From: Prosopocoilus inquinatus
Taxonomy: Eukaryota > Arthropoda > Insecta > Coleoptera > Lucanidae
Direction: 5' to 3'
Assembly: GCA_036172665.1 (NCBI GenBank)
Contig: CM069875.1
Coordinates: 11,922,001 to 11,986,000, forward strand
DNA: 64,000 nucleotides
This document shows positions 1-64,000 of this stretch, in pieces. Under the pieces are notes generated by a model, which was not told the origin of the DNA, did no database searches, and saw nothing but the letters and a program-made list of their open reading frames with translations. A program made the translations under genes and the position numbers. How positions within the stretch are numbered: the first letter of the stretch is position 1; every line of letters starts with the position of its first letter.

Positions 1-1351
1 GGATAGAATGTACCTTACGCTTTAAGGTTATGGAGTCCAAGAAGTTGTTCTCTCCTAGAATTTTCAGTAATTCGACGGAATGTTGATCGATGTACGGACA
101 CTTTACGCGCCAAAAATTAAATTGCGCGCGCAGAAATTGATAATAAATTGCGGCTGTAATTGTTGCTCTATCTCGTACAAATAGATATAATTCAAGCCAG
201 GTGCACTGCAGACGTAATTAATGTCGACGTTTTCCTTGGGAAAGTACGTTTTTTCGCAATTTCCCGTAAAACATAAGACCGCGTAACGCGAATGCGTCAC
301 ACGTAAGGCCGGTTGCCTAGCTCTGCGACATCACTTGTCGAATGACGCGCGCTGGTATCTTTCGCTGGAAAAATTGCCAGTATGCCGTGGTGTGTACACT
401 TCTGCTATAAAGTTTTCGGAGTACGAGACATGCCACTGGCAGTAAGAAATTTTATGCTTTGCAATTATGAACCTTATAGCTTTTACAACCGTACCTGCTA
501 CCCCGATAATAAAACCGGTCATCGCAAACACAGCGATTTAACACAGATGCGAACTTATTCAACCAACTTGAATAATCTGCTAGAAAGACTTTCATTGTAG
601 TTGGATGGATAAGAAATTTAACAAAATTTATTTTCTAAATATTATAACATGTGTAGTAAATAATGTGTGCATTATGAAATTTCTGAAACTTTGGCACTTG
701 AAATGAAATAAGTCAATAAAATAAAATCTGTTATTTTTCGTTAATTAAATTTAACTTTCTAGTTTCATTAAATACACATATGTTTTGCAACTAATTAATA
801 GCTTTGTTGAGCAGAACTTCTTAGCATTTATATTATTATAATAAGAAACAAATTTAAATAATCTAGCTCATTCTATATATTTTTTCAAATACTCAAAAAT
901 CATTCACATATTTTCACAAAATAGTTGTTATACGATTTAATCATTTTCTCTTAACTTCTAGATTAATGAAAACTTGCCAAACTTTGTGGATGAACTTTTC
1001 AACTTATTTTACTGATGTCAGATTTGAGAAGAAACTAAAAAGAAGAATATTATTTTTTCCTCTGTGGCGTAGAATGAAATATGTATATTATTTTTAACGC
1101 AAGTATTGCAATTTTTAAGTATTACACATATCATTCTATATTCTAGGAGTTTAATACTATATTTGTTAAGTTTCCTAAATTTGTATGATTCTGAATAATT
1201 TTAATGAGTTAATTATTCGATCAATAAGTATCATCAGTAAACTTGTTATTTAAATGAAATTAAGTTATTTTAAATTTATTTCACTGTAAATTCTTACAAT
1301 ATTATATGATACCGTATAAAAAAGAATAACATACACTGAAAAAAGTATTCA
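1..1351. other. unassigned DNA, no recognisable gene
   Basis: The first 600 bases are richer in GC and CpG than the rest. Both strands have open frames of 65-72 codons there, but none resembles a known protein and the frames overlap on opposite strands, so I do not call a gene. Bases 600-1351 are very AT-rich with no visible repeat or coding signal. Confidence 0.5.
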
Positions 1352-1690
1352 AGACTTTATTATTGAGAACAACGAAAAACTTATTACAAGTAAAAACAAA
1401 ACTAAAGGAAAAATTAACAAAACAATAATTCACGTATATATTTACAAAAAAAAAAACCGGCCCAATAATACTGTGACATATTTTTCAATAATAAATTAGT
1501 AGACTCTATTATTGAGAACAACGAAAAACTTATTACAAATAAAAACAAAACTAAAGTAAAAATTAACAAAACAATAATTCAAGTATATATTTACAACAAA
1601 AAAAACCTGCCCAATAGTACTGTGACATATTTCTCAATAATAAATTAGTAGACTTTATTATTGAGAACAATGAAAAACTTATTTACCTTT
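1352..1690. repeat. tandem repeat, 149-bp period, about 2.3 copies
   Basis: The phrase AGACTTTATTATTGAGAACA starts at 1352, recurs at 1501 with one change and again at 1650, so the period is exactly 149 bp. Copies differ by only a few substitutions and a short A-run length change, so the duplication is fairly young. No open frame spans the unit. It may be a small satellite fragment or a local duplication. Confidence 0.85.
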
Positions 1691-2052
1691 TATGTTTAGA
1701 GTTAATAAAATAAGTCACGGTATGTATAGATGCTTCATTTTAGGATCCGCAGAAAAACATAACAGCATAAAAGTCATAGGTTTTTATACGTGATATCTCT
1801 TTATCATAAAGAACAAAAGGGTATCATAAAACAGAGGTTAGGTAAAATGAAACATAATTTTTCTTGATGTCGAAAATATTTTACATGAATAGATTTCTTG
1901 ACATGTGAATAAGACGTGTATGATAAAATTGAATTGAAAATATCAATATATTAACATTTATAAAATAAAGATGATATGAAAAAATGTAAAATATAACAGA
2001 AATGCTTAAATAGCATAATAGAAACCGCTTAAATAGCGACATCCTGCGATCG

Positions 2053-2099
2053 CTTCTGCTGACGAAGCCCCAAATAGGACTGAAACAGCTGTACAGAGG
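2053..2099 (+). ncRNA. hammerhead ribozyme motif, solitary copy of the 312-bp family
   Basis: The core is CTGACGA at 2059-2065 and GAAAC at 2082-2086, followed by the cleavage triplet GTA (2091-2093). Helix I is six base pairs (2053-2058 with 2094-2099, one G-U). Helix II is AGCCC/GGACT with one C-A mismatch around loop CAAATA. Helix III is the two-pair AC/GT with loop AGCT. Only the ribozyme part of the 312-bp unit is left, directly preceded by an inverted scrap of the same unit (about 2023-2050). The core is complete, but the helix II mismatch makes activity uncertain. Confidence 0.6.
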
Positions 2100-2100
2100 A

Positions 2101-3270
2101 ACGGGACAAAATAACTAGAATCAAAATTGTGAGGTCTTCTATTTACTTAAAAATAAATAAAATCGAACATATGTCGTAATTGTTATTATTTTCTTAAAAT
2201 TATGTGAGCTTTCCGTATGGCAAAGCTTGTCGGTGAGCTAATAAATCACCCTGTATTTCATATTTACTAAAAATCTATTTATGTATTTCTCGTAATGAAA
2301 ATTTTAGAATCCACAGAAAAACATACACTAACTACAAACGAATAAAATTTTTGTGAAGTCAAACAAACCAGAAGTGTATAAAGGCAGAAATTTGGTATAA
2401 TTATATTTTTTCAGATTAATTAACATCGTCGATCCTTTATAGCAATTTAACATTTATATGTCTTTATAATATGATCTGAAATCCTGTTATTTAACAATAT
2501 AAAATATTCTAATTAAGAAAAAAACATTTTTTGTTCAATTTTTAAGTTAAAGCAAAAGAGAACAAACAAATTCGCCACCGCGTCCGCGTTCGCAACCACG
2601 TGTCGCCTCAATAAATACTCGGAACCAAATACTGGCAACGAAATTCAACAAACCATAAACATCTGCACCGGCCGGGGTTTAATAGGAACTAAGTAAACAA
2701 CCCGCCTATCGGGGTGCGGAGAAAGTGTCTCTGTTCCTTAAGGTTCGAAATATATTAGGCCCGTTTCAATAAGGTTCAAATTCGAACGATTTTATTGCTT
2801 TTCATTTCGAAACTTTTAAGCATTAGTGTACAATCACGGGATAAAAATTGCTACCTACCTGCTCAGGTACCTGCAAGTGATCGCCGTGACAGACGTTTGG
2901 GCGTCGCCAGCCAGCCTCAGTGGGATAGGGTGGGTTCGTACGGTGGTGTCGAAAAGTTTTAAGACGAAATGAAATACCCCTGGCCGTACGAATATCCGTG
3001 CTTTGCAATTATATACCTTAACAACTTTTAGCCGGCTGACCTGCTTTTATGGTACGGCCGCCGGCAAGCCTAATAAATAAATATTGGTTATGGTTTCCAG
3101 TAATAATAACAGGTATCGTTGGTCCTGTGACAATATACATACAATGGAATGATTATCTCTTTCGATAGTATGTGTTCTGCGTTCCTTTTCACGACGAAAT
3201 TAAACAAAACTTTCCGACACATTGTCGGATATTGTTCAATACTAAAAGATAATTAGTTCGCAGCTTCTTA
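2101..3270. other. non-coding stretch with a GC/CpG-rich block at about 2560-3060
   Basis: Bases 2101-2560 are AT-rich and featureless. From about 2560 to 3060 the sequence becomes GC- and CpG-rich, with words such as CCGGCCGGGG and GCCGCCGGC, unlike its neighbours. It has no long frame that resembles a protein. Lying 13 kb upstream of the host exon on the same strand, it could be a regulatory element or non-coding exon of that gene; this is inference only. Confidence 0.3.
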
Positions 3271-3484
3271 TACACAGAGAAAAATCAATAGTAAAAAGTA
3301 ACACAAATTGTAATCAGAATAAAGACAGAAACAAATTCTAACAAATATTAACACAACTGTAGTAAATATTAGCACAATTGCAGTAAATAGTCCGACAATT
3401 GTGCGAATATTTGCTACAATTTGTTTTCGTCTTCATACTAACTACAATTTGTGTTACTTTTTACTAATGATTTTTCTCTGTGTA
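3271..3484. repeat. TA-flanked palindromic MITE (foldback), 214 bp
   Basis: The left end TACACAGAGAAAAATCA is mirrored at the right end, where the reverse complement reads TACACAGAGAAAAATCA with the same bases following. The arms stay alike for roughly 80 bp and meet with almost no spacer. The ends include TA dinucleotides, as in Tc1/mariner-type MITEs. There is no coding capacity. Confidence 0.8.
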
Positions 3485-4434
3485 CCTACACACTAAATTG
3501 GGATAACACACGGAATTACCGGAAATTTTCCAAAATACCAACATTTTACAATTGTAATAGGATGTACAGGTATAAAATTATTCCTGCGCAAGATACTTAA
3601 ACAGGATTAAACATTAAAGACAATATCCTACTTAGTATTAATTTTCATTTTCTTATTAGATGCTTAAATTCCTCAATTTGTATTTAAATTCCCGGTTTCA
3701 TGAACAGAAATTTGCATCACTTTTAAGAATATTCTTTATCATACGTTTTCACGAAATAATTAATATAACAGTAAGATCCGATTTCATAATCGGATTTTAA
3801 TTTTAAAGTTAGTTTAACCTAAAAAAATACATTTGTTTCCCCATTCTTAAATTGACTTAACGCTTCCTTAAAGTCTGATTATGAAAACAGCCATAAGTCC
3901 AATTAAAAATTAATGTGTCATTAAAAATACTTTGTTACTCATTCTAATAAATAACTAATAAAATAATTTCGGTTTATTTAACTCGTATTGTTTGACTCTG
4001 TATAATATTTTGATCTAAATTAGCGTTGGAGATTTTTAATTGCAACACATGAAACATAAAAAGTATTTTCCTTTTCTGATTACTTCGTTTATTTATTATT
4101 CAACAACAATAACACGTTCAAACTTAAATTTAAATTTAAATACATTCCGAACTTATGGCAGTTTAAAACATTTTGATTTAAGATCTTTCAATTTTGTTAA
4201 CAATTTAAATATGAAAATCTAAATTGAATCATAAAAAAAAGAATATAACAAAACCCGGGTAGGTATTATTTTTATTAACATTATACTAAAAACAATTAAC
4301 AAACTAAACATGACATCACAGAATATAACTATATACCTGAATTAATTTTATTAATAATTACTGTCATAATACATTACAAATTACGCAGTTCTCATTACCT
4401 GGAATTTCCTTATTCAATGCTTAACAGATTACTT
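3485..4434. other. AT-rich DNA, nothing recognised
   Basis: AT-rich sequence with short simple runs (for example repeated AATTTAAATTTAAAT around 4118-4140). A 60-codon open frame at 4040-4222 is of low complexity and is rejected as a gene. Confidence 0.5.
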
Positions 4435-5480
4435 GCTCCTGGAGTGTCCAAGCCCCGGGGAAAACAGGTCGGCGCAAAGCGCCGAAAAAGGTGTCCTCGA
4501 AAATGAGGCAGTAACAGCCGGAACAGTATGGACCCACAAATAGATGCGTGAATCACTAAATGAAGATGTAAAGCTATACGTCAATCAATACGTGAATCGA
4601 TACGTGAATCAACGCGTGAAGCCTGTAAGGAAGAAAAGTACACGATAGAAGCGTTCGAAGCGAATCATAACATCGAAGAATGAACTCACCTGTTCTCAAA
4701 GCTACTTGGGGGAACAGGCGTAGGAAATGCGAAGGCATTAATAAACCTCGAAACAGCGTATTAATCCAGCAGAATAGCTGCAGTTGAATTTCCATCTTCG
4801 CATGCATTCACCCCCACATTCACCTGTGGATATGAAACCCACCCCTCCCGATGGATATTAGCATACCTTGCCTCTCGAGCATACGTTCTCAAGATCAGTT
4901 GATGTCATCGACTGCCAAGCACCATTCCGTTCCGGTCCAATGACATCATCATGTCAGACCTGGATAACTCACTGCTATCACCTGAACAGGAATGCAACCA
5001 ACCGAATTTCCACTTACAATGAATGCAGCATGCAGCTAATTGCTTTGCCGGCACCGTGCTCTTCATCGGTGCTGCTTGTACACCGCGGCAAGAGCCCCGA
5101 TACCGTATGCTGGTGTACGGTACCATTTTCTGGCCAACGCTCCGGATCGCGTCCCGGACAATATTCTGCTACTAGAATATCTCCGCATAACTCATGACTC
5201 ATGATCGTCAAACCGCATTGCCAATCGTGAGAATACACCACCCTAATATTTCTGCCAGAACATACGATCTCAGGTCATATTCTGTACACACCCTCTACTT
5301 CATTCCCAGCCCCACACCGCGGCCACCACATACAACACATCTCTAATAAACCATCGCCTCCTCCCGGCTAATATTTCGTGGACAGCCCTTATCAAACATT
5401 CACTACACATTTTAATCACCTTCGCGAGACCGACTTACCTAACGTGTACCTTTCGCGCTAACCCTTGGGAGACTGTCCTT
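4435..5480. other. GC-richer block of unknown nature
   Basis: This kilobase is much richer in GC than its surroundings and has several overlapping open frames of 73-109 codons on both strands. Overlapping frames like this follow from composition and none matches a family I know. On the minus strand the frame starting at 4807 (first residues MHAKMEIQLQLF) runs into a good splice donor, ACAG followed by GTGAGT, near 4690, so a minus-strand exon is possible. A transposon leader or a regulatory block is equally possible. Confidence 0.3.
4577..4624. repeat. 12-bp tandem repeat, 4 units
   Basis: Four consecutive 12-mers of the form TACGTGAATCAA run from 4577 to 4624 with one to four changes each. 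It is the only simple repeat within the GC-richer block. Confidence 0.6.
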
Positions 5481-5882
5481 TTTCTTCCGTTTCTTTGATT
5501 GACTGATTATTTCTTTTAGAAACTCAAGTTGCCAATAGTGGAGTCATCTTATTTTTAAACAAACAAAACCAACATAATGATAGGTCCGGTTTCACAGATT
5601 ATCAACGTATTCCGCTGACACTGCAAACCGAGCTTTTCGTCAACACAGTAGAGATGTGGGAATTTCGTTCAAATCATATAATATTAATTGCAGTTTGCAG
5701 TTCTTTTACATATATGCAACATTTACAAAAATTGTCATACGTATTCTTTTTTCCTTCCGAATTTGGCACTTACAATCACCTACAAATTGTTATTTATAAA
5801 ATTATAGCAAAAACTGCAATCAATGTCCTTAGCAGAAATTTTTAAGTCCAGTTTTTCTCGACAGAACTTGTTGACAATTTAA

Positions 5883-6130
5883 TCAGTGTTTCTTTCTTTC
5901 CGATATGCCAAAAATCCGAACACTGTTAAGTAGAGAACGTTGTTCTAAAGCACCTGGGGCCTCATTTGCTTTTCGTCGAACTTGTTGGAGTCGATCCTTT
6001 TCGGCATTTTCCATGATTTCTTCAGAAAACAAATCATTGAAACTTTCTTGCAATTTTATTATAAGTTATTCGGCCTTTTCGGCACATTCCTTGATTCCTT
6101 TAGCAAACAAACGATTAAAACTATCTTAAG
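5883..6130 (-). pseudogene. degraded LINE ORF1-like coding fragment
   Basis: Read on the minus strand, 6065-5883 is open for 60 codons and contains many acidic and basic residues in a helical, coiled-coil-like pattern. It ends with LEQRSLLNSVRIFGISE, resembling the junction between coiled coil and RNA-binding domain in ORF1 proteins of L1-like and other LINEs. Upstream, beyond a stop codon at 6066-6068, a related helical phrase (SFNRLFAKGIKECAEKAE) partly repeats SFNDLFSEEIMENAEKD, suggesting an internal duplication. There is no start codon and frames are interrupted, so this is a relic. The family assignment rests on one short motif and is tentative. Confidence 0.35.
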
Positions 6131-6480
6131 AGTATCCAAAAAAAATGACGAATTGAGGACTCTCTTCCACTATTCTTTTAATTAAGATTTATTTTTTCTC
6201 TTATCTTCAGATGCAGATTTGGTTTTGACAACCCGCTTTTTTTTCAAAAATACAGTCTGTTTGATTTTAGCTGTCACCGCAGATATCTCGACTATTATTA
6301 AAGGTACTACAAAATGTTATAGAGGGAAAGTTGTTCTATATTTAATTTTCTATTACTTACCTTAGTCGGAAAAACAATTGAGCATCAAATGTCTTAGATG
6401 TAGCGAATACATTCAAAATTTTAAATAAAATGTATCCAATTTGATTGCGTTTGCTAGAACTAAACAATAATAAAAGTAGA

Positions 6481-7110
6481 CAAATTCAAATTGGGTTTAA
6501 ATGAATTAAAATTGGGTTTAAACAAATTCAAATTGGAAAAAATGGTAGGTAATAAAAACAAAAGGAAATGTAACTACCTAACTAATAATTATATGTCTAA
6601 ATAAAAATTTTACATTAACCATATTTAACGCATCAGGTATGAATTTTTAGATGTTTGCAGCAAATCTTATATGTACAGTTAGGTACGGTAATTTTATTAG
6701 TAATATTTTGTCGCACTATATTTTCTAATTCTTGTAAACGATATTCCATCTGCGTAATGATTGGCTTCACCTACTAAAATTTGTGGCGTTTGGATTGTCA
6801 AACCTCTTTAACGCCAGCGTTTAGACAAGACCACGTGAATCAATTGGATTCAATATTGGGCTAAACGGGAAAAATCTCAGCAAATGATTACTGGCAAATT
6901 TGCCTTCTCTCAGAACATCCTCAATTGAAATGTGGCACGGAGCAATTTGAATTTGTTTATTCCCAATTTGAAATTGTTTATTTCCAATTTGAATTTGTTT
7001 AGTCTCAGTTTGAAATTGTTTAGACCAAATTCGAAATTGCTTAGTTTCAATTTGAAATTGTTTAATGCCAATTTCAAACTGTTTAGTCCCAATTTTAAAT
7101 TAAAAAAGTG
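6481..7110. repeat. foldback-like repeat with arms of 21-bp minisatellite
   Basis: Bases 6943-7110 are eight consecutive units of exactly 21 bp with consensus CAATTTGAAATTGTTTAGTCC. Bases 6481-6536 are 2.7 units of the same 21-mer in the opposite orientation. The two arms enclose about 400 bp of AT-rich sequence. Terminal inverted repeats made of short tandem repeats are known from FB/Galileo-type foldback transposons; that this is one is inference. Because 21 is divisible by 3, both strands of the array stay open for about 80 codons with seven-residue periodicity; I do not regard these as genes. Confidence 0.7.
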
Positions 7111-7417
7111 TAGTTTTTGTTCAAAGGGACCTCCGCTCTTTGAAATTATATGCAATTTCGTTCTACTTAATTAATTTATTGTTACTTTGTTTATGTTGTT
7201 ATGTTGTATTAATAATAATATGTTCGAAATGGTTTTCTGTTCCATAGAGGTTATGCAATGTTACTGTAAAATTTAAATGCCGAATTTTAATAAACATCTA
7301 ATCTGTTAAACACCAAATAATACCATTTTTTAAGTTTGTTCTTGTCCGATGAAAATTGTAAGTACAAAGTTTTTTTAATCTCAAACCGGGCAGAAAAATG
7401 GAAAAATGAAGGGAACA

Positions 7418-7459
7418 CACTCAACGTTTCGCTATAGATTTACAGCTTCGTCAGGAGTG
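7418..7459 (-). ncRNA. minimal hammerhead ribozyme motif
   Basis: On the minus strand: helix I CACTC (7459-7455) pairs perfectly with GAGTG (7422-7418). The core is CTGACGA (7454-7448). Helix II is GCTGTA/TATAGC with loop AATC, six pairs with one G-U. GAAAC (7430-7426) and the triplet GTT (7425-7423) follow. One unpaired A lies between the core and helix II. Helix III is minimal (AC/GT), as in the hammerheads reported in Penelope-like elements. A decayed relative lies at 37,756-37,796, and flanking similarity extends to both sides of that copy. Confidence 0.6.
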
Positions 7460-7544
7460 AAAAAAAGTAATAAACAAGTTGTCAAGAGAAACAAGTCGTC
7501 AAGAGAAACGAAAAGGTAACATGATTTTAAACTTAAATACGAGT

Positions 7545-7745
7545 TGTCCGGAATAAAGAGAAAAACTTAATTACTTCTACTAATCAACTACTTTGTACTC
7601 AATTACTTTTATACTTAAGCACTGTGAGTAAATTTCTAATCGATTACATTGTACTCATAATTTTTGAGTATTTTCGTAATCAATTACTTTTGTACTTAAC
7701 CACTGTGAGTAAATTTGTAATCGAGTACTCATAATTACTGATGTA
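7545..7745. repeat. probable left subterminal region of a decayed hAT element
   Basis: The words ACTCATAATT, GTAATCAATTAC and GTACTTAA are repeated here, matching in type the subterminal repeats just inside the clear hAT terminus at 10,256. I infer that these are the two ends of one element split by later insertions. No matching 8-bp target duplication was found. Confidence 0.4.
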
Positions 7746-8975
7746 TACTGCTGTTTAAAATTGTTTCTAGCTCCTCAGAAATGGATTACTAATTCACTCA
7801 GTGTACTAATTTATCATTTATTTAAAAATTACAGTTTAATGAATATTTTATAGTTTAACATGAATCAAGGTCTACTATAAATCGCATAAATGTAACACAT
7901 AGATTAATTCGCTTACAGCTCGGCCATTTTTGAAACCAACATATTATATATTTTTGAAAATTTTGTAAAATGAAGGTTAGGTTCGTATCTTGACTATTAT
8001 GAACCTCTCATGTAATTTAATCAAGAAACCATGATCTATGTTAAAAGTCTAATAGAAAGTGTAATTATCATTTTTTAATAGTTTTAAAAATAAAAAAGTT
8101 GTTTGCATTTGAAAATTTGGTGAATTTTTCGTTTCTCGACTGCACCACGAAAACAGTAAGAAACAGCATATTTTTTATTTCACCATTGAAATTGGCGTAA
8201 AGAGTTGACCCAATATTGCGTGTTTAGCTTTTTATATTTCCATTATTAACGGAGTTACCTATAGAATCCATCGAAAATGGGATAGCCTGTACAAGCAATG
8301 ACAGATGAAGTATTTGAGAAATACGAACGAATATCCTGTTTTCCTATTCATATTATTTTGGCAGACACTTTAATCCCACCAGTATTTCTTAAGGGACATT
8401 TACATTACATACATGTTTGTATTATACATGTATCCTACATGTCGTTTGAAAAGTTTGGAACAAATCTGAAGTTTGTCTCCTACAAGTATTAGACTTTTCA
8501 TATATTTGACATGTTTCCGACAAGTTTTATGTATTCAAAATGTATGAAAAACTCAGCGATTACAGACCATACAAAGGAACTTGCACATGTGCAGAATAAT
8601 TAGCTGTTATTAATTATTAAGCAAGCAGATATTTTGTGATCATGGAGTGGTCCAAGAGGAGCACAGTAATAAATATGCGTCCGCGGCCAAAAACAACAAT
8701 TGATCCTCACCATCCACATGCGACATTTTTATTATTATTAAATACCAGATATTTAGGGAACAAGTCACACAGTGTAAATGATGTCCTATTCTACTATTTG
8801 TCGAAGACTTGTGCTAAATATTCATCGGGATTTGTATGCGACAAGACGACAGTTTTGTACAGATTTGTTTTTGAATTTGTTGAAGACGTATGTAACGTAA
8901 ACGCCCCTTTAATGTAGTGTGTTTAAGGAGTGGGTCCCAATAAATTGTATTTCTTTTGTTTTTGAAATAGGAAGC
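7746..8975. repeat. dispersed repeat, copy I (pairs with 14,477-15,320)
   Basis: From the phrase GTTTAAAATTGTTTCTAGCT onward this segment matches 14,477-15,320 in order, with many substitutions and small indels. This copy carries an extra 517 bp (8392-8908), described separately. Part of the repeat is the right portion of the degenerate Tc1-like element at 13,250-15,074, but similarity continues past that element's right end, so the larger repeat is not fully delimited. Confidence 0.7.
8392..8908. mobile_element. PIF/Harbinger-type MITE, 517 bp, TTA target duplication
   Basis: The left end AGGGACATTTACATTACAT and the reverse complement of the right end, AGGGGCGTTTACGTTACAT, form terminal inverted repeats of about 22 bp. 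TTA flanks both sides (8389-8391 and 8909-8911). The related repeat at 15,233-15,235 has a single TTA at the equivalent place and lacks the insert, a paralogous empty site. A 3-bp TTA duplication is typical of PIF/Harbinger. A 93-codon open frame (8636-8917) runs through the right end and shows no known domain. Confidence 0.8.
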
Positions 8976-10094
8976 TGTAATTTCTTATCTAGATTTATTT
9001 TTAATAAATATAATAAATTTTTATTATAAAAAATTTTGTTGCAAGTCGTTTTTGATGCGGTGAATCCCTCGATCATCCTTAAGCTTTTAATTCTAATTTA
9101 AAGGTTAAATCAAAAATTCGCTGTTTCATTTTAAATGCAAATAACTGTTTTATTTTTAAAGATATAAAAAAATGAAAGCTTTTTTGTTTGATTTTTGTGT
9201 GATTTTTAACATACATTATGGTTCCTTAATTAACAATTAAGTCACATGAAAACTTCATAATAGCCGAACTACGAACTCAATTTTTTATATGTGTGTCTCA
9301 AAAATCTTATAATCTAGACGCCCTAGAGTTCATAAGAGATAATTCGAATTGTAATATTTGACTATTTGAAAACTGAACGTCTAATATTCAAACTATGCAA
9401 AAAATTAAAAATCTTGGGCTTTATTGGATCCACCATAACAATTATTGGTTAATATTCATCTTACTTTTTACTGGTCAGAGGCGTCTGAATTATAAGACTT
9501 GCGAGACATGTTAGTTTATATTGTTTGAAATTGTTTATGTAATTTATAACGAGTGTTCGATTGAAAAGTTTGATTTTTTATGAAAGAAAGTCGGGAAAAT
9601 AAGCAACTGCGCTAACAGGCTTGCCTAAATCAAACATAAAAAATACGGTTTTTAAATAAGTTTACAATTTCCGAAATCTTTCTTTATTTAAAGAATTGTG
9701 TAAATCTTCATAGTTTTAAACATTAGCATTAACATGTAGATGTTCATTTGAGAACTAGCGGATGCAGTGTAAATTTTTATCGTATTTTGCCTTCGGGACA
9801 TAAAATTCAATAATATTTGAGAAAGCTGGGTTTTCCTGTGGACTATTACAAATTTTTAAGTGAATGAAGAAATCATAATTTAGTTAAAAGTTGAATAAAA
9901 AGTGTCCTTATCATGTTTAGATATCGGAAATATCTATAGAATGCCCTCGAAGATGAGACACTTTGTACAGTACAGTTTGGACGAATTTGCAAATGTTCAA
10001 ACACTGCGAATTGCGAGACACAGCGGACTAGCATTGTTCCGCTAAGTAATGTCAAAATGACAGGAGACGAAAAATTGAAACAGCATGCCATTAC
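8976..10094. other. unassigned AT-rich DNA with a small ribozyme-repeat fragment
   Basis: At about 9028-9080 a short stretch matches the part of the 312-bp hammerhead repeat that lies beside helix I (AATTTTGTTGCAAGTCGTTT), without the ribozyme itself. The rest has no recognised gene. The 72-codon minus-strand frame at 9873-10,091 has no family resemblance. Confidence 0.4.
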
Positions 10095-10256
10095 TTTTTA
10101 CCTGTTCTCATACTCATTTTATATGATTACTGATTACATGTACTCATTCTCACTTTGTATGATTACTGATTACAAGTACTTTACTCATATTAAGAGTATG
10201 ATTACACAGACTTGGAATCAGTACTCATACTCATGAATACAATTTGCCCAACTCTG
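10095..10256. mobile_element. right terminus of a hAT element
   Basis: Reading inward from 10,256 on the minus strand, the end is CAGAGTTGGGCAAATTG, a classic hAT terminal inverted repeat, followed by clustered GAGTACTGATT/GTAATCATAC subterminal repeats. The other end is probably the degenerate region near 7545. The element has lost most of its interior or been split by insertions. Confidence 0.6.
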
Positions 10257-10267
10257 GTATACATAAT

Positions 10268-10625
10268 ATCTGTTTTTTATTTATTTACCATCAAGTAGGT
10301 TGTGATTTTATTAGATTGGCTATTGCAGTAAAGTTAGATAAATTAATTTTATGTCATTATAACATACGCCAAAATGTGACACTTCAAATCAGATAGATCA
10401 ATCGGTGTCTTCAACTCTCAATTTCCCAATGAAAAATATCAAGTAACTTCAGACGAAAAGACACCTTGTGACGAAAAGAAAATATTGCAATGTTGCTTTA
10501 TTCGCAATAACCTTAAACTCTCAATGAAAATGACTTTCATTGTCAAAGTTTAGTTACTTGCATAAGTACCACTTTTTCACTAAACTTTCACGGCATATTT
10601 CGATGGTAAATACATAAAAAAGATA
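10268..10625. repeat. MITE-like repeat, copy A, 358 bp
   Basis: The left end ATCTGTTTTTTATTTATTTA and the right end are inverted copies (right end read inward: TATCTTTTTTATGTATTTAC), so there is a terminal inverted repeat of about 25 bp including ACCATC. A second copy at 24,514-25,812 matches along its whole length but is interrupted by about 950 bp. Confidence 0.75.
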
Positions 10626-10652
10626 AAAATATAGGCAATTTCAAACAAACTA

Positions 10653-12301
10653 TACTGGGTGTATCAGAAATACGTGTGTTGATTTTAACACAGAGTGCAG
10701 TTAGCTAAGTGAAATATTTTTTCTATTTGACTTTTTTTTATTTAACGCTTTCTAAATTGATTTAAAATTAAGAACATGTTACATACTAAAATCTATACCC
10801 GCCTGTGGTTAAGAGAGGAAAATTTCTGTTGTGATAGAAACGAAAAAGTCAAATAAAAACGTCAATCGTTGTAATGCCACATTTATGAAAATTTAACAGA
10901 AATTGCATTTATAACGTGCTGGGTTTTGAGTAAGTCTTAAACACAACGAATAACAGTAATTCTAACAATATTTTAAAAGAGTGCAAATCTTTTTATTACA
11001 GTAAGTGTTCAAAATGGCCAGCATTACTGTTTAAACAACATTGTAAACGTCTAATAAGAGTATCTTTTACTCGCTCAAGCATTGGTTGATTATTCCTTAT
11101 TACCGTGGCAGCGTTTTCAGTGCGGTTCAATAGTTTCAATTGGGACTGCATATACTAGTTGCTTCATGTAGCCCCACAGAGAAAAATCGCACGGGTTAAG
11201 ATCGGGCGACCTGGCGGGCCACAAAATTGGACCGTGAGTTGGAATCCACCGTTCCTGAAAATTATTGTTCAACCAATCTCTAACTACCTAGGGAGCACCA
11301 TCCTGCAAATACCACAAATTTGCTCTAGTTACTAAAGGCACATCCTCTAGCAAATTAAAAAGAACTTCTCTTAAAAAATGTAAATATCCTTCACCATTGA
11401 GACGAGGTGGTAAAACATGGGGTCCAATTAGTTGACAATTTAAAATACCAGCCCACACGTTTACAGAAAATTCTTGCTGAAAATTATGCACTCTTATGGC
11501 ATGCGGGTTTTCATCAGCCCATACATGAGTACTGTGAACATTAAATATTCCTTCTCTAGTAAATCCTGTTTCGTCAGTTGTCAGCAAATAATTTAAAAAA
11601 TTTGGTTGCCTATTAATTTTTTCAACCATCCATTGGCAAAATGTGCGTCTACGAGCATGATCGCCAGGTTGTAAAAACTGAACACGTTGCACATGGTATG
11701 GATATAACTGCTGGACTTTTAAAATTCGCCAAACTGACGAATGCGATATGCCATACTGAAGTGCGAGTCTCCGGGTATTTGTACCAGGTCGAGTTGCAAT
11801 AGCATCCAAAATGTTCTCCTCAACATTCAGTACACGACGAGGGCGAGGTCTGCCCCGATTTTGGGCTTGGGGTTTAAATGAACCATGATCCCGGAGATGT
11901 TGTGCAGTTGACTGAAATGTGTGCCTGTTAGGCAAAATGCGATTAGGGAAATGAATCGCATACAATCTACGTGTCTCTACAGCATTTCCATCAGCTTTAC
12001 CATACATCATGACGATGTCCGTTAACTCTTGATTAGAAAAATCGTGCATATTTAAGAATGACAACTATCTTGACACTTAATTGATCCAATTGTAAACGCT
12101 ACAACAGTGGTGAAAGTTACCATGGTTTTTCGAAACCAGTTCCAGTTCAAACACCAAACGACTCGATTGTTCAAAAATAGGGGTAAAAAAATTATGAAAA
12201 AAAATTACGATTTTTTCAAAATGCCATAATAAAAAATTGTTCAACGTGGCGAGATCTCCTATGGTTTAAAATTAACACACGTATTTCTGTTACACGCAGT
12301 A
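10653..12301 (-). mobile_element. Tc1/mariner-superfamily transposon, 1649 bp
   Basis: TA dinucleotides (10,651-10,652 and 12,302-12,303) flank inverted ends TACTGGGTGTATCAGAAATA and TACTGCGTGTAACAGAAATA, about 38 bp in all. The interior is one transposase pseudogene on the minus strand. Ends and TA duplication are well preserved while the gene is broken, so the copy could only move if supplied with transposase. Confidence 0.9.
10996..12064 (-). pseudogene. Tc1-like (DDE) transposase, broken
   Basis: This would cut and paste the surrounding transposon. The first 258 codons (12,064-11,291) are open: an N-terminal helix-turn-helix region, a basic GRPRPRR linker (about residues 71-77), a second helix-turn-helix (SHSSVWRIL, about 108-116), the first catalytic Asp in TTDETGF, and the second in YLQDGAP. 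An in-frame TAG follows, where the usual His and a few neighbours appear to be deleted. The same frame then continues VVRDWLNNNFQERW and reaches the third Asp in SPDLNPCDF. A frameshift near PIETIE precedes a good C-terminus (AGHFEHLL then stop at 10,996). One stop, one small deletion and one frameshift make it non-functional. Family assignment is firm; the exact subfamily is not. Confidence 0.88.
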
Positions 12302-12303
12302 TA

Positions 12304-13247
12304 ATGGGGTTTAAACAATAATATAAATTAACTCAGTTGACAGACGTAACAAAAATTTGGATCCAATGTGTGGAATTGTTTAAAAAACAATGCAATATTT
12401 AATTACATATTTGATGGAAGTCTAACCGCCGTCCGTTATATAAAAATATCAAAAAACCAACTTGAACCATTTTTGGATATCATGCCGCTGGACAGTGGTA
12501 TATAAACCTCAATAAACTGGCTAAAACGTATTTACGCCAAGACAAAAATATATTTGCAAAGTTGAGCCGTAACTTTTCTCTTATTCACTAAAGCTTTTTA
12601 GAAATTGGCTATCTTTGGCAATAATTATTTTAAAGTGTTATTTAAGCTTACACATTCGTTTAAGTAGTATTAAAAAAATTAAGTGCATAAATCTGCATTT
12701 TTATTAGAAAAGTACAATTTTCCGATGCAGCACAGAAAACCTATGGAACACTTTATTACCTACGGCGTCCTAATATAATCATTCGAAAAAAGAATTTTCT
12801 GTTTTGTCTACTGCAAAAATGTAATCAAGTGAAATTAAAGATCATCAAATTCAAACAATAACGGAAAAAATGTAGATTTTTTGTAATACTTTGAAGGAAA
12901 AATGGTTGTCATGTCCCAAAGTATATCAGTTTACTTATTTGTAATTTAAGACATTTTGATTTTTCTTAGTTAATTTGTAAAAATATTAAATAATCAGATT
13001 TCAAGTTGTTTCTAGACATGTAGTTTCAAATGGTTTGAGACGGTGTAAGTAAATCATTCCCATTTGTTTTCATAGGTAATTGGAATTATTTAACTAAAGC
13101 GAAAACAATAATAAAAATATTTTACAGCGCGTTTCTGCAAGTTGATTATGGAGAAGTGATTATAACTCACAAGTTATCAATCTTAAGATGGTAAAATATA
13201 GTAATGTTGGAAAGCTCGTAGAAAAGGCTATACAAATAGGCTATATA
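12304..13247. other. AT-rich DNA, nothing recognised
   Basis: No coding resemblance, tandem repeat or terminal inverted repeat was seen between the two Tc1-like elements. Confidence 0.5.
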
Positions 13248-13789
13248 TACAGGCTGTCCCATTTGAAAAAAATGACTAATTCTTGCATTATGCGAGTTGA
13301 AGTGTATTGTTTGTTACTAGTCGCTAGATTTGTAAAATGTTGAATACATATTGTAAAAGTAGAGAGGTTTAGAAATATTTTAGTCGTCGCATTATTAAAA
13401 CTGATGAATTTGACAGCCGATCAAATATGACCCATTTTTTGCATAAAATTAAAAATAACTCGGTTCAAGGGCTAACCGAAACTGTAATAAAATGTATAGT
13501 ATTTCACTGAAAAAATAAATGTTAGTTTCGTAACTTATTAAATGAACAACGTGTACATTTGAAAATAATGTTAAATTACGTGGAATGAAAACTTACACAA
13601 CTTTTGTTAAAACATTTTCTTGATACAATGAATTTAAAGAGGCTTTTTCGCTCTTTTCCAAAGGTTTGGGACACACTGTATATTTTTTTTGTGGGAATAA
13701 GATATTTCATTATTTTTGAATATGGCTTTATGTATTAGTTTTGTTTCAGTGTATATTTCCCATGTTGATAATTTTGGCCGCTGTTTCGA

Positions 13790-14045
13790 TCTACTTATAT
13801 CACTGTGCACTGGATCAGAGATCTGTTTTGTTTCCAAGACGGAGTATCAGCGCACAATGCCTTAAATTAGAGATTATCTAAATCAAAAATTTCTTTTTGA
13901 GTGGTTAGGAACTTTCGGACCAATAAAGTAGCCATCAAGGTATCCTGACTTGTCGCCCTTAGATTATTTCCTTTGAGGATATTTGAAACATAAAATTTAT
14001 AAAAAAAATTATGGTACTATGGCTGCACTTAGAGATAATGTTTAA
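13790..14045 (+). pseudogene. Tc1-like transposase fragment (second and third catalytic motifs)
   Basis: In one frame the plus strand reads FQDGVSAHNAL, matching the second catalytic motif (usually QDGAPAH). After a frameshift it reads DYLNQKFLFEWLGTFGPIK, a stop in place of Trp, then PSRYPDLSPLDYFL and GYLKHKIY, containing the third catalytic Asp. This matches the C-terminal half of the same broad family as the 10,996-12,064 pseudogene. It has at least two stops and one frameshift; the N-terminal half is not recognisable. Confidence 0.7.
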
Positions 14046-14157
14046 CATACATTTAAACCTTTCCAAATTTCTAATACCTAATCTTCAGTAAGTAAAAGAT
14101 GTCTTTCTTGTTTAACACAAAATGGTGGTCATATGGAGGATCTTTATTAATATTTTT

Positions 14158-14310
14158 AGACAGATAAAACAGCGACACCCTATGATCGCTTTTTGACCTG
14201 ACATTGCAATAGGATAGACAAACTGAAGCGGATTTGCTCCTAATAAGTCCCCCATGCAAGGCGTCCATGCTTGCTGTCAAAGCATTATGAAAGCTTTTTG
14301 CAACAAAATT
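14158..14310 (-). repeat. fragment of the 312-bp hammerhead repeat
   Basis: The words AACAGCGACACCCTATGATCG, CCTGACATTGCAATAGGATA and AGTCCCCCATGCAAGGCG match the body of the 312-bp repeats at 40 and 50 kb. The ribozyme portion is absent. Confidence 0.85.
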
Positions 14311-15076
14311 TTTTAATATTTTTATAGTTTTGTTTACTGCTTTTAGTTGGTTTCTTTTGCTTCTATTATATTTTTTTTCGTTGTTTCACTGTTAATAGGT
14401 TAATAGGTATAGATTTAATTCGTTGTGAATTTAGTTGGTTTATATTATTGTTCAAAAAGTTCATATTTAAAATTGGTTATGCTTATGCGTTTATTACTGT
14501 TTAAAATTGTTTCTAGCTCTTTAGTGATAATTCTGTCGGTATACTAATTTATCATTTATTAAAAGACTACAGTTTAATGAATATTTTACTGTTTTACATG
14601 AATTAAGGCCTACTATAATTCGCATAAATGTAGAAAATAGATTAATTTGCTTACAGCTTGCCATTTTCGCAAATAATACCAACCATATTATATATTTTTG
14701 AAAAGCTTGAAAAATACTCTTTTTAACGATGTAAAAGCCAACTATGACTTCCATTAAAAAAAAACAAAGGTTGGGTTGGTATCTCGACTATTATGAACTT
14801 CTCATGTAATTTAATTAAGAAATCATGATCCACGTTAAAAGTCGAATAAAAAGTGTAATTATCATTTTTAAAAACTTTAAAAATAAATAAGTTATTTGCA
14901 TTTGAAGATTTGGTGAATATTTCGTTTTTCGACTGTATCACGAAAACAGCAAATTTTTGATTTAACCATCGAAATTGGCATGAAAAGTTGACCCAATATT
15001 GCTTGCTTAGTTTTTTTCTATTTTTATTATTAACGGAGATACCTATACAATACCATCGAAAATGGGACACCCTGTA

Positions 15077-16089
15077 CAATGCATTCCGAAACTGTATGTT
15101 TTTTTTTTAGCACCATAGCAATTCATTGAAATAATCACTCAGAACCAAATAAAGTATTTGAGAAATATGAACTAATATCCTGTTTTCTTATTCATATTAT
15201 TTTGGCAGACACTTTAATCCCACCAGTATTTCTTAATGTTAGTGTGTTTAAAGAGTCGTTCCCAATAAATTGTATTTCATGTTTGTATTTGTTTTTGAGA
15301 TAGGAAGTTGTAATTTCATATCTAGATATAACTTTTAATTCTGAATGACTTATTTTTATGACCTTTTCCTGTATCTTGTGAGATAAGGACATTTTACTCT
15401 TAAGCGGTATTCATTTCTTAGTGTCCACGCTGTATATAATTCAAGATAAATTTCATCTGACATTTGTCAATTTGATTTTAGGGGTTGCAGAAGTGTTCTG
15501 AGTTCTGACTCAATAAATTTAAATAATTTTTGAAAGACACTGTATGTATCTGTGGTAAACTGACAATTTGAAATATTTGTAAAATCCGAATATAATATTG
15601 TTACAAACATCGGCAACATTCGGCCGCTAACCGCTATCGGCTCGGAGCCATCCTGTCGCTAGCTGCTTCTGTAGAAATAGGCCTGTTAAACGGATTCTAT
15701 GAATTTTACTATACTGTTAGATAAGACTCCAGTGGGGCTTTAAGATAAATGAGATTTCCATTCTAAGGCTCGAAAAGTGGAAAGCCTGTATATCTTCTCG
15801 TAGGTATTACAATTTAAACCTGAAGCAGGGACCCATTACATCTATTTCACTACAAAAGCTTTTTAACTTCTCAAATAAGGAATTATTTTACTGCGATTTT
15901 AATAAACAAAAGGATATACACCGCCGGCACTGACTTAAAAGTTTCGAAACGGGACCTAACAGCCTAGATTGAAATGAATTAGTAATTTCTGAAGTTGTGT
16001 TTCCTTACGATTAAGTTAAGTGGATTTGAACGTACGAAGCAATAAATATTACCAGAGTATCACATTTATGCAACTCTACCGGGGTAAAA
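15077..16089. other. repeat tail and unassigned DNA upstream of the host exon
   Basis: Bases 15,150-15,320 continue the dispersed repeat shared with 8310-8975 and hold the empty site for the Harbinger-type MITE. The remainder to 16,089 shows a GC-richer patch near 15,610-15,670 but no gene. Confidence 0.45.
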
Positions 16090-16396
16090 GAACCCCTGTT
16101 CTATATGGTTGACAAAGAACTGAACTGGGGGAATCGATTACGAGAAGTTGGGAGCCCTGCCTGTCGAGTTGAAGCGAACGCCACCAGGGGCGCGCGTAGT
16201 TCGCGACATCTTAACATTGTATTGACTGGTGTATTGTGTATACTTGTAAATATTGGATTTTCTGTGTGCAAATCGTGTGCTTGCGTGTGTCCGGGTGCTT
16301 TGTGCGCGTAAAGGCGGCCGTTCGTGATGTGATAGGGGCCGCAAAGAAGCCCCCACCATGATTATCACCAGGTGAAGTGAACCCCATGTGTGAGCC
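16090..16396 (+). promoter_or_regulatory. probable 5' UTR / promoter-proximal region of the AUTS2/tay-like gene
   Basis: This CpG-rich stretch directly precedes the coding exon. It has no obvious TATA box close to the start and holds an upstream ATG frame (16,105-16,311, 68 codons) that ends before the main start. An in-frame TGA at 16,391-16,393 fixes the main ATG as the first possible start in this exon. The transcription start cannot be placed from sequence. Confidence 0.45.
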
Positions 16397-16627
16397 ATGG
16401 ACGCCGAGTTGAAACAGCGTAATCGGCGACGGAAAAGGGCCCAGCGGATGGCACAAGCCCAACGCGAGATGACGAAGGATGGCGACAGCGGGGAGGACGA
16501 GTCTCCGGTTAGGGAGAAGCCTCAGAGGCCCCCGAATCGACGAAAAAAATCAAAAGATCCCCTCGTCGAGGAGGACATCGTCGATGGATTCGCCATCCTG
16601 GGTTTCAAATCCTACGAAGACCTAGAG
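16397..16627 (+). CDS. tay: first coding exon of an AUTS2 / tay bridge family protein (partial)
   Basis: The exon encodes 77 residues and ends in phase 0 at a strong donor (GAG then GTAAGC at 16,628). The first 25 residues are basic (QRNRRRKRAQRMAQ), residues 26-40 are acidic and Ser-rich, 41-53 are again basic and Pro-rich (RPPNRRKKSK), and residues 58-77 read EEDIVDGFAILGFKSYEDLE. This last block closely resembles the EEDIIDGFAMTSF-type motif that ends the basic N-terminus of vertebrate AUTS2 and insect tay bridge proteins. Family members are nuclear and, in vertebrates, act with non-canonical PRC1 complexes in transcriptional control. The start is supported by an upstream in-frame stop and a good context (GCCATGG). 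No second exon was recognised to 64,000. The assignment rests on the motif, the residue order and the splice position; the open frame past 16,627 is intron read-through. Confidence 0.68.
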
Positions 16628-17660
16628 GTAAGCCAGAGAACCATTCACAAATAGATTCGATTTCTATTATTACAAAACTGGCATGCGGTTGTTACAAAAC
16701 TGCACCCGGTATCTGTTTACTTGTTACAGTTGATCGGCAACAACTAGGTATGCAAATATCGTCGACACCACGTATAAGTATGGAATGTGATAAATCCGAG
16801 TATTTTTAACTAATGCTTGGTAACAAATTTTAACACGTTAAACGATAATCAAGAATGCAAAGGGATGAATTACAATTGATAGGAAAAGAATATATACAGA
16901 GTCATATCTTGAAATTAACTTTATGTAGATTTTTTTGTTATTTTGTGAAGAAAGTATTTTCACATTCGTTAGTTGTACGTGAAGTCGACAATTTAAACAG
17001 CTTTGGAACTAACAAAAAACAAAACACCTTTGCACTCGAATGTTTGGGTTAGACATTTATTGTTCTTTGTTATTTTATTACAACTTTCTTATTGCGAAAC
17101 ATCAAGGTAAAAGGAAATAAAAATTATATTTTCAGCTTGTTGTATAGTCTTTTCTTTTTCATATTAGTTTTACTGCTACGTCGGAAAAATTCAGCTTTTT
17201 ATATCATTTATCGATCCCGAATTTTTTGTAAAAAATAAAAATTCTAGAAGAGTGGATACCTGTATTGAGTATTGAACATGGGTTTATTAGAATTTTTTTC
17301 TTGTTTTGATTTCTACTGTGCCAAACGGTGTACAAGGTTTTAATTAACACCCTGTAAATATTTTATAATAATTTTCATCGGACAAGATAGTGCTTCGCTT
17401 ATTTTTAATAATACTCCTAATTTTTAATAATGGAAGCTTATCTTTAGTTATTTTAGTCAGCTTTCACTATCTTTACGTAATGTCATTTCGCCCATTGAAT
17501 TATTAATAAATTAAGGAACTCGATCACTTTCTAAGGGCACAGCTACTGCCATCATATGTTTTTGATGCGCGACAGTGGGTAGCTGACCTTGAACAAATCA
17601 GTTGTCAAAAATGACAAAGTGGAATATTTTATGTAAATCAAGACGAAAAATGACAAACAA
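16628..17660 (+). other. start of a long intron, no repeats recognised in this part
   Basis: The donor GTAAGC lies at 16,628. AT-rich sequence follows with no coding resemblance. A shared word TTTTCATCGGACAAGA near 17,378 also occurs inverted near 7343 beside the hammerhead there, which hints at another small fragment of that repeat. Confidence 0.45.
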
Positions 17661-18973
17661 TACACTGCTCCAAGAAATTAACGCACCAAGCAGTAAAATA
17701 TGAAATTTTAATTTTTTTATTTAAAATTCATAGTAACTGGCATTGTGGTTCATTTCCAAACATTTAATTACACTTGCGTTTCACTTGAGGGTGATTACAT
17801 TAAATTTAATCACATGTAGATTCATTAACCATAAAATGTTTAAATATTGGTTTTATTTTAGTGTTTTGTTTTTGTGTTTATTCGTCGCTATGCCACACGA
17901 ATTTCTAAATTTAAGCAAGATTGCTGCGAAGCAGTGGTATTGTTAGAAGGTTGAAGCTATTGTTGAATAGGAGAAAGGCTCGGTGCGTCCCAAACCTCAG
18001 TCTTGAATGGTGCAAAAAAGATGTAGAGAGATTGGTAATTATTCTCAAAGGTCTAAGATAGGCAATCACAGTGTAATAACCCGACTTTAGACCGTTTTTT
18101 GAAACTTTTCGCTTTAAGATAGGGATTCGTTACAAGCACAAGTTTCCAATTTGAACTAAGGGAAGTGCATGGGATTCCAATTAGCATTTAAAGTGTTTTT
18201 TAATGTCATGGAGAAGCTAATTTGGCATATTATGTGCCTGCACAAGGTCCAGCCTTGTCTACAGAACATTGCACAGATCACTTAGAATATTTGATTTAGA
18301 TTTCATGTGATAGACGTATTCGTGTATACCAACGACCAAATGAGGGGTATGCTCACTGTAACATTTAAATACCACATTATTTAGGGGAAGGTTTTTGTTG
18401 TGGTATGAGTAGGAATTTCTTTGATAGCACGCACGGATTTAATTGTGTTAAATATTGGGATTCTTAATGCCTTTCGGTTCACAACGAACATCCTACAAGT
18501 TCATGTCGTGCCATTTGCGCCCTATATCGGATGAATTTTTTTGTTAAAGCAAGATAATATTCGACCCCAACGTGTTCGGAAAATTCAAAAATTTTTTAGA
18601 GGAGATTAAAATCGACGCCACGGTTTATCCAGAAAGAACCTCAGTTCCATTGAGCATATCTGGGACACATTTGGTAGGTGTCTGAAAGCACTCAGAGATT
18701 ATCCGAACCAAGTTAATAACTTGGAAAATATGGAAGGAATGGGAACAAAATGACATAACTTCGCTTATTTTATGTGTGGATCGTCGGTACCAATTTGATA
18801 TTCCAAATGGAGGTGAAATTTCATCACATTGGTTTTTTTTTTACTTGTACAGAATAATTCTAAAACATTTTTTAATTGTTACTAAACTGTTTTAAATAAA
18901 CGTCAATCCCTTCAAGTTTTAAACAAAGGGAACGAAGATTCTTATTTTACTGGATGGTGCGTTAATTTCTTGG

Positions 18974-19112
18974 AAACTTTGGGAAGTATGCCGTACTTGT
19001 GTCATCGTAGAGCCTCTGATGATGGAACAAATCTCTTTCGAAATATAAGGCGTACAACAAAAGAACTAGCCTAATCCTGCCGAATAACCCTGTAATCAAA
19101 ATTTTCAAAATT
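18974..19112 (+). mobile_element. 139-bp insertion with 13-bp target duplication and a hammerhead motif
   Basis: TTAATTTCTTGGA, part of the Tc1 terminal repeat, stands at 18,961-18,973 and again at 19,113-19,125, bracketing 139 bp absent from Tc1 copy 2. A 13-bp direct duplication of the target is what target-primed retrotransposition leaves. The insert contains a hammerhead-like motif, pointing to a truncated Penelope-like element or retrozyme. Confidence 0.65.
19012..19042 (+). ncRNA. hammerhead-like motif inside the 139-bp insertion
   Basis: The core CTGATGA lies at 19,016-19,022 and GAAAT replaces GAAAC, followed by ATA. Helix I is GCCT (19,012-19,015) pairing with AGGC after the ATA triplet. 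Helix II is GGAA/TTTC (one G-U) around CAAATCTC. All core purines are present but helices are short, so this is a likely decayed copy. Confidence 0.45.
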
Positions 19113-19133
19113 TTAATTTCTTGGAGCAGTGTA

Positions 19134-20018
19134 GTTTAAATGTCCATGTTATTGAGACAGTTTATAATTTTATAATAAAGTTAAGCGACAATAAATGAGT
19201 AAATAACTCCAAAATGACAGAATGAAACTGTTTCATTCTGTTATTTTGGAGCACGTTTCTAACTTTAATTCAACTTTGTTTTAAATTGTAAAAAATTACA
19301 AATTTTATTGAAAATTGTTACATTAGTCATCCGGTTGTTGGTTGACATTGTCCAGCTATGTTTTGAACTTTTTAAAAAACCTTGCGGTTTCTATTTTTAA
19401 CTCCGATCACTACGGGTTGTTGTTTTACACACTTTAATCAGAGGCTCTGAGGAAGACATTAAATAAATCCGAAACTGTCAAACTGAATGATTAAAATTGT
19501 TTTTTACCCTAAACCCGATCAAGTCTACTTTCAAAATTTCATGATGTTATTTCAGAACGCCATTTCATTAATTACGTACTCTCTCAACGGGATAAATTAT
19601 TTACCCTGCGTAAAAAGTCAAAAAAGTGCCTTCATATTTTTCTGATGTCTTTAACAAAAATGGATTTAAGAAATTCACCATTTTTTGTTATCACGAAAAG
19701 TATAATAAATAAACCATTTTTGGTTCCATTATTGAACAAGTTATTCCAATAATGTAAATTTTTTTCTCTTTACGTTATTGAATGACATTTCTATAGATAA
19801 CCATTCAATATGCGACAGGGTGTTGGTATAAAAACTTGCTAAGCTTTATTTTTTAAGAAGTGAACAATTTTATGGTATTTATAAATGGTCAGTCAACTGT
19901 TTTCGAGATATTGATGCGCAATCGCAGATAACTTTCAAAATTCCAAAAAGTTAAAATTGTTAACTTGAAGTACATCTATATTTACTTTCTCATCTTAGTT
20001 TTTATAACGATACCATTA
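19134..20018. other. AT-rich DNA, nothing firm
   Basis: No gene or clear transposon ends. A CTGAGGA...GAAAC phrase near 19,447-19,475 lacks helices and is not called a ribozyme. Confidence 0.4.
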
Positions 20019-20020
20019 TA

Positions 20021-20613
20021 CTGGGCGTCTCAAAACCTACGGATGAGATTAAAAGGATAGCCAGGGGAGATAAAATTAAAACCTTTTTCTTAATAAACTT
20101 TTGGTAAAAAATCAATAAGTAAAAAGTTACAAGAGCTTAAAGTGAAATTAATTAACAAGCAAAAGTTATTCCCTGAAGTAATATTTTACGTTTTAAATTC
20201 AAATTTGAGACATTTATGAGTTAACTGAACACTGCTTTACAATAAACAACTATTTTAAAAAATGTAGTCACGTTAAAGTTACGGCTATTTAATTTTTTCT
20301 TTTAATGCCCAAATACGGGTTTACATGTCGTTGTGCACCGCCTACTAATTAAAAACAAAACCGAGAAACAGATTTATCTAGACATTTTATGAATGGTGGT
20401 TTTGATAAATTTAGAGTTTATTTAACAATAAGGTTGCATTTTGTGAAATAATTTCGATTAATTAAGAAGTTATAGGTGTAAATTAAAGAAGTTTAGAAAG
20501 TTAAACTGCTGTAACTTCCTTGTTATTGGGTTTTGGACAAAAGCGAATTAAAAAAAAAAGGTTTATTTTGATGTCTTACGGCTGACATTTCAATCTCCTC
20601 CGTACGTTATGAG
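20021..20613. repeat. Tc1/mariner-type MITE, copy 1 (pairs with 45,946-46,523)
   Basis: It begins TA-CTGGGCGTCTCAAAACCTAC and ends CAATCTCCTCCGTACGTTAT, an inverted match to the start. The whole length aligns with the second copy at 45,946. The right end here has diverged. The minus-strand open frame at 20,651-20,872 lies outside and shows no known domain. Confidence 0.8.
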
Positions 20614-20984
20614 TATGGGTCGGGGAAATATATTTTGCGCGGTTTAAATTCTAGTGAAGCGGGGAATATAAAATATTAGACCGTAGCTTGTAAACAAACG
20701 CGAATGCTGCGGAGATAATTAATGCCACTACAGCAATGGTGTTACTCAGTATAACAAAAAACAAAGCAATATTGCCCCAATAAAAAATTACAATTATCAA
20801 CTCTTCTTGTTTAAATGTGTAAAGATTTTCAGAGTAATTAGTTGACGAATTGTACCCCAACGTCTGCATCAACCGTAAATTATTTTCACCATCCCATTAC
20901 ACAATGTGCCTGTTCGATACATTTTTACGGCGCTACTGAAACGATGGCGTATACTTATTCAAGAGTACTTATTCAGAGTTTTAT

Positions 20985-21730
20985 AAATTGTAAACACAAC
21001 TCAACATTACTGGTGAAATGATAGTAATTATTATAATTAACAATTACATCTCAAGTTGCCACCATTTAAGTACGATGTAAGTCAAAAATCTGTACAGAGA
21101 ATTTTAAAACGATAAAAATGTCATCCCTATAAAACTCACAGAAGATGATTCAGATCGTAGAGTTGAATTTTGTGAGCAGATATCGGGGCGGACACTCTTA
21201 AGGAATTTTATTTCGAGGATTAGTGTTTTTTATCTATTTTGTTTTGATTTTTGTTTGAACTATCTTATTTGATTCCACAATTAATTAATAGGGCGGGAAA
21301 GGAACTTCAGGCTAGCACTGTATGTACTATATGCATTTACAGTTACAACTTCTGATCTTCTGATAAGACCCACATTTCAAGAAATTAAACAAAAAGGAAG
21401 GGCACAATTACGTTCATGTATTAAATCTAATAAAATTTTAACTCTTGGAAGTAATTAATTTCACCGTTAAGACTTTTTTTATAACTATTGAGGTGCTATC
21501 CAGAACTCTAAACAGAATCTCGAAATTTTGAAATTGCTGTATCCCCCAGATCCTAGTAAAAGATCCAAACATGAAAAAGCCTTTTTTTGGGTTTAGAGAC
21601 CTAGAAATACTACACTGGTACTTTTTTACCTTTGATTTTAGTACTTCTGCCGTGAAGGATAATCGTGAGTACTCGTAGAGTGCTGCCCAGAACTCTAAGT
21701 AGAACGGAAAAATTTTCGAGGAAAATTTCT
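20985..21730 (+). repeat. dispersed Tc1-like repeat, copy A (inverted copy at 58,430-59,670)
   Basis: Successive blocks match the minus strand of 58,430-59,670, for example ACAACTTCTGATCTTCTGAT and GGTGCTATCCAGAACTCTAA. It includes a transposase relic (21,060-21,235). Copy B holds additional tandem blocks of the CCAGAACTC region. Ends were not defined. Confidence 0.75.
21060..21235 (+). pseudogene. Tc1-like transposase N-terminal fragment
   Basis: The plus strand reads KYDVSQKSVQRILKR, typical of the second helix-turn-helix of this transposase group, then after a frameshift LTEDDSDRRVEFCEQ, matching the well-conserved linker before the catalytic core. No catalytic triad follows. Frame breaks and the abrupt end mark it as a relic. 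Confidence 0.6.
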
Positions 21731-21736
21731 ATTTTG

Positions 21737-23774
21737 CACTGCTCCAATTAATTAACGCACCATGCAATAAAATACGAAATTTTCGATTTTTTATTAAAAA
21801 TTTACAGTAACTGGCATTCCTATGAAATAGCTAAGAATACGATAAATTTCCAACATTTATTTACATTTGATTATCACTTAAGCCTGATATCATAAAATTA
21901 AATCACAAGCAGGTTCATTAACATAAAATCAATTTCAATTTTTATGTCTAAATTCAGGTTTTATTCTTAAAGTGACTTTATTCTTTCTTGTTTTTGTGTT
22001 TCTTCGTCAATAAGCCACACAAATCTCGAAATTTGGCCAAAAAAGGATGCGCTGTAACGTGTTTTTTTTTTTTTTTTTTAGTTAGCATAGCAACCGAGAA
22101 AACAAACGGTGAAAAATACTGAAATTTTCTTCAAAAGTTTTAAGATTCAATTTCGATTTTCTTAAAGATATATTGCGATTATTTCGGAAGGCATTCAATA
22201 TTAATTCAAGGTAAACTGTCTTTTTTAAAAAATATGTTTTTCTAGTAAAGTTTAACTTATTTATTTAGGCCTTTTTTTCCTTTTGTCATTCTGCTTCCGC
22301 TCAGATGGGAGGGATTCTTTTTCCGTCATACCAAGTGGTGCCCGTGTGCTTGAATTCATCACCTTTTTTTTGGTTGGGCTGCTTCTTATTGAAGGAAATG
22401 CAGGTCGGACAAGATTATTTAAAGACAGAAGTCTCTGGATCGTGCTAAACAGGGCGGAACGTTTCTTTTAATTGTTTTGGCTTCTTTCGTAACAGTTAAG
22501 TAATTTAATTAGAAAACACGACAATTTTTGAATATTTTAATTTGGAGAAACTAAATCCCGACAAAGGTCGTATTAAAATTTTTGTTTCTATGGAGAAATA
22601 AGTACAATTTACAATTCTTTAAATCAAACGTTCTGATCAACCGATTATTTTGTAAAAGTAATAGCTATTACTTCACAGATTAATTTGTTTAAATCGAAAT
22701 TATCTATTTAATTGGTACCAATCCAGGCTGTTAATTTGTTTGAAAATAAACTTTTATTTTATTATTTTTTTGAAATTAAAAATTATTCTAAATTGAGGTA
22801 TTGACTGGATACATCCCGTAGTGTTTTTTTGTTATATCCAGTGACGCCCACCTTTATGTAAGTAAATATAATTTTTGTTTTAAATAACTCACGACTCTGC
22901 TCTCCATCATAACAAACGTTTAGCCAGGTAAAAAAAGGTGTAATTTAATTTCGAGATAAAGATGTTATACCGCTCAAGTAGCGGTACTGTTAGAATAAGA
23001 CTGAAGATATTGTCGAGTAGGAGGAAGATTCGATGTATCCCGAATCTCGGTGTGCCCAATGGTGTGAAGATGTAGAGAGATTGGTAATTATTCTTGAAGG
23101 TCTAGGAAAGGTAGACTTGGTGCAACAACCCGTGTTCAGACCATTTTTTGACACATTTTGCTTTAGAAAAGAGATTCGTTACAAGCAATAATTTTCAATT
23201 TGAAGTAAGAGAAGTGCGTGGGTTTCCAATTAGCATCGAAAATGTTTGTTATCGTCTTGGAGAAGCTGATTTGACATATCATGTGTCTGTCCAAGGTCCA
23301 GCCTTGTCTACAGAACACCGCACAGATCACTTGGAATTTCTTAAATTTCATGTAATTTGATTATAGGACGATTGGGGTCGAATTCTCTTTAGAGACGAAT
23401 CTAGGTTTTGTTTTTAGAAGTGTGATAGACGTGTTCGTGGATATCAACGACCAAAAATGTGGAAGGAATTGGAACAAAATGACATAACTTCGCTTATTTT
23501 ATGTGTGGATCGTCAATAACAATCTCTTATTCCAAGTAGAAGTGGAAATACCCGACGTTGGTGTCATTTATTAAAAAATTTTGTTTCTCAGATTTTTCGA
23601 TTTTTGATTTTGTTGGTTTTAATTGTATATTTTTACTTGTAAATGTTGATTTTAAAACACATTAAACAATTGTTGCTAAATTGTTTCAAATCAACGTCAA
23701 CCATTTCAAATTTTAAATAAAGAAAAGGAAAAATCTTATTTTACTAAGTGGTGCGTTAATTTCTTGGAACAGTG
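21737..23774 (+). mobile_element. degenerate Tc1 element, copy 2, with nested insertion and internal deletion
   Basis: The ends are CACTGCTCCAATTAATTAAC (left) and GTTAATTTCTTGGAACAGTG (right). Relative to copy 1 at 17,663 it carries about 900 extra bases (roughly 22,050-22,960) beginning with a run of T, and lacks about 390 bp of transposase after 23,455, where CGACCAAA joins directly to ATGTGGAAGGAA. The T-run suggests that the insert is a retroposed sequence on the minus strand; no target duplication was identified. A 62-codon frame in it (22,283-22,471) has no known relatives. Confidence 0.75.
23090..23455 (+). pseudogene. Tc1 transposase fragment
   Basis: The frame from 23,148 reads ...VQGPALSTEHRTDHLEFLKF, the block before the catalytic core in Tc1 transposases. 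After a frameshift near 23,355 it continues with DESRFCF, containing the first catalytic Asp, and CDRRVRGYQRP. It then joins, through the internal deletion, to the last 30 or so residues. The second and third catalytic residues are lost. Confidence 0.75.
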
Positions 23775-23790
23775 AATATTATTATACAAG

Positions 23791-23898
23791 TTCACAAGAA
23801 GACTTACTGTAGCACGAGTGGGGTTAGGGTACGAACGAGTGTAGCGAAGCGAGCTCAGAGTACCCCAACAGAACGAGTGCTGTAATGCCTCTTGTGAA
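23791..23898. repeat. GC-rich hairpin repeat
   Basis: TTCACAAGA at the left end is mirrored by TCTTGTGAA at the right, and the arms stay partly complementary over about 40 bases (TGTAGCACGAGTGGGGT against ACCCCAACAGAACGAGTGCT). At the centre is CGAGTGTAGCGAAGCGAGCTC. The GC content contrasts with neighbours. It starts 17 bases after Tc1 copy 2 ends. It behaves like a small palindromic insertion; a class was not identified. Confidence 0.6.
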
Positions 23899-23903
23899 AC
23901 GTA

Positions 23904-24513
23904 TACAATGTACTATTTTTTTTTACTTTGCATCATTTAATGAGCAAAGATATGAAAAACATTTTTAAAAATTGGATTTGTTTAGTAAATACAAACATGC
24001 GGAATTTTAATTGTAATGCATAGCGACACTGGCAACCACCGATTACCCCAGTTCGAGATAGCCGAGTCTGTGTAAATTTTTGGGCAAACTTCCCCTCCAT
24101 CAAATTCGCAACTTTCTTTTTCAACTTTCAGATGTCGCTCTAAAAAATTAATTTATTTAGGAAAGCGCGGGATATTTGAATTGGTAAATTTAAGAAAACG
24201 CGGAATATTCGAATTCATTGTAAAATAGTTATGTGACATAATTTAACACGGACGTATTTTAAAAAATATGGAAATAAATAAAAAAGTTTTTTTTTCAATT
24301 TACCATAATTATCCAAAATGCAAGTACAACGTTAAATAATGTGAGTATATTTTCACAAAAACATAGCTAAATAAGCGCAATATGCAAAGACGAAATTGTC
24401 CTTTCTAAAAAGATGTATTAAAAAAATAATTACATTAGGCACTTACATACCTTACATTACCGGCTTACCTATACGACTGACATTGACATTTACAATTATT
24501 CCAGGAAAGTGAT
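23904..24513. other. AT-rich DNA, nothing recognised
   Basis: No repeat ends or coding resemblance. The 63-codon minus frame (23,933-24,124) has no support. Confidence 0.4.
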
Positions 24514-25812
24514 AACTGTTTTTTATTTATTTACCAACTAGTAGGTCGTGATTTTATTTTATTAGATTGGCTATTAAAGTAAAATTAGACCAATTAATTT
24601 CACGTCATTATAACATGTGCCAAAATGTGACAATTCAAATCAGTTAGATCAACCGGTGTTGTCAACTCTCAACTTTAAGAAATATCCGTTTTTATCTAGT
24701 ACCTATGTTAATTCTACAAGTCAATTTGTTATGTAAATAATTAATTATTTTATGTCAAAATAGTGAACATTGTAAGACGCGATTTGAAAATTGCTGTACA
24801 AAAAGCATTTGTAAGGTACCGTTGGGGAAATAGAAAGCGGGACAGTAAACTTTCGTTAGTTTAAATCTTACTTCTAAATTTCGATAACTGTGGTAATTTA
24901 CTAACGTTCACATTAAATAAAATGTTTAATCATTCCGTTTATAATTAAAAATTATAACGAACAAATACTTGATACAAATACTAATCATACTAGTGTAATA
25001 GTTATTTTTTATTTTATTTACAATTATTGCCACGCGAAATAAAATGAAACAAAATAACAGTCACGCAGCCTTTCGATTGAATAATTGAATGTAAATGTCC
25101 GGATATTGATTGAATTAAGATTTCTAATATATTCCACATTCAAAATGTCACATAGTTCTTCTACAGGCATTAACTCCATTTGATTCTCGAATCGAAAAAA
25201 ATTCTCTTACATTTCCGCTAGAATGACGACATATTCTTAAGAACAGAACTCAGTTTAACAGTTTATTTCTGACATTAGTAAATTAATTAGAAGGGTGACG
25301 ACCGTCACCAAGGAAACTTCACACTATTAAAATAATCCGAAATTTCGTTATAAGACTTCTCTCACTGTTTATTTCCACAACTGTACCAAACGGACAGGCC
25401 TGATTTGGGGAAAATGGAAATTATTGAAAGATTAGAGGAAATTGTTGCAGTGAGTACAATATTTTAAATTCGTAAGCGTACTTTTCATTTTGAAATACTT
25501 ATTGCACATTGACGAAAAAACGAAACTCATTGAGAAGTTCTTCTTCTGGCAAACGTACTGCTAAGGACAAATTTTTAAATTACATGTTTAGAAAAGATTT
25601 GCAACGACTAATTAGGCAATATAATTTGAGAAATTAAAAATACACCTCGTGACTAAAAGAAAATACTGCAACATTGCTTTAGTCGCAGTAACCTTAAACT
25701 AAAAATTAAAATGACTTTCATTGCCAATGTTTAGTTACTTGCGTAAGTAACACTTTTTCCCTAAACTTTCACGGCAGATTTCGATGGTAAATAAATTAAA
25801 AAAAAAACAGAT
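24514..25812. repeat. MITE-like repeat, copy B, longer form
   Basis: The left part (24,514-24,690) and the right part (25,645-25,812) match copy A at 10,268-10,625, including the terminal inverted repeats. Between them lie about 950 bases absent from copy A. These include a short frame at 25,414 (MEIIERLEEIVA) running into a good donor, GCA then GTGAGT. Either copy B is the fuller parent and copy A an internally deleted derivative, or copy B received an insertion. Confidence 0.65.
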
Positions 25813-25938
25813 ATTATTAAAAATTGCATTTTAGGAAAGAAAAATGAAAAAAAAAGATTTGCTTAAATCGCTATTTCTGGTAGTAAGTAGAGTTGTGTCC
25901 TTCACGAACGATTGAATTGTTTCGAACTTGTTGACTAA

Positions 25939-26066
25939 GGCCCAGTTTTACAATGACGGTTTAACATTGAGCTGAAGCTTAAGTCCTTCACAACAATTGT
26001 TGAAATAATCGTTGCTAAGGGTTTAAGCCTCAGCTCAAAGTTGAGCCGCCTTTGTAAAACTGGACC
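25939..26066. repeat. palindromic MITE, about 128 bp, copy 1 (pairs with 58,263-58,389)
   Basis: The ends GGCCCAGTTTTACAA and (reverse complement) GGTCCAGTTTTACAA are followed by complementary arms (GAGCTGAAGCTTAA against TTTAAGCCTCAGCTC). The second copy has TTA on both sides, which with a G-rich terminus fits a PIF/Harbinger-type MITE. Confidence 0.8.
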
Positions 26067-27590
26067 CAAAGATCCGTTCATTTCGTTCTTTCGTGAACAA
26101 CGAATCTTTTCAAACAATGTGATTCAGATGAACGAAATGAACGAATCCTTACGCTACACCGTAGCTTCCAGTTTTATTCCTGCATTTTCACCTCTTGTTT
26201 TCATGTATTTTAATAATTAAAATATATAAAATGATGTATTTTAATAATTAAAATATATTAAATGAATCATCCTGTATATTTTAACATTTTTGAAGATTGC
26301 ATAAAATTACTTTACCAGTAATATAGCACAGTATATTAAACAAAAAGATATACAGTGTTCACAAAATAAAAAAAAAACACCACCTGTTGCATTATGTTGG
26401 TATAAAACATAAGTCCGCTATGAAACATTATTAAAATACTGAGTTGGCAAAGTATTTGAAGTTTTGTCATTGTAAAGCAGAGAAATATTTTAAATGTTGA
26501 AATGAAAGAAACAATCGTTAAATGAATTGTAAATCTAGGTAGGCAACGTAACACTCGTGGTTGTTCACTCCGCGTTTATTCTTGATCTGTCCTGTTGACT
26601 GTTTCATGTGACACATATTACCGTGAAATTTGTGAGAAATAGATTTTTTTTTTATTAAAATTACTTAATAAGTCTGTTCGTAGGGAGTTTCTGGCCGTCA
26701 AGCTTATTGGCGCATGGGAATCGTGCAGGAAATATTTTATAAAGAAATTTCACTGTAAAATGTTATGGAGCACCATCTTGTTAAATACCAAGCACCGCGT
26801 TGATACCAAGGGTTTTCAAATTTGCTATATTTGAGGAACTATTGATTTATTGAGAAGATTTAAATAATAAAGAATTGACCAATCAGTGTGTTATTTATTA
26901 TTCCTACCAGACGATTACTTTTTCTCTTGAACTGCATGTGACTGCAATTTAGTAAATGTACGTTTTCTTGTGCTCACTATCTGTTAAAAAAGGATTAAAC
27001 ATGAAGAATCTTAAAATTTGTAACGAAAGTTTTATTTCAAAGTGTGCTAGACGTTTAAATTATTTGAATTAGTGGTATTAGTTGCCTATGGTTACCATGC
27101 TTTGACATGATTGTTTTAAAAAGCAACATAAGGATATATTGCATAATAAAATGTCACTGTACAAAAATAGGTAAATAATAAAATGCCGGCCGGCGTGGAC
27201 CGCTGCGCTGCCGGCCGGGTAGGATAAGTGCGCGTCGGCCTTTAGTGTCGAATTTGCAAAAAGTTCTGAGCAGTGCAACAAACCAACACACTTGTTATTT
27301 ATCTGAGTATCAAATGCTGGAAACAGATAATTGGATCTGCGCGACAAGCCTATACATAATAATTTTTTTTATTGTCATTAGTTCCTACATATAGTGTGTA
27401 CCAAGAAGTTTTATACAAATGGAGAAAAAGTTTCTTACATTTTACAAAAAAAAAAATGTTCTTGATAAAAATCTCTGCGTGACTTGTAGATCCATAGTCA
27501 GCTACAACATTTAAAAAAAATTGGCTGGAATACAGGGAAAATAAAAAAATGATTTGGACCGAAAGCAAAATATTAAATATATAAAAAATA
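26067..27590. other. AT-rich DNA with short repeats
   Basis: A 31-bp AT-only unit is duplicated at 26,203-26,266. A brief GC-rich patch lies at 27,183-27,240 (GCCGGCCGGCG, mirrored by GCCGGCCGGG). No gene was recognised; open frames of 72-89 codons on the minus strand are AT-biased and lack domains. Confidence 0.4.
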
Positions 27591-28702
27591 TACCGGGTGT
27601 CCCGCGCCATGTGCTCACCCTTCTAGAATCTTTATTTATTAATCGATTAACCTGAATTTTGGAGACGATAAACTAAACAAAAAATGGTATTTTCCGAGAT
27701 ACTGATAGTCGTCATAGGAGTTCCGGTTTCGCCGGAAGTGATATCAACTTTCTTATTTTAAATAGAACACCCTATATATTTTTACATATTTGAAATCTAC
27801 GAAGCATTACGAGTCCGAACACGTATCAATTGTTAATTTTGGTTTCCATGACAACGAAAAAAAACTTTTTTATTTTTCAATTTAGAAAGCTATGAATCGC
27901 ATTTTTTCGATCTAATGCGATCAAGCGTTTCGAAAAAATCACTCCTTTGATGGTATTTTGATTTTTAATATTTTTACAGTATTTGAAATTTTCATTAGCT
28001 CTTAACTCATTTTTTTCGATAGAACCTCATATGTTTCTTAGCTTAGTTCAACAGAACATTTTCTTTTGAGTACACTGATACCAAATACGTCATATTTTAT
28101 TTGAAAGTCATTTGAAATAAAGGGAGTGTAAAATTTCAATAAGACATGCTTTATTTTAAATTATTTTCAAAGAAAATATGACGTATTTGGTAATATGACG
28201 TATTTGGTATCAGCGTATTCAGAAAAAAATGTTCAATTGAACTAAGCTAAGAAACATATGAGGTTCTATCGAAAAATATGAGTTAAGAGCTAATGAAAAT
28301 TTCAAATACTGTAAAAATGTTAAAAATCAAAATACCATCAAAGGAGTGATTTTTTCGAAACACTTGATCGCATTAGATCGAAAAAATGCAATTCATAGCT
28401 TTCTAGATTGAAAAATAAAAAAGTTTTTTTTTTCGTTGTCATGGAAACCAAAATTAACAATTGATACGTATTCGGACTCGTAATGATCCGTAGATTTTAA
28501 ATATGTAAAAATATATAGGGTATTCTATTTAAAATAAGAAAGTAGATATCACTTCCGGCGAAACCTGAACTCCTATGACGACTGTCAGTATGTCGGAAAA
28601 TTCCATTTTTTGTTTAGTTTACTGTCTCCAAAATTCAGGTTAATCGATTAATAAATAAAGATTCTAGAAGGGTGAGCACATGGCGCGGGACACCCGGCAT
28701 AT
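27591..28702. mobile_element. long foldback transposon, 1.1 kb, arms about 510 bp
   Basis: The left terminus TACCGGGTGTCCCGCGCCAT is mirrored at the right (reverse complement TGCCGGGTGTCCCGCGCCAT), and complementarity continues for about 510 bp on each side of a spacer of roughly 75 bp near 28,105-28,175. Differences between the arms are few. The right arm carries a tandem copy of ATATGACGTATTTGGTA. There is no transposase. The arms include TTCCGGTTTCGCCGGAAGTG, a motif shared with repeats at 47.5, 49.2 and 61.8 kb. Confidence 0.9.
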
Positions 28703-29918
28703 AAACTGTATTGGAGAGCAAAATGTTCATTAAAATTTGGATTAAATAGCAAAAAATTGTGCACACTTGCAGATTATCGATATTCCCAGATAAAAATTAA
28801 AAGACAATAACACTTCAGCAATTGTTAGATTACTGCGCGGTACGAAACTTCGTAAGATCCCGTTCCTAATAATATAAATATAATAATACACACTGTATAT
28901 GACAATTATCTTTTATCTGTTATCTCTTATCTGTTATGTGTTATCTCAGTTATCTGTTATCTTTGATGCGAGATAAAACTTTCTTTTCTGTCCTAACACT
29001 GGATATTACACGTATACAATAATATGGCATATTCCTAATATTGCAAGAACAATAATAAAATAAACTCTTCTCCGTTGCACTGTAAACAATCGAATATGTA
29101 TGTCGATACTTAGGTAAACATATAAAATTTGAAGATCTCATTCCTGCCTTTTTGATTGAGGAACGATCTGATTACTTTACTACCGGCTGCATTACAAGTC
29201 ATAGTATAGAAAACTGGCAAATAGTATAAAAAAAACGACTTTTCACATTCGGTACTTATACGTGGTGTCGACGAATTGTTACCAAATTTTTCCACAAATT
29301 CCCTAGATGGTTAAAATTCTCCCTGGCCTTAAAGTTTCATTTTTTTATATTTTAAATTAACGAAAAAGTTCTAGAAACTTTCTTAGGTTATGTAAAATAA
29401 TTTAAGAATGTCATTTGAATTTGTTAACAATTGAAAACGGCGAAATAAATGTGTCAACTGATTTTGAAAATTCCCTAGTTTGTGGAAAAGCTACCTTGTC
29501 CGTAAATGCTTTCCAGATTTCCCAGAATAGGGAAATTGACAGTACTAGAGAGAATTTGTGTGCAGGTATCCTATGTGGTGGACATTCTCGTGTGCACCGG
29601 CCGCTGTTGGTTACGTCTAGCGGACAGTGAGAGTGCGGGTCAATGCCCATGGTCAGACTTCATCCACGCTCTCAGCTGGCCGGCCAAAGCGGATTGAACC
29701 CATCTGCAGCAGGCCCTTGCCTTTGTACTTGTACATACATACATACATACATACATACGAACCGCAGCCGGCCTCCGTGCACTTGCTTGGTTGGCTCTTT
29801 AAATTGTCGATACCTTCATTTATTTATAAATGTGTTCTCGATACATCTTGTAAGTAGCTGAAGAATCTCATTAATTTTGTAGATGTATAGAAAAAAAACA
29901 CGCTTGATGACTCATGAG
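28703..29918. other. unassigned DNA with simple repeats
   Basis: A run of degenerate TTATCTG units lies at 28,909-28,963, and a perfect CATA microsatellite (seven units) at 29,730-29,758 within a GC-richer patch (29,560-29,800). Frames in this patch are open on both strands and unsupported. Confidence 0.45.
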
Positions 29919-32100
29919 TAAAGTCCGGATTTATATGTGCTAAAAAAGTGGAAAATAAGTTTTTTTTATGCGATTAAAATGGATCAAAATATGGATATTA
30001 TATGCGATAAAAATTTTATTTTACTTATACATACTTTAGAATAATAAAAACATAAATTGTTTCATATAAGTAATTTTAACACTTAACACTTAAGTAGTAG
30101 GATTACAAAATATAATCAACAGTTGATTTAAATTATTTGGGGTAAAATTTTGTCGTCTGTCTGTCAAAATATTTTTATAAGAGGAAAACGAACGCTCGAC
30201 ATCGCATGAAGTAATGGGCGCAAATTTCATGGATGCTACATCTTTGGGGTCCATGTCCAAATCCTCTTCACTTTGACCTTTTAAAACTAAACAGATTTTC
30301 CTCATTTTATTGTAGTCAGGATTACGTAATAGAACCTTGTCTAATTTTGCCATTAACTTCTCTCCTATCTCCCCTGGAATTGATTTTACACTTTCAATTG
30401 CATCATCGACCACTTCAAAAGAATCTAATAGAGCCGTCTGGGATGATTCCAACTTTTTAATAGTGGATATTAAAACCGAAAAATGAGTTTTAATGAATGT
30501 TAATTGATTCCCGATGTTTGTGTTCGACATGCATTCCTTACAAATTCTTAAAGCCGCTGAATTGGAATCATCCAATTCTAAGAAAATTTCCTTTAATTGT
30601 TTAAAGTTATCTGCGTAAAAATTTGCTGCTTCAAGCCACGTACCCCATCTCGTAATTATTGGTTCTGGTGGTAATGGCAGGTCAGCAGCTAATTCTTTAT
30701 AGTGTTGTATACGCAGTGGGGCTTTAAGAAACGCCTTTTTTCCGTTATTGATCAACTTATTTACTGTTGGGTATTCTAGTCGCACCAATTCAGCGAGCCT
30801 ATTCATTGCGTGAGCCATACAAGTGAAGTGCATCAGATTTGGGTAAAACACCTGTAAAGCCTGTCCTGCTTTTATCATGTAGGCTGCTGCATCAGACACC
30901 ATTAGTAATATATTTTCCGATTTAACTTGATTAGGTGCATATAAAAGTGTCAAGCTGTCGTTAATATAACGTGCGATCGTTGAATGATTTGTTTTTTCCA
31001 AAACTGCACTATTTACCAAATAAGATATTGGTGCAACTGTGTTGCTTAATACTCCTGCTAACATATCTGCTACATAACGACCGCAGGCATCTGTCGTTTC
31101 ATCAACTACTATATAAATATTGTTGTCGCTAAGCTTCTCTCTTATTTTCTTCATCCGTTGCTGGTAGCATATACTTAGATAGTTTTTCCGCAAAGTCGAT
31201 TCATTTGGAATATGACGATTGCAATATTTTTCCAAAAAAGTTCGAAAACTTGCTTGTTCAAGTTTATGCCAAGGAATGTTTGACTCTGCCATAGCACTGC
31301 ACAAGTCTAAAAAGAATTCATTTCCTGTGTCACTGCCCTGTGAGTTACTGGCTGTTGAAGAAATAAAAGACTGCTTAAAGTTAGACACACATCTTTTCTC
31401 CGACTCCTTATGGAGGTTTGTAGCCAAATGTTGATCAATCTGGTACTTTTGGTCTGACGACACCTTAAAATATTGTCAAAATGAAAATGTGATTTTTAAG
31501 AGAATTTGTAAGGTATCTACCTGTTTTGAGCATGCGTTGCAAAAAATAACTTTTCCATCTGTAGTTAGATGTTTAAATGCTTTAATCCATTTTTTCAATA
31601 GCTCGGATCGAGAGGATGCTACTTTCGGCATTTTGAAAAGATAAGCACTGAATTTATTTCGTCTTTAAATTAAATAAGAAAATAACAACTAATTCGCGTT
31701 GATAAATACACTAGTCACTAGTCACACACATTCACGGAGTTCTTATCTCAAACTGAAATGCAAAACATAAGTGCAAAATGCAAGTGCAAGTCGCTACAGA
31801 TTCCCAGAAAATCACATTCCGGGAAATCGTAAAATAAAGTGGCCAGACGTTGAGAAGAATAAATTACTTCTTGGAAAAGCTGCAGACTTGAATATTGACC
31901 GTATATGGAATTATAATGTTATTTATATCAATATATGGATAAATAAATAAATATGCGCTAAAAGTCTAAAATATTAAGTTATATGCGAAATAAAACTACC
32001 ATTTTTGGGCTTCTCTAATCGACAAACATATAAATACAAAACGCCAAGTTTAGGTATGTTAGCGTAAAAAACTTGTAAAAACTTATAAATCCGGTCTCTA
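29919..32100 (-). mobile_element. structurally complete hAT transposon, 2182 bp
   Basis: The 8-bp target duplication CTCATGAG stands at 29,911-29,918 and 32,101-32,108. The terminal inverted repeats are TAAAGTCCGGATTTATA (left) and TAGAGACCGGATTTATA (right, reverse complement), 15 of 17 matching. A two-exon transposase with no frame break fills the minus strand. The words TATGCGATTAAAA, TATGCGATAAAAA, ATGCGCTAAAA and ATATGCGAAATAAAA lie near both ends and may be transposase-binding sites. Perfect target repeats and an intact gene suggest recent insertion. Confidence 0.93.
30090..31631 (-). CDS. hAT transposase with N-terminal BED-type zinc finger, two exons
   Basis: This enzyme would excise and reinsert the surrounding element. 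Exon 1 (31,631-31,521) encodes 37 residues from ATG and ends with CNACSKQ at a donor GTAGAT. A 57-base intron (31,520-31,464) ends in TTTTAAG. Exon 2 (31,463-30,090) begins with GTG, read as Val inside the protein. The spliced product is 494 residues. Joining the exons completes a C-x2-C ... H-x4-H finger (CNAC, then HLATNLH), the BED-type DNA-binding domain. The first catalytic Asp is probably in VVDETTD and the second in LLMVSDAAAYM; C-x2-H (CMAH) follows. CDVERSFSSYKNILTDRR near the C-terminus is the hAT dimerisation domain. Unspliced read-through meets a stop in the intron, so splicing is required. The length is usual for short hAT enzymes. Confidence 0.9.
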
Positions 32101-32108
32101 CTCATGAG

Positions 32109-33461
32109 CAACAACTAAGATGCACCTCCTGCACGAAAACTTCGGCCGTAAGATCTTATGATACTGTGCCCGCCAAAAGAATGTAATAAGAAGTTAATTA
32201 TTGTTGCTATAATGTGTTCATTCGTGTGTCTATTTCTGCGTTTTTCGAGTAAATACAGTTTCACAAAATACTAATTCGTGGTCAGAGAATTCATGCAGAC
32301 TCAAGCTGCCAGCTAATATAAAAGTATACATACTTGTTTGATACAATTATTAAATCCAAAAGTGCTGATGTAAGATTAGTTATTTGTTGATTTGGTAACT
32401 AATTGCGTTAAGTCCTAAGAATCGAGTAAGGAATTGAATTTAATACACGGACCCCAATTTTCACAAAAATTATTTAATCTTAATTTAATAGTGTGATTAA
32501 AGCCTGTGATTGTTTGGGTGAAACAATATGATTGGTTGTTTCAAATCTATTGTTGACTTCGCCCTTAATCAGAGAATTAAATTAATAATTGACAATTAAC
32601 GATTTTTTGTGAAACCCACCAGGAGTGCATTAAAATCAAAATATCGTGTACTTCTTTGTATTAAATGTGTTACCTTAATTTCCAGTTAATTTTGAATATA
32701 CCGACTGTTTCAAATTGAGTGTGAAGGGATCTCCTAAATCGTAAGAGATACAAATTTGGTTAAACAGAAGAAAAGTTGCACGAATCAATGCCTAATTCGT
32801 ATTCATTAATAGAATGATCCTTTTCTTATTTCTTCTTGAGGTATTAATGAAATTGTAAAAAAGTCGATTTTCTCATTTCGTCTGTATCTCTCTTATTATA
32901 AATAATTTTGAAAATCTGAGTAAACTTACTATAGGCACTTTTTGATTCTGCTTTCGTCTTTCCGCAACCATCATCAGTTTCGATTTTTTAAATACAACTT
33001 ATATCTTTTTATTGCTCACTTCGATAGCAATTTTTCTCCTGATTGTGATGGTATACACATTTTCTTATCTTTTTATTATTCTATTCCGATAGCATTTTTT
33101 CTGGTGATTTCAGCGATATGTAATATTTAATACCTTTTCTTCAAGTAAAGTTAACTGATACAGTTTCGTCAGGATTTACTTAACAAGTAAATTTATTTCT
33201 AACTACTTTTTTTTGTTTGTTAAGTATTAACAACTAACATTCTATTGTCGGAAGAGGAAAAATCAAGAAATATTAATTAAATTATATTATATAATTACAA
33301 ACAAATAAGCAGCAATATAAACATAGCAGTATTAAATTGCCAAAACAAAATAAGTAATAACATGAACAAAAATCACAAGAGAAGAACATGACTTTGCGAA
33401 ATAAATAAAGTAAAATTAATAAATTAAAGCCAATCTTCTTAATATCCTCCACCGTTTTCAA
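32109..33461. other. AT-rich DNA, nothing recognised
   Basis: No repeat ends or coding resemblance between the hAT element and the LINE fragment. Confidence 0.45.
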
Positions 33462-34890
33462 TAAATAAATAAATAAATATCGACTTTATTTCTGTTGGCG
33501 GAGTTCAGCAAATTTGCTGCTCGACCACTCAACCAATATCCCAATATACAGAAATAAATAAAATAATACAACGCATGTAATAAAATATTGTCGTTGTGAA
33601 ACCAGAAAGTTCATAGAAAGAAAAAGAAAAAATTAAAATTAATTCAAGTTGTGTTATTTAATTTAATCTGATTGGTCACTGTCAATTTCTTTTAAAAGCT
33701 ACTGTGGTTTGGTTACGTAATTCTTTAGGAAGCGAGTTGTACAGCTTAGGCCTGACAAAAGCAAAAGAACGTTCGAAAGAGGAGGTGGAGTGAATTGGAA
33801 TATCGAGTAAACTTGTGCGTCTTAAGTTAATTTCATGTAATTGACTGCGAGGTATCAACAAAGCCTTCAGATAATTCGGCGTGGAATTTGAAATTATTTT
33901 ATAAAAAAAATTATTAATTATTTTAACCACAGAACGTCAGATAATTTGGAGCTCACATGATCACGTATCTTTAAGTCGAAAATAAACCTTAAACAAGAAT
34001 TCTGAATTCGCTGAGTCAAAAATAAACCTTAAACGAGAATTCTGAATTCTCTGAATCCTAGTTACAGAAGATAGATCTAGACATGAACCGTATACAGCAT
34101 CACAATAGTTAAATGTTGATAAAACTAAAGTTTCACATAATTGTGTGCGGAGTTGTTTAGTCAAGAAATGTTTATTAGCATGCAAGCTTTTTAAGATACC
34201 GAAATATTTCTGCACTAGCTTGTTAATGTGAGATATAAACCGTAATTTTTCATCAAAGATAAGACCAAGATTGTTAACACACTTGGAGAAGGAAATCTTA
34301 TTACCATCAACAAAAATTTCCATGCCATCTACGACCTTTTGTCGATCTTTGCCGTTACCAAAAACAATAGCCTGGGATTTGTTGTGATTTACGTGCAGTG
34401 AATGCATTTTAGATATAGTAAGTAAAAGTTCCAGATTATCATTTATCATTTACGTCAACGTGGCTGCAAAATCAGAAAAGTGAAAATGAAGGTAGATTTG
34501 CGTGTCATTTGCGTAACAGTGCCAATTGCAATTTAGATTAGAATGCAAATTAGCAGTATAAATTATAAAAAGGAGAGGAACAATAATTGAGCCTTGAGGC
34601 GTACCTGAAAGGATAGGCTGATGAGTTGATGAGACATTATTGACAGTAACAGCTTGAGACCGGTCGCGCAACTCAGAAGATCCATGGCATCATCAGACAG
34701 TCCAAAATAATGAAGCTTTGCGGCTATTAGTTTGTGATTAATGGTATCAAAGGCCTTAGAGTAGTCGAGTAATACCAAAACAGATAGTTCTCCTTTATCA
34801 GTTGCATTTAAGATATCATTGGTGATTTTCAACAGGGCTGTAGTAGTACTAAAACCATAGACCATTTCAAGACATACATCCATTCTTAAT
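33462..34890 (-). mobile_element. 5'-truncated LINE (jockey/CR1/L2-like), 3' part
   Basis: The minus strand holds the reverse transcriptase fingers-palm region through the 3' end. The 3' tail, read on the minus strand, is GAAATAAAGTCGATATTT followed by ATTT repeats (33,464-33,480), a simple-repeat tail usual in this LINE group. The 5' end is cut off within the reverse transcriptase, as in most LINE copies. Confidence 0.85.
33682..34883 (-). pseudogene. LINE reverse transcriptase, broken
   Basis: From 34,883 downward: VLLDYSKAFDTINHKL, the palm motif with the first catalytic Asp; a frameshift near 34,665; SGTPQGSIIVPLLF, the PQG motif; CYANDTQIY, where the usual YADD is YAND, so one catalytic Asp is lost; a stop at 34,450; then a long open thumb/C-terminal stretch (34,449-33,961) ending in a stop; and after ten codons a further open stretch with FERSFAFVRPKLYNSLP, the usual C-terminus. 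A tandem duplication of about 40 bp (33,977-34,055) lies in the coding region. It is non-functional. The family is clear; the exact clade is not. Confidence 0.88.
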
Positions 34891-35187
34891 CCTATGTGTT
34901 GTCAAGCGTGTCGAATGTGAATTCGCGAAACATTTTTCAAGAATCTAATATTTACCTTCTTAGTTCCTCCTTATTATTTATTTCAATGTTAGTCACTGTT
35001 TTAATTTCCAAAACCCCAAGCCTACTTTATTCTGCTTAAATGTTGCAGGATAGTCCCGATCAGGGGACCTATTCTTGACATGTGAATTTTTGTGCTCGCA
35101 TATGAAATATGCGAGTGCGAAAAGCGTGTAAGCTTTAGATAAGTTATTCTAGACTATTCGAAAATTTCATTCGAAAATAAATGATAT
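34891..35187. other. spacer, nothing recognised
   Basis: AT-rich sequence between the LINE truncation point and a MITE; it may include further LINE remnants too short to identify. Confidence 0.35.
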
Positions 35188-35189
35188 AG

Positions 35190-35779
35190 ACTGGGAGCCA
35201 GTAGACTTTTTTGACAACGAGTTTTACATCGGTTGAAATTTTGAAGATATTTGGCGCTTATCTAAATACGAAATCGTCGTTCTGGCGGGGCAAATCGGTG
35301 CGTCAGTGTACTTGAGAAAAAACTGATATTACAAAAAACTACATTAAGTAAAAGAGAAGTATACCTCTTCAAATTTTAACACATTACATTTAACACCTTT
35401 TTAAGCCATATAAAAAAAACTGACTCTTTCACAGGCGTGCCTCTGTATAATCGCCTGTCTGTCGCACTCACGTGAAATCTTCCTTAACATTTTTCGCAAT
35501 ATTACGACCACCGAATTGGTCTGTCCGGCATGTTTTGTCAATTATTATACAGCAATGTGAATATTCTGGATAAAAGACAGACGTATGAAACATTTTGAGT
35601 ACGATGCCTAAGAACGCAACTTTTTTTTTTGCAATTTCAAATTTTTTTTTAAGTACACATGCGCACGGATTTGCCCTGCCAGATGGACGATTTCGTATTT
35701 AGTTAAGCGTCAAATATCTTCACAGAAAATTTCAACCGGTGTAAAATTTTTTGTCAAAAAAGTCCACTGGCTCCCAGTC
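35190..35779. repeat. TA-flanked MITE, 590 bp, inverted ends about 105 bp
   Basis: TA (35,188-35,189 and 35,780-35,781) flanks GACTGGGAGCCAGTAGACTT and its mirror GGACTTTTTTGAC-type sequence at the right end (reverse complement GACTGGGAGCCAGTGGACTT). The arms match for about 105 bp, through AAATACGAAATCGTC. There is no coding capacity. Confidence 0.88.
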
Positions 35780-35781
35780 TA

Positions 35782-36771
35782 ATAGCGCTCGCATTTATTC
35801 GAGTGGCAAGTTTTGGCAATGTCGCGAATTTGTCAAAATTCTGCCGCATCTGTTGTGAATAACAATTATTGCAAAGCATTTTTACGTTTTGAAATTAATC
35901 TAACTACGAAATATACATAAAATATCTTGCCTTCGTTAATAGGCATTACATACATATATATAAGTAAGTATGATTTATTTGGAATTATATTATTATATTA
36001 ATTATATTAAATTATAAATTCTAAAACACTATTTGTGAAACATAGGTACTCATTAAAATTACGCAAATTAATGGGATCTCTGCAATTATAATGCATCGAT
36101 AGTCTTCCTCAAATTATTACCTTATTTTAAAAAGAATCTAAAAAAACTGCATGTCTAATGGTAGCTAAATACCAATAACGAAATTGCAGAGTTATAGAAA
36201 TTTATTAATTTAGAATTTTCTTACGACCTTGAATTAGGGTGGTCAGATTCCTAAGTTGAAGAAAAGAGGACGCGATGAAAAAGATTCTGATCACTGGTCT
36301 ACCTGTGTTTACCACATGTTATAAGATAGCAATGGTTAATAAATTAAAGAAATAGAGGACGTCTGGTCACACTACCTTCAGTCATCCCAATATAAGTAAA
36401 TATTTAAATCCTCAAAGTTTCTCAAAAAGCTCTCTGAAGTAAAGTAAAGCAAAGCTAATCGCCGAGGGATTTTTCTCTTTGCATCACTCCTCTGTATTGC
36501 AAGACGAATTATTTTGGAAATTAAAAAAAACGATTAAAAATTTATTGAATTATCATTTTAGTTAAGATTTTAAATTCCAATCATTACTTTAAAGCGTTAA
36601 CCTGAGTAACTCGGGTATTTGGCAATTAGCAACGAACAGAGTTCAAGTAATAATTGATGATTCGGCTTGCAATAATGGGTGTAACCACGGGAGGCGACCA
36701 GAAGTTTTATAAACTGCAAGAAATCAAAAAAAGGATTCATTCATCGATTCAGTGTCATTAATAATCAAAGT
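35782..36771. other. AT-rich DNA, nothing recognised
   Basis: No repeat ends or coding resemblance, apart from AT simple sequence near 35,950-36,010. Confidence 0.4.
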
Positions 36772-37244
36772 CCCAGTTACTGTTTTAATATTCTTTGAGT
36801 GATCGTTTATTGTACAAATGATGTGTAAGTAGAATTTTATTAATATATTTATTTTAGTTTAAGAGTCGGCTATTTTCTCTGCTCCTGCACCGCACCCTAT
36901 GAACCCCTTTTAGGCTCCCCAGAACCCCTTGCTTGACATGGTATGCTCGGCCAAATGGTTTCACCAAGCAAGCGAGTTCTAAAATCATAAGTAAATCGGA
37001 AGTTAACAAACTGCAATCCACAGGAAGGTTTTCGCATAAGTGCGACGAGTGCCACGCACAGTCCTGTGGATTCGTAATACGCTTTGCGTTAACCTAGGCA
37101 AGGTAACATTGGTGTCAGGTGTGGGGTGCAGGAGCAGAGAAAATAGCCGACTCTTAAACTAAAATAAATATATTAATAAAATTCTACTTACACATCATTT
37201 GTACAATTAACGATCACTCAAAGAATATTAAAACAGTAACTGGG
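36772..37244. repeat. near-perfect 120-bp inverted repeat around a GC-richer 233-bp spacer
   Basis: Arm 36,772-36,891 and the reverse complement of 37,125-37,244 differ at only one position. The spacer includes GTAACATTGGTGTCAGGTGT directly before the right arm, which resembles the end of an LTR plus a primer-binding site as in some Gypsy-type elements. If so, the arms would be the leader that follows it, duplicated in inverted orientation. No target duplication flanks the structure. Confidence 0.85.
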
Positions 37245-37744
37245 CGTAACATCTGTTCATTTAGTACAGAAATACTTCTGCCATGATTATACATACTAAC
37301 AATACTAATTCAACCTTATTCAAACGTGAATTTTATCTAAAAGAAGCACATTTAGTGAGAGCTTGTCTGTTTTTGTGTAAAATGCCAAATTAATGTGCTA
37401 CAAATTTGACGTTAATTATAATTACAAGCACTCGCATAATAAAAACAAAATGGCAATATCCACTCGCAACAAAAACGCATACGTTTTGGAAAATCGAACG
37501 GTCAAGAATACACACATTCGCATTTTTAACAAATGCGTACGCGCATTCAAAAACTTGTCAAGAATAGGTCCCCAGGTCCCGATATAACATGCCAAACTCT
37601 GACAGGTAATTTACCTCTTCAAAATGAGTGACAAAGTTTAGTACTATTTTTGGATCCAACCATGTTTAAAAAATATTAACGAGGGTCGCGGATGGTTACA
37701 AATAATTGATGTTGGTTCTTGTCCAATAAAAATTGTAAGTACAA

Positions 37745-37840
37745 AATTTTTTTAATCTCCTGACGAAGCTATAAATCTAAAGCGACACGTTGAGTGTTTT
37801 CCCTTCATATTTCTGTCCGGTTCGAGATTAAAAAAAACTT
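37745..37840 (+). repeat. decayed hammerhead repeat in an inverted frame (relative of 7380-7460)
   Basis: CTGACGA (37,760-37,766), helix II GCTATA/TAAAGC with one mismatch, then GACAC in place of GAAAC, so a core A is lost, then GTT. Flanks TTTTTTTAATCTC and GAGATTAAAAAAAACTTTG are inverted copies of each other. The flanking sequence matches that beside the intact motif at 7418-7459. Helix I keeps three pairs. It is presumably inactive. Confidence 0.6.
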
Positions 37841-38399
37841 TGTAGTTACAAATAATAGAAATAATTAATAAAACATGAGAAAAACATTCGCACAACAAAA
37901 TGCACGTTCTTATACTAGATTGGCTTACATGTTAAAATTACTGCCGCCGATTCTCGGAAGGATGTACCCTTATTTAGTTCGTCCGAATACTGCAGAGAGC
38001 AGCACTTCTCATGAATCGTACGTAAGATATTCGCCGCAAAAAAATTAAAGGTAGTTAAATGTTGAGACCGGCTGAGTTCTAAAGAAATTAAAAAAAATAC
38101 TTTTTAATTTTTCCGTCAAAAATTCAAAGAAAGAGAAGCCTCAAGTCACTATAAAATTTTGTAGGTTAAGTTTCCAAATCCTTTTATTGTACAAGCATCA
38201 CATTAGCTTGAGTTGACTAGTTGACATGTTTCGGAAAAAATTCCATTTTCAAAACTATATACAGGGTTAGCCAATCGTGCGTATTCAGTGGAGGGCGCCT
38301 ATATTAATGCAGATTTTGAAAATCTGTTTTCACTATTACTTACCTGTGGTATAGATGCATGTTGTAAAATTAGTTACAATTCTATAGGGTGTTCCGTGT
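37841..38399. other. AT-rich DNA, nothing recognised
   Basis: No coding resemblance. The word TACAGGGTTAGCCAATCGTG at about 38,262 looks like a transposon terminus but no partner was found. Confidence 0.35.
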
Positions 38400-39180
38400 G
38401 GCTGTACTTTACTCTCAGTACTTTTGAATGTGCGTTACTGGTTTTTGAATTTTAAGTACCACTCACAAAGTACTGGTATTGGGTACTGGTTGGTAGATTA
38501 TCTGTAATAAGTAAAACTGTGTACTTGGAAATGTACTTAAAACTTTTCAAGTACTGCACGAACTGTAAAAGTACTTCCAGTATACTTCAGTATAATGACA
38601 TTTTTCCAGTACCTTCTTTACCAACTGCAATTAACCAGTGATATAAGAAATAAGAATAAATGAAGGACGTAATTTGACCTTATTAAAATTAGGGGAATCC
38701 CTGGCAGCTTGGTTTCTTTATTGCATAGAGAAACTTCGCAATTAACAGTAGTGCATGTTTATTAGATGCAGAAACGTAAATACCTAATGTTAACGGAAGT
38801 GCTCCTCTAATGTTAGTTTTTTCAACTGAATATACTGATAAGAGAAATACCCATGTTCTGTAAAATTAAATTGAAATATTGTAGTAGAAAATGTAGTAAA
38901 TTTATTTAATTGCATTACAAATTAATATGTACATATAGGATTTTTGGTTATATTTTGAACAGTTTCTACACACTGTATTATCAGATGTATCAAAAAATGT
39001 TAAATACAAACGTTGTAATAATTTGACTGATTCACCAGAATTTAATAAAAATACACGGGGTTGTACCAATTTCAATTTTATTCCTGCGTACCATATGTAC
39101 AAATAAATTTTTGATAAAGGTAGGCCTTGAAAGTACAAATATAAGTAGTAATCTACAATGCCAAGTAGTTGTCAATCAAA
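38400..39180 (-). mobile_element. hAT remnant with subterminal repeats and N-terminal coding relic
   Basis: Bases 38,400-38,600 are crowded with AAGTACTT/GTACTGG words, in the style of hAT subterminal repeats. The minus-strand frame 39,138-38,902 contains TVCRNCSKY, the first Cys pair of a BED-type finger. A diverged relative with several stops lies on the minus strand at about 55,300-55,470 inside another hAT element (aligned phrases RVF...NSG, SDNTVC and LICN). The ends and the catalytic region were not found. Confidence 0.45.
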
Positions 39181-40185
39181 AATTGTCAAGTAATAAACAA
39201 ATTGTTTTAATAATCTGAGACAGACGTTTTGTGTTCCACCTTTATTAAAAATTTATTTGGACGTACGGTATACTAATGTTTTATTATTGTCAAAATTAAA
39301 ATCTGCATTGGTGCAACTATATTAAAAATATTGTAGTTCTTGACCGTTGATAATTATTATGTAACAGGAACACCAATTCTTAGTTCGGACAGTAAAAATC
39401 GGCACTGATCCGTGTTTTCTTGCTTAATTTGCCGCTTTTTCTAGATCATTTGACCTAACAAACTTCACCTAGCAATCAAGACTTTAAAATTTTACCGACC
39501 CTGTAAGATTTCTTTTCTTTTGCTAAGCTATACTAAATATTTTTTTTAGTCAACCAGTGAATTTTCTTGTTTCATTTATTTATATTCTATTCAATTTAAT
39601 AATCCTGATATTCAAATAGTCTAAATTTGACTAAATAAGCTTCAAATAATGTTGTTTAAAGAATTTAAAAAATCACTGAGAGTCTCATTTTAAACTCAAA
39701 ACTTGGTATGAAGCTAGAGTCCACATTTTAAGAAAATTTGTGTTTACCGTTAAATGTTCAACGATTTTCAAAAGAAATGGACCCTCACTTCATGTTGACA
39801 AGTTTTTCGTTATTCCCTCTGTAAAAGAGTTTTGAGAAACACTACGTTTTGAAGTTATCTCATTTTATGACATTTTAATTTCACACATTTTAACAGAACG
39901 TGCTGATTTTTGTTGAGCAAGTTCTAAGAATTGGCTTTCATTTTACAAATAAAAAATAATTACAATTAAATGCTTTCATTACCCACCTTAGATTTTGCAG
40001 CTTTAATGAAATAAATAAAAAAATGTTAAAAGCTGCAGTCTATCGTGGTATTACTGTATTTTAAGAAATATTTACTTTTATCTTTAATTAGTTTTATTTT
40101 GTTTGTACTTATTTACGAGTTTAATTGTATTGCAAAAGAAACAAAACAAAATAATAATTATAAATAAATAATAAAAGTTATCGTA
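39181..40185. other. AT-rich DNA, nothing recognised
   Basis: No repeat ends or coding resemblance were seen. Confidence 0.4.
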
Positions 40186-40374
40186 CGATGTCGCTGTTTT
40201 ATCTATTCATCACTATAAATAAATACGTTAATTAAATCTGATAAACAGTACTAATACCTTAATACGTATTATTGTTTTAAAAATTGTTGTAATAAAGATA
40301 CGGTGGACTTTCGGTCCGATTATAATAATTTTTTGAAAAAATTGTTGCAAATCGTTTTTTATTGCAGTGAAAAT

Positions 40375-40440
40375 CTCGAGCAGCCTCTGTACAGCTGTTT
40401 CAGCCCTGCTTGGGGCTTCAGCAGCAGAGACGTAGCTCGA
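40375..40440 (-). ncRNA. hammerhead motif with core deletion
   Basis: On the minus strand helix I, helix II (AGCCC/GGGCT), GAAAC and GTA are present, but the core reads CTGA followed directly by helix II, so NGA is deleted. It should be inactive. Confidence 0.75.
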
Positions 40441-40685
40441 CATTCCCACTGCACACCAAGAACGACTTGTCCAATTTATTCGCAAATGCGATGTAACAGT
40501 GATGAACAGATAAAACAGCGACATCTTACGATCACTTTTTGACCTGACATTGCAGTAGGATAGACAAATTGAAGCGGATTTGCTCCTAATAAGTCCCCCA
40601 TGCAAGGCGGCCATGCTTGCTGTCAAAGCATAATGAAAGTTTTAAAAAAAATCGTTGCAAATCGTTTCTGATTGCAGTGAAAACC

Positions 40686-40752
40686 TCGAGCAGCCTCTGT
40701 ACAGCTGTTTCAGTCTTGCTTGTGGGGCTTCATCAGCAGAGACGTAGCTCGA
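40686..40752 (-). ncRNA. hammerhead motif with canonical core, weakened helix II
   Basis: The core is CTGATGA (40,736-40,730, minus), with GAAAC and triplet GTA. Helix I has TCGAGC/GCTCGA outside and TCTG/CAGA inside. Helix II is AGCCC/AGACT with two mismatches around an enlarged loop. The core is intact but folding is doubtful. Confidence 0.7.
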
Positions 40753-41419
40753 CATTCCCACTGCACACCAAAAACGACTTGTCCAATTTATTCGCAAATG
40801 CGATGTAATAGTGATGAACAGATAAAACAGCGACATCTTACGATCACTTTTTGACCTGACATTGCAGTAGGATAGACAAATTGAAGCGTATTTGCTCCTA
40901 ATAAGTCCCCCATGCAAGGCGGCCATGCTTGCTGTCAAAGCATAATGAAAGTTTAAAAGAAAAATTGTTGCAAATCGTTTCTGATTGCAGTGAAAACCTC
41001 GAGCAGCCTAAATAATGTGTAATAATTTGTCAAGTTAAGTATCAAGAGAAACGTGTTATCAAGTAAACCGAAACAAAAACGAGAAATGTAAATGTTTGCT
41101 TAATATCAACCAGCTTTTTTTTTATTTAGGCACTCTTTATAATAAATTCATTTTAATCTTTTAATAAGAACATGAAAATCACGCAATCACTTGGCGTTTC
41201 ATTACATAGTACGACAAAATGAGGATTCAAAATTCTGAATTTGGATTTTTCAATGGAAATAGTAAATTTGGGATAAAGCAAAGGTATACATCCAACGGGA
41301 TTTTTCTGTGTTAGGTCAATTATGGATTTTATCTAGGTCGAATGTTTAGAGAATTTGGCGTGTTAGGAGGGAAAATTTTAATCAGTAACTACTAGTAAAT
41401 ATGTAACTTTGGAGTCATG

Positions 41420-42268
41420 TGCGTTTCTTGGCATTATTGATGACAGTAAACTATGTTGAATGGAACACTTTCATAAAATTAGTTTGAGTCTTAATAAAGC
41501 TATTTTTGTTCTAAGGCGTCTCAAGCCTATATACAATCGATGGTCGCTGTTATTAGTTTATCATGGCTACTGTGAGTCAATGGCGCGTTATGGCCTACTA
41601 TATTGGAGAAATCGAAGTAACCTAGACAGAGTTTTAAAACTGCAAAAAAGATGCATTCGTATAATAAAGGAGCTACCGCCACGTGTCTAATGTAAAGAAC
41701 ATTTAAAAAATTTACATATAATGTCAATTGTTAACTTGTGTATTTTTCAGAGTTCTATGAACGTACGCATTTTATGCACGACGTAAAAGCCTATTGGGTT
41801 CAGAAGTACATGATTACCCAACTCAAAGTAGAAATCAGATAGGACTAATTATTTCGCAGACAGTATTTTACGAAAAATCATTCTTAAATCTGAGTTTCAA
41901 AATCTACAATAAGTTACCAAGTGACATTTTATGACAATTTATGAAAAAATTAAAAACTTATCTCTTTAATAATGTTTATTATATGTTAAATGAATTTATG
42001 GCAATTTGATGTCACTGTTTCATGCTATAATATGTGATAATTATAATACGTGATACTTACAATTCGTGATACTTATAATACGTGATACTTATAATACGTG
42101 ATACCTATTATGTGATATTTATAACTAACATTTAGTACCTGAATATGTATGAATGTGTATATATATTTTAATGTGTTTATATTATACATTTTTTTTTAAT
42201 TGTAGAAATCCCAATGTTCTACATCATTGATAATCAGAATAAAGATGTACTACTACTACTACTACTAC
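41420..42268 (+). mobile_element. 5'-truncated LINE 3' end with TAC-repeat tail
   Basis: The frame reads AFLGIIDDSKLC, a stop in place of Trp, then MEHFHKISLSLNKAIFVLRR to ELPPRV (41,460-41,687). Beyond another stop the same frame continues CKEHLKNLHIMSIVNLC, and later SFKIYNKLPSDIL. This is the conserved C-terminus of jockey/CR1-like LINE reverse transcriptases. A 3' UTR holds a tandem repeat (42,029-42,125), and the copy ends in seven TAC units (42,248-42,268), a typical LINE 3' tail. At least four in-frame stops show that it is dead. Confidence 0.85.
42029..42125 (+). repeat. short tandem repeat in the LINE 3' UTR
   Basis: Five degenerate units of about 17 bp (TATAATACGTGATACTT) run consecutively. 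Confidence 0.75.
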
Positions 42269-43775
42269 CACTGTGTAATTCCCCTGAAGAAATTTACGAA
42301 GATGGAATATTCTCATATTTTTATGGAAATAATTAAATTTAATATCATAATTTAGATTTTTCACAATTTGACAAATAACAACATAATTTCAACAATGCAC
42401 ACAAATTAAAACAATACAAGCAAACACTATTGCAACGGAATGACAGTCCGCATATCAAGACCTACTATGATGAAAAGACAATACATCGTCTTTTGAGTAT
42501 TTGTAGCATATCATATGATGTTAAATTTAAATACTTCGTTAAAAACACGCAAAGAATTCAATTTGTTTTATTTTTCAGCAAAAGGTAGAAAAAGATGAAA
42601 AAGGTAGAAACATGCATATTTCACATCGTTTTCAATCAAACCTTTTAGTATAACATCGTAATTCTGTTTAATTTTCTTTAAAAAATATTTTTGATTTACT
42701 AGTGTTAATTATTATATAAAAATACTTTTTAAACAGAATTAAATAGAATATGGTCTATTTCTATATCATACAAATGTCGTTGCAGGACATCAAAATCAGG
42801 TGAAATTTACAAACCGATAACGACACTTTGCAAATCTTTTTGAAGAAATTACCTTATCGGTGTTTACTTGTTCCTATGGATACACTAATAATACTCTCAT
42901 TTGGCTGAGAGTTTAATGAATCTAAGTTACCTGAATTTGTAAATTGCAAACTGTTGCAGACGTAATTATAACTTTTATTTTACTGTTTTACAAAATAGGC
43001 TTTGGGTCTCCTCTGACATTTCAAGTAAATTCTAATATAAAATTAAAATTTTAGAACGGTTGTCCAGAATTGATCTCTGCGTGCTTTCAAAGTTAAATAT
43101 GGAGATAAATAGGTTACGCGAAAAATGTTAAAAAAAATTTCTAAAACTGTAATTAATTAAAAATGACCTCAAAAATCACATTATGTCAATGTTTACGAAC
43201 TAAAATATTGATTTCGTAACCATAAATTTTATGTTGTCGTGTTTTCGTACGTTTTATTGTATTTTTTACATTATATTTAATATTTTATGAAACTTATAAA
43301 TATAATTAGAATTTTCCTGAAGAAACTGTCAAACACACATCACAACGTCGACACATTTATCAATTTTCGAAAATATGCGCACAGTAATAATTATACAGTG
43401 TGGTCTAAAATTAATGGGATACAGAGCAGTAGTGAATTCCTGACATTAAAATGTTGCGACTTAACTAAACTCACGAAAATGTGTAAATTTTAATACAAAT
43501 GTTCGGCCTGGTCGCAAATAATATCGGCCGGTGTTATTATTTTCAACAGTGTAGTACTAATTTAAGAGTACTGCTTCAATTTTCATTAAAAAAAATCATA
43601 GTAAAATTATAAACATTTTTGGAAATGGTAGTATTTACATATTAGATAGTCTTTTATAAAACGCATTTATTATGAATTTTTCCTGAAAATTAAATTAACA
43701 TTAAATTAGGTAGTATCCCTGAATTAATATGCGTTTTTCTTAACTGAAAAGAAGAACAAATGTACATAGTATTGC
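42269..43775. other. AT-rich DNA, nothing recognised
   Basis: No repeat termini or coding resemblance. The 68-codon frame at 43,287-43,493 has no known relatives. Confidence 0.4.
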
Positions 43776-43783
43776 GTAATAAT

Positions 43784-44105
43784 TAAAGACCAGACGTTTA
43801 GGTCGTAAAGAAGTCTAAATTCTGGTATACTTGATTTCGGTGATTTAATTTTATTACGATAACAGGTATGTATTTTCTCGTGGTAGGTTTTTAAAAAGGT
43901 CCAATAGAGTTGAAACGTTAAAATTAAAGTCATTATCCAGTATTTTGTAAAAAATTCAAATTATCATTTTGTACAAAATTTTGGATAATTTTAATGTTTT
44001 ATTTAACTTTATTGGATCGTTTTAAGGGCCTAGCACGAGAAAATAAATACCCGGTATCATAATTAAGTCACTCAACTTTTTTACGAGCTAAACGTCCGGT
44101 CTTTA
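43784..44105. mobile_element. hAT MITE, 322 bp
   Basis: Flanking 8-mers GTAATAAT (43,776-43,783) and GCAATAAT (44,106-44,113) match at seven of eight positions. The inverted ends are TAAAGACCAGACGTTTAG and TAAAGACCGGACGTTTAG (reverse complement), continuing TCGTAAA for about 30 bp. The termini resemble those of the complete hAT at 29,919-32,100 (TAAAG/TAGAG-ACCGGA). Confidence 0.8.
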
Positions 44106-44219
44106 GCAATAATGTTATAATCACCAAATACCTAAACAAACTTTCTATAACCGATTAACATGGACTATTTCTCGGACAGGACAAAATCGAACAAACACTA
44201 TTGTGAAAACCTTCAAATA

Positions 44220-44445
44220 ATTTTCCCGTTCCGTTCCATTCGCGTTTCGTTATCGTTACCGCTCCCGTTCTTGTGCAATTGCAGACTAGTAATAATCAAC
44301 AAATTAACATAATTAATGGGGCCGTATAAATAGGAGAAAGGTCATGAAGGTTCATACGTATTACATTGCCAGAACCTGCGTACTGATACTAAATGGGGAG
44401 ACAGCTGAGTGAGGTTAGTGCACCTCGCGTCGTGTCCTCAAGGTA
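44220..44445 (+). promoter_or_regulatory. possible TATA promoter with short exon-like segment
   Basis: A GC-richer block contains TATAAATA at 44,325-44,332, and about 110 bases later CTCAAG followed by GTAAAC (44,443), a plausible splice donor. A small non-coding first exon, perhaps an alternative start of the AUTS2/tay-like gene, would fit. There is no direct evidence for transcription. A second TATATATA stands near 44,531. Confidence 0.25.
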
Positions 44446-44583
44446 AACGGCTCGACATTCTTACACAGCCAGCAACCCCACCATGCAAAATTTCTATCTA
44501 ACGCTACATCCACCACCGTTTCTTTGCACGGTATATATAGGGCGTTCAGTTTTGAACTGTTAATTATATCTAAGTTTCTTATA

Positions 44584-45924
44584 CAGGGTGTTCATGGGAA
44601 GCCGCTACAATAGCTAACTTTCATATTTGTATATTTTCGAAGTAACTTAAATTATAAAAGTTTTAGGACCTTTCTTCCTCGTTTTAATAGTTCTTTCGGA
44701 AAAACAAATGATTCAGGTTTTCGAGATTTTCAATTGTTTTCAACTTTTTTAGATGGAATGTTAGGTTTTTTATCATCGCATCGCGTTCAGGATGTTAAGT
44801 TAATTATATCTCTAAAATACCATCTCCCAAAGCGTACTATTTTATAAATGATTTAGTAACAAAATCAATCTTGGTGTTCACGGGAAATGGCTACAATAGC
44901 TAACTTTTTTATTTGAAGTTTAACGAAGTAGTTTAAATTAGAAGGGTCTCAGGACTTTTCCTGCTCGATTTTATGGTACCTTCGGAAAAACAAATGACTA
45001 TCAGGTTCTCGAGATTTTCAATTGTTTTCAACTTTTTTAAATGGAATGTTAGGTCTTTTTATCATGGCATCGCGTTCAGGATGTCAAATTAAGTATGTCT
45101 GTAAAATATTATCTGTCAAAACAGAATATTTAATAAATAATTCAGTCTTGATATTCGCGGAAGAAGTGTATCGTTACGATAGTCTTTTTTAATTCACGAA
45201 TACAATATGGTGCGCGTTGAAACAAGAGAATAAAGGAAGTGTGTTCCAACTGTCAGACATTTGTGAACTGTCATTATTCAAAATTTGTTTAAATTTAGTT
45301 CAAACTCAAAACCCTTGTGTCAAATATTGAAAACACGACATGTTAAAGTGTCTAATACCATTATTTACCAAATAATTTATAAAATAGTAGACTTAGGAGG
45401 GAAATATTTTAGAGAAGTACTTAATTTCATCACATCCTAAACACGATACGCTGATAAAAAATATAATGTTCCATTTAAACAAGTTGAAAACAATTGAAAA
45501 TTTCGAAAATCTGATCATGAGTCAGTACCATAAAATCGAGCAGGGAAGGTCCTGAAACTTTTTAATTTAAGCTACTCCGTAAAATTTTAAATGAAAAAGT
45601 TAGATATTGTAGTCATTTCCCGTGAACACCAAGATTTTGTTACCAAATCATTTATAAAATAGTAGGATTTGGGAGATAATATTTTAGAGACATGATTAAT
45701 TTGACATCCTGAACGCGATGCGATAAAAAATCTAACATTCCATTTAAAAAAGTTGAAAACAATTGAAAATCTCGAAAACTTGATTGTCATTTGTTTTTTT
45801 GAAAGTACCGATAAGTACGATAAAATCGAAGAGGAAAGGTCTTAAATCTTTCCTAATTTAAGTTACTTCGTATAAATACAAATAAGAAAGATAGTTATTG
45901 TAGCGGCTTCCCGTGAACACCCTG
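44584..45924. mobile_element. four-unit nested palindrome (composite foldback), 1341 bp
   Basis: TA flanks both ends. The outer termini CAGGGTGTTCATGGGAAGCC and (reverse complement) CAGGGTGTTCACGGGAAGCC are inverted. Each arm consists of two direct, diverged units of about 290 bp: the left arm restarts at about 44,873 with GGTGTTCACGGGAAATGGCT, the right arm likewise near 45,640. The central spacer is 45,165-45,345. There is no coding sequence. It lies 20 bp from the MITE at 45,946. Confidence 0.88.
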
Positions 45925-45945
45925 TATAGGGTATCGTTAGATATA

Positions 45946-46523
45946 CTGGGTGTCTCATAACCTACGGAGGAGATTAAAAGGGTAGCTACACCAAATTAAA
46001 GATTTTTTCTTAATAAATTTTTGGTAAAATTAACTAAAACATTACAAGAGTTTAAAGTGAAATTAATTAATAAGCAAAAGTTACTCCCTGTAGTAATATT
46101 TTACGTTTTAAATTCAAATTTGAGACATTTATCAGTTAATTGAACACTCCTTTACAATAAACAACTATTTTAAAAAATGTAATCACGTTTAAAGTAACGG
46201 CTAGTTCATTTTTTTTAATGCCCAAGAACGGGTTTCATCTCGTTGTGCACCGCCTACTAATTGAAAACAAAACTAGGAAACAGATTAACATAGACATTTT
46301 ATGAATGGTGGTTTTATAGTTTATTTAATAATGAAGATGCATTTTGCGAATTAATTTTGATTAATTAAGAAGCTACAGGTGTAAATTAAAGAAGAAATTA
46401 AGACAATTAAACTGCTGTAACTTTCTCATTATTGGGTTTTGGTCAAAAGCAAATTAAGAAAAAAGCTTTATTTTGATGTCCTACAGCTGCCCTTTCAATC
46501 TCCTCCGTACGTTGTGACGCCAG
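45946..46523. repeat. Tc1/mariner-type MITE, copy 2, complete
   Basis: TA flanks CTGGGTGTCTCATAACCTAC, and the right end reads inward CTGGCGTCACAACGTACGG, so inverted ends of about 35 bp are preserved. The whole body matches 20,021-20,613. Confidence 0.85.
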
Positions 46524-46529
46524 TATTTG

Positions 46530-47440
46530 TATTAAGTAAAAATATAACTAATTTATAATTTAAGAAATTACAGTTTCGCCTGAAATGCATCGAATATCGT
46601 AAACCCAGTCAGTTGGAATGCGAGAGGGCACTTGAGAAATACAAAAAAAATCGGACGGTGCGACACGGCTTCGTCCAAGGGCCAGGGGTGGTTGCAAGTG
46701 GTTGCGGTATTATTAATTAATATTGCGTGAAACGTGCGGAATAATTATTGGGATAATTATTTCACAGCGGCGCATTATTGGCTGCACTAGTGGCTCGCTG
46801 TGCGCGACGTTTGCGTGCGCTTATAGTCGGCGTGTATTATATACAGTATCCGTACATACAGGGTGCGTTGAGGAGATATTGTGCGCCACTCCGGAGAGAT
46901 AGGAAATGCAGTACGCTTTACAGATAAGTTGTCAAGTGTAGCAAATTGCATGATATGTAGAGAATTAGCTTGATCTATTTCTTGCTTGGTATGAATGAGC
47001 GATTCCCCCTGGGTTTAGGCTCGGCAGGGCGTAGCAGGTGCTACATCACTTGCCCGTTCACCAGTTAGAGGGTCCCCGGTGAGTGAATAACTGTTGATTC
47101 TTGACATATGATTGTAAACACATGTTATTGTTGCATGAACGCAATGTGTCATTGGGAGGTGACGGTTGCGGAAGGTTGCTAGTAACCAAAGGAAATGGTG
47201 AGCGTTTTGATTACTTACATTTATGTGTACGCATTCTTATGTTTTTAAAATAATAGAAAAAAATCTTTTAATAATTTGCGGCCGGTCTTACAGAATTGAT
47301 AAAAAATCTGTACACACTTCGGCAGTTGATAGTAGAGATCAAAACAAGAAAAGAATTCTAATAAGCCCATGTCTAATAATCAATACAGAATGTTAACGCC
47401 ATATGTTCACTCTCCTATTACTTTTGTTTTTTACATAAAA
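46530..47440. other. GC-richer non-coding block with a donor-like end
   Basis: Between 46,600 and 47,080 the sequence is GC/CpG-rich with TAATTA-type words near 46,710 and TATATA near 46,838. It ends at TCCCCG followed by GTGAGT (47,079), a strong donor. All three plus frames just before the donor have stops, so any exon would be non-coding. It may be a regulatory element or alternative first exon; unproven. Confidence 0.25.
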
Positions 47441-47700
47441 TTCGTGAATGATAAAAGCTGAATTTTCTGACATACCGCTGACCGTAGAACTTCGGGTTTC
47501 TCCGAAAGTGAACTTTCTTATTTTAATGTCCTGTATTTGTGCGTATTTGAAATCTATAAATAATTGTGATTCCGAATGTGTATCACTTGGTAATTTTGAT
47601 TTCCATGATGAATTTTTTTTTAATCTGGAAAGCTTAAGAATCGTGTGTTTTGAATCTACTGCGACTATTCATCAAATAAGATTTCTTTTCCAGAAAGTTC
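47400..47700 (+). repeat. diverged half of the 27.6-kb foldback family
   Basis: The order of words (GTTCACTCTCCTATTACT, CGGGTTTCTCCGAAAGTGAA, CTTTCTTATTTTAATGTCCT, TTTGAAATCTATAAATAATT, GATTTCCATGATGAA) follows the left arm of 27,591-28,702. An 87-codon frame here (47,448-47,708) arises from the repeat and is not a gene. Confidence 0.6.
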
Positions 47701-47966
47701 CAATCAGCTGAATATTTGCATATATTTCTATTAAGCCATTATAAATAACATACTAAAAGTCTCCAATATAATGCCGGCTTCACGTATTATTCAAAGTCAA
47801 AGAGAAAAAGAAATGATTTTTTGGAAAATATCTCGTTTTCTATTAGTTTGACAACAATGTTGGTTATTAGAGGAATGGTATATAACACTGTCCGACAAAA
47901 TAAAATTGGAAAAATGTATGCTTGGAGAAATGTGTTGGTACTTATGTAATTTTGTCTGGAGATTAC

Positions 47967-48230
47967 GATGGTGACCTTAAAACTGACGTAATAAAGATTT
48001 TTCCCGTATGTTGCCAACTTTCTGCCGGTCACTTTGTAAAAACAGTCACGATGCGTATATTTTTGCATATAAAACAAATTATACGTACAGCAAATGAGCA
48101 CAAACAAATTGTTGTTTGCATTTGTACGCATGCGCAGTGCGAGAACTATGTTGATCGAACCACGGAGAGAAGATTTATATCTCAACAACTGGGCGTCTTA
48201 CGTCAGTTTCAAGGTCATCATTGTGTTCAG
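47967..48230. repeat. short inverted repeat
   Basis: GATGGTGACCTTAAAACTGA and the reverse complement of 48,206-48,230 (GATGACCTTGAAACTGACGT) form arms of about 25 bp that enclose 210 bp. Open frames of 121 and 133 codons on opposite strands overlap here; neither resembles a known protein. Confidence 0.5.
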
Positions 48231-49109
48231 GGAACTCAGTTACGTAAGATTACTAATTTTTTTCCGGTCATACAAAAATTGTGTTGACCAGTGTAATTTC
48301 TCATAATAGAGTTCCTGTACATTTTTACCTACGATCAACCTTTTTCTTGTGCTAAGAATGGACAAAGAGTGCACCTCACCACTTTCAAAGTACAATGCAT
48401 GTAACCTATTGTTATATGGTCTTATTGATAGGAATGATCCATATTTAAAAGAAATATCCTTCTTCGCCTCTTCTTTATCTGATACTTCTTTCGCCCTCTT
48501 TTTCGTCTTTTTTTATGCTATTTATCTCCGATGTAGAGAGTAAATAATCTAAAGGATTTATTTCATCATCATCATCATCGTTAAATAGTTGTCTATTAAT
48601 ATTATTAGAAGTGCCAGAAGAATCAGCCTAGGGACGAAGATTTTTCACGACAATGACCAAATACTTGGAACACGCCAATCCCGTTTTCCTGCACCCACAA
48701 TTAACGCCACAATAATTTCCAAGAATTGTGTTCAGGCAATAATAACATCGTTATAACTTCTAAAATATCCTCATCCCCAAAGATCTAGATGTAATTCATA
48801 ATTTGTACTTAATAGTATACGCGGTACAGATAATACAGGTAACATTTTTTCGTAGCTGCGGACCTAAAAGAATAAATCAAATTGAATTAAAATGGCATTT
48901 ACAATATTTAAGCATCCGTCGGACGGTCTTTTTAAATAATGATAATAAATGCACTCTGAATCACCGTAAAATATTAATAATTCTCTCTTTTAGATATCCG
49001 AGAGTTCTGGATCAGACTGTAGGAGTATTTTACAATTATTTTGAGGTTTGCGTGTAGATAGTGCATTTTAATTATGAATTCTAATAAGACTGTGTCTATT
49101 AATCAATAC
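48231..49109. other. AT-rich DNA, nothing recognised
   Basis: A five-unit CAT microsatellite lies near 48,565. No gene was seen. Confidence 0.4.
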
Positions 49110-49265
49110 AGGTGTCCACGCCGAGTGTTCACTCTTCTATTACTTTTACTTTTTACTTAAAATTCGGGAATGATAAAAGCTGAATCGACATACCGCTGGC
49201 TGTAGAAATTCCGGTTTCTCCGGAAGTGAACTTTCTCTTTAACGCCTGATAATTTTTACATATTT
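49110..49265 (+). repeat. second diverged half of the 27.6-kb foldback family
   Basis: GTTCACTCTTCTATTACTTT, TTCCGGTTTCTCCGGAAGTG and TTTTTACATATTTGAAG occur in the same order and orientation as in the 47.4-kb copy. Confidence 0.6.
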
Positions 49266-49269
49266 GAAG

Positions 49270-49720
49270 TTGTTCATCATTTTCAGAATCTGTTTCTAAA
49301 GGTTGTACATTTTCCAGAATACTATTGGAATGGTAGGTTTCATTTGATATTTGTGTCAGCAATAGTGGTCAATTCGTAATCCGTTTCATCGATTTCACAA
49401 TTTTTGTCGCTTGACGTTGTCTCTAAAGTTATTAACATTTTATGCTGCAAATTTTGCCTGAATTGTGATTCGCTAGTATTTGGATTATAGTCACCAAAAG
49501 ACTTTCTAGAAGCCGGTCGAGTCTGAGTTAGAAGCAATTATTGCGTTACCGGAGACGATAAAATATACCAATTCTGGCTACGACTCCTGCAATTGGTTAT
49601 GTAACTGGAAAATGAACCGTATTCTTTTTGTGATTACGTTTTTTCATGTTACCTGCAACACCAAATCTTTCACGGAGAGTTTCTGCGTTATGCGTCAATC
49701 CAATGTCACCAAACTAGGAG
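49270..49720 (-). other. possible degraded coding remnant, unidentified
   Basis: The minus strand reads DIGLTHNAETLRERFGV, then across stops and a shift PASRKSFGDYNPNTSESQF and DETDYELTTIADTNIK. The residue mix looks protein-like and a donor-like GTAACA follows the first phrase, but I recognise no family. It could be a decayed transposon-encoded protein. Confidence 0.2.
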
Positions 49721-50220
49721 AACTACTTCTCATCTACCTAGAGACACAATTCTTCTATTTGTAATGAATATGATACGCTAGCTTTTGAGACTCATAAAAA
49801 ACGAAAATCCAATACATTTATATGAGAAAATGTCCTTATGGTAAATCCGTTACTGTAATATAGATGGCGATGAAATCGGCAAACTGATGACAAGCTGTGT
49901 TAGCTCCGCCTTGAGTAATAAAAATAAGTGAACACAGTTTAGAAACGTTTTCTCTGATGTCAGATTTTGGTACCCGAGATCAAATCGATTTTAAGCCACA
50001 AATTCGCTTATAAAAACTAGCAACTCAATTTTCTTTTCTTTATTTTCTTCTAAGATATGAGATGAATTAAAATTTTGGACGAGCGTTTTTTTCTAATAGA
50101 ATTATTTGTCCTTCGCCTTATAAGTTTCGGTTTATATAAACCCCAGCAAAAGACTTCAAAATTATGAATTTAACAGTGTATTAGAGTGTAATGTAATCAC
50201 AGCAAAGGTTAATTAGGTAT
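49721..50220. other. AT-rich DNA, nothing recognised
   Basis: No repeat or gene was seen before the 312-bp array. Confidence 0.4.
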
Positions 50221-50263
50221 TAGAAAAATTTTGTGCAAATCGTTTTTGATTGCAGTGAGAACC

Positions 50264-50328
50264 TCGAGCAGCCTCTGGACAGCTGTTTCAGCCCTGCTTG
50301 GGGCTTCTTCAGCAGAAACGTAGCTCGA
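50264..50328 (-). ncRNA. hammerhead ribozyme, intact motif
   Basis: The minus strand has core CTGAAGA (50,312-50,306), helix II AGCCC/GGGCT with loop CAAGCA, GAAAC (50,289-50,285), helix III AC/GT with loop AGCT (the eight bases ACAGCTGT are also a palindrome that could pair between two molecules), triplet GTC (50,280-50,278) and helix I TCTG/CAGA plus outer TCGAGC/GCTCGA with an internal loop. Predicted cleavage is between 50,278 and 50,277. All conserved core positions of the hammerhead consensus are met. Confidence 0.82.
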
Positions 50329-50575
50329 CATTCCCACTGCAGACCAAAAACGACTTGCCCAATTTATTCGCAAATGCGATGTAAGAATGATGAACATATA
50401 AAATAGCGACATCTTACTATCGCTTTTTGACCTAACATTGCAGTAGGATAGACAAATTGAAGCGGGATTTGCTCCTAATGAGTCCCCCATGCAAGGCGGC
50501 CATGCTTGCTGTCAAAGCATAATGAAAGATTTTAGAAAAATTTTGTGCAAATCGTTTTTGATTGCAGTGAGAACC

Positions 50576-50640
50576 TCGAGCAGCCTCTGGACAGCTGTTT
50601 CAGCCCTGCTTGGAGCTTCTTCAGCAGAAACGTAGCTCGA
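50576..50640 (-). ncRNA. hammerhead ribozyme, intact motif (unit 2)
   Basis: Same as the motif 312 bp to the left, with one change in helix II (AGCTC/GGGCT), which keeps pairing through a U-G. Cleavage is predicted after the GTC at 50,592-50,590. Confidence 0.8.
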
Positions 50641-50887
50641 CATTCCCACTGCAGACCAAAAACGACTTGCCCAATTTATTCGCAAATGCGGTGTAAGAAT
50701 GATGAACATATAAAATAGCGACATCTTACTATCGCTTTTTGACCTAACATTGCAGTAGGATAGACAAATTGAAGCGGGATTTGCTCCTAATGAGTCCCCC
50801 ATGCAAGGCGGCCATGCTTGCTGTCAAAGCATAATGAAAGATTTTAGAAAAATTTTGTGCAAATCGTTTTTGATTGCAGTGAGAACC

Positions 50888-50943
50888 TCGAGCAGCCTCT
50901 GGACAGCTGTTTCAGCCCTGCTTGGGGCTTCTTCAGCAGAAAC
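50888..50943 (-). ncRNA. hammerhead motif truncated at the inversion junction
   Basis: Core, helix II, GAAAC and GTC are present, but the outer 5' strand of helix I is replaced at 50,944 by inverted unit sequence. Inner helix I (TCTG/CAGA) remains, so it could fold only as a minimal form. Confidence 0.75.
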
Positions 50944-51101
50944 GGGACTCATTAGGAGCAAATCTCGCTTCAATTTGTCTATCCTACTGCAACGTTAGGT
51001 CAAAAAGCGATAGTAAGATGTCGCTATTTTATATGTTCATCATTCTTACATCGCATTTGCGAATAAATTGGACAAGTCGTTTTTGGTCTGCAGTGGGAAT
51101 G

Positions 51102-51166
51102 TCGAGCTACGTTTCTGCTGAAGAAGCCCCAAGCAGGGCTGAAACAGCTGTCCAGAGGCTGCTCGA
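51102..51166 (+). ncRNA. hammerhead ribozyme, intact motif (inverted unit)
   Basis: Helix I strands lie at 51,102-51,117 and 51,153-51,166; core CTGAAGA 51,118-51,124; helix II 51,125-51,140; GAAAC 51,141-51,145; triplet GTC 51,150-51,152 with predicted cleavage after 51,152. The internal loop in helix I and loop CAAGCA in helix II are placed where natural hammerheads make their activating loop-loop contact. Confidence 0.82.
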
Positions 51167-51350
51167 GGTTCTCACTGCAATCAAAAACGATTTGCACAAA
51201 ATTTTTCTAAAATCTTTCATTATGCTTTGACAGCAAGCATGGCCGCCTTGCATGGGGGACTCATTAGGAGCAAATCCCGCTTCAATTTGTCTATCCTGCT
51301 GCAATGTTAGGTCAAAAAGCGATAGTAAGATGTCGCTATTTTATATGTTA

Positions 51351-51613
51351 ATTAGGTAGTTAAATAGTTGTAATAATATGGATACATTAGTAAATATACA
51401 AGCAGTTTTAAATTCCGTGAGCATGGCTTAACCACAGATTCCCGACAATAAATAAGACGGTTTAATTAAATTTATCTATATACAAAATTGCTCCGTTATG
51501 CCGGTATTCTTCTTCAAAGTTCTTGAAGCCAAAGTTAATTTTTCTTATAACAAAGGAACGCCTGAACCGATATTGTATTAAAAAACTTTTTGTGGTTAAA
51601 AAATTCAACATAA
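51351..51613. other. spacer, nothing recognised
   Basis: AT-rich sequence between the ribozyme array and the mariner element. Confidence 0.4.
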
Positions 51614-51615
51614 TA

Positions 51616-52911
51616 CGTGGGCTGCTGGAAAAGTTTCTGGAAACGGTATGAAAAAACGCATATGAAATTTGGTAAACGGTATCATTGTTTTTCGAAGTAT
51701 TCGCCTTTGACGTCAATATACTTTTGCATACGCTCGAACCAATTTCTAAAGCACGTTTTCCACTCTAAAGATGGTACCTCAGAAACCAGTGTCCGGAATG
51801 TTTCAACCGCTGCTTCAGCCGACGAAAATCGCTCACCACGCATTTTATTTTTGATATTTGGGAACAAAAAGAAACCATTAGGTGATAAATCAGGTGAATA
51901 TGGACAATGAGTCATTAATTCAACATTTTTGTTGGACAAAAAATCAACTGTTTGACGGGCTGAGTGAGAGCTGGCGTTATCATGATGGAGAATAATTCGT
52001 TGATTTCGATTGTTTCTTCTTATTTGATCGATGACTTCCGGCAAATAAATTGTAGTATACCAATCAGCATTCACGGTTTTTCGATCCTCTCAAGACACGG
52101 TTGCTACATGTCCAGTTAAACCAAAGAAACAAGCAATCATTTGCTTCGCACCACTGCGTGAACGGACAACTTTTGTTGGTTTTGGTTCATTTTGAAATAC
52201 TCAAACGGTAGATTGTTGTTTACTTTCTGGCTCGTACGAATAGATCCACGTTTCGTCACAAGTAACGATGTTATAAACTAAATTTGAACGACCTCCATTG
52301 AATTTCTTGAACACTTCTTCGCACCATTTGACATGACCCTGCTTTTGCGTTTCTGTTAAATTGTGTGGGATCCAACGACTGCAAAGCTTTCGTACGTTCA
52401 AATGATCATGCAAAATGTGGTGTATTGCTTTCATGTCAATGCGTAAGGATGCTTGAATTTCACGGTATGTCTCATGTCGATCTCGCTCAAGCATTTCATG
52501 CACAGCGTCTACATTAGTGGCAATAACAGATGTTGATGGACGACCTTCACGAAATTCGTCACTGAGAGAGGTACGTTCACGCTGGAATTCGGCAAAGCAA
52601 TTATAAACACTGCTCTTTAATGGTGCTTCATCTCCAAAAGCCAAATGAAGCCGATCGAGGGATTGCTTCGGCGTTAGACCACATTTAAAATCGTAAAAGA
52701 TCATGGCACGAAAATTTTCACGCGAGATTTCCATATTTACACAAAATTACTTTTTCTCAAATGCTGTACAAACAAAACTAGTTCACTTAGATAGGAACTG
52801 TCAATTGAATGAATTTTAGGCGAAAAACGTCAAATTTTTCAAATATGACAGTTGATAAACGCTAACAATTCTAGATCTACTAGATTCCGGAAAATTTTCC
52901 AGCAGCCCACG
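51616..52911 (-). mobile_element. mariner transposon, mellifera-type, 1296 bp
   Basis: TA flanks both sides (51,614-51,615 and 52,912-52,913). The inverted ends are CGTGGGCTGCTGGAAAAGTT and (reverse complement) CGTGGGCTGCTGGAAAATTT, continuing to about 27 bp. Length and single-gene layout are those of mariner. The gene is on the minus strand and inactive. Confidence 0.93.
51682..52734 (-). pseudogene. mariner transposase, two stops and a lost catalytic Asp
   Basis: The same frame runs from 52,734 to 51,682 for 350 codons, the usual mariner length. It starts MEISRENFRAMIFYDF and ends GEYFEKQ. The first helix-turn-helix (about residues 25-55) and the second (ASLRIDMKAIHHIL, about 111-124) are present. 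Catalytic motifs are TCDETWIY (first Asp kept), HHDNASSH (second Asp kept) and, 34 residues later, SPNGFF, where the third catalytic Asp of the DD34D triad is Gly. In-frame TGA codons replace Trp (52,201-52,203) and interrupt VS*EDR near 52,088. The wording matches the mellifera subfamily. There is no frameshift, so decay is moderate. Confidence 0.93.
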
Positions 52912-52913
52912 TA

Positions 52914-53420
52914 ACTGTTCACAATGGTAAATATGATTTTTTTTTAAATTTTATTACTACTTCTTGATTATAATATGCATTAACTACAGAACCATTTGTA
53001 ATTTGCAATGCTATGGCTTTAACTTTATTAAAAATAAATTCTGCCTATTCCGTCCATCCTCTTAGACTTTCCAAGTCATTGAAATCTACTTCTTCAACTT
53101 TCTGTTCATAATTGGTAGAATCTTAAACGAATGTTCTCTTATTATTTATGTTTCGTAAATGACACTTCGAAATAAGAGCTTCACTTAGCATCACTACCAT
53201 AATGAATGTTAAAATGGATTATTTCTATTTTGATGTTTTAATGAACTACATTATGAAACTCAAATGAGTCGTTTGGACTTCATGAAGTCGAACATTAAAG
53301 CACTCGAACTTTTATTTTGTCAGGTTGGTGGCAAAATACGCTGTTTAATAACCTACCTCCAAGTTATACACGTTTCAAATTACCTCTGTCTTATAGCATC
53401 CTAAATCCGCAAAATATACA
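52914..53420. other. AT-rich DNA, nothing recognised
   Basis: No repeat termini or coding resemblance. Confidence 0.4.
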
Positions 53421-54554
53421 TACACAGTGAACGTTTAGTGTAGAATAATCCATATAAATGAGTACCAGATCATCTGCGGCCTCGGACAGGTAAACCTATT
53501 TTCATTAGCGTGAATATTTTTTTAGTCATCTTTTTTTCCACCCACACCCCTTTGCCCAATGACGTCATCGACATTTTTTTTTAATAGCACGCCCCCAATT
53601 TTCTAGCAGATTTGGGTAGATTTGAAAATTCTGATTTCATTAATATGCATAATTTGACATTCGCACTGACGGTACCCGAGATATTAATTTACGAGAGATA
53701 CACACAAAACGGAAGAACTATTATCAAGAACTGTCAAATTTACTTGATGATACTTTTTATCGTTTATTTCAACTAAGGCGTTGAAAGAAATAATTATTTG
53801 CCGGTTCGTGCATGAGTTGTCCATTTGTCTCAAATAAACCGTAGAAAATTTTCCGTTTCTTGCTTTTTTTTTCATACTTAATATCTCGGGTATCGTGACA
53901 TAGTGGTACGGATTGCAGTTTTAGCGCGAAATAATTATGAATTCTACTGAAATGGTTCATTTTCGCAATGGAACCAATTTTCAAGAAATGTAAAGCATAC
54001 GGTGATAATAAACGAATAATTTTATACTCTAAAAGAGTGTTTCCGAACTGTTTTTTGGTCACATATTTTAAAATCACTGGTTTCGCAATAACATATTATT
54101 TCTGTGTTTATCTGATGTTGTCCAGGTGTTGGCGGGTAACTGCTACAGTAAATAGTATAAATACATATAGATTAGGTATTTATTAGGGTGTTTCTACCTC
54201 CCCCCCCCCCCCCCTCCCCAGAAAGAAAAAAGAATACAAAATGAATACAAATCACCAGCAGTGACACGAGTGTATTCAACTACTCGTGTTCTGAACAAAT
54301 AATATTTTCATGAATGTATATACGAAATGAAATCAGAATTCTCAAATCTACCCAAATTTGGTAGAAAATAGATGGCGTGCTATTAAAAAAAATGTCGATG
54401 ACGTCATTGCGGAAAGGGGTGGGGGTAGAACAAAAAGATGAAATTATAAAAAGTATTCGCTCTAATGAAAGTAGGTTTACCTATCCGATAATTTTAGCTG
54501 CAGATGATCTGGCACTTATTTATAAGGATTGTTGCACATTAAACGTTCAGTGTA
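53421..54554. mobile_element. foldback transposon with about 240-bp inverted ends
   Basis: The left arm (GTGAACGTTTAGTG, CCAGATCATCTGC, GGTAAACCTATTTTCATTAG, CAATGACGTCATCGACATTT, TTTGGGTAGATTTGA) is mirrored in order by 54,310-54,554. TA lies at both ends. The middle holds a smaller inverted pair (CCGAGATATTAA near 53,683 and TTAATATCTCGGG near 53,879) and a run of 15 C near 54,200. The 102-codon frame at 53,769-54,077 has no known relatives. Confidence 0.85.
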
Positions 54555-55096
54555 TAATTATCGGCATAGCCTCTAAACTAGTGATGCGACGAGTCGAGTA
54601 GACTCGCTATCAGACTCGATTCTCAAAGGTACTCATTGTACTCGAGTAACTAATTCTGTGAACCCGAGTCAGCGGTATTCGAGTCGACTCGAGTACGATA
54701 CAAGTACTCGAGTATCGACTTTAGAATTTGTAGACTCGTCATCAGACTCGAGTCCCAAAGGTTCTACTCGAGTAACTATTGCAGTGACACCGAGTCAGTG
54801 AAACTCGAGTCAACTCGAGTTCGATTCAAGTAATTCGAGTACCGAATTTAGAATTAAATAGCGCTGCAACGAGTCGAGTAGACTCGATGTCAGACTGGAT
54901 TTTATTGGATTCTCTTTAAAGAGCCTCCTCATCAGTTGGTAACGAGTGAATGAGTACCGAGTTTAGAATTGAGATTATGCGTGTAGGCAATAAGCGTTAA
55001 CGTTTGACAAGTTTCATTCGTTTTAGAAGTACTATGCTTTTGCTAAAACAGTCGACTGCCGCAATAACTTACTGTGACAGTCAGACGCTTGATATC

Positions 55097-55124
55097 GGGG
55101 GGGGGGGGGGGGGGGGGGGGGGGG
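55097..55124. repeat. homopolymer of 28 G
   Basis: An uninterrupted G-run in otherwise AT-rich DNA, inside the hAT element. The length may be unreliable in the assembly. Confidence 0.8.
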
Positions 55125-56499
55125 CTTGGCGGCGGTCATTGTTTTTTTTTATTTTATGAAAAAGATTACATAAAAAATGAATAAGTCCCAAAATTTCAAA
55201 GGGAGTACAGTTTTTTGTAACTGAAAAGGCTGTTAAATATTGTTAAATAAAAACTGAAGACTCATACTCATTTAATGAATAATTTGTGGCTCTATATTCT
55301 ACATTTTGTTTTTTTTTAAAGAAATTACATAGTAAATAAGTTTTTCTTTTTATTTTACATAGTGCCTGCACACTTTATTATGAGACATATCAAATAATAT
55401 TACATAGTTACAAAATTTTAAATTTATCTGAACTGCCAGAATATATTAAAAAAGAAAACACGTGAAGATCGGAAATCAAGTAAAATGAACAATGAACTTT
55501 GTTATTTTAAACGGAACGTTCAATATACAGTTGAAAACAAAAAAAGTAGACAAATTACTGTTTCCTGTAATTATTCTTCCTCAAAATGCTATACAGTAAA
55601 GCCGAATTCACAGATTTTACCACAGTTTTATACTTGTTAATTTTGAAAGATTTAAAATTTTTTTAAAGTTATTTATGAAGTCGTCTTTAATCACTTCCAT
55701 TTTCAGAAAGAATAATTATAGGAAACTGTAATTTGTCTACTTTTTTGCTTTCAACTGTAAAGTCGGCATATATGGAATATCCATTCTTTGGGTCATCATA
55801 AATTCTGAACTAAGATACTAAATACTCAGATATTTTAATTAAAAATACCTTATGTTGTTTTCCAGCGGTTGTATATAATAAATTTAAGAAATACATATTT
55901 TTGGGGAAAATTCTGAAACAAATTTAAAAAAATTGCATTTTCTTGATATTATTTAAAATGGCGGATAATATGGAATAGTCAGTTGGGGTGACATGAAATA
56001 AGAGAAAATGTGCAATACTTTGAATTAATAAGGTAAAATATCAACTGTTGTACTAATCTACACTATAACAAACTATCTTTGGTGTAAAAAAACACTTTTA
56101 TTTTAAAAAATACGCCAAAATACATTTTTCTCGTACCGCGCGAAAACTTCCAAAACGATAAATTCACAAAATCTTTTTTTGGTATTTAAAAAAAATCTAG
56201 TCGCGTAAAAGTTACGGATATTTCACTTTTGTGTCAATTAAAGAAGAAATTAAGAAACTTAACTGTAACTTTTTTAGGGTTTTGGTCAAAAACTAATTAA
56301 GAGAAAAGCTTATAATAATTTCAAGCTCAAATATAATGAAAAGTATGAAACCAAATAAAGACAAACTACAAATTGTTGGAATTAGGAATCTTTCTTAATT
56401 AAAAAAAAATATGTTGCGAGTTTAACATGAATGCTTCTACGGCCGTCATCCATGATTGAATTGGCTACCGGTTGAAAACACGTCATTACTATTTCTTCC

Positions 56500-56655
56500 A
56501 CTGCCGTCATTTCGCCCTTCATTGTAGAAGAACCTCCTCAGGACTGATATTGCTGGCTGCAGCTTTTTCCTAGTCGTTGAAACTGACGGGAAGCAATAGA
56601 ACACCATTAGCAGCTCTGAGGAATTTCTTCTGCAATGAAGAGCAAAACGTTGGCA
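56500..56655. ncRNA. inverted pair of hammerhead-like motifs
   Basis: The plus strand has CTGAGGA (56,616-56,622), helix TCTTC/GAAGA, then CAAAAC in place of GAAAC and GTT. The minus strand has CTGAGGA (56,541-56,535), helix GTTCTTC/GAAGGGC (seven pairs with two G-U) and GAAAT. The two share CTGAGGA, TTCTTCT, CAATGAAG and GC in order, so they are inverted copies. Each has core changes and they are probably dead; sequence type differs from the 312-bp family. Confidence 0.4.
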
Positions 56656-57221
56656 TAGGAAATATCTTGATGCGGTTCCAAACGGAATCAGTCATTTGGG
56701 TTTCCGATCGGCACTTGTTTAATTTTTTCTTAATAATTTCTTGATTCAAACAAATTCCTAAAAGTTACATTTTACATATTTTGGATAACGTATCTAAAAT
56801 AGAGTGTTGATAATGTTAAAAATATAAACAAAAGCACTGCACCTTTAATCTATCGATTCTACTAACAGTAAAAAAGTAACGTCATGAGTACTCATATTTC
56901 CGGGTTCAGTTAAATGTTCGAAACTTTTAATGTGGACTCGAGTCAAAACTAGCATTTTTTTATAAAAAAAGTTCAAGTTTATTACATTCTTTAAAACGGC
57001 GAGTCCCGAGTTCAATTCGAGTACTCGAGTACTTTTATCTGAACTCGAGTCAATTGACTCGAGTCGACTCGATTCTTTTAAACGGCGATTTTCAGCCAAG
57101 TACTCGAGTCTTGATCTGGACTCGAGTCTCTTGACTCGAGTCAAGACTCGATTCTTTTATAAAAGTATTCGAGTCGACTCGATTCTTAAAAACAGCGACT
57201 CGTCGCATCACTACTCTAAAC

Positions 57222-58262
57222 CAACATTTATTTGAAATTATTTTAAGCCTGGGCCAATTTTTTCGTATCTAAGCACCAAAATAGAAAAAATACAGGTTTC
57301 AGAAGATATTTTGGCGCACTTGTCCATTTAGAAAACTGGACGCTAAAATCACGTCTTATGAAATTTGCTTTTTAATGTACTACACTGATAAAAATCTGGA
57401 GTTAATTCTAACACTTTTTGGACGCCAGGGAACACTTTTTCGGTGTTCCCTCGCGTCCATCCGTTTACGGAGTTACGAAAAACGGAGTTAGGATGTTTAG
57501 CCTTTAAACGTATGTAGTAGAGCAGAGTTAAGCTTATCCTTGTTGGAGTAAACACTCACTTTTAGATACAATTTGCGTTACAAAACGCATTCTGTACATG
57601 TAGCTACAAAACGTGCATAATATTTAGCATTACTTCTCCTAAAGCATTTTTGAAACTAAAAGAACATGGGATTTTTCTCTGTTGCCATGTTTTAGAGGCT
57701 ACAATATGAGTCCACTTTCCAGGGGGAAGCAGTAAATATTTTCGGTTAGAATATGTCTTCTTTTTGTTTTTTTTTTGTGTTTTATGTCTTTCCAAATTTC
57801 ATTAGACAAAATAAGCGGAAACATTATATTTTGAGTGCAAATACTATCAGATAAATTGAAACTACTATCTCATAATGCACATACTTCCTTTTCTTTATTT
57901 ATATAAAAAATACGTCGAACTTAGTATCTCATTCCACTTCTGTTCGTGTTTAAAATGATATAAACATGTTTTGGCGTAATGACAGAACCTACATTATGCA
58001 TTTGATTAATAATTTGTAAATATTATAAGACGGTGGACGTTGCTTGTCATTTTCGTCAATGGTTCTATACTCTGATCTTCCTAAAAGTTCTAATAGCTTA
58101 TCGCAATCATACATTATGATCTCACAGTTAATACACACAGAATAAAAGTTATTTTAACCAATATCTTTTTTGCACATGTGTCACTAATCAACGGTAGCAC
58201 TGACAGCAAAGGAATACACATGACTTATTATGAATGCTTGTACGTATTGTATGTGTGTCTTA
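57222..58262. other. unassigned DNA with one strong hairpin
   Basis: Bases 57,420-57,435 and 57,443-57,458 form a 16-bp stem with one mismatch (GGACGCCAGGGAACAC against its partner) and a seven-base loop. The rest is AT-rich without recognisable genes. Confidence 0.5.
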
Positions 58263-58389
58263 GATCCAGTTTTACAATTACGGTTTAACTTTGAGCCGAA
58301 GCTTATATCCTTCACAACAATTGTTGAAATAATCGTTGCTAAGGGTTTAAGCCTCAGCTCAAAGTTGAGCCTCATTTGTAAAACTGGCC
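58263..58389. repeat. palindromic MITE, copy 2 (pairs with 25,939-26,066)
   Basis: TTA at 58,260-58,262 and 58,390-58,392 flanks GATCCAGTTTTACAA and its mirror. The body matches copy 1 almost throughout, including CACAACAATTGTTGAAATAA. Confidence 0.82.
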
Positions 58390-58429
58390 CTTAGTCTGAA
58401 ATTTTGTCAGTATATAATGAAAGAGTTTT

Positions 58430-59670
58430 ACGATTTGCTTGGAGTTCTGGATATCATCCCACGAGTTCTTATGATGAGCCTTCAGGATTGAACCATTAAA
58501 GTAAAAGGTAAAAAAGTTCCAGTGACTTTTCGTGTCGATATGAAATTTTGTCAAGTGCCAAATGGAAATTTTTCTTGAAAATTTCTCGGTTCCGTTCGGA
58601 GTTCTGGGTAGCACTCCATGAGTTCTCACGATTATCCTTAACGTCTAAAACGCTAAAATCAAAAGTAAAATAGGGCCAGCGATTTTTCCTTTTTCGACCT
58701 GTGTTGTCAAAGCGTAAAATGAAAAAAGAATAATTTGAGGTTCTTTTAAGAGTAGTTTGGTACTTAAACTAACAATTATTTTTTATTTCTAGTCCCTAAA
58801 CCCAAAAATTAAACGCTTTTTGGCGCTTTGATTCAAATTCAAAGTTTCGAGATTCTGTTTAGAGTTCTGGATAGCACCTCAATAGTTCTTAAGAAAGTCT
58901 TAATGGTCAAATTAATTATTTCCAACAGTTAAAATTTTATTGACAATTTTCAAATCCCGTTTTGTGACCCTAGCACCACAAATTTTAAGTCATTTTTTAT
59001 GTTTAATCCGCCAGAACCGTTTTTAATTTTGACATCGAAATCCAGAACTTTTTGGGGTGATATCAAAACTCCAATAAAAAATCACTTTTTTGAAAAATGA
59101 TATGCCAACTTCACAGAGGTACATTTTGAAGTTTCTTGTTTGAACTTTAGCAATTAGTTAATTTCGGCTGTGAGCAGTAGTGAAATTATGTTCTCGGTGT
59201 ATTCTCGGATTACTTATAAATTACTTCATTGAGATTTAATAGATGAACGTAATTGTGCCCTTTCCTTTTTGTTTAATTTCTTCAAATGTGGGTCTTATCA
59301 GATCAGAACTTGTAACTGTAAGTGCATATAGTACATACAGTGGCTAGACTGAAGTTACTTTCCCGCCCTATTAATTGTTGAACCAAATAAAATAGAAAAC
59401 AAAACACAAAACAAGTAGATAAAAAATTCTAATTCTTGAAATAAAAATTTCTGAAGAGTGTCCACCCCGATACCCGCTCACAAAATTCAACTCTACGTTC
59501 TGAATCATCTTTTGTGAGTTTTATAGGGATGAAATTTTTGTCGTTTTAAAATTCTCTGTATAGATTTTTGACTTACATCGTACTTAAATGGTGGCAACTT
59601 GAGATGTAATTGTTGATTATAATAATTACTATTATTTCACCAGTAATGTTGATTTGTGTTTACAATTAAT
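58430..59670 (-). repeat. dispersed Tc1-like repeat, copy B (inverted relative of 20,985-21,730)
   Basis: The minus strand matches copy A. Here the GAGTTCTGGATAGCAC block occurs three times (about 58,440, 58,600 and 58,860), a tandem amplification relative to copy A. The transposase relic (CTCACAAAATTCAACTCTAC region, 59,470-59,600) is also present. Confidence 0.7.
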
Positions 59671-61620
59671 AAAACTGATCAATCTGATGACAGTTCGTAT
59701 TATTTAAGTCGTTTAAAGTGTTGTAATTTGCAATTTGCAATTTTTTTAAAAAATGAGGTGCCAACTTCACAGGAGTCTTTTTGTTTGTTCAGCAAAAACA
59801 CAAAAAGTGAGCGTTACTTTCAAGCCTATTTAGAGAACACAGGCCAGAGCTTAATATTGAATATTGAAATGTATTGATATAACGAAAAGCGAGAATCAAT
59901 TACTAGCAAGAATAAGTGATTGTGAATTTTCAGGTTAGTTAACTTATGAGTTTGTCTCATATAATTGATCAATTTCCTGTTTTTGCCAGTTCTGTTGAAT
60001 GTTAAAGATTTGGAAGCCTCAAAAATATTTGAGAGATTAATAATAGTTCATATTTGGAGTAATAACTTAAGCGCATATTTTCCAACCCACATTTTTTTTC
60101 AGGATTTTAATGTGAAAAATATCATTTCGGTAACTGCCCAATTTATAAAAGTCGCTAAAAATATCCCTGTTTTTTTTAGCTGCTCCTATTTGTCTTTTTT
60201 TTTATTGATCAGTACTGCAAGTAGAATATGTGCTTAGATGACTTAAACCTCTAAAAATCGCATTGCTGCAGTTTTTTTGCTCTAATAAAATCCTAAATAT
60301 TGTCCTCTATAAATTTGTTATTTCGGCAATGTCAAAGTTAAATCATCCTTCCTAATTTATCAAACACATCGACAATCTCTTTTTGTGTTAGTGAGGCAGA
60401 GTACAGCTGCGTTAAAGTGCCAGAGAGAATATTCAAATTGTTGTTAGTTGTAACACAGCATGACGATAAATAGCAATAATTAGATGCGTATACTTTTAAC
60501 TCGTCATTTCGGTAATGCATTAAAATGAGTAAAAGAAATAAAACAAAAAAAAGTCCTTTCCTCTGATATGTGGTATTACGTTACACGTAATTAAAAAGTT
60601 CATTAAAGTTTGTAGACAAAAAAGGTGATCTAGCTTCAAATCTGCCAAAAAGTAATTTCGGTAACGGTCATTTCGGTAACAAACTTGCATTACGGCTGTT
60701 TACCCAGCAGCAAAATCGTTTCTTTTTTTCATTTCATAGACTCATTTTTTATTAAAATCTTACCAAATTTTCGTGAAGTTTTAAAATTCTAAAAAAAAAA
60801 AAAATACCGAAAAATAATAAATAGCTTCAATGGAAAACTACTAATTTTTGTAATTTATCACAGCCAGTAAGGTATCACTCAAATTTTTAAATTCTGTTTT
60901 ACAAGAATTAAAACAAGGCCTTAAAAAATTATGTTAAAAAATTCGAAAATGTAAGTAACAACAAAAAAAAAACTTAACTAAAGAAGGGGTATATTAATAC
61001 ATAATACAGATTAATGAATTCGAAAATACCAAACAAGTAAAGGATACCTTACTTGCTAGGTAAATATTTATCAGTTAGCCATGACGTTGCCTCAGTTCCA
61101 TAAGCTAATGTATTTTACAATTTTTCTGTTTGATTTTTCTCATGTGACATTACGTTCAATTAGTTTTCGAGAATCACTTGTTTATTTCTTTTGATGATAT
61201 AATAAACGTTTTATTATTCTGAGTGTGTGTTTATTTCCCGTCCAATGGTAAACTGAAATTTGTATAAATTACTGGAATGACTAATGTGCATTACGAAATG
61301 ACGAAAATCAAGTCAGATTCTCTTATATATTGAAAAGTAAGTATGTATAATCTTTGCTGATACTGAAACTGAACTTATTTAGCCTAATTTCATAATACTG
61401 GCAAACAAAATTTGAAATAATTTTCAATTTTTTTATCATTACTTTTTTTGTCAAACTGGACAATTATATGATATCCACCCTTATACCGAATTATTTTAAA
61501 TTTTTTTATAAATTCATACCACGAAACAAAAATACTTAATAAATTTTTAAAATATTTAATTTTTATTCTGGCCTTATTTTAAAGAATTTTTATTACATTT
61601 TGAAATGTTATCTTATGTTG
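59671..61620. other. AT-rich DNA with a recurrent 12-base word
   Basis: CATTTCGGTAAC or close variants occur at about 60,123, 60,315, 60,503, 60,653 and 60,669. No transposon termini were recognised. Open frames up to 90 codons (59,965-60,237) are AT-rich and unsupported. Confidence 0.4.
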
Positions 61621-61744
61621 GGTTGATATACAGGGAGATTCATGCAACCCATTCATTAAAAGCTTACGGACTTCCCCTTTGAACTTTTATTTAATATTTT
61701 GCAGTTATAAGTTAGCGATAATGAGCTATTAAAATATAGTATTT

Positions 61745-63325
61745 CCAACTTTCGGGCACTTCCGCTTGTACCGGAAGTTGCTGTCGACTTTCATATTTAA
61801 AATTTTTTATTGCTTTTTTAAAATCTTCATGAAATTCTAAAAATATTTTGTGTAAGATGTGATACAAGAAAAAGTTGCCGTAAAACGTTCAAAGTTGCAG
61901 TACCTTGTTTATGATACTGCCATCTTTGTGCAACAAAACCCATAATTTCAATTTTTGGCCTGTAGTAGGCTATAGTCACAGGCTGTCAGGTCATACCTAA
62001 TTTTACACAAAATTATATACGGGCTGGTTGAAAAGAAATTTCTATTCGAAGTGATTTCTCTGTCGAAAAGTCACGTTTTTTAAATAGAACACCCAGTATA
62101 TATATACCATAAAAATCAGAATTAAATATTCTTTCGAACTGTATTAGCATACCCATCTCTTACCTTTTATCTCTCTATTCATGATATTCTCAAAAGTTAA
62201 GAAATGAGGTTTTTTAAATTAATTTCTGACTGTAATTTCAATTTCATTTTAAAAACAGAAAGACAATATTTAAATACATATCTATCATTTGTATTTTTTA
62301 TTTACATATGGTGCATGTATTAGAATTCTTGGTATTACTTTTTACACATTTACAAAGAGGAATTTACACTTACGAAACAAAATTTTATGAAAACTAATAA
62401 ATAAATCAAAAATATTAAAAATAATACACAAATTGTTGGTTATAATATTGGCTCTAAGTTATACTCAGCTATTATTTATTAGTAATAACTTTTTGTTCTG
62501 CCTAAGTAATAACATATTTTCCTAGGTATAACATTTTTTTTATTAACTTCTTGAATTGTCGATTTTTTTATCATCAAATACATTTAACATGTCTGTGTTT
62601 GAATATTCATTTTTTAGTTTTTCGTAGCGATTAAATTGTTTTAATTTCTACTGGGCGGGGTAATTTCTCTAGTTTTCGTATCCCACTATTTAAAAACAAT
62701 ACCAAAAAATAAAAAAAAAATACTTTTCAAAAAGAAATCATTTAATCTTGAGTCATCTGGTACAAAAATATAGTAGGCATTCTATTTAAAAACATGACTT
62801 TTGGATAATTGAAATGAGGCCGAATAGAAGTTACTTTTTAATCAGCCTATAAACAATCAAGCGCAAAACTGCGCATAATCTGAAAGAATGTTACTGTAGC
62901 CTACTAGAGGAAAATTGGATCGTCATTTTTGTTGCACAAAGAGGGCAGTATCATAAGCAAGGTACTGCAAGTCTAAGCTTTCTTAAAAAATGGAAATACT
63001 GTCACGCTCGCTCAGGGGTAGTGGCTTAGAGGCACCTTCCTGAGTTGGTACCACACCGCCTAATAATCGATCGCCCCGCGGTCAATCGACCATTGATCTT
63101 GTCCACTCAGCAAATTGCCCCGCACAACAATTACATTATAACTACAGGTGTCCCGTGTAACAGCACCCTTCGTGACAATACCTTGGAAACAGTTAATTTT
63201 TCTTGTATCACATGTTGCACAAAATATTTTTTGAATGTCATAGAGGTTTAAAAAATGAATTAAAAAATGGAATATTTCATATAAAATAAGAAAGTTGACA
63301 GCAGATTCCGGTATAAACGGAAGTG
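61745..63325. repeat. large inverted repeat, foldback-family relative, with insertion in the right arm
   Basis: The left arm (CACTTCCGCTTGTACCGGAA, GTGATACAAGAAAAA, GCAGTACCTTGTTTATGATA, GTAGTAGGCTATAGTCACAG, TTTAAATAGAACACCCAGTA) is mirrored from 63,325 back to 62,745. The right arm holds about 230 extra bases (roughly 62,995-63,190) including a GC-rich tRNA-like part. Spacer 62,110-62,740 is AT-rich. The CCGGAAGT motif ties it to the 27.6-kb foldback. The 115- and 68-codon frames at 63,045-63,407 come from the repeat. Confidence 0.75.
63010..63100 (+). repeat. possible tRNA-derived SINE head
   Basis: AGTGGCTTAGAGGCAC at 63,019-63,034 closely fits an RNA polymerase III A box (TGGCTTAGAGG). 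A weak B-box-like GGTCAATCGACC follows about 57 bases later. The piece is GC-rich and lies within the insert in the inverted repeat. The B box is poor, so this is tentative. Confidence 0.25.
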
Positions 63326-63551
63326 ACTGGTGTGAAGTTTGCAATAGATTCCCAGCAATAAAAATTGTAAACTTAATCACCGGACGACATACGTTTAGAT
63401 GGCACATTGAGACTATTTCATAAATATGAGTAGTTATTCCTTCATATTAATACAAAGGAAGAGTTTCTAATAAACTTTCTCAATAATTACTTTAAAATAA
63501 ATACAGAATTGAGTGTGTACAGATTAAATGGTGGTTTGGCAAGAAAAAGTG

Positions 63552-63800
63552 TATGGATGGATATTTGACGTGAAAATTCATAGAACATTTCTGCATTAAT
63601 CTCCAATGGTTTTTGCACAACGTATGAAAAAATTTAAAAAAAAAATCATAAACCTGAGCGCGCACCGACTAAATAGCGGTCGGGCATTAAGAAATCTATG
63701 GATGGGTATTTGACGTGAAAATTCATAGAAAATTTCTTCAGAACATTAATTCCCAATAGGTCTTGTACATGACATGAAAAAATTGTGATCTTAGTTTATT
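63552..63800 (+). repeat. tandem duplication, 145-bp period
   Basis: TATGGATGGATATTTGACGT at 63,552 recurs at 63,697 with one change, followed in both by GAAAATTCATAGAA and, further on, ATGAAAAAATT. A small hairpin, CCGACTAAATAGCGGTCGG, lies between the copies. Confidence 0.75.
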
Positions 63801-64000
63801 TAAAAAAACTTTTTATATATTATATCAACTAAATTATAGACAAAATATTCCACTGGAAGATGGAATAAATGCTGATTTATGAATCTACGAATTTGATATC
63901 TTACTGTGTGTAGGTTTGTTGTGTAACACATACTGAACCCTATATCATTGTAAAGATCTATTAAATTCAGTCATAAAATATAGGTTGTTCCATTTAAACT
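63801..64000. other. window end; possible start of another foldback-family repeat
   Basis: The last 25 bases, reverse complemented, read AGTTTAAATGGAACAACCTA, similar to the TTTAAATAGAACACCCTATA motif of the foldback family at 27.8 and 62.1 kb. The window ends too soon to confirm. Confidence 0.3.

Follow-up and report, generated by a model that had tools for sequence, protein, structure and literature searches.

A retrozyme-like hammerhead repeat inserted head-to-head between 12-bp target site duplications in Prosopocoilus inquinatus

The non-LTR retrozymes of corals, mussels and the axolotl are dispersed, multimeric repeats of about 170–400 nt with a type I hammerhead ribozyme (HHR), low GC content, a stable sense fold and target site duplications (TSDs) of more than 4 bp (PMC7229834), and all of these characteristics are shared by a 312-bp unit in Prosopocoilus inquinatus. 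Both LINEs and Penelope-like elements (PLEs) have been named as candidate movers of animal retrozymes (PMC7229834), a choice on which the anatomy of the insertion described below bears. Head-to-head insertion, a fixed 12-bp TSD and preferred sites at which the reverse transcriptase (RT) starts are not described for those retrozymes in the part of that paper drawn on, which sets the present family apart by description. Compared with the satellite hammerheads of newts and the axolotl, the unit resembles HHR_Amex2 in its helix III, where two pairs close a palindromic loop of four bases, but host and unit are different, and the dimer dependence that was measured there is predicted here (PMC7229834). 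Among insect repeats, pDo500 of Dolichopoda cave crickets likewise contains a constrained HHR; it is described as a satellite, however, and its double hammerhead pairs stems I and II, not III, between molecules (PMC2837043). PLEs share with the insertion the combination of head-to-head inverted and direct repeats, a short TSD and an AT-rich target, and with the unit an HHR inside the repeat and two RT start sites, but they encode an RT and a GIY-YIG endonuclease themselves, and their HHRs are minimal (PMC3846280, PMC11167929). The likeness to published retrozymes and to the newt, schistosome and cave cricket repeats is one of description. Among the matches listed in open-licence literature, no paper was evidently about the 312-bp unit or head-to-head retrozymes. 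In viral contigs, a close DNA pattern of the unit found no stretch, and none of the 53 loci found there with a loose HHR pattern passed a helix descriptor somewhat looser than the one used on the P. inquinatus DNA.

Architecture of the main insertion

The window, meaning the whole 64,000-bp stretch that was analyzed, contains at 50220–51346 a single insertion of 1,127 bp, copy A. Positions within the 312-bp unit are written p and are counted along the plus strand from 50220 (p=1); ribozyme-sense RNA reads towards falling p and cDNA towards rising p. The left arm (50220–50944, 725 bp, HHR sense on the minus strand) comprises two full units and 101 bp of a third, and is joined head-to-head at 50944 to an inverted right arm of 403 bp or 1.3 units (50944–51346, HHR sense on the plus strand), with one G common to both. 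A sequence-only reading of this DNA had claimed a 312-bp period and near-identical units, and both were upheld: TRF gives period 312 at 50220–50944 with 2.3 copies and 99% matches, and the two full direct units (50220–50531 and 50532–50843) are 99.4% identical, the third ending at 50944. The simple tandem array of the same reading had to be given up. The stretch 50944–51352 is complementary to 50390–50798 (98% over 409 nt), and the 12-mer GTTAATTAGGTA, which occurs exactly twice in the window, lies flush with both insertion ends as left TSD (50208–50219) and right TSD (51347–51358), matching at 12/12 positions, so that the whole is one head-to-head insertion.

The exact 312-bp spacing and the near-identity of the units are what a satellite array would show, produced by unequal crossing-over and later inverted, with no insertion at all. 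Such an origin is highly improbable, given the flush 12-bp TSD around both arms and the TSDs that short single pieces elsewhere in the window also have. Copy A is instead likely to be a non-autonomous animal retrozyme of the non-LTR kind that inserted recently, primed from both strands. The earlier description of the repeat as retrozyme-like loses its array, but the type I HHR, the 312-nt unit, 43% GC, a stable sense fold, dispersal and TSDs are all in line with published animal retrozymes (PMC7229834), and retrozyme-like is the best reading of the family. At 312 bp and 43.3% GC (the window as a whole has 32.5%), the unit falls within the size and composition of retrozymes, which are about 170–400 bp with GC below 45–50%. 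A plant LTR retrozyme, which would have a type III HHR and a 4-bp TSD, was rejected; here the HHR is type I and the TSD 12 bp.

The unit is non-coding. No RT or GIY-YIG frame was found in it, the longest frame having about 100–115 codons, and the three frames tested had no Pfam match. A search for protein relatives had one candidate and no match at E up to 1, and the possibility that an open frame of about 103 codons, running through the unit, is coding was rejected: substitutions between the young and old arrays have no third-position excess (8/23, 7/24). Lacking an enzyme frame, the unit would therefore be mobilized in trans.

Six positions vary within copy A, of which five are private to one lap and one (p=139) separates the arms, a pattern that fits two circles without proving them. 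The arms join at p=101 and p=267, which are non-matching positions, and self-primed snap-back was rejected for copy A. An Rfam match to MIR821 at 50673–51069 (128.9 bits, gathering score 249) is best put down to the long inverted arms and treated as spurious. The arms of copy A (at 50944) and of copy C (at 2051, described below) both stop at p=101, just beyond inner helix I, where the enzyme may pause.

Hammerhead motifs and predicted folding

Three HHR cores lie on the minus strand, at 50278–50312 (C3 at 50312, C17 at 50278), 50590–50624 (C3 at 50624, with one C-G of helix II changed to U-G) and 50902–50936, and one lies on the plus strand at 51118–51152 (C3 at 51118, C17 at 51152). The sequence-only reading had claimed three intact hammerheads with a conserved core of CTGAAGA, GAA, the A-T pair and GTC. 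Those three (C3 at 51118 on the plus strand, 50312 and 50624 on the minus strand) were found as claimed, and the number of intact cores comes to four: that with C3 at 50936 (minus) is complete in its core, in helices II and III and in the inner part of helix I, the outer part being lost at the junction. All four motifs contain helix II along with these core elements, and in three of them helix I continues beyond the internal loop into a long outer helix. Cleavage points after 51152 and after 50278, as previously proposed, follow from the sequence as predicted positions. A descriptor of the core and three helices matched four times in the window, always within copy A; in order-1 Markov windows the same descriptor matched 0/100 and 3/1000, all three in one of four batches.

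The earlier reading had named a sub-threshold covariance score as a result that would refute it, and formally this is the outcome: the Rfam search of the 64 kb gave no match at the gathering score. On a 121-base stretch, RF00163 aligned over model positions 1–45 of 45 (51112–51158) with 23.8 bits against a cut-off of 34 and an E of 4.8e-4, which when rescaled arithmetically to 64 kb becomes about 0.25. The corresponding 1.4-kb search did not list RF00163; HH9 scored 14.5 bits there (E 3.9). Helical pairing can also be counted directly. In five motifs (three young and two old, leaving out the junction motif and that of copy C), 196 of 200 pair cells are standard against 71–94 of 200 in slid controls, a comparison biased in its own favor by a structure derived from one of the counted sequences. 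The four misses are all in the old array, and no pair was altered on both sides among the five motifs.

Helix III, ACAGCUGU, consists of two base pairs capped by a palindromic loop. Folded singly, a motif favors a competing fold, at −56.0 kcal/mol versus −51.1 kcal/mol with the core held open (a gap of 4.9), and in the latter helix III does not form. Two motifs folded together adopt the HHR fold at −115.9 kcal/mol, their shared helix III then having 8 pairs. The folding models thus predict that the ribozyme perhaps acts as a dimer through helix III. In axolotl HHRs whose helix III is weak, cleavage is much better in the dimer (PMC7229834), and a palindromic stem III has been noted in Aedes repeats (PMC3088659). 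Dimer action nevertheless stays a prediction, because most invertebrate retrozyme HHRs are reported to be efficient cleavers alone (PMC7229834). The 312-nt sense RNA as a whole is far more stable than 100 shuffles (z −7.64), with z −3.65 for the opposite strand.

Family members, target site duplications and start ends

A profile search of the window found five further pieces, B to F. Copy B (40332–41009, minus) has 2.2 older units, about 91% like copy A, and an imperfect TSD; one of its HHR cores is broken (CTGCTGA) and the other HHR has two broken helix II pairs. Copy C (2025–2099) consists of two short head-to-head pieces, of which 49 bp hold an HHR that aligns end to end with RF00163 (25.0 bits at 2053–2099, cut-off 34); a search for its TSD found none, the best match being 7/12. 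This older HHR (plus strand), with the loop CAAAUA and CUGACGA, is nearer the Rfam type I consensus than those of the young copies. Copy D (9030–9084) is decayed and has a TSD of 10/12. Copy E (14159–14312, 154 bp) is enclosed by the 12-bp TSD TTAATATTTTTA at 14147–14158 and 14313–14324, and has a left arm and a probable inverted right arm at 14299–14312; this right arm is 14 nt matching inverted D, of which 8 are self-complementary, so about 6 nt are informative. Copy F (40171–40213, 43 bp) lies between 12-bp TSDs TATAAATAAATA at 40159–40170 and 40214–40225. Copies E and C are probably head-to-head like copy A. With A and B multimeric and four more pieces within 64 kb, the family is dispersed and includes multimers.

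Exact 12-bp TSDs thus flank three of the six pieces (A, E and F); a 12/12 match has P 0.0003 for random pairs, and the borders of E and F were adjusted to abut their duplications once these had been noticed, the homology borders being 0–7 bases away. Imperfect TSDs were found for D (10/12, P 0.015) and B (9/12, P 0.09, or 10/12 with wider slack).

The cDNA start ends are at p=1 and 177 in A (174 counting three shared bases), 1 in B, 6 in D, 174 (left arm) and 6 (right arm) in E, and 168 in F. These seven ends of five pieces fall in two arcs of at most 9 nt, with P 1.6e-5 if they are uniform and independent, although ends that belong to a single piece are perhaps linked; for five uniform ends, the chance of falling in two 10-nt arcs is P 0.0028. 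When the copy C ends (181 and 53) are added, arcs of 13 nt take in 8 of the 9 (P 7e-5), the start at p=53 being off both sites. This mapping covers six pieces, and several end positions were read by hand from alignments. The start sites are AT-rich and lie where the unit is predicted to be more open, at 0.63–0.77 versus an average of 0.34–0.36 (four units). This is a weak test, since 11–14 of about 312 rotations are equally open; it used positions 1, 1, 5, 5, 168, 174 and 177, in which 5 stands for the refined value of 6.

In unit coordinates, copies A and E end at the same two places. Identical terminal sequences (p 1–6 and p 174–177) would also be found in a DNA transposon or fold-back element whose termini are two inward-pointing sequences. 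That explanation is scarcely credible, the two termini not being inverted repeats of each other and copies B, D and F having only one terminus, in F with an exact TSD.

The homology of copies B and D stops at p=55 (9079 in D), 3 nt short of the expected cut at 58/59, as if copying had run off a ribozyme-cut end; between the homology end and the presumed TSD lie 7 unmatched bases in B and 5 in D. These stops bear on whether the family is a relic, in which the ribozyme no longer cuts, the repeats are passengers and the motif is kept merely by the youth of the main copy. The sub-threshold Rfam scores and the competing fold of single motifs would fit a relic, as would arms that pass through cleavage sites uncut and the damage to both copy B motifs; in addition, insertion by an Anolis PLE in vitro does not need HHR activity (PMC11167929). 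Set against this are the four intact cores of copy A and the p=55 ends, and we judge a relic unlikely.

A possible route of mobilization

A route that ties these features together can be outlined as follows. The units would be transcribed, and their type I hammerheads would cut after GUC, perhaps best when paired via the palindromic helix III. Circles or uncut multimers would then serve as templates. The endonuclease and RT of another element would make a cut in AT-rich DNA, staggered by 12 bp, and each strand's 3' end would serve as a primer at one of two AT-rich parts of the unit where copying preferably starts. The enzyme could go beyond one lap, as in the 2.3 and 1.3 laps of copy A, and joining of the two cDNAs at their far ends would give a head-to-head element. 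With both ends of the staggered cut acting as primers, the two outward sense 3' ends, the inner junction, the unequal arms and the TSD would all be explained.

For the enzyme, a PLE is somewhat favored over a LINE, and the anatomy of copy A tilts the choice in that direction. The protein of an Anolis PLE cuts and extends both strands, starting internally at either of two sites with an ATT motif (PMC11167929). PLEs of A. vaga are often head-to-head, with direct repeats plus an inverted one and TSDs of 8–10 bp (PMC3846280). Direct and head-to-head inverted repeats within one TSD are found in copy A, a likeness of insertion form only. The authors of the A. vaga study prefer self-priming on an antisense template (PMC3846280), which is not favored for copy A because its junction is offset. 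No PLE was seen in the window frames tested.

A LINE-type enzyme with twin priming could have inserted the same retrozyme, and we hold this as a tentative alternative. Twin priming is known for inverted L1 copies, and head-to-head joins inside one TSD are also expected from it. A LINE-like RT piece is present in the window (RVT_1 20.9 bits at 34566–34901, below the cut-off of 29.6). The TSDs of LINEs vary in length, however, and in all three exact cases here the TSD is 12 bp; moreover, no poly(A) or simple tail was seen at the start ends of the family pieces, and both start sites are in use, on either strand. In favor of a LINE, the 15-bp TSDs of Nematostella retrozymes have been likened to those of LINEs (PMC4918200).

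The fullest version of the PLE reading is that animal retrozyme RNA offers two fixed RT start sites in open AT-rich loops, and that a PLE-like enzyme, supplied in trans, makes a cut staggered by 12 bp, starts copying from each of its ends and travels round the RNA circle from both, head-to-head multimers with 12-bp TSDs being the signature of mobilization. We put this forward as a doubtful but possible account, and place it no higher because copies B and D are without significant or exact TSDs. The Rfam scores below cut-off, the competing fold of the lone motif and copy C, off-site and without a TSD, count against the retrozyme route as a whole. With the two start ends, the TSDs and the junction of the cDNAs all preserved, copy A shows which measurements would decide the mover.

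Several other repeats and transposon remnants share the window. Close downstream of copy A, 51682–52746 (minus) hold a mariner-like transposase (HTH_48, DDE_3) whose coding sequence is broken into two or more frames. The LINE-like RT piece extends over 33961–34901 (minus). A frame with DUF4817 and weak Tc3-type transposase domains lies at 11288–12064 (minus), and a hAT-like frame of 461 codons with DUF659 at 30090–31475 (minus). The latter is 81% like a contig protein, and among the best 120 of 613 matches its best named ones are insect proteins at 46–60% identity, including those of the beetles Brassicogethes and Acanthoscelides and of aphids. These matches make an insect host likely, although one transposon is not enough to name it. 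Also present are a 149-bp tandem repeat of 2.2 copies (1352–1683), a CTCGAGT-rich repeat of 126 bp that occurs twice (54598–54855) and a run of 28 Gs (55097–55124).
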